NCBI GenBank assembly: GCA_011043415.1
Contig: DQXH01000042.1
Coordinates: 1 to 46,993, forward strand
Length of the DNA: 46,993 nt
Direction of reading: 5' to 3'
Source: Thermoprotei archaeon
GTDB taxonomy: Archaea; Thermoproteota; Nitrososphaeria; Geothermarchaeales; JDFR-13
A model generated the notes under the pieces. The model was not told where the DNA came from and ran no database searches. It saw only the letters and a program-made list of their open reading frames with translations. The stretch's first letter is position 1; each line of letters opens with the position of its first letter. Positions 1 through 46,993 of the stretch are shown here, in pieces. Made by a program: the position numbers and the translations under genes.

Positions 1-470
1 GAGCTTAAGCTAGATAATTCTAGGATACTAATTGACAGTAACTGTATCCGCATGCTTCTAACCATACGAAGGAATGTTGAGGTTAACGAGCATAAAAATC
101 TCTTCGTAGATGTCAATGAAGATGGTATTGATTGTTTACTAGTTAAATATGATGAGAGTAGGACAAAGCTATTTTCAATTAATCATGATACTAGGAAAAA
201 TATGTACTAACTATAGGAGAATTAGGAAGGGTATTCAGAAGAAGGTAAGGAACACTAAGTTTAAAGGTAAGCTTCTTGCTAAGTATGGTCAACGTGAAAA
301 GAGTCATGTGGAGGACAGGTTGAAGAAAATAACTACTTTACTAGCAGAGATTGCTAGAGAATACAATGCTGACTTGGTTAGAGAGGATCTTAAGGATTTA
401 AATCTTAACGGTAGGAGAAGAGCAAAGGCTATACTGAAAAAGAATAGGATAAAGATACAAGCACCACGAT
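1..470 (+). pseudogene. Truncated, frameshifted TnpB (IS200/IS605-type OrfB) remnant
   Basis: Reading frame 1 from base 1 gives a TnpB-like stretch containing VDVNEDGI, the usual context of the first RuvC aspartate, and ending at a stop at 208-210. The match resumes in frame 2 around 200-206 (TNYRRIRKGIQ, then AKYGQREKSHVEDRLKKI and VREDLKDLNL, the usual context of the RuvC glutamate). The coding sequence is therefore broken by a frameshift near 196-206. The C-terminal zinc finger and the third RuvC acidic motif are absent, and homology fades after about 465, just before a tRNA gene. The frame 2 ORF runs to a TGA inside the tRNA at 497-499. The 5' part lies outside the window. Intact TnpB is an RNA-guided nuclease of IS200/IS605 elements; this copy should be inactive. 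No TnpA is visible. Confidence 0.85.
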
Positions 471-480
471 TCAATTTTGG

Positions 481-581
481 TGCGGGGGGTGGGATTTGAA
501 CCCACGAAGGCCTACGCCAGCGGAGCTTCCTGGAATACTCTCTCAGTCCGCCCCCGTTGGCCTGGCTAGGGGAACCCCCGC
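481..581 (-). tRNA. tRNA-Leu (anticodon GAG) with a 15-base intron
   Basis: The reverse complement folds as a class II tRNA. The acceptor GCGGGGG (581-575) pairs with CCCCCGC, followed by discriminator A at 481. The T arm is GTGGG-TTCAAAT-CCCAC. A long variable arm and the anticodon stem GCGGA/TCCGC match archaeal tRNA-Leu. There are 22 bases between the stem halves. A normal 7-base loop (CT-GAG-A...C) leaves a 15-base insertion directly 3' of position 37, the canonical archaeal intron site, giving anticodon GAG. The intron should be removed by the tRNA splicing endonuclease after a bulge-helix-bulge folds. A TnpB remnant abuts the 3' end. Confidence 0.9.
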
Positions 582-602
582 ATCATCCAAAATAAATGAA
601 AG

Positions 603-614
603 TTATTTTTTAAG
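603..614 (-). promoter_or_regulatory. TATA box of tRNA-Leu
   Basis: The minus strand reads CTTAAAAAATAA, centred about 27 bases upstream of the first tRNA base (581). This is the normal archaeal TATA spacing. It overlaps the last codons of the CinA-like gene on the same strand. Confidence 0.5.
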
Positions 615-1383
615 TTTTCTTTGATTCATCAAGCCTTTTACGGATTTCGTTAATTATAGTTATATTTTTGTTTTTTAAAGTTCCTTCATCATTTCCGTAG
701 GATGCCACAACTATATCGATGACGGGTTTTCCATCGACTACTCCTAAGGGGTGGGATTTAACGTATACGTCTGGATACTTAGTTACTATCTTATTTAATA
801 TTGGAGCTAAAGTGGATTCTGTGTATCCCTTAACTCTTATCTTATCCTCTCTATAGTATTTTCTTTTGAATATCCTCTTAAGTATCTTCTCTACATGATT
901 TAAATAGATATGTTTCATTTCCGATGGTACTCCAGGTAAAGCGAATATTTTGATATTGTTGTATTCCACATATATTCCCGGGGCTACGCCGACTTTATTC
1001 TCCAGCGGTTTAGCTTTTTCAGGCATTTTAGCCATCTTGATTCTATATTCATTCAATTCAAGATTAAGTCGTTTAAGTCTCTGCTTAACCATATTAAGTG
1101 CCTCTTTATTAACTACCCATTTCTGGTTTAATGCTTTTGCTAAAGCTTCACTTGTTATGTCGTCGTAGGTAGGGCCTAATCCACCTGTACTTATAATTAT
1201 ATCAGCATGTCTACATGCTTCTTTTAATACATCAACTATAGTTTCTTCTTCATCAGGTATTACCAAGATCCTCTCCACCTTAATTCCTAATTCAGTTAAT
1301 TTTTTAGCTATCCAATTAGAATTGGTATCTAAAACTCTTCCAATCAATATCTCATTCCCAATTACTATAATCCAGCTTTTCAT
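610..1383 (-). CDS. CinA-like molybdopterin-binding-domain protein
   Basis: 257 residues covering only the N-terminal, MoaB/MogA-like domain of the CinA family (COG1058). The start gives GNEILIGRVLDTN. Residues 67-75 read GGLGPTYDD and 149-156 LPGVPSEM, both family hallmarks. The C-terminal nicotinamide-nucleotide amidase domain of bacterial CinA is absent, as is usual for archaeal members. Related domains bind molybdopterin or act as nucleotide pyrophosphatases; the precise substrate here is not evident. It starts at an ATG 58 bases from the divergent thioredoxin reductase gene, so the two share a promoter region. It ends just upstream of tRNA-Leu on the same strand. Confidence 0.85.
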   Translation of the reverse strand: MKSWIIVIGNEILIGRVLDTNSNWIAKKLTELGIKVERILVIPDEEETIVDVLKEACRHADIIISTGGLGPTYDDITSEALAKALNQKWVVNKEALNMVKQRLKRLNLELNEYRIKMAKMPEKAKPLENKVGVAPGIYVEYNNIKIFALPGVPSEMKHIYLNHVEKILKRIFKRKYYREDKIRVKGYTESTLAPILNKIVTKYPDVYVKSHPLGVVDGKPVIDIVVASYGNDEGTLKNKNITIINEIRKRLDESKKT

Positions 1384-1441
1384 AGCACTAATTTATAATT
1401 TACCTGGCTTAAGTTAAATCTTAGTAGTAGGTGATTTCAGT

Positions 1442-2425
1442 ATGATGCCTATCTCAATATCGTTATCTAGAGTTGCAAAAAGGGGCGACCCGAGTAAATT
1501 ATATGATGTTATTATAATAGGTTCGGGACCAGCTGGATTAACTGCGGCGATTTATGCGTTAAGATCTGGTTTAAGTACACTATTGGTAACAGGCTTAGAA
1601 TGGGGTGGACAGCTTATGACGACTACCAAAGTAGATAATTACCCAGGTTTTCCTGAAGGTATTGATGGACCTGAGCTTATGAAATGCATGCGTGAACAGG
1701 CTATACGATTTGGAGTTGAAATTGTCGAAGCGGATGCAGATGACATAATCTTATCAGAATATCCATATAGAGTAAAGGTAGGTTCTATATATTATACTGG
1801 AAAAACGATAATATTAGCTACTGGAGCTAGATATAGAGAGCTTGGGTTAGAGTCTGAGAAGAGGTTGCTGGGCAGAGGGGTATCATACTGTGCAGTTTGT
1901 GATGGTTTCTTCTTTAAAAATAAAGTTGTGGCAGTTATAGGCGGCGGTGATACAGCTTTAACAGATGCAATCTACTTGTCAAGCATATGTAAAGAGGTCT
2001 TAATAATACATAGAAGAGGAGAGTTTAGAGCTAATAAGATATTAGTTAATAAGATTAAAGAGTATCCGAATATTAAAGTAGTAATGAATAGTATAGTCCT
2101 AGATATACTAGGGGATAATAAGGTAGAGGCTATTAAAGTAAAAAATCTGGATACTGGATCTGAAAATATCATTAAAGTAGACGGAGTTTTCATAGCAATT
2201 GGCCACGTTCCAAATACTGATCTAGTGAAAGATAAACTTGAGATAGATGAAAGAGGATATATTAAAACATATGACTTCGTTAAGACGAGTATACCAGGGG
2301 TATATGTAGCTGGAGATGTCATGGATCCTAAATATCAGCAGGCTATCACGGCAGCTGCCTTTGGAGCGATGGCTGCATTAGAAGCAAAGGAATTTATAGA
2401 TAAAGAGTCTAAGCCTATTTCTTAA
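1442..2425 (+). CDS. trxB: Thioredoxin reductase (NAD(P)H, FAD)
   Basis: Cytosolic flavoprotein that reduces thioredoxin-like proteins. FAD-binding GSGPAG is at residues 27-32, the redox pair CAVC at 150-153, the NAD(P)H-binding GGGDTA at 167-172, and the C-terminal FAD motif GVYVAGDV near 290. Length (327) is normal for the low-molecular-weight class apart from about 20 extra N-terminal residues. The ATG at 1442 is preceded by AGGTGATTT at a proper ribosome-binding distance, which supports the longer start; a second ATG follows directly. The 3' end overlaps the convergent winged-helix gene by 11 bases. Confidence 0.95.
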   Translation: MMPISISLSRVAKRGDPSKLYDVIIIGSGPAGLTAAIYALRSGLSTLLVTGLEWGGQLMTTTKVDNYPGFPEGIDGPELMKCMREQAIRFGVEIVEADADDIILSEYPYRVKVGSIYYTGKTIILATGARYRELGLESEKRLLGRGVSYCAVCDGFFFKNKVVAVIGGGDTALTDAIYLSSICKEVLIIHRRGEFRANKILVNKIKEYPNIKVVMNSIVLDILGDNKVEAIKVKNLDTGSENIIKVDGVFIAIGHVPNTDLVKDKLEIDERGYIKTYDFVKTSIPGVYVAGDVMDPKYQQAITAAAFGAMAALEAKEFIDKESKPIS

Positions 2426-2837
2426 ATATAGTAATTATCAATACATATACAATTATACTCACTATGATCCACATGATAAATGAGATCATTCCACGGATGA
2501 AATCCGCTTCAGCAATATATTTTCCAAGTCCTATCAAACCCATTGCAAATGGAAGAAGTGGTATAAACCTAATAACACTATAAATTTCTTCTTTAGACAC
2601 CCTTTTTTCCTCGGCTTCAAGTATTTTATATCCTTTTTCATTTAAAATATAGTACACTCTACCATCGTCATCCAGCATCCTTTTAATATATCCATGTTCT
2701 AGAAGTCTTTTTAGTCTATAATCAGCCGCCTGCCTACTGAATTTAAATATCTCGGCAATTTCATTAGGATACGCCCTTCTCCTCCCGTGTATAAACATGA
2801 TTATAGCTTTATAAACGGGATCTTCCTCTATCTTCAT
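2415..2837 (-). CDS. Winged-helix regulator with two C-terminal membrane helices
   Basis: 140 residues. Residues 8-75 look like a MarR/ArsR-type winged helix: the helix pair is PNEIAEIFKFSRQAADYRLK and the wing is GRVYYILNEKGY. Residues 90-108 and 115-138 are hydrophobic and would span the membrane twice, with the DNA-binding part in the cytosol. No metal-binding or other ligand site is apparent. It is divergent from prs, separated by about 50 AT-rich bases, so prs is a possible target; this is inference. A membrane-tethered one-component regulator is the simplest reading. Confidence 0.75.
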   Translation of the reverse strand: MKIEEDPVYKAIIMFIHGRRRAYPNEIAEIFKFSRQAADYRLKRLLEHGYIKRMLDDDGRVYYILNEKGYKILEAEEKRVSKEEIYSVIRFIPLLPFAMGLIGLGKYIAEADFIRGMISFIMWIIVSIIVYVLIITIFKK

Positions 2838-2888
2838 TCAAATATTAAACTAAATATTATTTCATTATAAATATATCGGGGGTTCGAT

Positions 2889-3788
2889 ATGATTGTAGCT
2901 GCACCTGATTATGCTAAAGATAATGCAGTTAGATTAGCTTCTAACTTAGGATGCAACTATACATTAATATCTACAAGATATTTCCCGAATGGGGAGGTTC
3001 TAGCTAGGGTGAATGAGGTCGAGAAGCTTAGAGACGTGGATAGGATTATCCTATTCTTTCCGACATATCCTAATACTAACGACCGTATCCTGATGTTATT
3101 CGAGTCTCTTGAGGCCATTAGGCATTATATTCCAGGTAGTAAACTAGAATTAGTTATTCCATACTTCTCCTACTCGAGGCAAGATAAACGTTTTTTAGAT
3201 GGTGAAGCCCTAACACTTAAACTTATAATAGATTTTATATCAGTATTCGATATCTCGCGCATTTATATCTTTGATATTCATAGTTTAGAGTCATTTAAAA
3301 AATATGCTAAGAAGCTAGATTACATACATATTTCATTATTACATAAACTATTTGAATATATAAAAAATATACACGAAATTGATAACGCCATATTAGTCGC
3401 TCCAGATGAGGGTCGTTTAAATACAGTTTCCGATATAGCAGAGAAGCATAGCTTAGATTATACTTATTTAATTAAAGAAAGGGATCGTTATACAGGGAAG
3501 GTTACGATGAAACCAGGTGAAGAGATCGATTTCAGTAAATATAATTCCGCTATTATACTTGATGATGAGATTTCGACAGGAGGTACGATGGCTTTGGCGT
3601 CGTCCTATCTCAAGAAAAATGGTGTTGATACTATTATTGCAGCTGCTTCGCATTTACTTTTGATCTCTGGCGCTGATAAGAAGCTGTTTAATTCAGGAGT
3701 AGACTTCCTATATGGGTCTAACACCATTTTAAATCCATACGCTGTATTGTATATTGAGGATATACTACCTGAATATATTAAGGATTAA
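2889..3788 (+). CDS. prs: Ribose-phosphate pyrophosphokinase (PRPP synthetase)
   Basis: Makes PRPP from ribose 5-phosphate and ATP for purine, pyrimidine and NAD synthesis. YFPNGE is near residue 31, RQDK is at 97-100, the DIH motif at 129-131 and the PRPP-binding DDEISTGGT at 225-233. Length (299) is typical of archaeal class III-like enzymes. The ATG at 2889 follows GGGGGTTC. The next gene (tRNA methyltransferase) starts 10 bases after the stop, followed directly by RNase Z, suggesting one transcript linking nucleotide supply and tRNA maturation. Confidence 0.95.
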   Translation: MIVAAPDYAKDNAVRLASNLGCNYTLISTRYFPNGEVLARVNEVEKLRDVDRIILFFPTYPNTNDRILMLFESLEAIRHYIPGSKLELVIPYFSYSRQDKRFLDGEALTLKLIIDFISVFDISRIYIFDIHSLESFKKYAKKLDYIHISLLHKLFEYIKNIHEIDNAILVAPDEGRLNTVSDIAEKHSLDYTYLIKERDRYTGKVTMKPGEEIDFSKYNSAIILDDEISTGGTMALASSYLKKNGVDTIIAAASHLLLISGADKKLFNSGVDFLYGSNTILNPYAVLYIEDILPEYIKD

Positions 3789-3798
3789 TGTAGTGGGT

Positions 3799-4851
3799 AT
3801 GAAGCTCGCTATCCATATATCATTGGATTATCGAGATGCCTGTATCAAAGAGGTTCTTACATTACTCGAATCATACGGAATAAAATATAAAATAATAGGG
3901 TTATTTAACAAAGTCATATTACTAGATATTAGCGGGTACGAGGGAAGACCTGAAGAAGAGGTTTTAGAGTATATATTTAAAAGATCATCATGTGTAAAGC
4001 GTGCACTTAAGATCTATACTGTCAGTAATTCCTATAATTTAGAGGAACTGTATTCAGGTGATTTAAAGGAGTATGTAAGCAGGTTTAAACATGTGGCAAT
4101 ACATGTTCATCTATATAATCCAAGAATTGTTCACCGTGAGGAGATTAATAGTGTTATAGACGATATATATAAGTTATATGTGAAGGATCTCCGCTTGAAG
4201 GTAGACCTTGAGAAACCTGATGTTATTATAGGCGTTTATAATGTTGAAGATATTATCCTAGTCGGTATCGAGTTATATGATGAATTGAGAAAGGGGTTTG
4301 AACATAGAAGAGCTAAATATAGGCCCGTATTCTCTCCATTTTCACTACACCCGAAGTTAGCTAGGCTGATGATAAACCTATCCGGAGTTAGGGAGGGAAG
4401 CATCCTGATCGATCCATTCTGTGGAGTGGCTAGTATACCGATGGAGGCTAGTTTACTATCGATTGAGGCTATATGTATCGAGTATTTCTTTAAATGGTGT
4501 GTAGGTGGGTTGAAGAATGTAGAATGGATTGATGAGACATTGAATTACATCGATGTCATTAATGCTGACTCGCTTAAGGATGTCCTCAGGGTATATGAGT
4601 ATAGTAATGAGGTATATATCGTAACCGATCCTCCATATGGTAGAATCACATCAACTGGATATAGGGATATAGCGAGTATATATAGAAATTTTATTGAGAA
4701 ATATGTTTCATATGCAAAACGCTCTGTATTCATGTCTCCGGAAGATATCGACGACTATATATATAAATATGACTTGAGAGTCAATTTTAAATCGGTAATC
4801 CCTGTTCATAGGAATTTAAAGAGAATATTATACGTCGTGGAGCGGGATTAG
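3799..4851 (+). CDS. THUMP-domain tRNA (guanine-N2) methyltransferase, Trm11/TrmG10 type
   Basis: 350 residues from the ATG at 3799; an earlier in-frame ATG at 3754 would overlap prs by 35 bases and is less likely. The N-terminal half resembles a ferredoxin-like/THUMP RNA-binding region. The C-terminal half is a Rossmann methyltransferase with DPFCG (about 205-209, SAM loop) and TDPPYGR (about 276-282), the catalytic motif of exocyclic N2-guanine methyltransferases. Archaeal members usually make m2G/m2,2G at tRNA position 10; the exact site is inferred from family. It lies between prs and rnz, one base upstream of the latter. Confidence 0.85.
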   Translation: MKLAIHISLDYRDACIKEVLTLLESYGIKYKIIGLFNKVILLDISGYEGRPEEEVLEYIFKRSSCVKRALKIYTVSNSYNLEELYSGDLKEYVSRFKHVAIHVHLYNPRIVHREEINSVIDDIYKLYVKDLRLKVDLEKPDVIIGVYNVEDIILVGIELYDELRKGFEHRRAKYRPVFSPFSLHPKLARLMINLSGVREGSILIDPFCGVASIPMEASLLSIEAICIEYFFKWCVGGLKNVEWIDETLNYIDVINADSLKDVLRVYEYSNEVYIVTDPPYGRITSTGYRDIASIYRNFIEKYVSYAKRSVFMSPEDIDDYIYKYDLRVNFKSVIPVHRNLKRILYVVERD

Positions 4852-4852
4852 A

Positions 4853-5770
4853 ATGGATATCGATATATTCTTCCTAGGAACTTCCTCAGGAGTCCCTACA
4901 GTGGAGAGAAACGTGCCGAGTATATTAATTCGTAGGAAAGGCGAGCATATCTATTTTGATTTTGGGGAGGGGACACAGCGACAGATATTTAGACTGGGAC
5001 TAGGATTTAGTAAGAAGATGAAGATTTTTATATCTCACTTACATGGAGACCATATATTCGGCCTTCTACCACTTATGCAGACATTAACGTTGTTTAAAAG
5101 GAGATATCCATTAGAGATATATGGTCCGGTGAAGCTTGAGAGTTTCTTGAAATACAACATGGAGTTACTTGACATCGAGCCAACATTCGAGATAGTATTC
5201 AAACCAATATATCATAATACGATACTGGACTTTGGAGAGTATTATATAAAGGTTATTAGGAATCTACATGGAGGTTTGTCATACTCATTCAGGATCGAGG
5301 AGAAGGGAAGACCAGGTAGGTTCAATGCAGATAAAGCCACTAAAGATGGTGTTCCTAAAGAATATTGGAGTATTCTTGCTCGGGGAGAGGATGTGAAAGT
5401 AGGTGATAAAATATATTGTAGCAAGGACTATGTAATTCCACCGCCAATTAGGGGTAGATCAATCGTATATTCGGGGGACACTATGGCTTTCGACGGTTTG
5501 ATTGAGTTAGCTAGAGATGCGGATGTCCTGATATCTGAGGCGACATTCACTAGTGAGCTGAAGGATAGGAGTATTGAGACTATGCATATGACCGCCTTAG
5601 AAGCCGCCAAAATAGCTCGCGAGGCAGGCGTAAAAATCCTAGTTTTAACACATTTTAGTGCAAGATATAATGATTTAACTAATCACCTGATTGAGGCGAG
5701 AAAGATATTCCCAGCAACATTTATAGCGAAGGATTTAGACGTATTGACTATTCCATATGTAACTCCATAG
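4853..5770 (+). CDS. rnz: Ribonuclease Z (tRNA 3'-processing endonuclease)
   Basis: Zinc metallo-beta-lactamase-fold enzyme that cuts the 3' trailer from pre-tRNA before CCA addition. The metal motif HLHGDH lies at 62-67. FLGTSSGVPT at the N-terminus and the later YSGDT and LTHFSARY segments are all characteristic. Length (305) is that of the short form. It is coupled to the tRNA methyltransferase one base upstream. The CCA-adding enzyme lies about 1.7 kb downstream. The stop is immediately adjacent to the stop of the convergent UPF0201 gene. Confidence 0.95.
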   Translation: MDIDIFFLGTSSGVPTVERNVPSILIRRKGEHIYFDFGEGTQRQIFRLGLGFSKKMKIFISHLHGDHIFGLLPLMQTLTLFKRRYPLEIYGPVKLESFLKYNMELLDIEPTFEIVFKPIYHNTILDFGEYYIKVIRNLHGGLSYSFRIEEKGRPGRFNADKATKDGVPKEYWSILARGEDVKVGDKIYCSKDYVIPPPIRGRSIVYSGDTMAFDGLIELARDADVLISEATFTSELKDRSIETMHMTALEAAKIAREAGVKILVLTHFSARYNDLTNHLIEARKIFPATFIAKDLDVLTIPYVTP

Positions 5771-6223
5771 TTAGAACCTCGTCAGCCACTTTATAACTTC
5801 ATCAGGGTTCTCCGTCTCTATTGTAACTATTATGTCTCCCAATGGAGACTCACCAGGATCGACAAGAGATAGGACGCCAGCGTATGCAGCCTGTTTATGA
5901 AGATACATCGTTATAATCCCCCTATCTCTATCTAAATACTTATATAAATATTTCCTTAAGGTAGCCAATACCCTCCGCATTCTAAAATGATTAAATATCC
6001 TGTATACATATTCATATCCAGCGGCTTCGGCAACTAAATACTTCTCACCACCTATCTCCCTAACTACTGGTTTGACGTTTAATACGTTCATCAGCGCCTT
6101 CGAAACCTTATTCATATCTTCACATTCATATAATATAGTTTTTATAGTCGTTTTTGCCTTAGCCAGAGTCCTCTTAATTTCTTTATCCTTTTTAAGAAGA
6201 TCTTTTATCTCTCTTTTCTTCAT
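5771..6223 (-). CDS. UPF0201/COG1325-like putative RNA-binding protein
   Basis: 150 residues. The C-terminal part (YLHKQAAYAG, then ESPLGDIIVTIE, then IKWL) matches the conserved end of UPF0201/COG1325, archaeal proteins with a dsRNA-binding-like or L5-like fold, once proposed to act with the exosome. A basic helical N-terminus (about 1-30, Lys-rich) fits RNA contact. The ATG overlaps the stop of the upstream UPF0200 kinase by four bases (ATGA), so the two are translationally coupled; this pairing recurs in archaea. The biochemical role is not established. Confidence 0.75.
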   Translation of the reverse strand: MKKREIKDLLKKDKEIKRTLAKAKTTIKTILYECEDMNKVSKALMNVLNVKPVVREIGGEKYLVAEAAGYEYVYRIFNHFRMRRVLATLRKYLYKYLDRDRGIITMYLHKQAAYAGVLSLVDPGESPLGDIIVTIETENPDEVIKWLTRF

Positions 6224-6771
6224 ATAGAACCATCTAATATCAATTTAAATAGCCTTCTAATATATTCCTTAGCAGTTTCTTTATCGATATCATCATTAAA
6301 GAAATATATATCAGAGTTATGAAGTACATCATCCAATCCAAATCCTATCTCCCTCTCCTCACGCTGAATAAAATCATCTATCGAAGAGATATCATCTACC
6401 CTACCCCTCGACCTAATCCTTAAGTATCTAGTCTCTCTAGATGCAATCACCCCTATCAAGATGATTTCATAATACTTCTTAAACATACTTACTTCATGAG
6501 GACTTCTGACGCCATCAATGACAATGTAATCATCCTTCAAATTCCTAATCCTGTCAATGACAAGCTTTGCAACAGCACCTTCACCATAGATCCTCCTAAT
6601 CTCCTCAGCATATTTACCGACTGTATCCTTATCCTTCTTCCCATATTTTTTGAAAGCTTCTTCTCGGACGATGTCTCCCATAGCTATAACCTTAAGCCCC
6701 ATTTCCTCAGCGACTGACGCCATAAAGCTCTTCCCTGATCCGGGAGTCCCTGTTATACAAATTAGCTTCAT
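6220..6771 (-). CDS. UPF0200 P-loop kinase (dephospho-CoA kinase-like)
   Basis: 183 residues from the ATG at 6771; a GTG lies one codon upstream. Walker A GTPGSGKS is near residues 8-15. IVIDGVRSPHEV and a LID-like region with repeated arginines (SRETRYLRIRSRGR) mark the adenylate-kinase-like UPF0200 group, related to dephospho-CoA kinase. The actual phosphate acceptor is uncertain: archaeal dephospho-CoA kinase activity has been assigned to an unrelated family. It is coupled to the UPF0201 gene through an ATGA overlap. Confidence 0.8.
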   Translation of the reverse strand: MKLICITGTPGSGKSFMASVAEEMGLKVIAMGDIVREEAFKKYGKKDKDTVGKYAEEIRRIYGEGAVAKLVIDRIRNLKDDYIVIDGVRSPHEVSMFKKYYEIILIGVIASRETRYLRIRSRGRVDDISSIDDFIQREEREIGFGLDDVLHNSDIYFFNDDIDKETAKEYIRRLFKLILDGSI

Positions 6772-6878
6772 CACTATAGAAGAATACCTGAGACAGTATA
6801 TTAAAAGCTAATAAAAGTAGAATATATTAGATGAGGTTCTAACACTAAATTTACTTAATTAATCTCATCATAATTTTA

Positions 6879-6891
6879 TTACATAATGTAA
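6879..6891. promoter_or_regulatory. Perfect 13-base palindrome upstream of thpR
   Basis: TTACATAATGTAA has 6-base arms around one A. It lies in the 151-base divergent gap between the UPF0200 gene and thpR, about 30 bases before the thpR ATG. It could be a dimeric regulator site, or an accident of AT-rich sequence next to the TATA region. Confidence 0.3.
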
Positions 6892-6922
6892 TAAATATTT
6901 GGACTGGAAGAGGCAGGTTTAC

Positions 6923-7471
6923 ATGGTAAGGCTATTCGTCGCTATCGATATAACTAATAAAAAAGTTGTAGACACTGCGATAAGAGTTCAAGACTTAATT
7001 AGAAGGAATAACATTAAAGCGACGTTCTCAAACCCTAATCAACTTCACATAACATTGAAATTCCTTGGCGAGATTCAAGACACATTGATAGACGAGATTA
7101 AGAACGCCCTATCAAAGATACATTTCAATAGATTTAGCATTAGATTTGAAGGTATAGATGCTTTTCCAAGTATATTACGGCCGAGGGTGATATTCATCGA
7201 TGTAGAACATTCTAGGGAGCTTGAGACTCTATATAAGGCTGTAGATAAGTCACTATCATTCTTACGCATAAGAGAAGATAAAAGGTTTCATCCACATGTG
7301 ACAATTGCAAGGATAAAATCGATATTTGGGTGGAATAAAAGTTTAGTTGATGAATTAAAGTCCATCGATATTAATTCCACTGAGGAGATTATAGAATTTA
7401 AGCTTAAGCAGAGCGTACTTAAACACTCTGGCCCCGAGTACATTGACTTAATGAGTATTCCACTAGGGTAG
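6923..7471 (+). CDS. thpR: RNA 2',3'-cyclic phosphodiesterase (2H/LigT family)
   Basis: 182 residues from the ATG at 6923, preceded by a purine-rich AGAGGCAGGT; a TTG at 6899 would add eight residues. The two HxT catalytic motifs of the 2H phosphoesterase superfamily are present: HIT at 42-44 and HVT at 125-127. The enzyme opens 2',3'-cyclic phosphates on RNA ends (and can join 2'-5' ends in vitro), consistent with clean-up after tRNA intron splicing. The CCA-adding enzyme starts five bases after its stop, so they are co-transcribed. Confidence 0.93.
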   Translation: MVRLFVAIDITNKKVVDTAIRVQDLIRRNNIKATFSNPNQLHITLKFLGEIQDTLIDEIKNALSKIHFNRFSIRFEGIDAFPSILRPRVIFIDVEHSRELETLYKAVDKSLSFLRIREDKRFHPHVTIARIKSIFGWNKSLVDELKSIDINSTEEIIEFKLKQSVLKHSGPEYIDLMSIPLG

Positions 7472-7476
7472 TTGAA

Positions 7477-8856
7477 ATGGATAGGTTGCAGAAATTATTT
7501 AACTATATTTCTGAATATATAGTTCCGTCTGAAGCTGAAGTCTCAAATGTGTTGAATATTGCTGAAGGTTATAGATTGCAGATATATGAACTTTTTAAAG
7601 ATGTTATTGAAGATTATAATGACGTATATATAGGTGGTTCTGTAGCTAGGGGAACATTCTTTAAAGACGATTTTGATATAGATATATTTATACGTTTTCC
7701 GCCAACTCTTGATATAGAATATATTAAAGGGATGTTATTCACAAAGTTATCTGAGATCTTTCCGAAGGATAAGATAAGGAAGAGGTATGCAGAACATCCA
7801 TATGCCGAGATTATATTTGATGAATATAGCTTGAATGTAGTGCCTTCATTTAAGACCCAATATCCTAGTTGGTTGAGTCCCGCGGATAGATCATATTACC
7901 ACAATCAGTATTTGAAGGAGAGGATTAAGCCATATAGGAGAGATGTAATATTAGCTAAATCGTTGTTTAAGGGTATCGGAGTATATGGGGCTGAAGTATA
8001 TATAGGTGGATTATCAGGTTATCTAACTGAGTTATTAGTTCTACATTACAGAGGTCTTGAAAACTTATTAAATGCGATCGCTAAGTGGCGACCACCAGTT
8101 ATTATAGATATTGAAAAATTATATTCTTCCCAAAAAGAGATTAGAAATGTGTTTGAGGGTTATAACTTAATAGTTGTTGACCCAGTTGATAAGGGAAGGA
8201 ACGTAGCTGCGGCCTTAACTAAGAGGAAGTTTTCGATGCTGATATCAGGGGTTAAAGCCTTCTTATCCGATCCTAAGCCAAGTTACTTCCATATTTTCTC
8301 TAGTGAAAGAACTAAACCGGAATATAACTACAGAGAACTTATTAAATCACATCCAATTATCGTAATTGACTTAGTACATGAGGCTAAGATCGAGGATATA
8401 CATTATCCTCAATTAACGAGCTTCGCCCGTAAAATTGTGAGACAGCTCGAATATCACGGTTTCAATGTATATAAGTATGCTGTTTTCTCAGACTACCTAT
8501 CGAGAAGTATCGCTGTAATATTATTATCATCTGATAGGCAACCTAAATATACTGTTTATACTGGTCCCTACCCCTATCTATCGGGGGAGTCTTCATTTCT
8601 TGAGAAGAATAAAGGTTTGATAAAATGGATTGGATATGATGGCAGATGGTACGTGTTAAAGACGCCTAAATATAGTGATGTATACAGCTTAATAACCGAT
8701 GTTATTGATAAGGGGTTGATAAAGCCTCCTAAGGAATTATATAAGAAATATTCAGTGTATAGATTGAATTTAACGCATTTGAAGAGAGACCGAAAACTAT
8801 TCTCATGGATTAAAGAATTTATCGTGGGTGACGAATTTTGGAAGGAACATATATAG
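7477..8856 (+). CDS. cca: CCA tRNA nucleotidyltransferase, archaeal class I
   Basis: Adds or repairs the 3' CCA end of tRNA without a nucleic-acid template. The nucleotidyltransferase signature GGSVARGT is at 53-60 and the metal-binding DFDIDIFI at 65-72. Length (459) and the downstream domains (TQYPSWLSPADR near 130, PKPSYFHIF near 265) match archaeal class I enzymes. It is in a tight series thpR-cca-kinase; the next gene appears to start inside its last codons. Both tRNA genes in this window lack an encoded CCA, so the enzyme is needed. Confidence 0.95.
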   Translation: MDRLQKLFNYISEYIVPSEAEVSNVLNIAEGYRLQIYELFKDVIEDYNDVYIGGSVARGTFFKDDFDIDIFIRFPPTLDIEYIKGMLFTKLSEIFPKDKIRKRYAEHPYAEIIFDEYSLNVVPSFKTQYPSWLSPADRSYYHNQYLKERIKPYRRDVILAKSLFKGIGVYGAEVYIGGLSGYLTELLVLHYRGLENLLNAIAKWRPPVIIDIEKLYSSQKEIRNVFEGYNLIVVDPVDKGRNVAAALTKRKFSMLISGVKAFLSDPKPSYFHIFSSERTKPEYNYRELIKSHPIIVIDLVHEAKIEDIHYPQLTSFARKIVRQLEYHGFNVYKYAVFSDYLSRSIAVILLSSDRQPKYTVYTGPYPYLSGESSFLEKNKGLIKWIGYDGRWYVLKTPKYSDVYSLITDVIDKGLIKPPKELYKKYSVYRLNLTHLKRDRKLFSWIKEFIVGDEFWKEHI

Positions 8857-9644
8857 TTAAGTTGGAGGAGCTTCCTGAAAAGGATCCATATATCTGCAAA
8901 TTAATTTACTATCCTGATGGAGATTTGAATATATGTCTTGATAGATTAAAGAAGTTGGAAGATATCGGCATTACGGCTCTAATACTCGAGGGCGATGTAT
9001 TTGTTGATAAATATTATGTATTGGGTAAAGGAACAAACAGTATAGTTATAAAAGTTTTTCATAGTAATGAAATGAAAGTTATTAAGTTGCTTAGATCGGA
9101 TGCATCTAGAAATACGTTGGAAAATGAGGCGTCTATACTTAAGTATATTAACAGTTCTGAGGAGGATAGGAAGTTTCATCTAGTACCCAAAATATATGAT
9201 TATCATGACTGGTATCTACTTCTGGAGTATATTGACGGCATACCTATCAATGATTATTTATCATATGAGTTGTATGAATCGAATTTAAACGATGTTAAGA
9301 GTTTAATATATAAACTGTTGTTGAAATGTCATCTACTCGACCTTCTTCATGTAGACCATGGAGAGCTGTCTAACCCATATCGACATATACTAATAACAGA
9401 GCCTCTAGATCCAGTCATTATAGACTTTGAATCTGCATCCAGGGTAAGGAAGGTTAAAAACCTGACATCCATCCTCCAGTTTCTACTAATATCATCTACA
9501 GCCAGCGGATATATCAGAGAACTACTCAATATCAACCTAGAGCCGATCTTCCCAATACTAAAAAGATATAAACGCAACCCATCCCACGAACTATTTACAG
9601 AAATAATTAAACTACTAGGCCTAAGCGACATCCATGAACTCTAA
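8838..9644 (+). CDS. COG2112-type atypical Ser/Thr protein kinase
   Basis: 268 residues with a TTG start that overlaps cca by 19 bases; another in-frame TTG is at 8862, so the start is uncertain. A glycine-rich loop GKGTNSIVIKV is at 63-73, a lysine in VIKLL near 83, a catalytic-loop equivalent HGELSNPYRHILI at 174-186 and VIIDFESA at 194-201 in place of DFG. HGE instead of HRD/HGD and DFE instead of DFG resemble the archaeal COG2112 family of predicted kinases, distantly related to RIO/Bud32 kinases. The neighbourhood (thpR, cca) suggests a link to tRNA maturation; no substrate can be named. Confidence 0.75.
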   Translation: MEGTYIVKLEELPEKDPYICKLIYYPDGDLNICLDRLKKLEDIGITALILEGDVFVDKYYVLGKGTNSIVIKVFHSNEMKVIKLLRSDASRNTLENEASILKYINSSEEDRKFHLVPKIYDYHDWYLLLEYIDGIPINDYLSYELYESNLNDVKSLIYKLLLKCHLLDLLHVDHGELSNPYRHILITEPLDPVIIDFESASRVRKVKNLTSILQFLLISSTASGYIRELLNINLEPIFPILKRYKRNPSHELFTEIIKLLGLSDIHEL

Positions 9645-9690
9645 ATAAAAAAATCTTAATAACAACCTACTAAACTATATTAAAATGAAT

Positions 9691-9778
9691 GGGGCCGTAG
9701 TCTAGCTTGGCTAGGACGCCAGCCTGGGGAACTACGTCTAGAGCGCTGGTAGCCCGGGTTCAAATCCCGGCGGCCCCA
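9691..9778 (+). tRNA. tRNA-Pro (anticodon GGG) with a 14-base intron
   Basis: The acceptor GGGGCCG (9691-9697) pairs with CGGCCCC (9771-9777), with discriminator A at 9778. The D arm is GTCTAGCTTGGCTAGGAC and the T arm CCGGG-TTCAAAT-CCCGG. The anticodon stem CCAGC/GCTGG encloses 21 bases. A 7-base loop CT-GGG-G...C leaves a 14-base intron 3' of position 37, giving anticodon GGG (Pro). No CCA is encoded. A T-rich run near 9791-9805 could serve as terminator. If the intron were placed elsewhere the anticodon would change, so the isotype is less certain than the gene. Confidence 0.85.
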
Positions 9779-9819
9779 TATAGAATGTAATTATTTTTTA
9801 TTTATTGGTTGGTAAAAAG

Positions 9820-10596
9820 TTAGGAGGAGGGGGTAGGACAAAATTGTTTTCTACTGATGGTAAACCCTATTTCCCTTAGAAATACTCTGGCATATCCCTT
9901 ATGTGTATATAAATTGTATACTGTTCTTTTTCTCTTAATTATATCCCCGTATGATGTATAATATAGGCCTGGTTTTCCATTTATTGAGATCTTACCAGTT
10001 TTAATATTATAATACTTTGCTAATAAGTATTTAACATACTTCAAAAGTGAAATGTCGGTGTTATATAGTGAGATTTTGATACATCTATAATTACTTCCTT
10101 CGCTGTCATATAATCCTCGTAAAAAATATGTTATAGTATTCTTATTGTACTCAATGTACTGTTTTAAGGTATCTAGATTCTCTTCCTTAAACCATCTCAC
10201 AAATGATTTAGATTTATAACGTACTTTCCATCTTGCCTTCTTTCTATTCTTCTTCCAAACTTTTTTCGGCTTAATGTAAGGTTTACCTAACACTATTGAG
10301 ACGCATTTACTAAAGTATTCAACGAATTCTAAGTCAGTCGCTTCTAACTTAATAACGTAATCACTTTTTCTATCCTGTGTAACAGTGCCGTCTCCTAGTA
10401 GTACGCCTATGACGTATGCTAGCTCTGGCGATGGCTCTGGGTGCCACTTCGCGTTCCATGGTGTTTGTCCTCTTTTCCAGTTGATTAATGTGGATCTCGG
10501 TATATCTAGGATCTTTGATACTTTTTTGGTCCCGTATTTCTTTAATAATTTCATTGCTTTAATATAGTCTTCATATAAATATTCTCTCCGTCTCAT
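9820..10596 (-). CDS. Free-standing LAGLIDADG homing endonuclease with N-terminal HTH
   Basis: 258 residues from the ATG at 10596, chosen because GGGAGATGA lies just upstream; an ATG at 10629 would add eleven residues. Residues about 5-45 form a helix-turn-helix (KKVSKILDIPRSTLINWKRG). Two LAGLIDADG helices follow, AYVIGVLLGDG at about 60-70 and YFLRGLYDSEG at about 157-166, each ending in the expected acidic residue, so one chain should form the whole nuclease. It is very basic. It is not inside an obvious rRNA or protein gene. It is convergent with tRNA-Pro, whose end is 41 bases away, and downstream of a hairpin array on the same strand. Inverted purine-rich repeats flank it. Confidence 0.88.
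   Translation of the reverse strand: MRRREYLYEDYIKAMKLLKKYGTKKVSKILDIPRSTLINWKRGQTPWNAKWHPEPSPELAYVIGVLLGDGTVTQDRKSDYVIKLEATDLEFVEYFSKCVSIVLGKPYIKPKKVWKKNRKKARWKVRYKSKSFVRWFKEENLDTLKQYIEYNKNTITYFLRGLYDSEGSNYRCIKISLYNTDISLLKYVKYLLAKYYNIKTGKISINGKPGLYYTSYGDIIKRKRTVYNLYTHKGYARVFLREIGFTISRKQFCPTPSS
9823..9835 (+). repeat. Left inverted repeat flanking the homing endonuclease
   Basis: The plus strand reads GGAGGAGGGGGTA; it lies over the last codons of the endonuclease gene (encoding PTPSS on the minus strand). Its partner at 10665-10676 reads GGAGGAGGGGTA on the minus strand, so the two point inward as imperfect terminal repeats with one G of length difference. Confidence 0.4.
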
Positions 10597-10636
10597 ATTC
10601 TCATCTCCCTTAGTAACGAAGTCGATCATGTTATGG

Positions 10637-10660
10637 CTATAATAGGTACTTTTCTGACAT
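10637..10660 (-). CDS. Possible 7-codon leader ORF upstream of the homing endonuclease
   Basis: The minus strand has ATG at 10660-10658 followed by codons for SEKYLL and a TAG at 10639-10637. It is preceded, six bases upstream, by the purine block 10683-10665 containing GGAGGAGGGG, an unusually strong ribosome-binding-like sequence. It ends 40 bases before the chosen endonuclease start. Nothing besides the ribosome-site spacing supports translation; the block could instead belong to the flanking repeat. Confidence 0.25.
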   Translation of the reverse strand: MSEKYLL

Positions 10661-10664
10661 AGCT

Positions 10665-10676
10665 TACCCCTCCTCC
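10665..10676 (-). repeat. Right inverted repeat flanking the homing endonuclease
   Basis: The minus strand reads GGAGGAGGGGTA, the inward-facing partner of the repeat at 9823-9835. It lies between the hairpin array and the endonuclease and doubles as a ribosome-site-like sequence. Confidence 0.4.
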
Positions 10677-10685
10677 CCCTCCAGA

Positions 10686-10837
10686 GCCTCTATAACCCAC
10701 CTAGGATTATAGAGGCTTGGAGAACCCCATATACAACCCGTCTAGGATTGTATATGGGGGTTTGGGGTGGCCCACGGGACCTGCCTGAGATCCCGTGACC
10801 CCATCAACCATACACCATCCTCATTCGGTGTACGGTT
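10686..10837 (-). ncRNA. Array of four hairpins with a shared loop pattern; candidate structured RNA
   Basis: Four inverted repeats follow one another. H1 is 10686-10716 (10-base perfect stem, 11-base loop). H2 is 10725-10759 (12-base perfect stem, 11-base loop). H3 is 10773-10797 (7-base perfect stem, 11-base loop), extended across a bulge by 10763-10768 with 10798-10803. H4 is 10806-10837 (11-base stem, 10-base loop). Stem sequences differ completely, but the minus-strand loops of H1-H3 align: UCCUAGGUGGG, UCCUAGACGGG and UCUCAGGCAGG. The only mismatch in H4 is A-C on the plus strand but a G-U pair on the minus strand, favouring a minus-strand transcript leading into the endonuclease gene. 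This fits no RNA class I know. The remaining gap 10838-10976 is AT-rich and shows nothing recognisable. Confidence 0.55.
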
Positions 10838-10976
10838 TCATCCACCAAAATACAGAAATATAAAAACTTATTAGTACGCCCAATAGAGAGAAACGCCTTA
10901 CTATTGCTACGATTTTTCGTAAAAATATTTATGTTATTTGATGATCTAGAGGCTCTCGTTTAATAGATAAAAGTTT

Positions 10977-11267
10977 TTATGTTTCTACTACCATCTCCTC
11001 CGTCTTCTCTTCACTCATGCTCGATGCTATCAAAGCAAGTACCCTAACCATCATTCTAATATTATCTAGGCTATCATTCTCATCCTCGAGGTAAATGAAT
11101 GTAGAGGTCTCATCATCTTCATAATACACCATTAGATAATCTTCAATACTTCTCCTCTCCTCATATCTTAGATTTAGTGAGTGGGCCTCCCTTTTAAGCA
11201 TCTCTCTAATATCTCTAATATCACTACTCCTCCTACCTTGGGGAATATACAACACCAGTTTCTTCAT
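10977..11267 (-). CDS. Small acidic protein of unknown function downstream of Orc1/Cdc6
   Basis: 96 residues, not recognised. The first 8 residues look like a beta strand (KKLVLYIP), followed by a charged helix (about 14-30), a strand pair (LMVYYEDD, STFIYLEDE) and a long helix (about 66-85). The C-terminus is acidic with no cysteines. This could be a small alpha/beta domain. It has its own ATG, 73 bases after the stop of the same-strand orc1/cdc6 gene, so co-transcription is possible. No function is proposed. Confidence 0.6.
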   Translation of the reverse strand: MKKLVLYIPQGRRSSDIRDIREMLKREAHSLNLRYEERRSIEDYLMVYYEDDETSTFIYLEDENDSLDNIRMMVRVLALIASSMSEEKTEEMVVET

Positions 11268-11340
11268 TCCACTATATAATATTATTTATAGTTATACCTA
11301 TACTAATGTAACGGTGAAGGGAGGTTAGTGAAAGTAAAAT

Positions 11341-12444
11341 TTATACTATATTGAGGATGTGTGTAACTGGATAGTAAAAGAAAATATATCTCCCGCTTTC
11401 ATCCTTATATAAAAGCTTTTTCTTTAGATATAATTCCTCGTCCAATATGTGTATAAACTGTTTTAACTCTATTCTTCTACTACCCCTGTCTCTAAAATAT
11501 TCATATATATAGGTGATATCCTCCTTAGTAATCTCGATTTTATCGAGATCTGCTGAGAGTCTTTTAGCTATCGCTTTTAAGATATTAATTTCCATATCAC
11601 TTATCGCTGGCGCTATATTTCTAGAGTAGCTCATATAGAAAGCTTTTCTAACATGCTCAGCGATAATCCTACTATTATTCTCCCTATCAGCGACTAAACC
11701 ACTGTTGTATATAAGGTTGATCATCTCCCTGGCGCTTCCATTAAAAATCTCGTCAGATATATAAGCTGAGACTTTTACAGCGTTTTCTGATATGGCATCT
11801 TCCTTTAAACCTAATTCGATTCTCTCTTCAATTATATCAATTAGCTCCCTCCAGTTGTAAGGTCTAAACTCTATCTTAGGGCCATCTATCTTAGACTTAA
11901 TATGGTCACTTAATGAGTATATTGGCGCCATATTCCTGACTATTATAATTGGATATATTAAACGTTCACCATATTCCTCCTCAATTCTAGTTAGTAACTC
12001 TATAATCTTCCCACCATCTCTCCTAATTAAGTCATCGGAATCATCTAGCGCAACCAGATACCTCTGGTCCCTCATCTTTAAAACATTATATAGCCTATCT
12101 ATAATTTCATCCTGAGATAACCCCCTATGTGGAATAGGTATTAAATGCGATGCGATCCGTGTAATAGCTACATAGGTCTTTGCAGCAGTAAGAGAGTTAA
12201 GGACATAAGTCTCAATTAATCCATCATAAAGCTCCTTTAATTCTTTAAAAACCTTATGTATTACAGTAGTCTTCCCTGTTCCAGAAGGACCATATATCAC
12301 AGGAATTTTAAATACATTCTTATCAAGACCTAATTTAAATATATCCACTATCTCATTCTTCTCCTTTTCACGATGCGGCATCTTTTTAGGTAAATAACTT
12401 ATATCAAAATACTTCCATCCATCTTCCTTAAATACACTCATCAT
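11341..12444 (-). CDS. Orc1/Cdc6-family replication initiator
   Basis: AAA+ ATPase that binds replication origins and loads MCM. Walker A GPSGTGKT is at 52-59, Walker B LVALDDSDD at about 130-138, a sensor-1-like region near IIIVRN (about 168), a lid with SAREMINLIYNSG near 250 and a C-terminal winged helix about 285-367. The length (367) is typical. The start ATG at 12444 lies about 25 bases from a TATA box, so the mRNA is probably leaderless. Archaeal orc1/cdc6 genes often sit beside an origin, but no clear ORB element (G-run plus TTCCA-type core) is visible on either side. Confidence 0.9.
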   Translation of the reverse strand: MMSVFKEDGWKYFDISYLPKKMPHREKEKNEIVDIFKLGLDKNVFKIPVIYGPSGTGKTTVIHKVFKELKELYDGLIETYVLNSLTAAKTYVAITRIASHLIPIPHRGLSQDEIIDRLYNVLKMRDQRYLVALDDSDDLIRRDGGKIIELLTRIEEEYGERLIYPIIIVRNMAPIYSLSDHIKSKIDGPKIEFRPYNWRELIDIIEERIELGLKEDAISENAVKVSAYISDEIFNGSAREMINLIYNSGLVADRENNSRIIAEHVRKAFYMSYSRNIAPAISDMEINILKAIAKRLSADLDKIEITKEDITYIYEYFRDRGSRRIELKQFIHILDEELYLKKKLLYKDESGRYIFFYYPVTHILNIV

Positions 12445-12458
12445 TTATACAACAATAT

Positions 12459-12480
12459 CAATGTATTATAAATTTCATTG
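12459..12480 (-). promoter_or_regulatory. orc1/cdc6 promoter: TATA box bracketed by a short inverted repeat
   Basis: On the minus strand AAATTTATAATA (12475-12464) is centred about 25 bases before the ATG at 12444, placing transcription start at or next to the start codon. CAATG (12459-12463) and CATTG (12476-12480) flank it symmetrically, which could let a dimer occlude the TATA box. The arms are only five bases, so chance is possible. The rest of the divergent gap to 12677 is AT-rich with no other recognised feature. Confidence 0.4.
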
Positions 12481-12677
12481 TGTAACCTTTAAAATCGAAA
12501 AGTAAATACGTAAAATCCCATTATACACTCTTTTTCAGCTAGCATATTTTTCCGTCAATATCTAAAAGAATGTTTTAAATATATATCTATAATCTGGTTT
12601 AGGGTATATAGGATAAATAGTAAATTATGTTTTTATGGATAATGATTTAAATGACCAAGGTTTTATGGTGGCTCAGT

Positions 12678-13301
12678 ATGAGGCTTCTGACGTTAGATGA
12701 GGGAAAGTTTCTTGTTAAATTAGCTAGAGATACGATTGAGAGTTATTTAACTAGTGGGGAGCGTCCTAAAGTTGATAAGGGGAAGCTTACAGATGCTCTG
12801 GTGGAGAAGAGGGGTGTTTTCACGACCTTATATAAACTTGTTAAAGGTCGTAGGGAATTGAGGGGATGTATCGGTTATCCGTATCCAGTCAAGGAATTAT
12901 ATCTGGCTGTGATGGATACCGCTATTGAGGCTGCTACAAATGATCCACGTTTTAACCCCCTACAAGTTAGTGAGTTGAATGACGTGGTAGTCGAGGTCTC
13001 GGTTCTAACTGTTCCAGAGAAGATTGAAGTATCGTCTCCTCTAGAGTATCCTGATAAGATCGTTATAGGCAGAGACGGACTGATAATTAAATATGGTTTT
13101 TATAGTGGCCTTCTCCTTCCTCAAGTACCGGTAGAGTATAATTGGGATGCACAGGAATATCTCTCGCATCTATCTATGAAGGCAGGGTTGCCGCCGGATG
13201 CTTGGCTATGGAAGGATGTCGAGATCTATCGTTTTATGGCTCAGATATTTATTGAGAAAGAACCTTATGGAGACGTTGTAGAGGAGATTATTAAGCGATG
13301 A
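12678..13301 (+). CDS. AMMECR1-domain protein
   Basis: 207 residues from the ATG at 12678, preceded by GGTGGCTC; an ATG nine codons earlier (12651) is possible but poorly placed. The conserved core LRGCIG lies at about 61-66, followed by DPRFNPL and the VEVSVLT segment, all hallmarks of the AMMECR1 fold found in archaea, eukaryotes and many bacteria. Its function remains poorly defined; in other genomes it is linked to Memo-like proteins and radical-SAM enzymes. The stop overlaps the next gene's start by four bases (ATGA). Confidence 0.92.
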   Translation: MRLLTLDEGKFLVKLARDTIESYLTSGERPKVDKGKLTDALVEKRGVFTTLYKLVKGRRELRGCIGYPYPVKELYLAVMDTAIEAATNDPRFNPLQVSELNDVVVEVSVLTVPEKIEVSSPLEYPDKIVIGRDGLIIKYGFYSGLLLPQVPVEYNWDAQEYLSHLSMKAGLPPDAWLWKDVEIYRFMAQIFIEKEPYGDVVEEIIKR

Positions 13302-14458
13302 AGATTTACTTCAGCGTATATGGCGTTGGAAGTGGGCATAGTATAAGATCATTTAGATTAGCCGATACATTCTATAGAGATGGTCATGAAATCTATCTAT
13401 CGACATTTGGAGACGGTATAAGAATATTTAAGGATAAAGATAAAAGGTCTATATTTAAAAAGATTCTGGTCTCGAAGAGTATTGAGTATAAGTGGATTGA
13501 AGAAGGATTATCCTGGTCTGGGACTATGGCATATTCCGCGATAAACTATAATACCTTATATAGTCACTTAATAGACGAATATAGAAATTTAAAATCCATC
13601 ATGCCCGATATAGTCATATCAGACTCAAGAATAAGCACACTCCTGGCATCGTATAAATTAAATATAAAATCCATAGTAATTACAAATCAATTAAGTATTA
13701 AACTACCTAAGGATATTCCTCTAATATCCAGGTTATTTACTAAAATATGGAATTTAGCTGATTCTATAGTTATTCCAGATCTACCTCCAAAATATACTAT
13801 AACCTATTCTAATATTGTTCCGTATCTAGGGTTTTATAATAAGAGGAAGCTATTCTTCGCTGGATTAATATATGAGAAACCGGATTTAATTAGAAGCTGT
13901 GAGGTAGACAAGGATATTGATTTATTTTTCATGATTAGTGCACCAACACATGATAGACTCAACTTTGTTAAAGCTATATACAGGAGCTTAAACATATTAT
14001 CGAGAGAAAGCAGGTTGCTGAGAGAATATAATATAATTATCTTGGAAGGTGCGGCGTATAAAAAGAATTTTAGAAAAGTATTAAATGGCAATATTAGGGT
14101 TTTTGGATGGTTGGATAATCCCCATGATATACTTAAGAGATCTAAGATAGTGATCTTGCGGGGAGGACAGACTTCAATACTAGAGTCTATAATGGCTATG
14201 ACTCCAATGATAGTAATTCCCGCGTGTAGACAGACGGAGCAGATTGAGAATGCGAGACGTGTAGAGGAGCTTGGACTAGGATATTACATGGATTACAAAA
14301 TGTTTTTAAGGGATCCCACCATATTAATTAACTCCATAAACTCCATCCTAAATAAATATAGTTATTTCCAGGAGAATATTAGAAAGGTTAGGAATGTATT
14401 AATTAAAGTTAGTAATTTAAATAGATTAAAGAGGTACATTATGAGGATGGCAATATGA
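13298..14458 (+). CDS. MurG-like (GT28-type) glycosyltransferase
   Basis: 386 residues with two Rossmann-like halves of the GT-B fold. The N-terminal YGVGSGHSIR (about 8-17) is the acceptor-side glycine loop. The C-terminal RGGQTSILESIMAMTPMIVIP (starting about 290), shown here split as RGGQTSILES and TPMIVIPA, is the nucleotide-sugar site of the UDP-sugar-dependent GT28/MurG group. Substrate unknown; a lipid-linked or surface glycan is plausible since archaea lack murein. It is translationally coupled to AMMECR1 upstream and to AsnRS downstream (both ATGA overlaps). Confidence 0.8.
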   Translation: MKIYFSVYGVGSGHSIRSFRLADTFYRDGHEIYLSTFGDGIRIFKDKDKRSIFKKILVSKSIEYKWIEEGLSWSGTMAYSAINYNTLYSHLIDEYRNLKSIMPDIVISDSRISTLLASYKLNIKSIVITNQLSIKLPKDIPLISRLFTKIWNLADSIVIPDLPPKYTITYSNIVPYLGFYNKRKLFFAGLIYEKPDLIRSCEVDKDIDLFFMISAPTHDRLNFVKAIYRSLNILSRESRLLREYNIIILEGAAYKKNFRKVLNGNIRVFGWLDNPHDILKRSKIVILRGGQTSILESIMAMTPMIVIPACRQTEQIENARRVEELGLGYYMDYKMFLRDPTILINSINSILNKYSYFQENIRKVRNVLIKVSNLNRLKRYIMRMAI

Positions 14459-15765
14459 TTAAGTGGCTGGAATACAGAAACTCAAACTCTAAAGATATCG
14501 TAAAAAGGTCTGAGGGAGAGTCGGTTAGGATATTAGGCTGGGTCTCAAGTAAGAGGGTTCACAAGGATAAGATATTTCTATCTATTAGAGACCGATATGG
14601 CTATCTTCAGATAGTCGCTACTCCAGAGGAGTCTTCAGACAACATATTTAATCTTGCGAAGACTATACCGGTGGAATCCGCTATAGCGGCTGAGGGTATA
14701 GTCAAACATGATCCTAGAGCTCCGAATGGTGTAGAATTAAGATTAAAAGATCTTATTGTGATTAGCAAGGCTGATATATGGCCAGTTACGAAAAGCGCCC
14801 TTAAATCCCCTGAACTCATGTATGATAAAAGGCACTTAACCATTAGAGGCCCTAGATCTAGGGCAATACTACTTATAAGATCAGGGGTTATAAAAGCCGC
14901 TATGGAGTATTTTGAGAAGAATGATTATGTACTTATAAATGCTCCTACATTTATTACATCAGCTGTTGAGGGTGGTGCGACTCTATTCAAGCTAAAGTAT
15001 TTCGATGACTATGCATATTTAACTCAAAGTAGCCAGTTCTATGAGGAGGCCGCTATATGTGTCTTTGAAAAAGTATATGTAATTCAGCCTAGCTTCAGGG
15101 CTGAGAAATCTAGGACACGTAGGCATCTCACAGAGTTCTGGCATATTGAGGCTGAGGCGGCGTTTGCGGATCATGATGACATAATGAAGGTTGAGGAGGA
15201 GCTGGTTTCGTATATGTTGAATTACTTGAATGAGCATTATAGTGGTGAGATAAAAACTGTAAAGAAGTCAGGTATTAAAATCTACGAGCCTCCATTCCCA
15301 AGGATATCTTATGATGAGGCTTTAGAGATATTACATAGTAAAGGTGTAGAGATGGAGTGGGGCGAGGATTTCGGAGCTGATGAGGAGAGGGTATTAAGTA
15401 TGCAGTTTGACACACCCTTCTTCGTCTATGGTTACCCGGCTTCAACCAGAAGCTTTTACCATATGAATGACCCTGATAGACCGGAAGTAACCCTGTCCTC
15501 AGATTTAATGGCTCCAGATGGATATGGTGAGATAACGTCAGGTGGGCAGAGGATCCATGATTATAATGAACTATATAACAAGATAATTTCATTTGGATTA
15601 GACCCCAGTCAATATGAATGGTATCTCGAGATTAGGAAGTATGGTATGCCTCCACACGCCGGATTCGGATTAGGTGTAGAGAGGTTTATGCGGTGGATCC
15701 TAGAACTTCCTCATATAAGGGATGCAACATTGTTCCCACGTACTCCATCTAGAGTATATCCCTGA
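14455..15765 (+). CDS. asnS: Asparaginyl-tRNA synthetase
   Basis: 436 residues. An OB-fold anticodon-binding domain spans about 22-105 (VRILGWVSSKRVHKDKIFLS). The class IIb core begins near 125, with EGGATLFKLKYF at 172-183, LTQSSQFY near 189, motif 2 FRAEKSRTRRHLTEFW at 214-229 and motif 3 GFGLGVERFMRW near the end. FRAEKSRTRRHLTE distinguishes AsnRS from archaeal AspRS (FRAEEHNTPRHLNE type). The presence of the OB domain argues against an AsnA-like asparagine synthetase paralogue. With direct Asn charging here, the GatD-GatE pair at 38999-42221 would serve Gln-tRNA only. Confidence 0.9.
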   Translation: MIKWLEYRNSNSKDIVKRSEGESVRILGWVSSKRVHKDKIFLSIRDRYGYLQIVATPEESSDNIFNLAKTIPVESAIAAEGIVKHDPRAPNGVELRLKDLIVISKADIWPVTKSALKSPELMYDKRHLTIRGPRSRAILLIRSGVIKAAMEYFEKNDYVLINAPTFITSAVEGGATLFKLKYFDDYAYLTQSSQFYEEAAICVFEKVYVIQPSFRAEKSRTRRHLTEFWHIEAEAAFADHDDIMKVEEELVSYMLNYLNEHYSGEIKTVKKSGIKIYEPPFPRISYDEALEILHSKGVEMEWGEDFGADEERVLSMQFDTPFFVYGYPASTRSFYHMNDPDRPEVTLSSDLMAPDGYGEITSGGQRIHDYNELYNKIISFGLDPSQYEWYLEIRKYGMPPHAGFGLGVERFMRWILELPHIRDATLFPRTPSRVYP

Positions 15766-15813
15766 AAACAGATAATATTATTTATAACTATCTAATTTAT
15801 TTGGTAATTGGAT

Positions 15814-16794
15814 ATGAGTAACGAAGGTCTAGACATAGATGTAAGGGAATTACCTGGGGTAGGTGAGGTAACTGCAAGAAAGTTGAAAGAAGCAGGTATC
15901 TACACTGTTAGAGAGTTATTACTATATTCTCCCATCTATTTAAGTGAGCTACTTAATATAAGTGAAGAGAGGGCGGAGAAATTAGTTATTACGGCACACG
16001 ACTTTCTAAGAGAGAGGGGGCTAATATCTGACGATTTTATATCGGCGGAGGAGCTTCTTGAAAAGATTAAGAGGAGAAGATATATTACCACGGGATCTAG
16101 AAATCTAGATAATTTATTGAAAGGTGGTATAGCGACGCAGGCTGTGACAGAGTTCTATGGCGAATTTGGGTCTGGTAAGACCCAGTTATGCCATACCCTA
16201 GCTGTAAATGTGCAGCTCCCAGAATCCGAAGGTGGGCTAAATCAGAATGCGATATATATCGATACGGAGAAGACGTTCAGTCCATCTAGGATAGTGGAGA
16301 TAGCCACTGCTAAGGGATTAAATCCCAGTGACGTTCTGAAGAATATCATTGTTGCAAGAGCATATAATACAACACATCTGCTCTTACTCATTAAGATGCT
16401 TCCTGAAAAGATTAAGTCTAATAATGTCGGTTTAGTAGCTATAGATTCTGCGGTAGCTCCATTTAGGGCAGAGTATTTAGGTAGGGGTAAACTGGCTGAG
16501 AGACAGCAATTACTGAATCGATTGATGCATGACCTAATTAGGATAGCTGAATTATATGATGCTGCGATCGTGATTACGAATCAAGTTCAAGCCCAGCCTG
16601 ATATAATGTTTGGCGATCCCACGAAACCCGTGGGGGGACATGTTGTCGCCCATGCAGTAACCTACCGAATTTACCTTAGAAAAGCTAAACAGAAGGGATT
16701 GAGAATCGCTTCAATAGTAGATAGTCCAGAGCATCCACCGGGGGAGACGTTATTCCTCATATCTGAGGAAGGCATTACAGACCCTACCACCTAA
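15814..16794 (+). CDS. radA: DNA repair and recombination protein RadA
   Basis: Archaeal RecA/Rad51 recombinase for strand exchange. 326 residues from the ATG at 15814; a TTG two codons earlier is possible. The N-terminal helix-hairpin-helix domain is about 5-65 (LPGVGEVTARKLKEAG), the polymerisation FxxA-type region near 85, Walker A GEFGSGKT at about 116-123, Walker B LVAIDS near 207 and loop 2 VITNQVQAQPD near 256. Length fits the family. It follows AsnRS by 48 bases; a TATA-like TTATTTATAA at 15779-15788 suggests its own promoter. Confidence 0.96.
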   Translation: MSNEGLDIDVRELPGVGEVTARKLKEAGIYTVRELLLYSPIYLSELLNISEERAEKLVITAHDFLRERGLISDDFISAEELLEKIKRRRYITTGSRNLDNLLKGGIATQAVTEFYGEFGSGKTQLCHTLAVNVQLPESEGGLNQNAIYIDTEKTFSPSRIVEIATAKGLNPSDVLKNIIVARAYNTTHLLLLIKMLPEKIKSNNVGLVAIDSAVAPFRAEYLGRGKLAERQQLLNRLMHDLIRIAELYDAAIVITNQVQAQPDIMFGDPTKPVGGHVVAHAVTYRIYLRKAKQKGLRIASIVDSPEHPPGETLFLISEEGITDPTT

Positions 16795-16868
16795 GTATCA
16801 TTTGATTAGATTTAAATTTTAATAGGAGCTAAGAGAAAATATGAATTTAAATCATTGGAGGGATTTGT

Positions 16869-19433
16869 GTGAGGAAAGTACTCGCTATCCTTATAGTTGC
16901 AGTATTTATATCAAGTATATTCCTAGTCAATACATCTATCCATGCAGCGAGTAAGAATGATTTTAAAGAGTACATGGATATATGGAACTACGGTACAGCA
17001 TCGTTAATCCAGGTTAAGATTGTAGATCACCCGTCTATTATAAATAAAACGCAAGAACTCTTCGATTTTATACCGAGTGATGTTGATTATAGTATTACAT
17101 ATTTTAACGTACCTAATTGGGCTTCTCACTATAATTATCTGCTGTCTGGCGTGATTTTCTCAAATATCACTTGGAAAAATATCCCATGGACCCATATGGA
17201 AATTAGGCTTAATAATGTAATATCGAGTGAGCTTAAAGAAGACCTTGATGAAGTATTTAAGACATATTTCATTTATAACGGAAGCAGTATGCTGATCGGA
17301 TACCTAGATTATTCTATGTTTAAGAAGATTCTAAATAAGATTATCTCTCTCCCCGACTATACGAGATTTCTACTATGGATGGATCCCCAGAAGCTTACTT
17401 CAGATGATATTTTCTCTATATCGATTTCAAGGGAAGGAGGTTCTATAAGTTTGATTATAACGGTACTAAAGGATAATGGGGTCAAATACTTTTATTGGTC
17501 TTTAGATAAGTTTATGGAATTTAGGGAGGAGGCGCCAAAATTAAAGTATAGTTACACTTCTTTCCTAACGATATATTTCAAGGACGTATTCGTCGAGAGC
17601 GCTCCAAAAAATATATCTGGTGTTTTAAACAATACGAGTGAATTATATATCTATAAATTTAACATAGCTAGTGGAGCTAAATTTAAGAATCCTAAATTCA
17701 AGATTATATATGAGTCTCCAGTCGTATTATTAACTAGATCCTTTAATTCAACTAGTTTTACCAAGGATTCCATAATTAAAGTTAGGGTTGATATTCGTAA
17801 TCTAATGCCATATCCATTACATAATATAACTGTAAGAGAGTATGAATGGTTTGGGGAATACGCCGAGTTGGTGCAGGGTTCTGTGTCCAAGACTATAGAT
17901 GAACTGAAATCCAACTCGGTTGATACTTTAGTCTATGAAGCCCGGATAAAGACAGATAAGGTAATGTCCCTATATATAGGTCCGGCTGAAGCAATATTAA
18001 ATTCAGCAACTGGATTGAAGAGGATATTTTATTCAAATACAAACGTTATATACCTAAATACTGAGGACTCACCACTTATATATGCTACATTAGATGAAGT
18101 CAAATCTAGTTATGATGTTGGAGGCAAATTAAAGTATAGTGCTGTAATAAAGAATATTGGAGACTCTCCAGTTGACTCCGTAGTATTCGGGGAATATATA
18201 ATAGGGTCTCTGAAACCTGGGGAGGAGAGGAGGATTGAGGATAGTATAAGCCTATCAAAGATAGGTTCGAGATATTTTGAGCTTCTATTAAATGCGAGTT
18301 ATATGTTTAACGGAACCGAGTATAAGGTGGCTACTCAAGACCTTAGGATCTTCTTATATCCCAGAAAACTATATTATCCATACCTAGATGTTCAATTCAA
18401 ATATGGCTTAAAGGGTAATGAGTTGAATTTAACCGTCGTCCTCTCGAATAAGGGTCTATTTGATGTAGAGGATGTTAATGTAGTTATCTTAAATCTCTAT
18501 GGTTCATCCATCGTTGAAGGGGATTTGAAAGATTTGAGTAAGACTATTGATCTAATCTTAGTAAATCAGTCTAAAACATTGTCGACAGTTCTAAGATATC
18601 CAAATAACACTATATCAGCCTATCCTCATGTCATAGTCACGTCTAGAAACTTGATTTCACCTATATATTCTCAGTTTAGATACTTCTATAACACGATAAA
18701 TATATCCGAGGATGTCTATAGCGGACCCTATATAATCAACTATAATTATACCCTTACTATAAGATTTGTAAATACGGGAGACGCAGATGTATATAACCTC
18801 ACGATATCATCTTTAGGCGGGGACTTATCTCTATCTCCAGAAAGATTTAATTATACATTAGTATCTCCTTATGAAGCTAAATCAATCAACTTTACATTTT
18901 CCAGTGAGGAAGCAGGAAACTTTACATTGCCAGATATTAGATATACATATTGGTATCTAGGTTCGGTTCATGAAGGTTCCTTTAGCGGGGTTGACGTCAA
19001 ATTCTATAGAGGGATTTGGATCAATTATGAAGTACCTGCTGAAGTCTCTGAAGGCGACTCATTTGCATTGACCATTAGGATCGAGTCAGATAGTTATAAG
19101 TATATTAACCATAGCATGCTATCCATATATTTACCTGATGGTCTAGAGTTTTCAAGTGGGTCCAATATATTGGAGAAAAAGTTGGTATTGAATGGAAGTA
19201 AGAATGAGGTGGAGTTTAGAGTTAGAGCTGTAAAACCGGGTGAGTATGAGCTTAGAGATATTAAAATAAATTATGTATTTAATGGCATTGAACTATCCCA
19301 TACCCTACCAGAGACTAAAATACCTGTGATTAAAGTTAGGGAGAATGTCTTGATGAGGTATTGGATATACTTCATACCTATGCTTATACTTGCATTAGTA
19401 TACGTCTACTTAATACGGAAACGGATATATTAG
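16869..19433 (+). CDS. Large exported surface protein with C-terminal membrane anchor
   Basis: 854 residues. The GTG at 16869 is fixed by TTGGAGGGATTT just upstream. Residues about 4-27 form a signal peptide (LAILIVAVFISSIFLVNTSIHA). A single hydrophobic segment near 832-848 followed by RKR forms a C-terminal anchor with a short cytosolic tail. The ectodomain is rich in beta segments and N-x-S/T sequons. Two or more regions (about 395-480 and 600-800) look like repeated CARDB/DUF11-type Ig-like modules, each with a GDSPV- or GDADV-like turn and a PGE turn. It could be a surface or S-layer-associated glycoprotein. The first 290 residues are not recognised. The 3' end overlaps the convergent transporter gene by 24 bases. 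Confidence 0.75.
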   Translation: MRKVLAILIVAVFISSIFLVNTSIHAASKNDFKEYMDIWNYGTASLIQVKIVDHPSIINKTQELFDFIPSDVDYSITYFNVPNWASHYNYLLSGVIFSNITWKNIPWTHMEIRLNNVISSELKEDLDEVFKTYFIYNGSSMLIGYLDYSMFKKILNKIISLPDYTRFLLWMDPQKLTSDDIFSISISREGGSISLIITVLKDNGVKYFYWSLDKFMEFREEAPKLKYSYTSFLTIYFKDVFVESAPKNISGVLNNTSELYIYKFNIASGAKFKNPKFKIIYESPVVLLTRSFNSTSFTKDSIIKVRVDIRNLMPYPLHNITVREYEWFGEYAELVQGSVSKTIDELKSNSVDTLVYEARIKTDKVMSLYIGPAEAILNSATGLKRIFYSNTNVIYLNTEDSPLIYATLDEVKSSYDVGGKLKYSAVIKNIGDSPVDSVVFGEYIIGSLKPGEERRIEDSISLSKIGSRYFELLLNASYMFNGTEYKVATQDLRIFLYPRKLYYPYLDVQFKYGLKGNELNLTVVLSNKGLFDVEDVNVVILNLYGSSIVEGDLKDLSKTIDLILVNQSKTLSTVLRYPNNTISAYPHVIVTSRNLISPIYSQFRYFYNTINISEDVYSGPYIINYNYTLTIRFVNTGDADVYNLTISSLGGDLSLSPERFNYTLVSPYEAKSINFTFSSEEAGNFTLPDIRYTYWYLGSVHEGSFSGVDVKFYRGIWINYEVPAEVSEGDSFALTIRIESDSYKYINHSMLSIYLPDGLEFSSGSNILEKKLVLNGSKNEVEFRVRAVKPGEYELRDIKINYVFNGIELSHTLPETKIPVIKVRENVLMRYWIYFIPMLILALVYVYLIRKRIY

Positions 19434-20321
19434 GAAATAGAGTATGTAAACTAGGAACAATGTAGATAGGGGGTTCAAGACCCAAAATATAAAGATCTTA
19501 ATTATATCCATCTTTCTAAACATATGGGTCTTATATGTAAATATAGGTCCTATGTAACCAAGTGTTAATAAACTTGAAAATGGTACTGGTATAGATAGCT
19601 GGGTCGCCAACTCAATTAATATCGTTGTGGATATAATCGAGGATATATATGCTGATGGATGTAGTCCGTATATTCTTCCACTAAGAGTTTCTCCGATTGC
19701 CTTACCTATGAATAAAGTGCTTATAGGAACTATAATTAAAACAACTATGAACAGCCAGTGAATATCGATTAAGGATAGACTTGTAATTGTGCCTACCGTA
19801 TTAGCTCCATATACGTAACCTAATATAAATGGGCCCAATATGCCGATAAGATGTGTAAGATGTAATATAACCCTCCTTCTCTTCCTAATTAATAAGGATA
19901 TTCCATATGATAAGGCTAGGTTTATAAACGGATATAATATCCATATGATGACGACTAAATAGATATAGGATAAATTTATTTGGTAATTCGTATATAGCGA
20001 CGCCCCTACAATCCCGCCGATAATTCCCTGAGTTACACTATATGGTATACCATATTTTGTAAAAAATATAGCGTGTATTAAGACTGCTAGGATGATTATA
20101 TTTAAGGTTACATCGCTATATACATAGTGTTTAATACTATGCATCTTTAGGCCTTCGATTAAGAGTCCACAGTATATTGAGAGTATGATTATAAGATCTA
20201 TTAAATACTTATTACTTATCCCAACGTACCGGGATGGATCTCTTAAAATCGCTATATTATTCCCAATTACATATGCTAGCAATATTGAGAGTAGAACTAC
20301 GTTTACTATGATATTAAACAT
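19410..20321 (-). CDS. Diverged PiT-family (inorganic phosphate) transporter
   Basis: 303 residues, almost entirely membrane helices (about 9-10). It shows the internal duplication of the PiT family in weakened form: AYVIGNNIA (about 16-24) and YVYGANTVGTI (about 170-180) replace the usual GANDVANA motifs, and IPYSVTQGIIGGIVGA (about 92-107) and LSIPVPFSSLLTLGYIGPIF (near 245) replace the PVSTTHA-type segments. The asparagines are kept, the ANDVA aspartates are not. The identification rests mainly on the DUF47 partner directly upstream (TAATG overlap), which usually accompanies PiT. Substrate could be phosphate or another anion. Confidence 0.65.
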   Translation of the reverse strand: MFNIIVNVVLLSILLAYVIGNNIAILRDPSRYVGISNKYLIDLIIILSIYCGLLIEGLKMHSIKHYVYSDVTLNIIILAVLIHAIFFTKYGIPYSVTQGIIGGIVGASLYTNYQINLSYIYLVVIIWILYPFINLALSYGISLLIRKRRRVILHLTHLIGILGPFILGYVYGANTVGTITSLSLIDIHWLFIVVLIIVPISTLFIGKAIGETLSGRIYGLHPSAYISSIISTTILIELATQLSIPVPFSSLLTLGYIGPIFTYKTHMFRKMDIIKIFIFWVLNPLSTLFLVYILYFLIYPFPY

Positions 20322-21010
20322 TATGATAATACCGATAGTATAATTAGGGATATTAAATTAGCTGAATCTTCGCATAAATCCTCTATATCATCGGTATTTA
20401 GGATATAGCTCCTTAAGAGTATGAATTGACGTGCATCTAATAATCTACTATTTATATATAATTTTTCAATTAGCTTATCTTTGACTTCATCACCCTCCTC
20501 CTCTAACCTCTCGATCTCATCCCGCATAGATAATATGCTCTCTAAATCACCTTTCTTGAATGACTCGAACATATCTTTTAACTTGGTAAGTATTCTCATA
20601 CTATGTCGAAGATTATATCCTATTGAATTAAGGATCTCTCTAGCTTCTCCTTGATGCAGATTCATATAATGATACATCCTAATATAATCACGACCCAGAA
20701 AATTTATTTTATCTAAAATATCGTCCAGTGTATTAACTAATTGTATGAAGTGTGATTGTATTGTAAGTGATACTGCCCCCTGTAAAATTCTTTTAGTTAC
20801 ATCATAAACAATCTTATCCCCTAGCTTCTCATTCTCTTCAATCGATTTATAGAATTTCAATATATCTTCCTCAGGGTATGTTATCATATTGATCAACTTA
20901 TCCAAGGAATCTATAGATAGATCTATATGCTCCTCAAGTCTATCTAAAATCTCTTTACTCGGTGCTAATAATTTTGATAGTATCTCTAAAAGCCTATCCT
21001 TCAATTTCAT
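20321..21010 (-). CDS. DUF47/PhoU-like Pit accessory protein
   Basis: 229 residues, all-helical, no membrane segment. The pattern of long amphipathic helices with acidic pairs (EENEKLGDKI near 57, DEIERLEEEGDEVKDKL near 163, NTDDIEDLCEDSANLI near 205) matches the DUF47 family (COG1392), PhoU-like three-helix bundles that can bind metal and act with PiT transporters. It shares one base with the transporter start (TAATG) and starts four bases after rnhB ends. It probably gates or regulates the transporter. Confidence 0.8.
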   Translation of the reverse strand: MKLKDRLLEILSKLLAPSKEILDRLEEHIDLSIDSLDKLINMITYPEEDILKFYKSIEENEKLGDKIVYDVTKRILQGAVSLTIQSHFIQLVNTLDDILDKINFLGRDYIRMYHYMNLHQGEAREILNSIGYNLRHSMRILTKLKDMFESFKKGDLESILSMRDEIERLEEEGDEVKDKLIEKLYINSRLLDARQFILLRSYILNTDDIEDLCEDSANLISLIILSVLS

Positions 21011-21014
21011 TGTA

Positions 21015-21665
21015 TCACTCTATATGAATGGTCTTCCAATATAATCTAATATACTCATAGTATTTACTCAAATCCTTACCCTTAAGACTCTTTATAAATT
21101 GTTTCGTTTTAGGGTCTGAGGGGTATCCACTTCCAAAATCTCCTAATAGACGATGTAATCTCGCTATCTCCCTATCTCTAGTTACCTTAGCGATTATAGA
21201 GGCTATAGACGCCGGGAGATACTTAACATCCGCCTTATGTTCACACACTATTTTATCCCTAATTTTTTCTCTATAATTACCTAGTAACGTTAGAATCTGT
21301 AGTCTTGCTCTCAATGGCTTGATGTCAGGCGAGTCTATATAAATCGTTATTTCATTAGATCCATATACTCTAACTATATCATCTATAATCCACGCAAACT
21401 TTATTACTTCCAGTCTATTGATTTTTCCTCCTTCTCTCATCCAACTGTTAATCTCTCCCGCAGGTATAATAATGACTTTAATATAGTCTAGATATTTTAC
21501 TGCGATATTATATAACTTGTTCCTCATCAAAGGTGTATAGCCTTTGGAGTCTCTCTTAATATAATTTTTTAGAACATCTTCTTTGTCTTCCTTATAACAT
21601 ACTCCTGCAATGACCATAGGGCCTATAACTGGGCCTCTACCAGCCTCGTCGAGTCCACATATCAT
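21015..21665 (-). CDS. rnhB: Ribonuclease HII
   Basis: 216 residues. The start at 21665 is fixed by an ATGA overlap with the stop of the THEP1 gene; a longer ORF from 21704 would intrude on it. GLDEAGRGPVIGPMVIAG at 4-21 holds the first acidic pair (DE), IYIDSPD near 108 the third and KADVKYLPASIASIIAK near 140 the fourth acidic residue plus the PAASI-like segment. The enzyme cleaves RNA of RNA-DNA hybrids and misincorporated ribonucleotides. It forms one transcript with THEP1, DUF47 and the PiT-like gene. Confidence 0.95.
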   Translation of the reverse strand: MICGLDEAGRGPVIGPMVIAGVCYKEDKEDVLKNYIKRDSKGYTPLMRNKLYNIAVKYLDYIKVIIIPAGEINSWMREGGKINRLEVIKFAWIIDDIVRVYGSNEITIYIDSPDIKPLRARLQILTLLGNYREKIRDKIVCEHKADVKYLPASIASIIAKVTRDREIARLHRLLGDFGSGYPSDPKTKQFIKSLKGKDLSKYYEYIRLYWKTIHIE

Positions 21666-22207
21666 GTTGTATCCCTTGTAAGGTATTTGGATAAAGCTCT
21701 CCATATTATTAATGGCATTCCCTCCCTATTATCTGTGGTTAAGATATATAACACGTTCTCATATCTTGTGTTGAATCTTTTATTTAATTCATTTGAGATC
21801 TTATGATGAACCGTATACACTGTAGGGACTCGGATATTTAATGTCCTCTGGATAAATGTGTTAAACTTACTTGATAATAGCTCCATAGGCCCTATTTCAT
21901 CAAATATTAGGGCATCATATGACATAATTCTCTTCTCGATCGAATTTATTATTGAGTCTAGTTTATCTATAAATACATAGTACTTCCCTATTCTATACCT
22001 ACTGGTTCCATGTATATTTGCGAGCCAGTCTTCCAGTCCCTCATCTAATTCTATAATTCTAAATCCTATCCTCTTCCCACCTTCCCGAACTTCTCTAGTT
22101 ATAAAACCACCTACTCTATATTCATAGAGCCTAAGCATTTCAAAGACTTTGTATACGCATGTAGTTTTCCCGATTCCAGGTGGTCCTGTAACGAATATTT
22201 TAATCAT
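21662..22207 (-). CDS. THEP1-type nucleoside-triphosphatase
   Basis: 181 residues. Walker A GPPGIGKTT is at 8-16, GGFITREVREGGKRIGF at 33-49 and Walker B DEIGPMEL at 103-110, all signature segments of the THEP1/NTPCR family (COG1618). Family members hydrolyse NTPs to NDPs in vitro; the physiological role is unsettled. Stop and rnhB start overlap (ATGA). Its own start lies 58 bases from the divergent trm1 gene. Confidence 0.93.
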   Translation of the reverse strand: MIKIFVTGPPGIGKTTCVYKVFEMLRLYEYRVGGFITREVREGGKRIGFRIIELDEGLEDWLANIHGTSRYRIGKYYVFIDKLDSIINSIEKRIMSYDALIFDEIGPMELLSSKFNTFIQRTLNIRVPTVYTVHHKISNELNKRFNTRYENVLYILTTDNREGMPLIIWRALSKYLTRDTT

Positions 22208-22265
22208 TTTAATCCTAATTAATAAGTTAGGTATTGATTAATAAAATAACTTTGGTGATATCTAG

Positions 22266-23360
22266 ATGAAATTATTGAAAGAGGGTTCTGTCTCATTTTA
22301 TCTATTTAATGACGTATTTTATAATCCACTTGCAAAATTTTCGAGAACCTTCGGCGTATTGGCGATATACACATTCTCAAAATATGTCGGTAGAGGTTTA
22401 GTTGTTGCAGACTCATTCGCTGCATCCGGTATTAGGGGATTAAGATATTATGTAGAGTCTAATGTTGTTGATAAAATTGTATTTAATGATAAGAATCCAG
22501 TTGCCTACCAAAATATTGTCTATAATATTAAATTTAATAAAATCAAGGATGCTAGAGTATTCAACTTAAATTACTTCGTATTCTTACCTATACTAGGTAG
22601 AGGTCACTTTGATGTTATAGATATCGATCCATATGGTACTCCAGCACCATATATAGACTTGGCTATCTCGTTCGTTAAGAATAGGGGGTTAATAATTATT
22701 ACAGCAACGGATCTAACGGCATTATGTGGGTTATATCCTAGGGCTGCATTTAGAAAATATGGTTCTGATGTAATTAAAACAGATTTCTGTCATGAGGTTG
22801 CATTGAGAGTACTGATTAAAGAACTCGTGTTTGCTGGTGGGCGTCATAATCGAATAGTATTGCCTCTAGCCTCAATGTTTTCTGAGCAATATGCGAGGAT
22901 ATATGCATATGTATATGATGGTAGGAGAGACTTCCCTAAAAATAATTTGGGGTATATAGAAATAACTAATGATAGATGCTATAGTGTAAAAAGGGTTTCT
23001 GATAGTGTAAATAAGCCGTATATCGGTCCTCTATGGATAGGGTCATTACATGACAAGGAATTTATTGAATACATGATTAAATATGTCGATAAGTTGAATA
23101 TAGAAGAATCGGAGTATAAGCGACTAAAATCTCTACTTAAGTTAATGAAAGAGGAGATCGAATTACCTCCATATTCATTTAAAGTATCTAAATTAGCTTC
23201 TAAGCTGAGAGTATCTCCTCCGACACTTATTGACATAATTGATAGGTTGAAGGGCATGGGTTTCAAAGCGGGTAGGAGTCATTTAGGTAAGGATTATTTT
23301 AAGACCAATGCACCTTATCATGTGGTTTTAGAAGTCCTCGAGGACTTGGGTAAGAAATAA
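22266..23360 (+). CDS. trm1: tRNA (guanine(26)-N2)-dimethyltransferase
   Basis: 364 residues. The family-specific N-terminus KEGSVSFYLFND and YNPLAKFSRTFG is followed by the SAM site DSFAASGIRGLR (49-60), DIDPYGTP (119-126, catalytic IDPFG-type motif) and the ALCGLYPRAAFRKYG segment. A C-terminal helical domain (about 270-364) is typical of Trm1. It makes m2,2G26 in tRNA. The last 43 bases overlap the convergent FtsJ-type gene, an unusually long 3' overlap. Confidence 0.95.
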   Translation: MKLLKEGSVSFYLFNDVFYNPLAKFSRTFGVLAIYTFSKYVGRGLVVADSFAASGIRGLRYYVESNVVDKIVFNDKNPVAYQNIVYNIKFNKIKDARVFNLNYFVFLPILGRGHFDVIDIDPYGTPAPYIDLAISFVKNRGLIIITATDLTALCGLYPRAAFRKYGSDVIKTDFCHEVALRVLIKELVFAGGRHNRIVLPLASMFSEQYARIYAYVYDGRRDFPKNNLGYIEITNDRCYSVKRVSDSVNKPYIGPLWIGSLHDKEFIEYMIKYVDKLNIEESEYKRLKSLLKLMKEEIELPPYSFKVSKLASKLRVSPPTLIDIIDRLKGMGFKAGRSHLGKDYFKTNAPYHVVLEVLEDLGKK

Positions 23361-23968
23361 AATCCTATATAATATATTTCGGAACTTCTTTTCCTCGATG
23401 CTTTAGGCTTATAGATTTTAATAAATTTAAATTTTTTCATAAGCATCCTCCTTACCCTCTGTTCTTCCCTTCCCTGGAATGTCTTTAAAACTAATATTCC
23501 ATTTCTTTTTAAGAATTTCTTCGCTATATGCATCACCCTCTTATTTATCTCATATATTTTCATGGAATCTATTTCATATACACCAGTAATATTGGGAGAT
23601 GCATCGCTTACTATAACATCAGCTTTCCTCCCCATCAACTTATCTTTAATCTTCTTTAGCGTTTCTTCACTAAATATATCCCCCTTAATTGTAACAATAT
23701 TATATTTATCCGTGAATTCTTCAATCTCCTTTATATCTACTCCTATTACTAACCCATCTAACCCAATAACTTTGGAAATATACTGTAACCACCCTCCTGG
23801 AGCTGCACCAATGTCTATGACAATATCTCCTGGAGCAAATATATTAAATCTCTTATCCATATCCTCAATTTTAAAGTACGCCCTACTTCTTATCCCTCTC
23901 TTCTTCGCCTCTAAATAATAGTGGTTCCTCTCCCTCCTCCAATTCTTCATTCCAGCTATATAATACAT
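23318..23968 (-). CDS. rlmE: FtsJ/RlmE-type rRNA 2'-O-ribose methyltransferase
   Basis: 216 residues; an internal ATG at 23950 (MKNWRRERN) is a plausible alternative start. The K-D-K-E catalytic tetrad of the family is visible: Lys in RAYFKIEDMD (near 33), Asp in VIVSDASPN (near 122), Lys in LVLKTFQG (near 162) and Glu in SSEIYYIG (near 198). The SAM loop DIGAAPGGW is at 52-60. It should modify a uridine in the 23S A loop or a tRNA. It begins 9 bases after the preceding small Cys-rich gene and overlaps trm1 3' to 3'. Confidence 0.92.
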   Translation of the reverse strand: MYYIAGMKNWRRERNHYYLEAKKRGIRSRAYFKIEDMDKRFNIFAPGDIVIDIGAAPGGWLQYISKVIGLDGLVIGVDIKEIEEFTDKYNIVTIKGDIFSEETLKKIKDKLMGRKADVIVSDASPNITGVYEIDSMKIYEINKRVMHIAKKFLKRNGILVLKTFQGREEQRVRRMLMKKFKFIKIYKPKASRKRSSEIYYIGFYFLPKSSRTSKTT

Positions 23969-23977
23969 TCAATACAT

Positions 23978-24196
23978 TTATTCTTTTTCTTCTTTACCTA
24001 TCTCTTGTGAATATACTTTAAGAACCCATTCCTCCAAATACTTACACTTTATAAGGTATTGAGAATATCTAGATGAGCACTCGGATTTAAATGGGCAGTT
24101 AATACAATATAGCCCCTTAATAAATTCTATAGCTCTAATTCTCATATTTGGGTCAGGTCTTCGAATCACCTTTAAGCTATCGTTTTGATCTGTCAC
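23978..24196 (-). CDS. Small four-cysteine protein
   Basis: 72 residues from a GTG at 24196, chosen because AGGTG lies six bases upstream; a GTG at 24205 is also possible. Four cysteines in the pattern C-x2-C-x5-C-x11-C (about 31-52) sit between two charged helices and could bind zinc or an iron-sulfur cluster. I do not recognise the family. It lies between the TFB gene and the FtsJ-type methyltransferase on the same strand, at the end of the S8e-SRP19-Gar1-TFB series, suggesting an RNA-related role. Confidence 0.55.
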   Translation of the reverse strand: MTDQNDSLKVIRRPDPNMRIRAIEFIKGLYCINCPFKSECSSRYSQYLIKCKYLEEWVLKVYSQEIGKEEKE

Positions 24197-24229
24197 AAAA
24201 AACACCTAACATAAAAAAATAATATAAGC

Positions 24230-25012
24230 TTAAATATCAATTATAATGTGTATATTCCGCATTATACTCCTTATCATATTTCTAATTGGGACCTCAGTAA
24301 TATTTACTAATTCAGCGGTCTTTCTTATTGTTATAGGATACCCATATAATTTATAAGATATATATGCTATCGACGCATATACAGTTTCAGGTTTCTTACC
24401 TGATGCTAGGTGCCTCGCCTTAATAATTTTGTATATCTTGCTTATCAAATCCGTTACTCTATCATCGTATCCATAAACACTATAGAATTTAGATAGTATC
24501 ATCCTCTCATCAATATTTTTGAATATTCTTATATTAGCAGCTTTCCTAACCTCCTTTATAGTCCTCTTTAATTCATTTATTGTAGACCTAGATCCAATTA
24601 ACTTTAGATACTCGCTTAGGGAGGCGTCTATCGAATTATTGATCTTCTTCGCCACTATTAATAATGCAGCTGCTAAATACTTCTTCTTCCACCTCCTTTT
24701 CTTTAAAATTCTTTTAAGTAGATCCTTTGCAACCTTTATATCTACTTCTCTAGTGGGAGTATGATCTGCAAATCTCCTTATGAGAATCTCGATTTCCCTA
24801 TATGCCTCCTCCTCATCAGTTTTTACAGGTGCAGTAAATTTATCTGTATATTTCCTATATGCCTTAACTCTCTCTTCCTTAGGATATGGTTTATAATATT
24901 TTAATTCCATTACAGATATAGTGCATCCACATTTTTTACATATATACTCGCCAGTATCTCTCTTGTATATAAATTCTTCTGATCCGCATAAAGGGCATTT
25001 CATCGTGCTCAT
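24230..25012 (-). CDS. Divergent, short TFB (transcription factor IIB) homologue
   Basis: 260 residues, shorter than the roughly 300 of standard TFB. An N-terminal zinc ribbon has C6, C9, C25 and C28 with GEYICKKCG. A reduced linker (about 32-65, KYYKPYPKEERVKAYRKY) replaces the usual B-reader/B-linker. Two cyclin-like repeats follow (about 68-160 and 165-258): CKI-like KKYLAAALLIVAKK in the first, GKKPETVYASIAYISYKLYG in the second, with a C-terminal recognition-helix-like TAELVNITEVPIRNMIR. The start overlaps the gar1 stop (ATGA). It may be a specialised TFB paralogue. Confidence 0.8.
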   Translation of the reverse strand: MSTMKCPLCGSEEFIYKRDTGEYICKKCGCTISVMELKYYKPYPKEERVKAYRKYTDKFTAPVKTDEEEAYREIEILIRRFADHTPTREVDIKVAKDLLKRILKKRRWKKKYLAAALLIVAKKINNSIDASLSEYLKLIGSRSTINELKRTIKEVRKAANIRIFKNIDERMILSKFYSVYGYDDRVTDLISKIYKIIKARHLASGKKPETVYASIAYISYKLYGYPITIRKTAELVNITEVPIRNMIRSIMRNIHIIIDI

Positions 25013-25248
25013 TTGCGCTTTTCCCTCGTATAATATACCTCCTTTCCAACATATTTCTCCGGGTCTTTAATCAGCGGCTTAACTACTAGATAAGGCTTAG
25101 ATACTGGGCCTATCACATCTACTACTAAACCTATCTTCCTTCCTCTATCATCTATTAAATATGTATTTGGTATTACTTTAGAGTCAGCCTCTATAACAAA
25201 TACCTTATACTTTGTATAATGAAGTATTTTCCCCGCTTTCTTCATCAT
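25009..25248 (-). CDS. gar1: H/ACA RNP protein Gar1
   Basis: 79 residues. The start at 25248 is fixed by an ATGA overlap with the SRP19 stop and by GGGGTGG upstream; the ORF could extend seven codons further. The six-stranded barrel pattern is clear: GKILHYTKYKVFVIEA, then VIPNTYLIDDRGRKIGLVVD, then PYLVVKPL. Gar1 binds Cbf5 and promotes turnover of H/ACA-guided pseudouridylation. It is in a translation/RNP operon with S8e and SRP19 upstream and TFB downstream. Confidence 0.88.
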   Translation of the reverse strand: MMKKAGKILHYTKYKVFVIEADSKVIPNTYLIDDRGRKIGLVVDVIGPVSKPYLVVKPLIKDPEKYVGKEVYYTREKRK

Positions 25249-25547
25249 CCACCCCTTCTCCTGCGCCATTCCTTAGCTGTTTTATAGAGAATAGACCTCT
25301 TACTCTCGTTTGACGCTATAGAATCCTTATCTATAACAACATATCCGCTTTCTACCCACCAGGAAGATGGGTATCTCGCCTTTTTAACATCTATTATTTT
25401 ATAACCCATCGACAATAAAATGTCTCTCAACTCATTTAGAGTAGGATTCCTAATGGCTTTATTTACAGCTATCCTCCTACCTTCTTTACGAGTTAATTCT
25501 CTATTAAAATAATTTAACCAGATAATAAGACAGTTCTTATACCTCAC
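25245..25547 (-). CDS. srp19: Signal recognition particle protein SRP19
   Basis: 100 residues from a GTG start that overlaps the S8e 3' end by 11 bases. The family signature is present: IIWLNYFNRELTRKEGRRI near the N-terminus, then AVNKAIRNPTLNELRDIL and a basic C-terminus KEWRRRRGG. SRP19 binds helices 6 and 8 of 7S RNA and promotes SRP54 binding for membrane targeting. The SRP RNA gene itself is not in the window. Confidence 0.93.
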   Translation of the reverse strand: MRYKNCLIIWLNYFNRELTRKEGRRIAVNKAIRNPTLNELRDILLSMGYKIIDVKKARYPSSWWVESGYVVIDKDSIASNESKRSILYKTAKEWRRRRGG

Positions 25548-25929
25548 TTTTCAACAACCTTGCATTTAAAACGCCATTTTGACCAGGTCTAGATGTAATT
25601 ATAGCTTCTCCATATTCGGTTAAGATTCTAGCACCCTTTGTTATAACGCCTCTCCTCGAATAATCTCTGTTAGCTGGGTTATCAAGGACTTTCACGATCT
25701 TAGTCTTAATCGTTTTATTTTCACCAGGTATGAATAAATTCACATATTCCCCTCGTAATAACCTAACTTTAATATTTCCACCCTTAACCATATCGACTCT
25801 TATTCTCTCTGGACCTAATATAGTTTCAGTAGGTTCTCCTCCTCTCTCATACTTCCTCTTCTTCCTCCAAATATACCTTCTTCCACCAGTTTTCTTCCTT
25901 TTATGAAGATCCCAATGCCACTGAACCAT
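25537..25929 (-). CDS. rps8e: 30S ribosomal protein S8e
   Basis: 130 residues from the ATG at 25929, preceded by AGGTGTCG; an in-frame GTG at 25938 is less likely. The N-terminal WHWDLHKRKKTGGRR and later RVDMVKGGNIKVRLLRG and ILTEYGEAIITSRPGQNG are the S8e hallmarks. It is highly basic. It heads the S8e-SRP19-Gar1-TFB series, 72 bases after the scpB stop, with an AT-rich gap (25939-26000) likely to hold its promoter. Confidence 0.95.
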   Translation of the reverse strand: MVQWHWDLHKRKKTGGRRYIWRKKRKYERGGEPTETILGPERIRVDMVKGGNIKVRLLRGEYVNLFIPGENKTIKTKIVKVLDNPANRDYSRRGVITKGARILTEYGEAIITSRPGQNGVLNARLLKSEV

Positions 25930-26000
25930 AAGCGACACCTAGGACATATTACTAATTACCTATTTATAATTTATATAATTTAAGGACAATAACATAGACT

Positions 26001-26507
26001 TCACTCTTTTGCTTCAATCCTCCGTCTACCCCTCTTCCTAATTATATATGCTTCAGCCTCATCACGGAATAAAGCATATTTCATATTATCTCTTTTAACT
26101 ATCGATATAAATCCAAGTGTTCTTAGTTTCTTTAGGTCTCTATATACTGATGGCCCAAAGATTCTACTTAAATCCCTTTGAGGGACTTCCTTCTTACTAT
26201 AGATATACGCTAAGACAGTTTTCTGCTTCTCTGTAAGTGGAGGCGGCCTCATATAATGTCTGGCGTAGTTTAAATATTTCTCTGAAATTACGAGATAGTA
26301 GAAGTCTCTCTTCTTCTTAATCTTTATTCCTTTATGAATCCTATTGAATGCATTTATATAATGGTCTAGTATTTTTATAGCCTTCTTCTTATCTACATTT
26401 AATATCCTCATAAATGTTTTAATTGATATCGGTTTGTTTGACACAGCAAATATTGTATCTAAAATCCCTATAGTCTTGTCATCTAATTCTTTGAATAACG
26501 ATGTCAA
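26001..26507 (-). CDS. scpB: Segregation and condensation protein B-like (ScpB)
   Basis: 168 residues with a TTG start that lies 29 bases inside scpA. Two winged-helix units are visible: about 10-75 (SIKTFMRILNVDKKKAIKIL, then DFYYLVISEKYL) and 85-150 (PPPLTEKQKTVLAYIYSKK, then VPQRDLSRIFGPSVYRDLKK). The LTEKQKTVLAYI segment is close to the LSxAALETLAIIAY-type core of ScpB. Dimeric ScpB bridges ScpA on the SMC heads. No better start exists nearby; translation probably depends on coupling with scpA. The C-terminal KRGRRRIEAKE is basic. Confidence 0.82.
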   Translation of the reverse strand: MTSLFKELDDKTIGILDTIFAVSNKPISIKTFMRILNVDKKKAIKILDHYINAFNRIHKGIKIKKKRDFYYLVISEKYLNYARHYMRPPPLTEKQKTVLAYIYSKKEVPQRDLSRIFGPSVYRDLKKLRTLGFISIVKRDNMKYALFRDEAEAYIIRKRGRRRIEAKE

Positions 26508-27090
26508 TTACAATCCCCTCATCATCCTCTAGAGTCTCAATATCAATGAATTCATCTATATATAAATAGAGTATAACGTAAAATATCATTAAAGGACTGA
26601 ATTTTCTAACTTTTTTTATTAAATCAGAAAATAGTATCGGGCCTTTAATCATCCTTATTAAGGACTTTATCTCGTCTGAAGCTTTCCTAATCTCCTCCTC
26701 GATATAGGAATAGGGCTCTATCTCTATATGAACTTCCTCCTCCCTCTCCCTCGATATTCTAGCGCGTATAATCTCATCGATAATATCTATTAAGTCCGAT
26801 ATATCAATTAGTGACCTTCCCGTTCCATATTGAATTCTTATATCAGGTATTAAGATCTCCTCATATTCACTATATCTCTGACGTCTCCTCCGGTAAATTG
26901 CTTCGATTGTATCTATCTTCCTACTATAGATTAATGATGCATTATCAGCGGCTACCCCTGCTATTACCAAGTTTAACCTCTTTTTCAGAATATTATATAT
27001 TAAATTAATCTCCTTAGTTAAATCTATATTCCATGGATTGATTTTCTTTAGATAATCTGGATTCTCTAGTAATATGGATTTCTCCTTCAT
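26479..27090 (-). CDS. scpA: Segregation and condensation protein A-like (ScpA kleisin)
   Basis: 203 residues. Starts by ATGA overlap with the smc stop. The N-terminal NPWNIDLTKEINLIYNIL is the kleisin segment that binds the SMC neck. Central residues 90-155 are acidic and helical, and the C-terminus (about 150-203, PILFSDLIKKVRKFSPLMIFYVILYLYID) forms the winged helix that binds the SMC cap. Sequence is diverged, but order and length fit. Together with smc and scpB it makes a complete condensin operon. Confidence 0.85.
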   Translation of the reverse strand: MKEKSILLENPDYLKKINPWNIDLTKEINLIYNILKKRLNLVIAGVAADNASLIYSRKIDTIEAIYRRRRQRYSEYEEILIPDIRIQYGTGRSLIDISDLIDIIDEIIRARISREREEEVHIEIEPYSYIEEEIRKASDEIKSLIRMIKGPILFSDLIKKVRKFSPLMIFYVILYLYIDEFIDIETLEDDEGIVIDIVIQRIR

Positions 27091-30000
27091 TCCCTTATCA
27101 TCCTCTCCATATATTCTTTAGATAGCGTGAATACTTTACTTACTCCATTCCTATATGCTACAGCAATTATGTGATCTGCTATAGAGATCATGCTATCATG
27201 ACCCGGTAACGTTACTAAAATTATTTGGTTATATTTTTTCTGGGCTCTAATAACCTTACTCATGTTCTCTATGTTTCTAATATCTAGGTGGGCGTCGACC
27301 TCATCAAGTAGAAATACTGTATCCTCACCTATTGAATATATGCTTAGGAGGAGCATCAATATTATAGCAGTCTTTTCACCGCCGCTTAATGCAGATAAAG
27401 GTAATTTAGGTTTATCTTTGAATTCGATATAGACAAGTATATCGCTATCAATATTTTCCGGGTCTTCCAACTCAATATATGCCTTAGAGCCTGGGAAGAC
27501 TTCCTTAAATAGTTCGTTAAATCTATTCTTAAGTTTGTTGAATCCCTCCATAAACACCCTTTCTCTCTCCTTATCTATCTCGCTTATGAATTTCAATATC
27601 TCCTCCTTCTCCCTATATAATTCCTTGCGTCTTAAACTGAACATCTTATAATTATCAATATGATCATAATATCGTTCTTCCGCGTGTCTAGATGCATCAA
27701 GATACGTACCATATTCACTCAGGATATCATTATATATTTTATCATATGACTCTAAGTCGGTTAATTTGACTTCTCCCAAGCCTGCCCTGTCAATAATCTC
27801 CTGAACTTTATTTATTCCCTCTTTAAGTATCTTAATCTTATATCTCAGTTTCAACTCTATTCTCTCATATTTCTTCCTAATATTTTCATATTTCCTCTCT
27901 TTTTCTCTTAATTTATCTAGCAACTTTCTTAACTTATTTAGTTTATTCCTATATTTTTTAATTACGTTTTCCAGGTTAAGTAGTTCGTCAGAGTATTTTC
28001 TAATTCTAGACTCTGTCTCTTTAAGTAACTTTGTTTTATCCATGATTTCCCTTTTAATCATCTCATTACGCTCTTTCAGTCTCTTTATATTCTCTTTATA
28101 TTCGCGGATTCTATTCTTCCTATCTTGGTTCACTCGTTTATATGCATCTATCATACTCGATACTCTCATTATCTCATTATCAAGATTTCTAAGATCTTCC
28201 TCGATCCTTTCTAGACTCTCCCTAATCTCTCTTCTCTTATCCTCTAAATTAGAGATCTTTACGATGTATTCACTTGAATCAATTAGTATATCACTTTTAC
28301 CACGCTTCTTTTCCTTAAGAATATTGAGTATCCTTTTTCTTTTATTTTCTAGTGTCCTCTCAAATTCCCTGAAATATTTCAATTGTATATTGATAAATTC
28401 GATGCTATTTCTTAGTAGCGAGACCCTACTAATTAGGTCTCTGTACCTTATATTTAGTTTCTCAAGCTCTCTCAGCTTTGTATTATATTCTCCTCTCCTT
28501 CTCTCAATCATTTTCACAAATCTCTTTCTGATATTCACGAGTTTGTCTAGGTTACTCGGTATATATACTTTCTTTTTAGACGTATGTAATAACTCTATCG
28601 GGCTTATAGCATAGTGGTCAATTATATTAATTACCATTAAGCCTTTTGATAATGCTTGATTAATCTCCTCTGAAGAAGATGCTACAACCATCTTACCAAA
28701 GAGTCTTATCATTAAATTACTCAATTCTCTAGGATATTTCAATAATTTCAACACTGAGTTACCAGGAATATCCTCACTTTTAACCTCAAATCGTTTAAGT
28801 ATCAAAATAGAAACTTTCTTCTTTAATTCCTTGGCCACCTCTAATACCTTCTGGGCAGTTTCATCGTCTTTTACGATGATGCTATACCATATTCTAGGAT
28901 ATATATCTCTAATGAGTGATAGTGTCTCGGTGGGACCCTTAACCATATCCCCCAGTATCCCAACAACTCCTTTAATCTCCATTGATCGTACAGCTTCATA
29001 GACTATCTTCGCCTCTATGGAATACTCATTAACAACTTTTCTTTCGCTACTTAATCTTGAGATTATGGTATCTAATTTTCTTAAGAGTTTTTCCGCATCG
29101 GATAACTCCCGTTTCATTATAGAAGTAGTTCTCTTTAGTCTATCAATCCCACTCTTTAAACCTGCAATATCCTTCTTAATGGTGTTAATCCTATCTAAAA
29201 TCTCCTGTTTACGTTTCTCTAGTTTCTTTATAGAATCAGTAATATAACGTTCTCTATCCTCAATCCTCTTTAACTCTTCTTTCCTTTCTTTAATATATAT
29301 TCTCTCAGCAAGCCTTTGTGCCTCATAATTCAATTTATCTACGGTATCCTCAAGTTGTTTAGTCCATTCATTCTTGATTTTATCATGTTCATTCTCTATC
29401 TTCTCTAGCTCTACTTTATATGTATTAAATCTCCTATTTAACCCTCTTCTATCTCTGTTGAGATTCTTCAGTAATTCAAGTAGTCTTGTTATTTGCTCCT
29501 TATCATTTATAATCTCTTTTCTAACGCTATTAATCTGATTCTTCAACTCATTTATTGTAATCTTAAGATGCTTACTCTCAACGGCCTTCTCCACTATATC
29601 TGACTTTATTTTATCACGTTGCCTTCTCTCAACTTCAATCAAGCTATTTATTCTTCTATATTCTTCAGTCTCTAATTTAGAAAGTTTATTATCGGTGTTA
29701 GAAGCTAGCATTGATATTTTATTATGTCTCTCCTCTATAATTGAGAGTCTCTCTTCTATCTTCTTTAATTTCTCGAGTATAATATCTCTTTTATCTGATA
29801 TTCCTTTAAGCTTTTCATTCAGTTCCTCCCTCTTTAATCTTGCATGTCCACTTTCTAAGTATCTTTTTAAATAGTTTAAATTTTCTAAAGTATGATAGTC
29901 TATCATTTCCTTTAAATATTCTCTAATAAATTTTTGAACTGTGGAATACTTCTCCTCAAGTGTTCTCAACCTTATTTCAGCGTCTTCTAACTTCTTTAGG

Positions 30001-30506
30001 GCCTCATTCCTCTTCTCTTCATATTGCTTTAATCCAAGTGCATCGTCAACCAGATTTTTTATATCTCTAGGCGTTGCGTTTGCCTTATTTAAAATATCTC
30101 CTTGTTGAATATATACGTACTTAAATCCCTCTCCCCCTAGTTTCATCAAATTTATTATGTATGATCCTCGCGAGACTCTCTTACCATTGTAACGGTATTT
30201 ATGTCCCCCCTTCTTAGGAGAATATACTCTCTTAAATTTATGTTCGTTTCCGTCTTTATCGACAATATATAATGTGACTGATAGATCGATATCCTTTCTA
30301 TTATTATATACCAAATCATTATATGAGGATGCTCTAAAGGTCTTTAGACTTCTTTCGCCTAATGCAAATATTATAGCTTCAATAATGTTTGATTTACCCA
30401 CGCCATTTGGACCGACTATACTATTGATTCCATCTGTAAATACTATCCTTGTATTTCTATGTGTTTTATAGTTTTTAATTTCTACTTTCTTTAGGTATGG
30501 TTTCAT
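27087..30506 (-). CDS. smc: Chromosome segregation protein SMC
   Basis: 1139 residues, normal SMC length. Walker A GPNGVGKSN is at 32-40, a Q-loop near YVYIQQGDIL (about 130), a first coiled coil about 165-490, a hinge about 500-640 starting EIKGVVGILGDMVKGP, a returning coiled coil about 645-1000, the ABC signature LSALSGGEKTA near 1045 and Walker B VFLLDEVDAHLD near 1073. Hence it is an SMC rather than Rad50, which would carry a CxxC zinc hook; none is present. It is the first gene of smc-scpA-scpB. A TATA-like TTAATTATATAATT on the minus strand near 30530-30545 could be its promoter. Confidence 0.95.
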   Translation of the reverse strand: MKPYLKKVEIKNYKTHRNTRIVFTDGINSIVGPNGVGKSNIIEAIIFALGERSLKTFRASSYNDLVYNNRKDIDLSVTLYIVDKDGNEHKFKRVYSPKKGGHKYRYNGKRVSRGSYIINLMKLGGEGFKYVYIQQGDILNKANATPRDIKNLVDDALGLKQYEEKRNEALKKLEDAEIRLRTLEEKYSTVQKFIREYLKEMIDYHTLENLNYLKRYLESGHARLKREELNEKLKGISDKRDIILEKLKKIEERLSIIEERHNKISMLASNTDNKLSKLETEEYRRINSLIEVERRQRDKIKSDIVEKAVESKHLKITINELKNQINSVRKEIINDKEQITRLLELLKNLNRDRRGLNRRFNTYKVELEKIENEHDKIKNEWTKQLEDTVDKLNYEAQRLAERIYIKERKEELKRIEDRERYITDSIKKLEKRKQEILDRINTIKKDIAGLKSGIDRLKRTTSIMKRELSDAEKLLRKLDTIISRLSSERKVVNEYSIEAKIVYEAVRSMEIKGVVGILGDMVKGPTETLSLIRDIYPRIWYSIIVKDDETAQKVLEVAKELKKKVSILILKRFEVKSEDIPGNSVLKLLKYPRELSNLMIRLFGKMVVASSSEEINQALSKGLMVINIIDHYAISPIELLHTSKKKVYIPSNLDKLVNIRKRFVKMIERRRGEYNTKLRELEKLNIRYRDLISRVSLLRNSIEFINIQLKYFREFERTLENKRKRILNILKEKKRGKSDILIDSSEYIVKISNLEDKRREIRESLERIEEDLRNLDNEIMRVSSMIDAYKRVNQDRKNRIREYKENIKRLKERNEMIKREIMDKTKLLKETESRIRKYSDELLNLENVIKKYRNKLNKLRKLLDKLREKERKYENIRKKYERIELKLRYKIKILKEGINKVQEIIDRAGLGEVKLTDLESYDKIYNDILSEYGTYLDASRHAEERYYDHIDNYKMFSLRRKELYREKEEILKFISEIDKERERVFMEGFNKLKNRFNELFKEVFPGSKAYIELEDPENIDSDILVYIEFKDKPKLPLSALSGGEKTAIILMLLLSIYSIGEDTVFLLDEVDAHLDIRNIENMSKVIRAQKKYNQIILVTLPGHDSMISIADHIIAVAYRNGVSKVFTLSKEYMERMIRE

Positions 30507-30586
30507 GAATCTTCTAAGATTATTAATGTAAATTATATAATTAAAAGGGTTGCGTTATCTAGTTTACATTTGAAGCCGTTACTAAA

Positions 30587-31060
30587 TCAAGTTAAAAGCC
30601 GTTTAATCTGCTTTTTAATGTTAATCCAGTGAGACCCCTCCCAATATGTTTTTCCGCAGTTGTTGCAGTGCCACACATATGTAAATCTCTCTTTTACGCT
30701 TGGTGGGAGGTCAGGTATCGTGCTTGATGGTACCTTAACTAGTATTGAATTACATACACTACATCTATGTGGCAATTTGCCGACCCACTTCTTTAAATCA
30801 ATCTTATTCTTTAAGTATCTAAACTTATTTTCAAGTGTGTCTCCCGGAGTTAATATAGCATATCCTCCTCGTCTAATGATCTTACGATATAATTCCTTAT
30901 CTCCAGTCAATACTATTCTACCAGTTTTAAGAGCTAATTTCAAAATATTGTTATCTGCATTTCCTCCTGATATATATAGACAGTCGAAACCTAGTATCCT
31001 AAGCCATCTAGCTAGTCTACCATTCATCTCATCAGCTATAAAAGAAGGTGGTTCTTCCAT
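30587..31060 (-). CDS. Mut7-C RNase-domain protein with C-terminal zinc ribbon
   Basis: 157 residues (COG1656). A PIN-like nuclease core starts FIADEMNGRLARWLRILGFD (8-26) and continues RIVLTGDKEL (48-57); the aspartates at 10 and 54 are candidate metal ligands. Cysteines 100, 103, 132 and 135 make a zinc ribbon ending in GKTYWEGSHW, a family mark. A predicted RNase; substrate unknown. Its ATG shares one base with the stop of the upstream CBS gene (TAATG). Confidence 0.85.
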   Translation of the reverse strand: MEEPPSFIADEMNGRLARWLRILGFDCLYISGGNADNNILKLALKTGRIVLTGDKELYRKIIRRGGYAILTPGDTLENKFRYLKNKIDLKKWVGKLPHRCSVCNSILVKVPSSTIPDLPPSVKERFTYVWHCNNCGKTYWEGSHWINIKKQIKRLLT

Positions 31061-31875
31061 TACAATAGTCCCTTGTTAATAATATATTTTAGAATATGTC
31101 TCCTTGATACAACGCCGATGACATTTTCATCTTCATCGAGAATAGGTATTAATTTCTGAGTTCTATAGGCTATTATCTCAGCCGCATCATATAATTTATC
31201 ATCTGGAGATAACGTGTATACATCTCTAATAGTTGCATCTGCCACTAATAAATTACTTAGATAATATTCCCATTTTACACTAGGATATATCTTCTTCACC
31301 GAAAAAACTAGTCTCGCGATGTTGGCTGCTGTTATAATCCCTATAAACCTGTTTTTATCATGCACAATTAGTGTATTATATCCCGATGCTTTCATCTTAG
31401 TCTCCGCCTGGATCAGGCTGTGGAATAACTCTACTTTTCCCCTTACCTTCTCCATCACTTCGCTAATGGGGGTATCATACTCTCTTAACTTGGGTAAATA
31501 GAATTTAATCACCTCCTTCTTAGTAACTAATCCAATTATATTCATATCGTCATCTACAACTGGTAAGCTACTATACCCCTTAATTAGGAACATGTTGACC
31601 GCGGTCTTAAGCTCTGTTCCAGGTGTTATTGTATCTACAGGATAAGTTGCAATCCCTGATAACGGAATGTTATACGGTGAATACATCTCTTGTCTACTTA
31701 GAGATAATTTATACATTATATCCCATTCAGTCACTATACCATATAATTTATTCCTATCTCTGGAGATTAGTATACGGTCGACCTTCTTCTTGTACATTAT
31801 CTCAAGTGCCTTCTTAACTCTCTCTTCCTTAGATAGAATCGGGTACTCTCTTGAAGCGATTTCAACTGCCTTCAT
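31060..31875 (-). CDS. Protein with four CBS repeats
   Basis: 271 residues made almost only of CBS motifs, about 8-60, 70-130, 138-195 and 210-268. Repeats carry the usual ILISRDRNKLYGIVTEWDI, LPVVDDDMNIIGLVTKKEVI and PILDEDENVIGVVSRRHILK pattern. Such stand-alone Bateman modules bind adenosine nucleotides and act as sensors or partners of enzymes. It overlaps the upstream CBS gene by four bases (ATGA) and the Mut7-C gene by one. The target is unknown. Confidence 0.88.
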   Translation of the reverse strand: MKAVEIASREYPILSKEERVKKALEIMYKKKVDRILISRDRNKLYGIVTEWDIMYKLSLSRQEMYSPYNIPLSGIATYPVDTITPGTELKTAVNMFLIKGYSSLPVVDDDMNIIGLVTKKEVIKFYLPKLREYDTPISEVMEKVRGKVELFHSLIQAETKMKASGYNTLIVHDKNRFIGIITAANIARLVFSVKKIYPSVKWEYYLSNLLVADATIRDVYTLSPDDKLYDAAEIIAYRTQKLIPILDEDENVIGVVSRRHILKYIINKGLL

Positions 31876-32711
31876 AATCCTTCTCTCATTATATTAAGTA
31901 TATCATATTTATTAACTACACCATATATAGTATCATCAAGATCTATAACTGGTAGATGCCCTATCCCTTTATCGAACATTAGTGATGCAGCGTCACCAAC
32001 GTTTACTCCTCTATAAACCTTCTCTATAGGTGTAGTCATCAGTTTCTCAGCGGGTATATACTTTTCATCCGCCGTTACTATCCTCCCACTCGAGTCTTTC
32101 ACTATATACCTATCCTTTTTTACTGAGGCGATAGGATAATGAACTATATCTGTGTATGTGATTATCCCTATTGGCCGTCTTAAAATATCTAGTATAACTA
32201 TGGAGTCGGCATTTTTCTCTAGCATCTTTTTGGAGATCTGTATGATTGATTTAGTCGGCGAGTCACCGATATATTCTTGTGAAGCAATATCATCGACTAT
32301 ATACTTATCCTCCGGAAATATGATTGGGTATATCCCTAATATGTCCTCAGCCTCTAGAACGATGAATCTATCTCTCTTTGAATCATATATAGGGATAGCC
32401 TCTTTAACGTTTAAAATGCTTTCGACAGCTTCTGAGATACCATTCTCAGGCGATAATGGTGCTATCATCTTCTTCATAACATCCTTTGTATACAAGTGAT
32501 CCAGAACCCTAACATTCTTTATATTCTTAATTATTAGTAATGCTAGGTCCCTAATAGAGATTTTACCTACCGGGGCATTATCTTCTACAATTATCGCCAT
32601 TGAAGTTTTGTATCTTATAATTATATTTCTGATATGTGCTAGTGTATCGTTGATGGACGCTATTGGAATAACGTTATCTGGTAAAACGTCTCTAATCTTG
32701 ATTCTAATCAA
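31872..32711 (-). CDS. Protein with four CBS repeats (upstream partner)
   Basis: 279 residues; four CBS motifs at about 8-60, 72-125, 140-195 and 215-275 (for example SMAIIVEDNAPVGKISIRDL and HLPVIDLDDTIYGVVNKYDI). It has a TTG start preceded by GGTGAAAAA, a good ribosome site. It probably arose by duplication with the downstream CBS gene, with which it overlaps by four bases; the two could form a heterodimeric nucleotide sensor. No catalytic domain is attached. Confidence 0.87.
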   Translation of the reverse strand: MIRIKIRDVLPDNVIPIASINDTLAHIRNIIIRYKTSMAIIVEDNAPVGKISIRDLALLIIKNIKNVRVLDHLYTKDVMKKMIAPLSPENGISEAVESILNVKEAIPIYDSKRDRFIVLEAEDILGIYPIIFPEDKYIVDDIASQEYIGDSPTKSIIQISKKMLEKNADSIVILDILRRPIGIITYTDIVHYPIASVKKDRYIVKDSSGRIVTADEKYIPAEKLMTTPIEKVYRGVNVGDAASLMFDKGIGHLPVIDLDDTIYGVVNKYDILNIMREGL

Positions 32712-32795
32712 TTTTTCACCATTAATTATATTTACACTAATGTAGAAAATTATTGTTAATTCGATGTTTTTACAATGATTGGATGTCTCGAATAG

Positions 32796-32805
32796 TTTTT
32801 AAATA
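32796..32805 (+). promoter_or_regulatory. TATA box of the orphan gene at 32866
   Basis: TTTTTAAATA is centred about 65 bases upstream of the ATG at 32866, in the divergent gap with the CBS genes. It would give a leader of roughly 40 bases containing the ribosome site GGGGGGTG. Confidence 0.4.
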
Positions 32806-32865
32806 CAGTAACAGTTCATATAGAATTAATATAATAATCGTATCTTAATTGAATGGGGGGTGTCT

Positions 32866-33540
32866 ATGGCGTTTAAAGTGCTTGGAATAGAGGCGTCTTC
32901 CATTAATGATCTTCTTAGGTTGCATGTTAATTTAAAGAAGGATAGACTCGGACTATTTTCATATCGATTTGGGAGTGAGCCTGATGTATTTCATATCGGA
33001 TTCTATTTCCCTCCCCTAGTTAAAGCGATTACTGCAGTCTATGTCTATGCTACTTTAAAGTGTAAACCCTCCAGCATATACTCTATTGGAATAGGCGATA
33101 AAGAAGATGTTAGAGAGGAGTATGTAGAATCAAGTACATATGCTAATATTCCAGTTGCATCCATATCCGGCCCACCGCATCAATTTATTAAACCAAGTGA
33201 AATTGAGGTTTCATACGACGTTACCGAGGTGGATGATCTAATTTCTTTTGCCACTATAGCATACTCAACTTATTTGGAGAGCGCTATAATCCCATTTATA
33301 TGGTATGATGAATCTAGGGGTGAGTATGTACTTAATGTCGAGGCTTCATCAGATAATGAAGAGGCTATAGCTATATTTACACATAAGTATAGTGAGCCTA
33401 AGTCAGGGTATTTAGAAGTTGATTATAAAAGTAATGATGTTAAGTGGGTTAAGAATCCGAAGGATGTTTCTAAAAAGTACATTTTGGTGATTAAAGCTAG
33501 GCAGCTACCGTTCTTCAGCTTTAAGAAAAAATCTACTTAA
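32866..33540 (+). CDS. Conserved-looking orphan protein, function unknown
   Basis: 224 residues from the ATG at 32866, preceded by GGGGGGTG; a GTG at 32860 is also in frame. I do not recognise a family. The sequence alternates strands and helices with no membrane segment, no cysteine cluster and no P-loop. A GGPPHQF-like segment (SISGPPHQFIKPSEI, near 100) and the hydrophobic IIPFIWYDE (near 144) stand out. The C-terminus is basic (FFSFKKKST). It is convergent with fibrillarin (8-base overlap) and divergent from the CBS pair. It has its own promoter and a strong ribosome site, so it is expected to be expressed. Confidence 0.7.
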   Translation: MAFKVLGIEASSINDLLRLHVNLKKDRLGLFSYRFGSEPDVFHIGFYFPPLVKAITAVYVYATLKCKPSSIYSIGIGDKEDVREEYVESSTYANIPVASISGPPHQFIKPSEIEVSYDVTEVDDLISFATIAYSTYLESAIIPFIWYDESRGEYVLNVEASSDNEEAIAIFTHKYSEPKSGYLEVDYKSNDVKWVKNPKDVSKKYILVIKARQLPFFSFKKKST

Positions 33541-34213
33541 TTTTTATAGCATATATCATTGCATGATCCTTCTCATATGGCTCCAAGTCGATTATCTTTA
33601 GAACATTATATCCCCTTTCCCTGAGATACCTAGCCTCATTCTCATATATAACTGGAGGAGGTTTGGTAGCGTCTATACTACGGGCTTTGATAGCGACGAA
33701 AATTTTCCCATTTTTCTTGAGATATAAATCTGCATTATCCGCGGCTATCTTTGTTTCATCTGGTTGGGCTACATCACAATATACTGCGTCTATAGGGATT
33801 TCAACTATATCCATATATAACTCTGGAGTTCTTGCGTCGAAGAATAGCGGAACTATATTCTTCCTATATTTAGCTACCCTATTTATAAATTCAAGCATTA
33901 CTCTAGGGGCTACTTCGACACCATATATTACTCCATCATCACTTATTATATCTGATATATGACTTATTGTAGTGCCTGTTGACGTACCTAGGTAGAGTAT
34001 TTTTCTAATATCTTTAAATACGTCTAGCTCTAAGCCCTTAAGGAACGCGGCGGCAAGCTTACTTTTATATGGGTTCCAGATTCTATATTCAGTATCCTTC
34101 TCCTTATAGACCTCCTCCTTATAGAATGTTAACCCTGGCGTAATATTCTTTGTAGCCAGAACCTTATTCTTCTCAATCCAAAATAAATTATTTACGAGGG
34201 TTGGATACACCAT
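33533..34213 (-). CDS. flpA: Fibrillarin-like rRNA/tRNA 2'-O-methyltransferase
   Basis: Catalytic subunit of the C/D-box sRNP. 226 residues. An N-terminal beta domain (about 1-45) precedes YRIWNPYKSKLAAA (43-56). The SAM motif YLGTSTGTTISHI is at 74-86, IYGVEVAPR near 95, the catalytic Asp in YCDVAQPDE near 146 and the Lys in IFVAIKARSID near 172. It starts two bases after the nop5 stop, its obligate partner, the standard archaeal arrangement. Confidence 0.96.
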   Translation of the reverse strand: MVYPTLVNNLFWIEKNKVLATKNITPGLTFYKEEVYKEKDTEYRIWNPYKSKLAAAFLKGLELDVFKDIRKILYLGTSTGTTISHISDIISDDGVIYGVEVAPRVMLEFINRVAKYRKNIVPLFFDARTPELYMDIVEIPIDAVYCDVAQPDETKIAADNADLYLKKNGKIFVAIKARSIDATKPPPVIYENEARYLRERGYNVLKIIDLEPYEKDHAMIYAIKIK

Positions 34214-34215
34214 AT

Positions 34216-35385
34216 CTATCTCCTCCTTCTTCTCTTTCTAAATATCCTTTTCCTCATCTTTCTCTTTTTCTCAGCTATTTTAGGGGCTTCCTTCCTCAGC
34301 TCCTCAACCCTCTTTTTAACCTCTTCATACAATTTATCCCCGATGAAGTCTCCTCCAAATGCATCTACCCTAGCAGCTATCGCTATTTTGCTCGCCAAGA
34401 GCCTAGCCACTTTACCCCTGATTACCCTAGGAGACTGATTTATAAATGGATGCTGGAATATTAATCCATGTTTAGGAGGCTTTCCTCCTCTCCTCAACGC
34501 GATAAACAACGATTTCTCAGCACCGAGTAATTGTATAGTACTGGCGGGATAGCTTGCTAATTTCCTTAACCCACCTGCCTTAGCAATGAGTCTAGCAGCT
34601 AGTTTATGTCCGATTAATGCGGATATATTAGGAGCTTCTCTCTCAAGAAGCTCCTTTAAATAATTCTCTAATTTCTCACGTTTAATTAACAATCCCCTTA
34701 ACTCTTCAGCATGCATCTTAATTGCTTCAAGATCTTCACGACTTAATAAACCGCCTATAGATGCTTCTGCAGCGCTCATGATTTTCCTAGCTTTATCCTC
34801 ACTATAACCATATTTAGTTAACTCTTCCACTGTATAATTTTCTCTATATAGGAAATTATATACTAGATTTGTGTATGAATCAAGCTTCGTCACTATATCC
34901 GATAACTCAGGGAAGTATACTCCATACCACTCTCTAAGTCTCTCATAGAATAGATTTATCGTTTCAGTATACTCATCGTATGTATTGATCGTATGAATTA
35001 TAAGTAGATCTTTATTCGTCATCTCCTCCTTCAATTTAATCGTTGTAAAGCTTGTCATAACCCTGTTTAACAGTACTCGAGCATCTTCAATCGAGTCTGT
35101 AACATTGGTCTTTACTAATAGAGAGGGGGCGTCTAGATCCTTATCTTTAGAGTACTCTACCTCTATACCCAATTTCCTTAGTGCATTGTATAGGTGGATC
35201 GACGTCGCCACGATCTTTAATCCTTTATATCCTGATAAATACTCTGATATAATCTCTCTATCTCCCTTAAGTAGCTTATAGAATATTTTGCCCGCCTCTT
35301 CAGGGTCTTTACTAAATAGCTTTATAGTATATCTTGAATCCTCCTCCTCAATAATTCCAAGGGGGGTCAGATGAAGCTTCATCAT
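34216..35385 (-). CDS. nop5: C/D-box sRNP scaffold protein Nop5 (Nop56/58)
   Basis: 389 residues. The N-terminal domain binds fibrillarin, a coiled coil lies about 125-245, and the Nop domain about 250-360 carries the signature APNISALIGHKLAARLIAKA followed by GGLRKLASYPASTIQLLGAE and ALRRGGKPPKHGLIF. The tail KKRKMRKRIFRKRRRRR is extremely basic, as in many archaeal Nop5. The start overlaps the stop of the flippase gene by four bases (ATGA); a second ATG follows. Confidence 0.96.
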   Translation of the reverse strand: MMKLHLTPLGIIEEEDSRYTIKLFSKDPEEAGKIFYKLLKGDREIISEYLSGYKGLKIVATSIHLYNALRKLGIEVEYSKDKDLDAPSLLVKTNVTDSIEDARVLLNRVMTSFTTIKLKEEMTNKDLLIIHTINTYDEYTETINLFYERLREWYGVYFPELSDIVTKLDSYTNLVYNFLYRENYTVEELTKYGYSEDKARKIMSAAEASIGGLLSREDLEAIKMHAEELRGLLIKREKLENYLKELLEREAPNISALIGHKLAARLIAKAGGLRKLASYPASTIQLLGAEKSLFIALRRGGKPPKHGLIFQHPFINQSPRVIRGKVARLLASKIAIAARVDAFGGDFIGDKLYEEVKKRVEELRKEAPKIAEKKRKMRKRIFRKRRRRR

Positions 35386-36920
35386 TCTATCATCTCCAAT
35401 ACTTTATTATATTCAACACCTGTTATATAGCATATTATCTTTAACACGGTCTTCAATCTATTTTTAAACGGTAGCTCCATATATAGTGTTACAATCTCCT
35501 CAGCCTTAATGGCCTTAAATAATCTAAGTAAATAGAGATAAAGTATAACACCGATTCCGATATTAATTATTATCAAATCTAATCTAGCTAATATAATCCA
35601 GCTTAACCATGTTACAGATGCTGATATAACTGCGGATATAGTGGGGATGATATAGTCGCTTAAATTAAATGGTTCTTCACCCCATTTCCTAATAATTATA
35701 TGTGTTGATAAGATAAATGTAATTACGAGTAATAGGGCTTTTCCAAACCCTGTGGCTAATACCCCTATAAATGGATATAGAAATACTATAGCTGCGAAGT
35801 CTGCTAATACCCCAACTAACATTATTATCATTAGATAAAAGCTTCTTCCAGCCGCTATTAGCATGGTTTGATTAATCGGTGATATTGATGCTATCCATAA
35901 CCCGAGTGCAATTACCTGAAATATCGCTGCTGCCTGCGAATATCCTGGACCAACTAATATTGATATAAATGGATAGCTTAATGCGACTCCAATTAAATAT
36001 ATTGGTGATATAAATAAGTATACGTATCTATTAATGTTTTTTACTCTGTAGATCACTCCATCTCCATTATTATTTGAGTATTCCTCAGATAGATGCGGTA
36101 GTAAACCGTTGTATAAAGCCTGTGCAAATGATCCTAGCGCCATAGCACCTGTGCTAGCTATATAAAAGAATGCGACTGCCGTAAATCCGAATATTGAGGT
36201 TAAAACTCTGTCTCCATAGTCTGTTAGCGATAATATAATATCACTTATGAAGATTGGCGGGGCTTCCTTACCCATTTCACGGTATAGCTTGAAATCCATA
36301 TCAAATGGTGTGTATCTATTGAATGTCTTTCTAGCAATTAATATAATCGTGATTAACTCCCCAATACACCATGATGCTAAGATTCCAAGTAATTTATATC
36401 CTAATAAGATTGTGATTATCATTAGAATCCTATATATAATAAACCCGGCTCCTACATAGACTGCCAATACATGAAATTCTTTAAGAGCCTCTAATCCCAG
36501 TGACAGGTGGTTTCTAAATGAAAATAAAATGAGTAGGGTTAGGAATAGGATATAATGAAGGTCCTCATATGTATATAAAGAGAATATTTTAAAATATTTT
36601 AGAAAGTATGTAATTAAGATTGAGATTACGAGGATTGATATAGATGCAAATAATATACTTACCCAAAATGATTTCCTCGCTTTAACCCAATCTATACCCT
36701 TAAGTTGCGAGATCATCTTAATAGATACTCGTTTAAATCCGAAGTTGGAGCTTAATCCAAATAAGTATATTATTGATACAATCAATCCATATACCCCGAT
36801 ATCATGGGTATCTAATACCCTTGCGATGATACCGAATGTTAAAAGGCTTATAACATATATGCTCCATTGTTGGGCTAGTATCGATGTATAACTCTTTGCG
36901 ACCTCTACTGAGCCACTCAT
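35382..36920 (-). CDS. Polysaccharide flippase-type membrane protein (Wzx/MATE-like)
   Basis: 512 residues with about 14 hydrophobic helices. The N-terminal motif SYTSILAQQWSIYVISLLTF and the arrangement GIIARVLDTHDIGVYGLIVS are typical of the RfbX/Wzx polysaccharide-export family. It probably flips lipid-linked oligosaccharide for N-glycosylation or surface glycans. Its coupling to nop5 (ATGA) is odd functionally but tight. The MurG-like enzyme and the sequon-rich surface protein in this window could belong to the same surface-glycan business. Confidence 0.88.
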   Translation of the reverse strand: MSGSVEVAKSYTSILAQQWSIYVISLLTFGIIARVLDTHDIGVYGLIVSIIYLFGLSSNFGFKRVSIKMISQLKGIDWVKARKSFWVSILFASISILVISILITYFLKYFKIFSLYTYEDLHYILFLTLLILFSFRNHLSLGLEALKEFHVLAVYVGAGFIIYRILMIITILLGYKLLGILASWCIGELITIILIARKTFNRYTPFDMDFKLYREMGKEAPPIFISDIILSLTDYGDRVLTSIFGFTAVAFFYIASTGAMALGSFAQALYNGLLPHLSEEYSNNNGDGVIYRVKNINRYVYLFISPIYLIGVALSYPFISILVGPGYSQAAAIFQVIALGLWIASISPINQTMLIAAGRSFYLMIIMLVGVLADFAAIVFLYPFIGVLATGFGKALLLVITFILSTHIIIRKWGEEPFNLSDYIIPTISAVISASVTWLSWIILARLDLIIINIGIGVILYLYLLRLFKAIKAEEIVTLYMELPFKNRLKTVLKIICYITGVEYNKVLEMIE

Positions 36921-37056
36921 ATTAATCAGCTTTGAATACGTTAATCATCGTTAGATACAGTAAAAAATATTTTCAAGTAAAATAAATATTGTAAAATTAT
37001 TTAATAGAAAAAGTAAGTTAATACTCGAGGTAAGACTCTCTATTATCTCCAAAGAC

Positions 37057-37064
37057 TTATAAAC
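37057..37064 (+). promoter_or_regulatory. TATA box of rps30e
   Basis: CTTATAAA lies 45 bases before the ATG at 37109, in the 188-base divergent gap between the flippase and S30e genes; it would give a leader of about 20 bases carrying GGGGTGAT. The rest of the gap is AT-rich and shows nothing recognisable. Confidence 0.5.
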
Positions 37065-37108
37065 GATGAAGTGGATGATTAAGATAGAAGAGGATGGGGT
37101 GATATATT

Positions 37109-37273
37109 ATGGGTACACACGGTAGTTTAACTAAAGCCGGGAAGGTAAGGGCTTTAACACCTAAGATAGACCCTATGCCACATCCCCCGACTAACCCCAA
37201 GAAGAGAAATAGAATTAATTATAAGAAGAGAATTATTTTAGGTAGGCGCCCAGGTCAGTATAAAGGTAGATAG
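37109..37273 (+). CDS. rps30e: 30S ribosomal protein S30e
   Basis: 54 residues, short and very basic. It begins MGTHGSLTKAGKVRALTP and ends GRRPGQYKGR, with the central NPKKRNRINYKKR, matching archaeal S30e. The ribosome site GGGGTGAT ends seven bases before the ATG. S30e is found in Thermoproteota and related lineages and in eukaryotes, but not in most Euryarchaeota, so it is a useful taxonomic marker here. The next gene, elp3, starts 78 bases later with its own AT-rich promoter region. Confidence 0.93.
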   Translation: MGTHGSLTKAGKVRALTPKIDPMPHPPTNPKKRNRINYKKRIILGRRPGQYKGR

Positions 37274-37351
37274 GGTATTCAATTTAGATATTCATATATC
37301 CTTCTCTGTAATTAAATACTTTTATTTTATTAATTTATTTGTGAATCTTGT

Positions 37352-38947
37352 ATGGAAGTTTATGACGATAAGATTGCTAGGGTCGCTAAATATATAGAGT
37401 CTAAGGCTAAGGCTAAATCTTGTTTTACTCGTCATGACATAGAAAAATGGAAGCTGGAGGCGGCTGAAAAATTTAAGCTTGATAGGCTTCCTACTAACGT
37501 TGAGATTAGAAGGTATGTAACTTATAAGCCTCTTAAAGATATACTCAGACTTAAACCTGTTAGAAGTATATCCGGCATCGTTATAGTAGCTATAATGTCT
37601 TATCCATTTGAGTGTCCGCATGGTAGATGTATATACTGTCCACATTATCCGGGTGCGCCGATATCATATACTGGTAAGGAGCCTAGTTCAATGAGAGGAA
37701 TCGCCCATAATTTCGATCCTTATCTCCAAGTTAAGAGTAGGGTTGAGCAACTCGAGGCGATGGGGCATTCGACTGATAAAATTGAGTTGATTATACAGGG
37801 AGGGACGTTTAATGCTACTCCAAGTTGGTATAGAGAGTGGTATATGAGGAGGCTACTGGAGTTTTTTATAGGATATTATCCAGAGGATTTTGCTAAGGGA
37901 TTGAGGGATGCTGAAAGAAGTAGGTATAGGATTACAGGACTTACGTTTGAAACTAGGCCTGATGCATGTAGTGAAGAGGATATTGACTGGATGCTTGAAC
38001 ACGGTGGAACTAGGGTTGAGATAGGCGTACAGACGATATATGATGATGTATTTAAGTTTGTAAATAGAGGACATTATATCAGAGACGTTGTTGAGGCGAC
38101 TAGGAGGCTGAGGGATGCGGGGTTTAAAGTAACTTATCATATAATGCCTGGGCTCCCTAAAACGACGATTAGAGATGATATACAGATATTTGATAAAATC
38201 TTTAGTTCAGTGAATTATCTTCCAGACCATCTCAAAATATACCCTACGTTAGTTTTGGAGCATACCGGCTTGATTAAACTGTGGAAGAGAGGCTTATATA
38301 AGCCTCTAAATAACTTAGATGCAATCAATCTAATATCAATCGTTAAAGGAAACTTTATTCCACCATGGAATCGTATAATGAGGGTTAATAGGGACATCCC
38401 TTCTTTTGAGATTATAGATGGTGTAAATAAGCCTAATCTTAGGCAGATGATAAAGAATGAGCTTAAGGCGAGAGGTTTAAGATGTAGGTGTATTAGGTGT
38501 AGGGAAGTCGGTCATAGAACACTGTTTGAGGGTGTAGAAATATATGAGCCGGAGGTTATTATAAGAAAATATAACGCGGATGACGGCCTCGAGTTCTTTA
38601 TAAGTGTTGAAGACCCTTATAATGATATCATACTCGGATTTTTAAGACTCAGGAGACCGTCTCGATATGCGTGGAGGCCTGAGATAATTAATTCTGAATC
38701 TTATATCGTAAGGGAGCTTCATGTATATGGAGTAAGCATACCGATCGGCCAGCCGGTTCCTGAATCAACTAAGTATATATGGCAGCATAGAGGGTTAGGC
38801 TCTCTTCTACTTAAGACTGCAGAGGATATTGTATCTTCGATGGGGGGTGAAAAGATTTTAGTTATAAGTGGGGTTGGCGTTAGGGAGTATTATTATAAAA
38901 GAGGGTATACATTAGACGGACCATACGTTAGTAAATATATTTCATAG
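37352..38947 (+). CDS. elp3: Elp3-type tRNA uridine(34) acetyltransferase (radical SAM + GNAT)
   Basis: 531 residues. Radical-SAM cluster cysteines C88, C93 and C96 lie in CPHGRCIYCP. QGGTFNATP (near 149) and EIGVQTIYDDVF (near 227) complete the SAM domain, and a second Cys-containing region RCRCIRCRE is near 370. The GNAT acetyltransferase spans about 390-531, with WQHRGLGSLLLKTAED near 478 as its acetyl-CoA loop. It makes cm5U-type modifications at the tRNA wobble uridine; archaeal Elp3 acts without Elp1-2. No ribosome site is visible, so it is probably leaderless. Confidence 0.96.
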   Translation: MEVYDDKIARVAKYIESKAKAKSCFTRHDIEKWKLEAAEKFKLDRLPTNVEIRRYVTYKPLKDILRLKPVRSISGIVIVAIMSYPFECPHGRCIYCPHYPGAPISYTGKEPSSMRGIAHNFDPYLQVKSRVEQLEAMGHSTDKIELIIQGGTFNATPSWYREWYMRRLLEFFIGYYPEDFAKGLRDAERSRYRITGLTFETRPDACSEEDIDWMLEHGGTRVEIGVQTIYDDVFKFVNRGHYIRDVVEATRRLRDAGFKVTYHIMPGLPKTTIRDDIQIFDKIFSSVNYLPDHLKIYPTLVLEHTGLIKLWKRGLYKPLNNLDAINLISIVKGNFIPPWNRIMRVNRDIPSFEIIDGVNKPNLRQMIKNELKARGLRCRCIRCREVGHRTLFEGVEIYEPEVIIRKYNADDGLEFFISVEDPYNDIILGFLRLRRPSRYAWRPEIINSESYIVRELHVYGVSIPIGQPVPESTKYIWQHRGLGSLLLKTAEDIVSSMGGEKILVISGVGVREYYYKRGYTLDGPYVSKYIS

Positions 38948-38957
38948 CAGGTCAAGC

Positions 38958-38965
38958 CTATAAAA
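38958..38965 (+). promoter_or_regulatory. TATA box of gatD
   Basis: CTATAAAA is centred about 37 bases before the ATG at 38999, between elp3 and gatD. This gives a leader of about ten bases, in keeping with the absence of a ribosome site there. Confidence 0.45.
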
Positions 38966-38998
38966 CATTATATTATTAGATAAAGTATAGTGTATTTG

Positions 38999-40315
38999 AT
39001 GTCTTTAATAGATATTATCCTAAGTAAATACAAGGTTGACATAGGTGACTATGTAAAGATAAGGCTAAGTGACGGTTCTATCATTAAAGGCTTGATAATG
39101 CCTAAGCATATCTACTCTAAAGAGGATATCCTAGTCATTAAACTAGATAATGGATATAATATCGGGATTAAAGTATCTAGAATTGAAGATATTAAGAAGG
39201 ATGTTCCTCCTACATATGAAGGATTGCATATTGAGTTTGAAAGAAGATATATCCAGGGGCTTCCGAGGGTACTGCTACTCGGGGTCGGCGGTACAATATT
39301 AAGTAGAGTGGATTATAGGACTGGAGGTGTGAAGTCGGCGGTATCAGCTGAGGAGATTATCGAGATTCTACCCGAGATCCAGGATATAGCTGAGATACAC
39401 ACTCGGGTTATCATGAATAAGTATAGTGAGCATCTAACTCCTAGTGATTGGAGTAAAATAGCTAATGAGGTATATAGAGGGATTAGAGAGGGATATGATG
39501 GAGTTATAGTATTACATGGAACAGATACACTTGGCTATACGGCTGCCGCATTAAGCTTCGCCATTCAAAAATCACCTATCCCCATAATTTTAGTAGGTTC
39601 ACAAAGATCGTCTGATAGACCTAGTTCAGACGCCGCGCTAAATCTCATATCCGCAGTCTATATAGCTGGACATGCACCCTTCGCAGGAGTATATGTGGTA
39701 ATGCATGCATCTTCATCAGATAATAAAATTGCTGTACACCTGGGTACAAGGGTTAGAAAGAATCATACTAGTAGACGTGATGCATTCCAGTCTATAGATA
39801 TTCTTCCCGTAGCCTATGTTGATGAGAATTTAAATATCAAGATAAATTATACTGACGGTATCTATAAGAGGGATAAAAATAGGTCCCCAGACTTCCACCC
39901 TAAATTCTCTAGGAATGCAGCATTAATAAAGTTCTACCCTGGTATGCATCCAGAGATTCTAAAAAGTATCTTAGGTCTAAATATCAAGGCTTTAGTAATT
40001 GAAGGTACTGGATTAGGCCATTTAGGTGAGCATCTCTTTGAGGTCCTTGAGACGTTAATTAGGGAGGGGGTCCACGTATTCGTGACTTCACAGTGTATCT
40101 GGGGTAGGGTAAATCTAAATGTATATGACACGGGGCGTATCCTCCTTAAAATAGGTTTAATTCCATTGGGTAACATGCTTTCTGAAACAGCGTATGTTAA
40201 GGCAAGTTGGATTCTCGGCAATTTCGGTGAGGATGAGCTCCCAACACTCATGCCAACTAATATAGCTGGTGAAATAACGTCTAGAAGTCCTGTTAAGGAT
40301 TTGAGGTGTATATAG
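38999..40315 (+). CDS. gatD: Glutamyl-tRNA(Gln) amidotransferase subunit D
   Basis: 438 residues from the ATG at 38999; a GTG at 38990 is an alternative. An N-terminal small barrel (about 10-75) precedes an L-asparaginase-like domain. The nucleophile motif reads GVGGTILSRVDYRTGG (near 94): the nucleophilic Thr before Ile is kept, but the first Thr of the usual TGGTIA is Val. LHGTDTLGYTA (near 168) and RVRKNHTSRRDAF (near 250) supply the second Thr, Asp and Lys of the active site. It releases ammonia from glutamine for GatE. The gatE ATG follows after one base. Confidence 0.94.
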   Translation: MSLIDIILSKYKVDIGDYVKIRLSDGSIIKGLIMPKHIYSKEDILVIKLDNGYNIGIKVSRIEDIKKDVPPTYEGLHIEFERRYIQGLPRVLLLGVGGTILSRVDYRTGGVKSAVSAEEIIEILPEIQDIAEIHTRVIMNKYSEHLTPSDWSKIANEVYRGIREGYDGVIVLHGTDTLGYTAAALSFAIQKSPIPIILVGSQRSSDRPSSDAALNLISAVYIAGHAPFAGVYVVMHASSSDNKIAVHLGTRVRKNHTSRRDAFQSIDILPVAYVDENLNIKINYTDGIYKRDKNRSPDFHPKFSRNAALIKFYPGMHPEILKSILGLNIKALVIEGTGLGHLGEHLFEVLETLIREGVHVFVTSQCIWGRVNLNVYDTGRILLKIGLIPLGNMLSETAYVKASWILGNFGEDELPTLMPTNIAGEITSRSPVKDLRCI

Positions 40316-40316
40316 T

Positions 40317-42221
40317 ATGAAGGATGTATACCGTAAATATAAATTGAAGGTTGGATTGGAGATACATTTCCAGTTAAATACGATGAGGAAGTTGTTCTGC
40401 CACTGTCCAGTTGGATTGACGCATGAGACGAGGGGATTTAAATTTGAGAGGCGTTTAAGACCTACACAAAGTGAACTTGGGCAAGTCGATCCAGCGGCAT
40501 ATTTCGAGTTTCAGAAGGGTGTTAAAATAATCTACTACGCGCCAGAGGATTATACATGTCTCGTGGAGACTGATGAAGAACCTCCGCATACCCCCTGTAT
40601 GGATGCTATTAAAGTGGCTCTACGAGTCGCACGTTTCTTCAATATGAATATAGTCGATGAGATTCATTTTATGAGGAAGGTTGTGATAGACGGTTCAAAT
40701 ACCACAGGATTTCAGAGAACTGCGTTGATAGCACTAAACGGCTTTTTCACATTAGATAATAAGAGATACGGTATCCAAAGTATATGTGTCGAGGAGGAGG
40801 CGGCTAGGATAGTGGAGAAGAAGGGTAATTACGTGACTTACCTGCTAGATAGACTGGGTATACCATTGATAGAGATATCTACCTCACCGGATATAGAATC
40901 TCCGGAGGAAGCGGTTAAAGTGGCTGAGTATATAGGTAGAGTTCTTCAGGCCACTGGTTATAGGAGGAGGGGCTTAGGTACTATAAGGCAGGATATAAAT
41001 ATATCGATAATGGATGGCACGGTTGTGGAGGTTAAGGGCGTACAGAAGTTGGAGACACTTGCGGAAGTAATTAAATACGAGTTTGAGAGGCAGGTAAACC
41101 TATTGAAAATAGCTGAGGTTCTTAAAAATAGAGGTGTAGACGCTGATTCAATTGATAGAGAGAAGCATGTTGACATAACGAGTATACTAAAGGCATCATC
41201 ATCAAAAATAATTAGGAGGGTAATCGATAAGGGAGGTAGAGTATATGGATTAAAGCTCCCAGGCTTTAAAGATCTACTAGGATTTAAAGTAGCTAGAGAT
41301 AAGACATTAGGTAAAGAGTTTGCTGAGAGAATTAGATTTTGGACCGGCGTAGGAGGACTATTTCATAGTGACGAACTACCTGGATATGGAATATCAAAAG
41401 ATGAGGTTGATAGAATATCTAAGGAACTCGATTTGGGGGATCATGACGCTTTCATAATAATAGGGTTAGATCCGGGACTCGCCGAATTAGCATTTAATAA
41501 AATTAAGGAGCGAGCTAAGGAAGCATTGAATGGTGTTCCATATGAGACTAGAGGCGCCTTGGAAGACGGGTCGACCTATTATATGAGACCCAGACCCGGT
41601 ATGGCTAGGATGTATCCGGAGACCGATATTCCACCCATATACGTATCTCCTGAAATTATTAAGGAAATAGAATCTAACCCGATTCAAGATCCAGAGAGTA
41701 TTATACGGGGGATAGCTGATAAGACTGGGTTAAATTTAGATAAGGCTTACCAGATATTTGATGAGGGTTTAGTCGATATATTCAATAAGTTGTACAATAA
41801 ATTTAGAAAACGATTTTCATCCGGCTTCCTCGCATCTGTATTACTAGATTATCCTAAGGCATTGGAAGGTGAGGGTATAGATACGTCCAGCCTGACTTAT
41901 GAGTTGATTGAAGAGATTTTAAATGGAGTTATGAATGGATTATATGAGAAAGAGTCGATATATGATATCATGAAAATTGTATTGAGTGAAGGTATATCTG
42001 TTGAGAAGGCTGTGGATAAATTGAAGCTTAAGAAAATTGAATTGGAGGAGGTTAGGAAGTACGTGTATGAAATTATAAGTAGTAGAGAAGATATAATGAA
42101 GATGCCGCCGGATATTAGGAGAAAGAGGATCATAGGGATTGTAATGTCTAAGTATAGGGGAAGAGTTAATCCTAAGGATGTAATTAATATTGTTGAGGAG
42201 GCATTAAAAAATGGGTTATAA
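40317..42221 (+). CDS. gatE: Glutamyl-tRNA(Gln) amidotransferase subunit E
   Basis: 634 residues. The GatB-like catalytic core starts KVGLEIHFQLNT (11-22), with FCHCP (27-31) and IRQDINISI (near 222). An AspRS-like insertion, the feature that separates GatE from GatB, spans about 285-420 (LKLPGFKDLLGF, RIRFWTGVGG, HSDELPGYGI). A helical YqeY-like tail follows (about 450-634). With GatD it converts Glu-tRNA(Gln) to Gln-tRNA(Gln), the archaeal route. The next gene starts within its last codons. Confidence 0.95.
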   Translation: MKDVYRKYKLKVGLEIHFQLNTMRKLFCHCPVGLTHETRGFKFERRLRPTQSELGQVDPAAYFEFQKGVKIIYYAPEDYTCLVETDEEPPHTPCMDAIKVALRVARFFNMNIVDEIHFMRKVVIDGSNTTGFQRTALIALNGFFTLDNKRYGIQSICVEEEAARIVEKKGNYVTYLLDRLGIPLIEISTSPDIESPEEAVKVAEYIGRVLQATGYRRRGLGTIRQDINISIMDGTVVEVKGVQKLETLAEVIKYEFERQVNLLKIAEVLKNRGVDADSIDREKHVDITSILKASSSKIIRRVIDKGGRVYGLKLPGFKDLLGFKVARDKTLGKEFAERIRFWTGVGGLFHSDELPGYGISKDEVDRISKELDLGDHDAFIIIGLDPGLAELAFNKIKERAKEALNGVPYETRGALEDGSTYYMRPRPGMARMYPETDIPPIYVSPEIIKEIESNPIQDPESIIRGIADKTGLNLDKAYQIFDEGLVDIFNKLYNKFRKRFSSGFLASVLLDYPKALEGEGIDTSSLTYELIEEILNGVMNGLYEKESIYDIMKIVLSEGISVEKAVDKLKLKKIELEEVRKYVYEIISSREDIMKMPPDIRRKRIIGIVMSKYRGRVNPKDVINIVEEALKNGL

Positions 42222-42654
42222 TATCGAGATTAAATTAAAGTATGGGGATCTGGAGCTTGAGATTAAGGGTGAGAGGGAGGATGTAGAGTATTTTTTCAAT
42301 AAGATTTTTGAGATTCTCGGAACCTATAAAGCGGGGCCGGAGCCCGGCTATGTCAGTGGAGTATCCACATCTATATATGAGTATAAGGAAGAGTTACATA
42401 AACTACCTTCTATAACTATAAAGGAGGGTGAGCCACTTACTTCTATATTATCAAAATTGTTTTCAGATAAGTGGGGGAGGGAGCCTCGTGGGTTGAGGGA
42501 GGTTATAGAGGTTTTAGAAGCCTTCGGATTATATTATACGAAATCTACCGTGGCTGTGACATTAAATAGACTTGTTAAAAGAGGTGTTTTAAGGAGGATA
42601 AAGGCTAAGGATGGTACATATAGATATGTATATTCTGGTAAGGTGTCTGAATGA
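42211..42654 (+). CDS. Winged-helix protein with short N-terminal beta domain (paralogue 1)
   Basis: 147 residues. Residues 3-30 form two or three beta strands and a helix (IEIKLKYGDLELEIKG, then EDVEYFFNKIFE). A linker (about 35-75) leads to a winged helix (about 80-145: LREVIEVLEAFGLYYTKSTV, then RLVKRGVLRRIKAK, wing GTYRYVYSG). Its start lies 11 bases inside gatE, and its stop overlaps the next paralogue by four bases. The same layout recurs in the next two genes. Likely DNA-binding; role unknown. Confidence 0.72.
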   Translation: MGYNIEIKLKYGDLELEIKGEREDVEYFFNKIFEILGTYKAGPEPGYVSGVSTSIYEYKEELHKLPSITIKEGEPLTSILSKLFSDKWGREPRGLREVIEVLEAFGLYYTKSTVAVTLNRLVKRGVLRRIKAKDGTYRYVYSGKVSE

Positions 42655-43136
42655 GCAATCCTATAATAAAAGTAGATATTAAATATCGTGATCTAGAGGT
42701 TTCTCTTGAGGGGGAGGTAGACGAAGTCTATAGACAGGTTATAAAATGGTTTAATAAGATATTGCCTGCCATCGATATTGCAGAAAAGCTTATACTGGAT
42801 ATAGACTTCGAGAGACTCGCTTCTAAGCTTGAGAAGTATATTAATATATCGAGAGATGGTGAAATCGTTTTGAAACCACTGTCTGATAAACTCTCCTTAC
42901 ATAATAAACTTCTCCTAATTCTAGCAATGTTTAAGCTACTTGAATTTATTGGAAAAAGGCCGTCTTCTGCAACACTATCAGAGCTTTCACATTTATTGAA
43001 TGCATCAGCCAAAACAATATCTTCAAGGTTAAGTGAATTAAAGAGCATGGGATACATCGAGAGAATTAGGGAAAATAAAAATGTTAAGTATAAAATTAGT
43101 TTACGCGGCCTACTCTATATCGAGGATAAAATCTAG
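42651..43136 (+). CDS. Winged-helix protein with short N-terminal beta domain (paralogue 2)
   Basis: 161 residues. The N-terminus repeats the strand pattern of paralogue 1 (IKVDIKYRDLEVSLEGEVDE, then a helix VYRQVIKWFNKI). A helical linker (about 40-80) precedes a winged helix (about 82-160: RPSSATLSELSHLLNASAK, then ISSRLSELKSMGYIERI and the wing NKNVKYKIS). It starts by ATGA overlap with paralogue 1. It ends one base from the stop of the convergent paralogue 3. Confidence 0.72.
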   Translation: MSNPIIKVDIKYRDLEVSLEGEVDEVYRQVIKWFNKILPAIDIAEKLILDIDFERLASKLEKYINISRDGEIVLKPLSDKLSLHNKLLLILAMFKLLEFIGKRPSSATLSELSHLLNASAKTISSRLSELKSMGYIERIRENKNVKYKISLRGLLYIEDKI

Positions 43137-43137
43137 A

Positions 43138-43530
43138 TTATTTACTTGAGACTGTATACGGAATCTTTTGAATATACTGATATCTTCTCTCTCTTCCTAT
43201 CCTGGTTAAAATGCCTTCTTTAGCTAACGATGCTAATGCATGGGATATAGCAGATCGATCAAAATTATACCCTCTCCTAGATAACTCCTCATATACCTCT
43301 GATAGTCTCCTAGGCTTCTCAAACCAACCTTCTTTCCAGAGATTTTCTACAGCCTCTTTACATGTAGCTGCATAAAACTCTCTTTTCTCTTCTTCATAAA
43401 TACTTAATCCTAGTTCCTCCATACTTTTTATAACATTTGAAATCGCCTCTTTAATCTCAGATGGAGACGCCTCAATCTCAATCTCTACACCTTTAACATT
43501 AATTTTAACTCTTACCTTTCCATTACTCAT
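43138..43530 (-). CDS. Winged-helix protein with short N-terminal beta domain (paralogue 3)
   Basis: 130 residues from the ATG at 43530; a TTG one codon earlier opens the ORF. The N-terminus KVRVKINVKGVEIEIEAS followed by helix PSEIKEAISNVIKSMEEL resembles the other two. The winged helix covers about 65-125 (RRLSEVYEELSRRGYNFDRS, then HALASLAKEGILTRI). It is divergent from nurA, with 65 bases between start codons and a 10-base inverted repeat in that gap, so it may regulate nurA-herA and itself. This is inference from position. Confidence 0.72.
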   Translation of the reverse strand: MSNGKVRVKINVKGVEIEIEASPSEIKEAISNVIKSMEELGLSIYEEEKREFYAATCKEAVENLWKEGWFEKPRRLSEVYEELSRRGYNFDRSAISHALASLAKEGILTRIGRERRYQYIQKIPYTVSSK

Positions 43531-43578
43531 CAATTATAATAGATTATAGAAAAATATTTAAATACTTCTATATTCAAT

Positions 43579-43604
43579 AATTTTCATGAAGATACATGAA
43601 AATT
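43579..43604. promoter_or_regulatory. 10-base inverted repeat overlapping the nurA-like start codon
   Basis: AATTTTCATG (43579-43588) and CATGAAAATT (43595-43604) are perfect inverted copies with a 6-base spacer, and the ATG of the nuclease gene (43596) is inside the right arm. It could be an operator for the divergent winged-helix protein, or form an RNA hairpin that hides the start codon. Confidence 0.5.
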
Positions 43605-44600
43605 CAAGAAACTTCATTACTTAAAACCTCGTTTAAGGATATGTCTGTGAAATCTCTGGAATATCTTAATGGATATAAATTGATTCCAAGAGATGAAAAT
43701 ATACTATATTCCTACACTCCATTGATAGTAGGTTCAAGAGGGAGGGAACTATATGGAGATTTAATATATAGATTTAAGCATACTGAGTTGGATCATCCGA
43801 TCTTGGGTGTAGATTCTTCAATAATTCCATTAGCTGAATCCATAGATGGGTATGTATTTGCAATTAGAGGGGCTGCGGTACTATATTTTCCTGAAAACGA
43901 GAGTTATAAGGTATTGATAGAAGGTCCATTAATTTTCTATTTTAATAGGGAGGTATTAGTTTTTTTAGAGCAGTATATTAAAAGTAATGTTTTAAATAGG
44001 GTTAAGCGAGTTGTAAGCTATGTATACGCTAAGAAAATATTAATTAATGTATATGAATGGATATTCATCAGTAATCTATTAAACAGGTTCAGTAATACGA
44101 TTTTCTTGATCGATGGCGTTATAGAACCAAGATATCTATCCAATAAGTTCTATAGTGAAATTTATAGAACATCCATTGAACAAGATAACTACCTTATTGG
44201 TATTTCAAAGAGAAGTAGATATTTAAAATATTTTTCAGATATTGCGTCGATCTTAAGGTTTTTAAATATAGAGGGTATGATACAGATCGAGGTTCCAGGT
44301 AAATCATTTAGTAAAGTATATATAGGGTTGTTTAGGAGAGGGGGTTACCCCTTTAGAATAGATGTACCTAGGTATATGGATCTATCGGTTATAAATGAAG
44401 TATATTCAAGCAATTTATCTCTGATAGGTTATCCAGAGGTACTTAAGGAGGCCCACTTATTTTCATGTCTTAGGAAGAGGGATGCAGTGATATTAAGGGG
44501 AATTCTCGCCAGATTAGGGGTAAATATAGAGTTTAGTGAGCCATATCGTTCAATCGTACTAGGTTCGTTTGAAGGTGGTGTTGAATATGAGGCTATATAA
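43596..44600 (+). CDS. NurA-domain nuclease-like protein
   Basis: 334 residues. The RNase H-like NurA core is indicated by ILGVDSSIIPLAE (69-81, first acidic residue D73) and FLIDGVIEPRY (170-180, D173), with a later YIGLFRRGGYPFRID segment near 247 typical of the C-terminal part. NurA is a 5'-3' exonuclease that works with the HerA motor in end resection. The HerA-like gene starts 14 bases before its stop. No Mre11 or Rad50 genes are nearby, so this may be a paralogous pair. The start ATG is within an inverted repeat. Confidence 0.8.
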   Translation: MKIQETSLLKTSFKDMSVKSLEYLNGYKLIPRDENILYSYTPLIVGSRGRELYGDLIYRFKHTELDHPILGVDSSIIPLAESIDGYVFAIRGAAVLYFPENESYKVLIEGPLIFYFNREVLVFLEQYIKSNVLNRVKRVVSYVYAKKILINVYEWIFISNLLNRFSNTIFLIDGVIEPRYLSNKFYSEIYRTSIEQDNYLIGISKRSRYLKYFSDIASILRFLNIEGMIQIEVPGKSFSKVYIGLFRRGGYPFRIDVPRYMDLSVINEVYSSNLSLIGYPEVLKEAHLFSCLRKRDAVILRGILARLGVNIEFSEPYRSIVLGSFEGGVEYEAI

Positions 44601-46014
44601 GAAGGATGGGGATATAATTGAGATTATATCCTATCCATTTGAAAAGGTTTATAAAGGGGATTATCTAGTAGTCGAGGATGAGGAGAGGGATATAAAATTA
44701 CTTGTCCAGGTAATAGATATTAGCTACATAGACACACCAGGTATACTTGAAGAGCTTATTAGAGAAGGTCTAATTAAAGTGTCGGACTTCGAATATAGAG
44801 ATGAATTTGAATATAATAGGAGTATAAAGTTTCTAAGAGATACCAAGATTCTCAAATGTATGGTTAGGGGAGCTATTAGAAACAGCTCTATAGTGAGATT
44901 TGTAGATGATCTGCCATCTCGTGTCACATCTAGGATTAGGAGATTATCGTCTGGAGAACTCCTAAGCATGATTAATCAAAAGAGTAAATATCCGATTGAG
45001 CTTGGAGTAGATTTAATGGAGTATAAAGTCACAATAGATTTCTCGAAGTTAGATGGGTCCTTAACATTAATTACTGGTATGAAGGGTTCTGGGAAATCTC
45101 ATTTAGCTAAATTACTTGCAGAGGCGTTCTCTAAATACTATATCCCATATATTATATTCGATATTAATGAGGAGTATATTGGGTTGGGGGAGGCTGGATT
45201 AGCGGAGGTCCTCTCTCCAGGTAAAAATCTGTATTTTAATCTATCCTACTTAGGTAGGGAGACTCTGCTAGATGTATTGGTCAATGTATTAAATTTACCG
45301 GGTGTATCAGCGAATTTATTTAATGAAATATGGCAGTATATTGAGAGGAGGGGTTTAAAACCGACGATAGAGTTATTGATGGATTATATTGATAGAATAG
45401 TCAAGAATATAATGATTAAAGATGCATTAATTTCCCGCCTCATGATCTTAAGGTCATGTAAATTCATAAAGGAGGATTCGATAGATTTAAAGGAGTTATT
45501 TAGCAGGAGAAGGGGTGTCGTAATCCTACTTAAGGACTTATCTTCGGTTGAAAGGAGGGTTCTCGTGGAGATTCTGTTGAAGAAATTTTCAATATTACTA
45601 GAGTCCTCTCTACTTCCACCATTCTTCTTATTCGCTGAGGAGGCTCATATGTACATTCGAGATACATTCTGGGAGGATATAATCACTAGGATGCGTCATT
45701 TCGGTCTATTCACTATATTTATCACGAATCAACCCGACTCGCTTGACCACATGATATTCAGACAACTAGATAATGTATTTATATTTAGGTTTCTGAATGA
45801 CAGGGATTTAGAGGCCATATCAAGGGTATCTAGCATAGACTCTAGTACGGTGAAATCCATAGCCAAGGACTTAAGGAAGGGTCAAGTATTAATTATCGGG
45901 GAGGTCGTAGATCTATTTCCAATTATAGTAAACGTGAAGTCACTTGAATTTAATGTAGGGGGTAAGACTAGAAAGGTCCTGGAATATATAAGTGCATTAG
46001 GATCGAATCGCTAA
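44587..46014 (+). CDS. HerA-like DNA translocase (HAS-barrel ATPase)
   Basis: 475 residues from the ATG at 44587, preceded by AGGTGGTG; a TTG at 44569 opens the ORF. An N-terminal HAS barrel (about 20-55, YKGDYLVVED, IKLLVQVIDI) precedes a FtsK/HerA RecA-like ATPase with Walker A GMKGSGKS (164-171), IIFDINEEYIGL, Walker B FFLFAEEAHMYI (near 355) and sensor TIFITNQPDSLDH (near 380). A hexameric motor feeding NurA is the expected role. It overlaps nurA by 14 bases, so expression is coupled. It ends 18 bases past the stop of the convergent phosphatidyltransferase. Confidence 0.87.
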   Translation: MRLYKKDGDIIEIISYPFEKVYKGDYLVVEDEERDIKLLVQVIDISYIDTPGILEELIREGLIKVSDFEYRDEFEYNRSIKFLRDTKILKCMVRGAIRNSSIVRFVDDLPSRVTSRIRRLSSGELLSMINQKSKYPIELGVDLMEYKVTIDFSKLDGSLTLITGMKGSGKSHLAKLLAEAFSKYYIPYIIFDINEEYIGLGEAGLAEVLSPGKNLYFNLSYLGRETLLDVLVNVLNLPGVSANLFNEIWQYIERRGLKPTIELLMDYIDRIVKNIMIKDALISRLMILRSCKFIKEDSIDLKELFSRRRGVVILLKDLSSVERRVLVEILLKKFSILLESSLLPPFFLFAEEAHMYIRDTFWEDIITRMRHFGLFTIFITNQPDSLDHMIFRQLDNVFIFRFLNDRDLEAISRVSSIDSSTVKSIAKDLRKGQVLIIGEVVDLFPIIVNVKSLEFNVGGKTRKVLEYISALGSNR

Positions 46015-46602
46015 TTCCTTACTACCCTGATATATTCGATAGACTCTCTCAGCTAGAGTATATAATAAAAGTACGTTGATTAGAAGAATGAGTAGATCGA
46101 TATCTGTATATAGGGGTAGTAGTATAAGACCGAATCCAAGCGCCAATATTCTCTCGGCTCTCTCCATAAGTCCTACTCCACGCATATTGATATTATATTC
46201 AGCAGCCTTACATCTTCCATAGCTTATCAATAGTGACAGGCTTAGGAACGTTAATATATTTAGTGGATTGGGGTTAAGCCATGATGCCTGTACGAATATT
46301 ATGTAGATCACTTCCTCAACTCTATCGAGGTATGCATCTAATACCCCACCCCATGCAGATACCTCTCCTCTTATCCTAGCAACTGAGCCGTCTAGGGAAT
46401 CCATTAAACCTCCGAGTAAGTATATTATCGCGGATAAAGCTACTCCAAAATAATTTTTATATGTAAGTAATGTATATCCGGCGAGTATCGTCAGTATTAA
46501 TCCTAATATGGAGATATGCCATGCTTTAAAACCTATTGAGACTAGTATTTTTGCAATACTATTTGTAATGATACTTAATTTATCCCTGAATTTATTTAGC
46601 AT
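45997..46602 (-). CDS. CDP-alcohol phosphatidyltransferase (archaeal phospholipid head-group enzyme)
   Basis: 201 residues, integral membrane with about six helices. The complete family motif D-x2-DG-x2-AR-x8-G-x3-D-x3-D is present at about 68-90 (MDSLDGSVAR, then GGVLDAYLDR). Archaeal members attach serine, glycerol phosphate or inositol phosphate to CDP-archaeol; the length and absence of extra domains fit archaetidylinositol phosphate synthase, but the acceptor cannot be read from sequence. The start lies 60 bases from the divergent small zinc protein. Confidence 0.88.
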   Translation of the reverse strand: MLNKFRDKLSIITNSIAKILVSIGFKAWHISILGLILTILAGYTLLTYKNYFGVALSAIIYLLGGLMDSLDGSVARIRGEVSAWGGVLDAYLDRVEEVIYIIFVQASWLNPNPLNILTFLSLSLLISYGRCKAAEYNINMRGVGLMERAERILALGFGLILLPLYTDIDLLILLINVLLLYTLAERVYRIYQGSKELAIRS

Positions 46603-46662
46603 CTTAATCTATATAATCTCTGGAGGATAAATTAATATCTATACTCTTATTAGGTGGTATCA

Positions 46663-46854
46663 ATGGAATACTGTGATGTAGAAGGATGTAACCAGCCTGC
46701 TCATAGGTCGATATCCTATGATGATGCGATTAAATCGGGCTTGAGATTTAAGACTAAGAGGAGACGAGTTTATCTCTGTAAAGAGCATTATAAAATTTAT
46801 AAGAAGAATGTAAAGAAGTTTAAGAGGCTTGAAAAGTGGAGGTGGATGGGTTGA
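46663..46854 (+). CDS. Small cysteine/histidine (zinc-finger-like) protein
   Basis: 63 residues from the ATG at 46663, with TAGGTGGT nine bases upstream; a GTG at 46654 opens the ORF. CDVEGC (near 4-9), a histidine and YLCKEHYKIY (near 40) give a C-x4-C...C-x2-H zinc-knuckle-like pattern. The C-terminus is very basic (KKNVKKFKRLEKWRW). It may bind nucleic acid or the ribosome; it recalls small zinc proteins common in Thermoproteota. Its stop is overlapped by the start of the next gene. Confidence 0.65.
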   Translation: MEYCDVEGCNQPAHRSISYDDAIKSGLRFKTKRRRVYLCKEHYKIYKKNVKKFKRLEKWRWMG

Positions 46855-46993
46855 TTGATTTAGAAGATGTCAAAATAGGTATGCACTATATTCTAACACC
46901 TGACGGGTTATTATATGATGCTAGGGAATATGAGACGGATGATGAGGGTTTAAAAAGCCTTATTAGAAAGGAGGTTTTTAAAGAGGCTATAGA
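46842..46993 (+). CDS. Unidentified gene, 5' part only (cut by window end)
   Basis: An open frame runs to the window end. Possible starts are GTG at 46842 or TTG at 46851, the latter overlapping the previous stop. The product begins DLEDVKIGMHYILTPDG and continues through an acidic, helical stretch. About 50 residues are visible, not enough to name a family. It is probably co-transcribed with the small zinc protein. Confidence 0.55.
   Translation, partial: MDGLIDLEDVKIGMHYILTPDGLLYDAREYETDDEGLKSLIRKEVFKEAI

Follow-up and report, generated by a model that had tools for sequence, protein, structure and literature searches.

A tandem array of hairpins with a repeated tip, a candidate mRNA leader, upstream of an archaeal LAGLIDADG endonuclease gene at the 3' flank of tRNA-Pro(GGG)

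The stretch of DNA analysed here (the window; 46,993 nucleotides of contig DQXH01000042.1, from a heat-loving, uncultured Thermoprotei archaeon) contains a gene for a LAGLIDADG endonuclease that lies tail to tail with a tRNA-Pro(GGG) gene (Table 1). Four inverted repeats follow one another in tandem at positions 10685-10837, between a TATA-like promoter and the endonuclease gene, and the promoter, the repeats and the coding region are all on the minus strand. ORF96 marks the far side of the locus.

Table 1. Features of the locus, in window coordinates.
Feature	Position	Strand	Evidence or remark
tRNA-Pro(GGG) gene with 14-nt intron	9691..9778	+	Rfam RF00005, 56.9 bits; ARAGORN anticodon ggg
Insertion, outer limits	9779..10976	.	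between tRNA-Pro and ORF96; carries promoter, array and endonuclease gene
LAGLIDADG endonuclease gene, 269 aa from first ATG	9820..10629	-	PF14528 in two stretches
Shine-Dalgarno-like AAGGGAG before conserved start ATG	10605..10611	-	sequence
Shine-Dalgarno-like purine run GGAGGGGGAGGAGGGG, 3' edge of array	10667..10682	-	sequence
Hairpin H3	10685..10717	-	11 bp + tip ATCC-UAGGU-GGGU
Hairpin H2	10725..10759	-	12 bp + tip ATCC-UAGAC-GGGU
Hairpin H1	10773..10797	-	7 bp + tip ATCU-CAGGC-AGGU
Fourth hairpin	10806..10837	-	11 bp; without tip; within recurring 5' block
Possible short upstream ORF MKPYTE*	10821..10841	-	sequence; two synonymous differences at L002
TATA-like box TTTTTATATTT, ~20 nt before 5' block	10857..10867	-	sequence; promoter region conserved at C87 and C20
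ORF96, far-side neighbour of insertion	10977..11267	-	present in 10/10 relatives of the taxonomic family searched

The endonuclease gene encodes two LAGLIDADG motifs that retain the acidic residues, as expected of a free-standing homing endonuclease, and the motif aspartates D80 and D175 are invariant in seven relatives (alignment A1). Homologues begin near the ATG at 10596, and we refer to this codon (10596-10594) as the conserved start. The protein gives a distant profile match to a solved I-DmoI/I-CreI chimera and to inteins, and by sequence profile it belongs to the same fold family as the archaeal intron and intein enzymes I-DmoI and PI-PkoII. Unlike these, the family in the window is free-standing, with no intron or intein host gene, and several of its members have an N-terminal helix-turn-helix.

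Three relatives have the empty site: in G002, G003 and G006 (loci L182, L183 and L186), no more than about 130 nt separate the end of ORF96 from a tRNA-Pro(GGG) gene convergent with it, and neither an endonuclease gene nor anything else lies in the gap, whereas the corresponding gap in the window is ~1.2 kb. Since ORF96 and tRNA-Pro are adjacent in relatives, the promoter, the array and the endonuclease gene lie inside one insertion of ~1.2 kb; its ends are given as outer limits, the relatives compared being from other genera. The array may have arrived with the gene or may have formed within the inserted segment afterwards. Presence or absence of an insertion at a defined site is the pattern expected of a homing endonuclease. 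We also looked for an integrase-like duplication of the tRNA 3' end on the side of the insertion away from the tRNA gene and set it aside, the best copies being mostly at background level.

A homology search with the single protein as query returned no relatives, and a search with an alignment as query returned 119. Of 68 archaeal loci (L046-L113), at least 42 have the endonuclease gene convergent with a tRNA gene, usually no more than 150 nt away; these loci are not all independent, since 13 involve tRNA-Met and there may be orthologues among the loci. The 42 comprise 38 loci recognised by ARAGORN, which span 19 anticodons and have a median of 28 nt between stop codon and tRNA 3' end, together with L049 (as L040) and, by covariance model, L052, L063 and L065. 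Loci L013, L015, L044 and L045 belong to the same tRNA-convergent observation as window positions 9691-10629. Two further endonuclease genes face other stable RNAs by covariance model, 5S rRNA at L068 and SRP RNA at L057. Hosts of the family include Geothermarchaeota, Aigarchaeota, Thaumarchaeota, Thermococcus, Archaeoglobaceae and Methanocaldococcus. This arrangement suggests that these are selfish genes targeting stable-RNA genes; in the part of the literature covered, we met no description of an archaeal LAGLIDADG gene flanking a tRNA gene.

The four repeats fold as four separate hairpins in the minus-strand RNA. The predicted fold of positions 10670-10850 on this strand has an energy of -101 kcal/mol (z -9.6), which none of 200 shuffles equalled; the fold of the plus strand is weaker (z -7.7). 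Perfect stems of at least 11 bp occur twice in the whole window, as against 0.1 per shuffle, and the array is the window's sole cluster of three perfect stems of at least 7 bp within 130 nt (0.25 per shuffle). Window sequence, folding and shuffles thus bear out the four tandem hairpins of the original prediction, which are real and far beyond chance. Three of the stem lengths that it gave, 12, 7 and 11 bp, are as we find them, while the stem at 10685-10717 has 11 bp and not 10. The 30 outer pairs of H1-H3, those beyond the tips, are Watson-Crick without exception and include no G.U, and the only wobble in these three hairpins lies within their shared tip. In the fourth hairpin, which is unrelated to the other three, one of the 11 pairs is a G.U in the minus-strand RNA but reads A.C on the plus strand. 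The predicted stability per hairpin falls to between -3 and -7 kcal/mol at 80 °C.

The unit shared by H1, H2 and H3 is a tip, A-U-C-Y followed by YAGRY and R-G-G-U, in which conserved A-U, U.G, C-G and Y-R pairs carry a YAGRY pentaloop. The pattern ATCYYAGRYRGGT matches exactly three times in the array and nowhere else in the window, and the spacing from tip to tip is nearly constant at 41-43 nt. What had been described as constant 11-base loops is therefore a motif that three hairpins do share, but the supposed loops hold the U.G, C-G and Y-R pairs in addition to a 5-nt loop. Likewise, the stems had been said to have no sequence in common, which applies to the outer stems but not to H2 and H3 as a whole; these two agree at 11 of 13 tip bases and share one more A-U pair, and H1 agrees with each of them at 9 of 13. 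Equal agreement of tips arose in ~6.5e-5 of simulated hairpin triplets, an optimistic figure given that the motif was defined after being seen. As the conserved U.G of the tip in the minus-strand RNA corresponds to an A.C mismatch on the other strand, several pairs distinguish the strands, and not the single G-U proposed at the outset. The tip halves AATCC/GGGTT also resemble the tRNA T-arm GGGTTCAAATCC, a post hoc likeness.

The combination of variable stems and constant loops had been taken to indicate selection at the RNA level. We consider this argument inconclusive, because the array is a single copy and template switching at a repeated tip during replication would give the same picture. 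When H1-H3 are compared with one another, 7 of 10 pairs have changed on both sides; the hairpins themselves were picked for pairing, so this covariation cannot separate a functional leader from template switching.

The promoter and the initial ~35 nt of the putative transcript (the 5' block) recur at two further sites in the genome, C87 and C20. At C87 (L002), the copy precedes a truncated relative of the endonuclease and adjoins another tRNA gene; within L002 1441-1680 (G000:C87), the 5' block is joined to the endonuclease 3' end at a shared 8-mer, GAGGATGG, a junction suggestive of a deletion across short repeats. At C20 (L003 1459-1560, G000:C20), the third copy of the promoter is followed by a degraded, partial 5' block, and we found neither an endonuclease gene nor a tRNA gene nearby. 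The 5' block may encode the short peptide MKPYTE*, or it may be what is left of the start of an endonuclease gene (cf. ATGAAAGTCTATAGATCGTACACATATGAGGAT in L013). This last locus, in the same genome, has an endonuclease relative with a different upstream region, indicating that not every copy is accompanied by the array. A long hairpin of ~20 bp lies upstream of the L013 endonuclease gene (L013 50-150, G000:C72); it may belong to the end of a transposon gene, though a family search did not confirm this.

We folded the leaders of six homologous endonuclease genes. A leader of ~330 nt in another genus (L043, G005:C90) is more structured than expected (z -3.4), as is the leader at L042 relative to its shuffles (z -3.9); the other four are no more structured than shuffles (z -1.1 to +0.3). 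The start of the L043 leader resembles the window's 5' block, and YAGRY tips are absent from it. The tip occurs in none of the six. Homologous GC-rich palindromic stretches occur upstream of the endonuclease gene, beside different tRNA genes, at six Aigarchaeota loci (L052, L055, L058, L059, L062 and L065); we set these aside as support for a leader, since at least part of each falls within an open reading frame that runs on into the endonuclease gene.

The original prediction had proposed a search with a covariance model. We built the model from the three tip hairpins, and the window's own array scores ~34 bits. Nothing convincing was found in 15 relatives, 22 endonuclease loci or 400 genomes of the class, and the array has no further copy in its own genome. 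The remaining hits of the model (L155-L157 and L160-L165) are isolated hairpins, which judging by appearance fall within coding sequence. For the genomes searched, the lack of other arrays, one of the results that the original prediction had named as counting against it, is thus what we observe. A pattern of two tips recognised no second array in the 400 class genomes; it otherwise matched a 45-nt tandem repeat, present in two genomes, and one isolated site, where the second tip is differently spaced and no arms are evident by eye. The repeat of ~45 nt, which contains TCTCAGATAGG, is found in two genomes of one genus (L189, L190 and L192; G139:C86 and G262:C270). Searches of phages and plasmids gave no match to the array, and searches of viral contigs gave none to the 5' block. 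Rfam 15 has no match over the array at the gathering score and only chance-level hits below it, in agreement with the earlier statement that the array fits no known archaeal RNA class. The suggestion of a guide-like RNA is left without support: the array has no Rfam match, we saw no CUGA box D by eye in the 5' block, and the only hits that might indicate a C/D box or K-turn there are weak sub-threshold ones to sR32 and sR38, on L043. A conserved structured RNA class would be expected to have homologues with compensatory changes; no homologous array was found, and there is no evidence for a wider RNA class.

We favour, with moderate confidence, the reading that the array forms a structured 5' leader on the mRNA for a selfish LAGLIDADG endonuclease at the tRNA-Pro(GGG) 3' flank, because of its position, its strand, its promoter and the precedent from phages. 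The minus strand is preferred because it gives the better fold and because the U.G of the tips and the G.U of the fourth hairpin are A.C mismatches on the other strand; strand, position and fold alike support the earlier proposal of a minus-strand RNA running into the endonuclease gene, and a regulatory leader, also proposed earlier, is the most economical role for it. Further points in favour are the second copy of promoter and 5' block at C87, ahead of a truncated endonuclease relative beside another tRNA gene, the empty sites, which put array and gene into the same insertion, and the structured leader of the homologous gene at L043. Transcription would start ~25 nt downstream of the TATA-like box, and the transcript would comprise in order the short 5' block, the three YAGRY-tip hairpins, the Shine-Dalgarno-like purine run and the coding region. 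Most likely, the stacked hairpins would restrain synthesis of the DNA-cutting enzyme, either because ribosomes could not readily enter or reinitiate along the leader or because the tips would serve as docking sites for a putative tip-binding protein. An RNA function of the array is plausible.

Stand-alone endonuclease genes of phages provide the precedent. RNA structures are found at the translation starts of T4 I-TevI, Aeromonas phage Aeh1 mobE and T4 segB, and such structures reduce translation initiation, as shown for mobE and implicated for segB (PMC3014915). Read as RNA, the window's array would likewise be a structure ahead of the gene for a selfish endonuclease; mobE and segB are both stand-alone genes, and segB lies in the T4 tRNA gene region. 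In the phage genes, however, the structure occludes the ribosome site itself, whereas the window has three hairpins with the same tip farther upstream, and its host is an archaeon and its nuclease of a different family. The Shine-Dalgarno-like site nearest the conserved start is predicted to be unpaired with a probability of 0.77 with the array and 0.78 without it, so control would operate through a block to entry or reinitiation or through a tip-binding protein; only the upstream purine run is affected, its unpaired probability at 37 °C being 0.41 with the array and 0.59 without. We therefore do not class the array with the mobE/segB type, although it may act in a similar way. Also weighing against a functional leader are the single copy of the array, with no homologue in the genomes searched, the four leaders of homologues that fold no better than shuffles, the predicted indifference of the start-proximal site to the array, and the predicted weakness of the hairpins at 80 °C. 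A specific form of the leader reading, which we regard as quite improbable, is autoregulation, in which the LAGLIDADG protein of the tRNA flank or a dedicated partner would bind the three YAGRY tips of the endonuclease's own mRNA to shut off synthesis, leaving the stems free to drift as long as they pair.

The array could instead have arisen with no RNA function at all, if template switching (snap-back copying in replication) at a repeated short tip, ATCC-N5-GGGT, wrote perfect inverted copies beside each tip. According to a published proposal (PMC8794818), long stems can be created by template switching and also kept perfect by it, the stem being made or restored in one mutational event that leaves the loop untouched, and the stems of H1-H3 in the window are likewise perfect. 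The exclusively Watson-Crick outer pairs, with the sole wobble in the shared tip, are what such copying would produce, and the near-constant tip spacing and the youth of the array implied by relatives that do not have it point the same way. The window differs from the published cases in having three hairpins in tandem with one tip and no ancestral sequence for comparison. Three separate events would be required within 120 nt, the conservation of the tip and the placement between promoter and gene would be left unexplained, and the fourth hairpin does have a G.U pair. We consider this origin possible but rather doubtful.

Two other explanations appear less probable still. The repeated tip on changing stems would suit a protein-binding hairpin, and the array might act on its own as a non-coding RNA, such as a decoy that presents the tip three times to a protein; it would share the promoter and perhaps be processed off the endonuclease mRNA. 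However, no terminator or processing signal is known between the array and the gene, and the searches gave neither another copy nor a known family, which makes this improbable. An element acting at the DNA level upstream of the endonuclease gene (cruciforms, transposon ends or a small non-autonomous insertion) would account for nearly perfect inverted repeats within an inserted, probably mobile segment. It would not account for the conserved U.G pair, a mismatch in DNA; moreover, no other copy was found in the genome, the 400 class genomes, phages or plasmids, and the neighbouring proteins scanned include no transposase family. We regard such an element as very unlikely. The structured leader thus remains the reading that we prefer.

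If the array is a functional leader, hairpin control of selfish endonucleases would extend from phages to an element of an archaeal chromosome. If instead it originated by template switching, it would be a clear case of perfect RNA-like hairpins that arose without selection, and a caution for RNA discovery based on folding only. SegB-type endonuclease genes lie beside tRNA genes in many genomes, and SegB cuts within tRNA genes (PMC13096335). SegB is a phage enzyme, whereas the family described here is an archaeal LAGLIDADG family, tail to tail with the tRNA gene. With members of this family tail to tail with many tRNA genes, whether tRNA genes are the target of the enzyme becomes a directly testable question.
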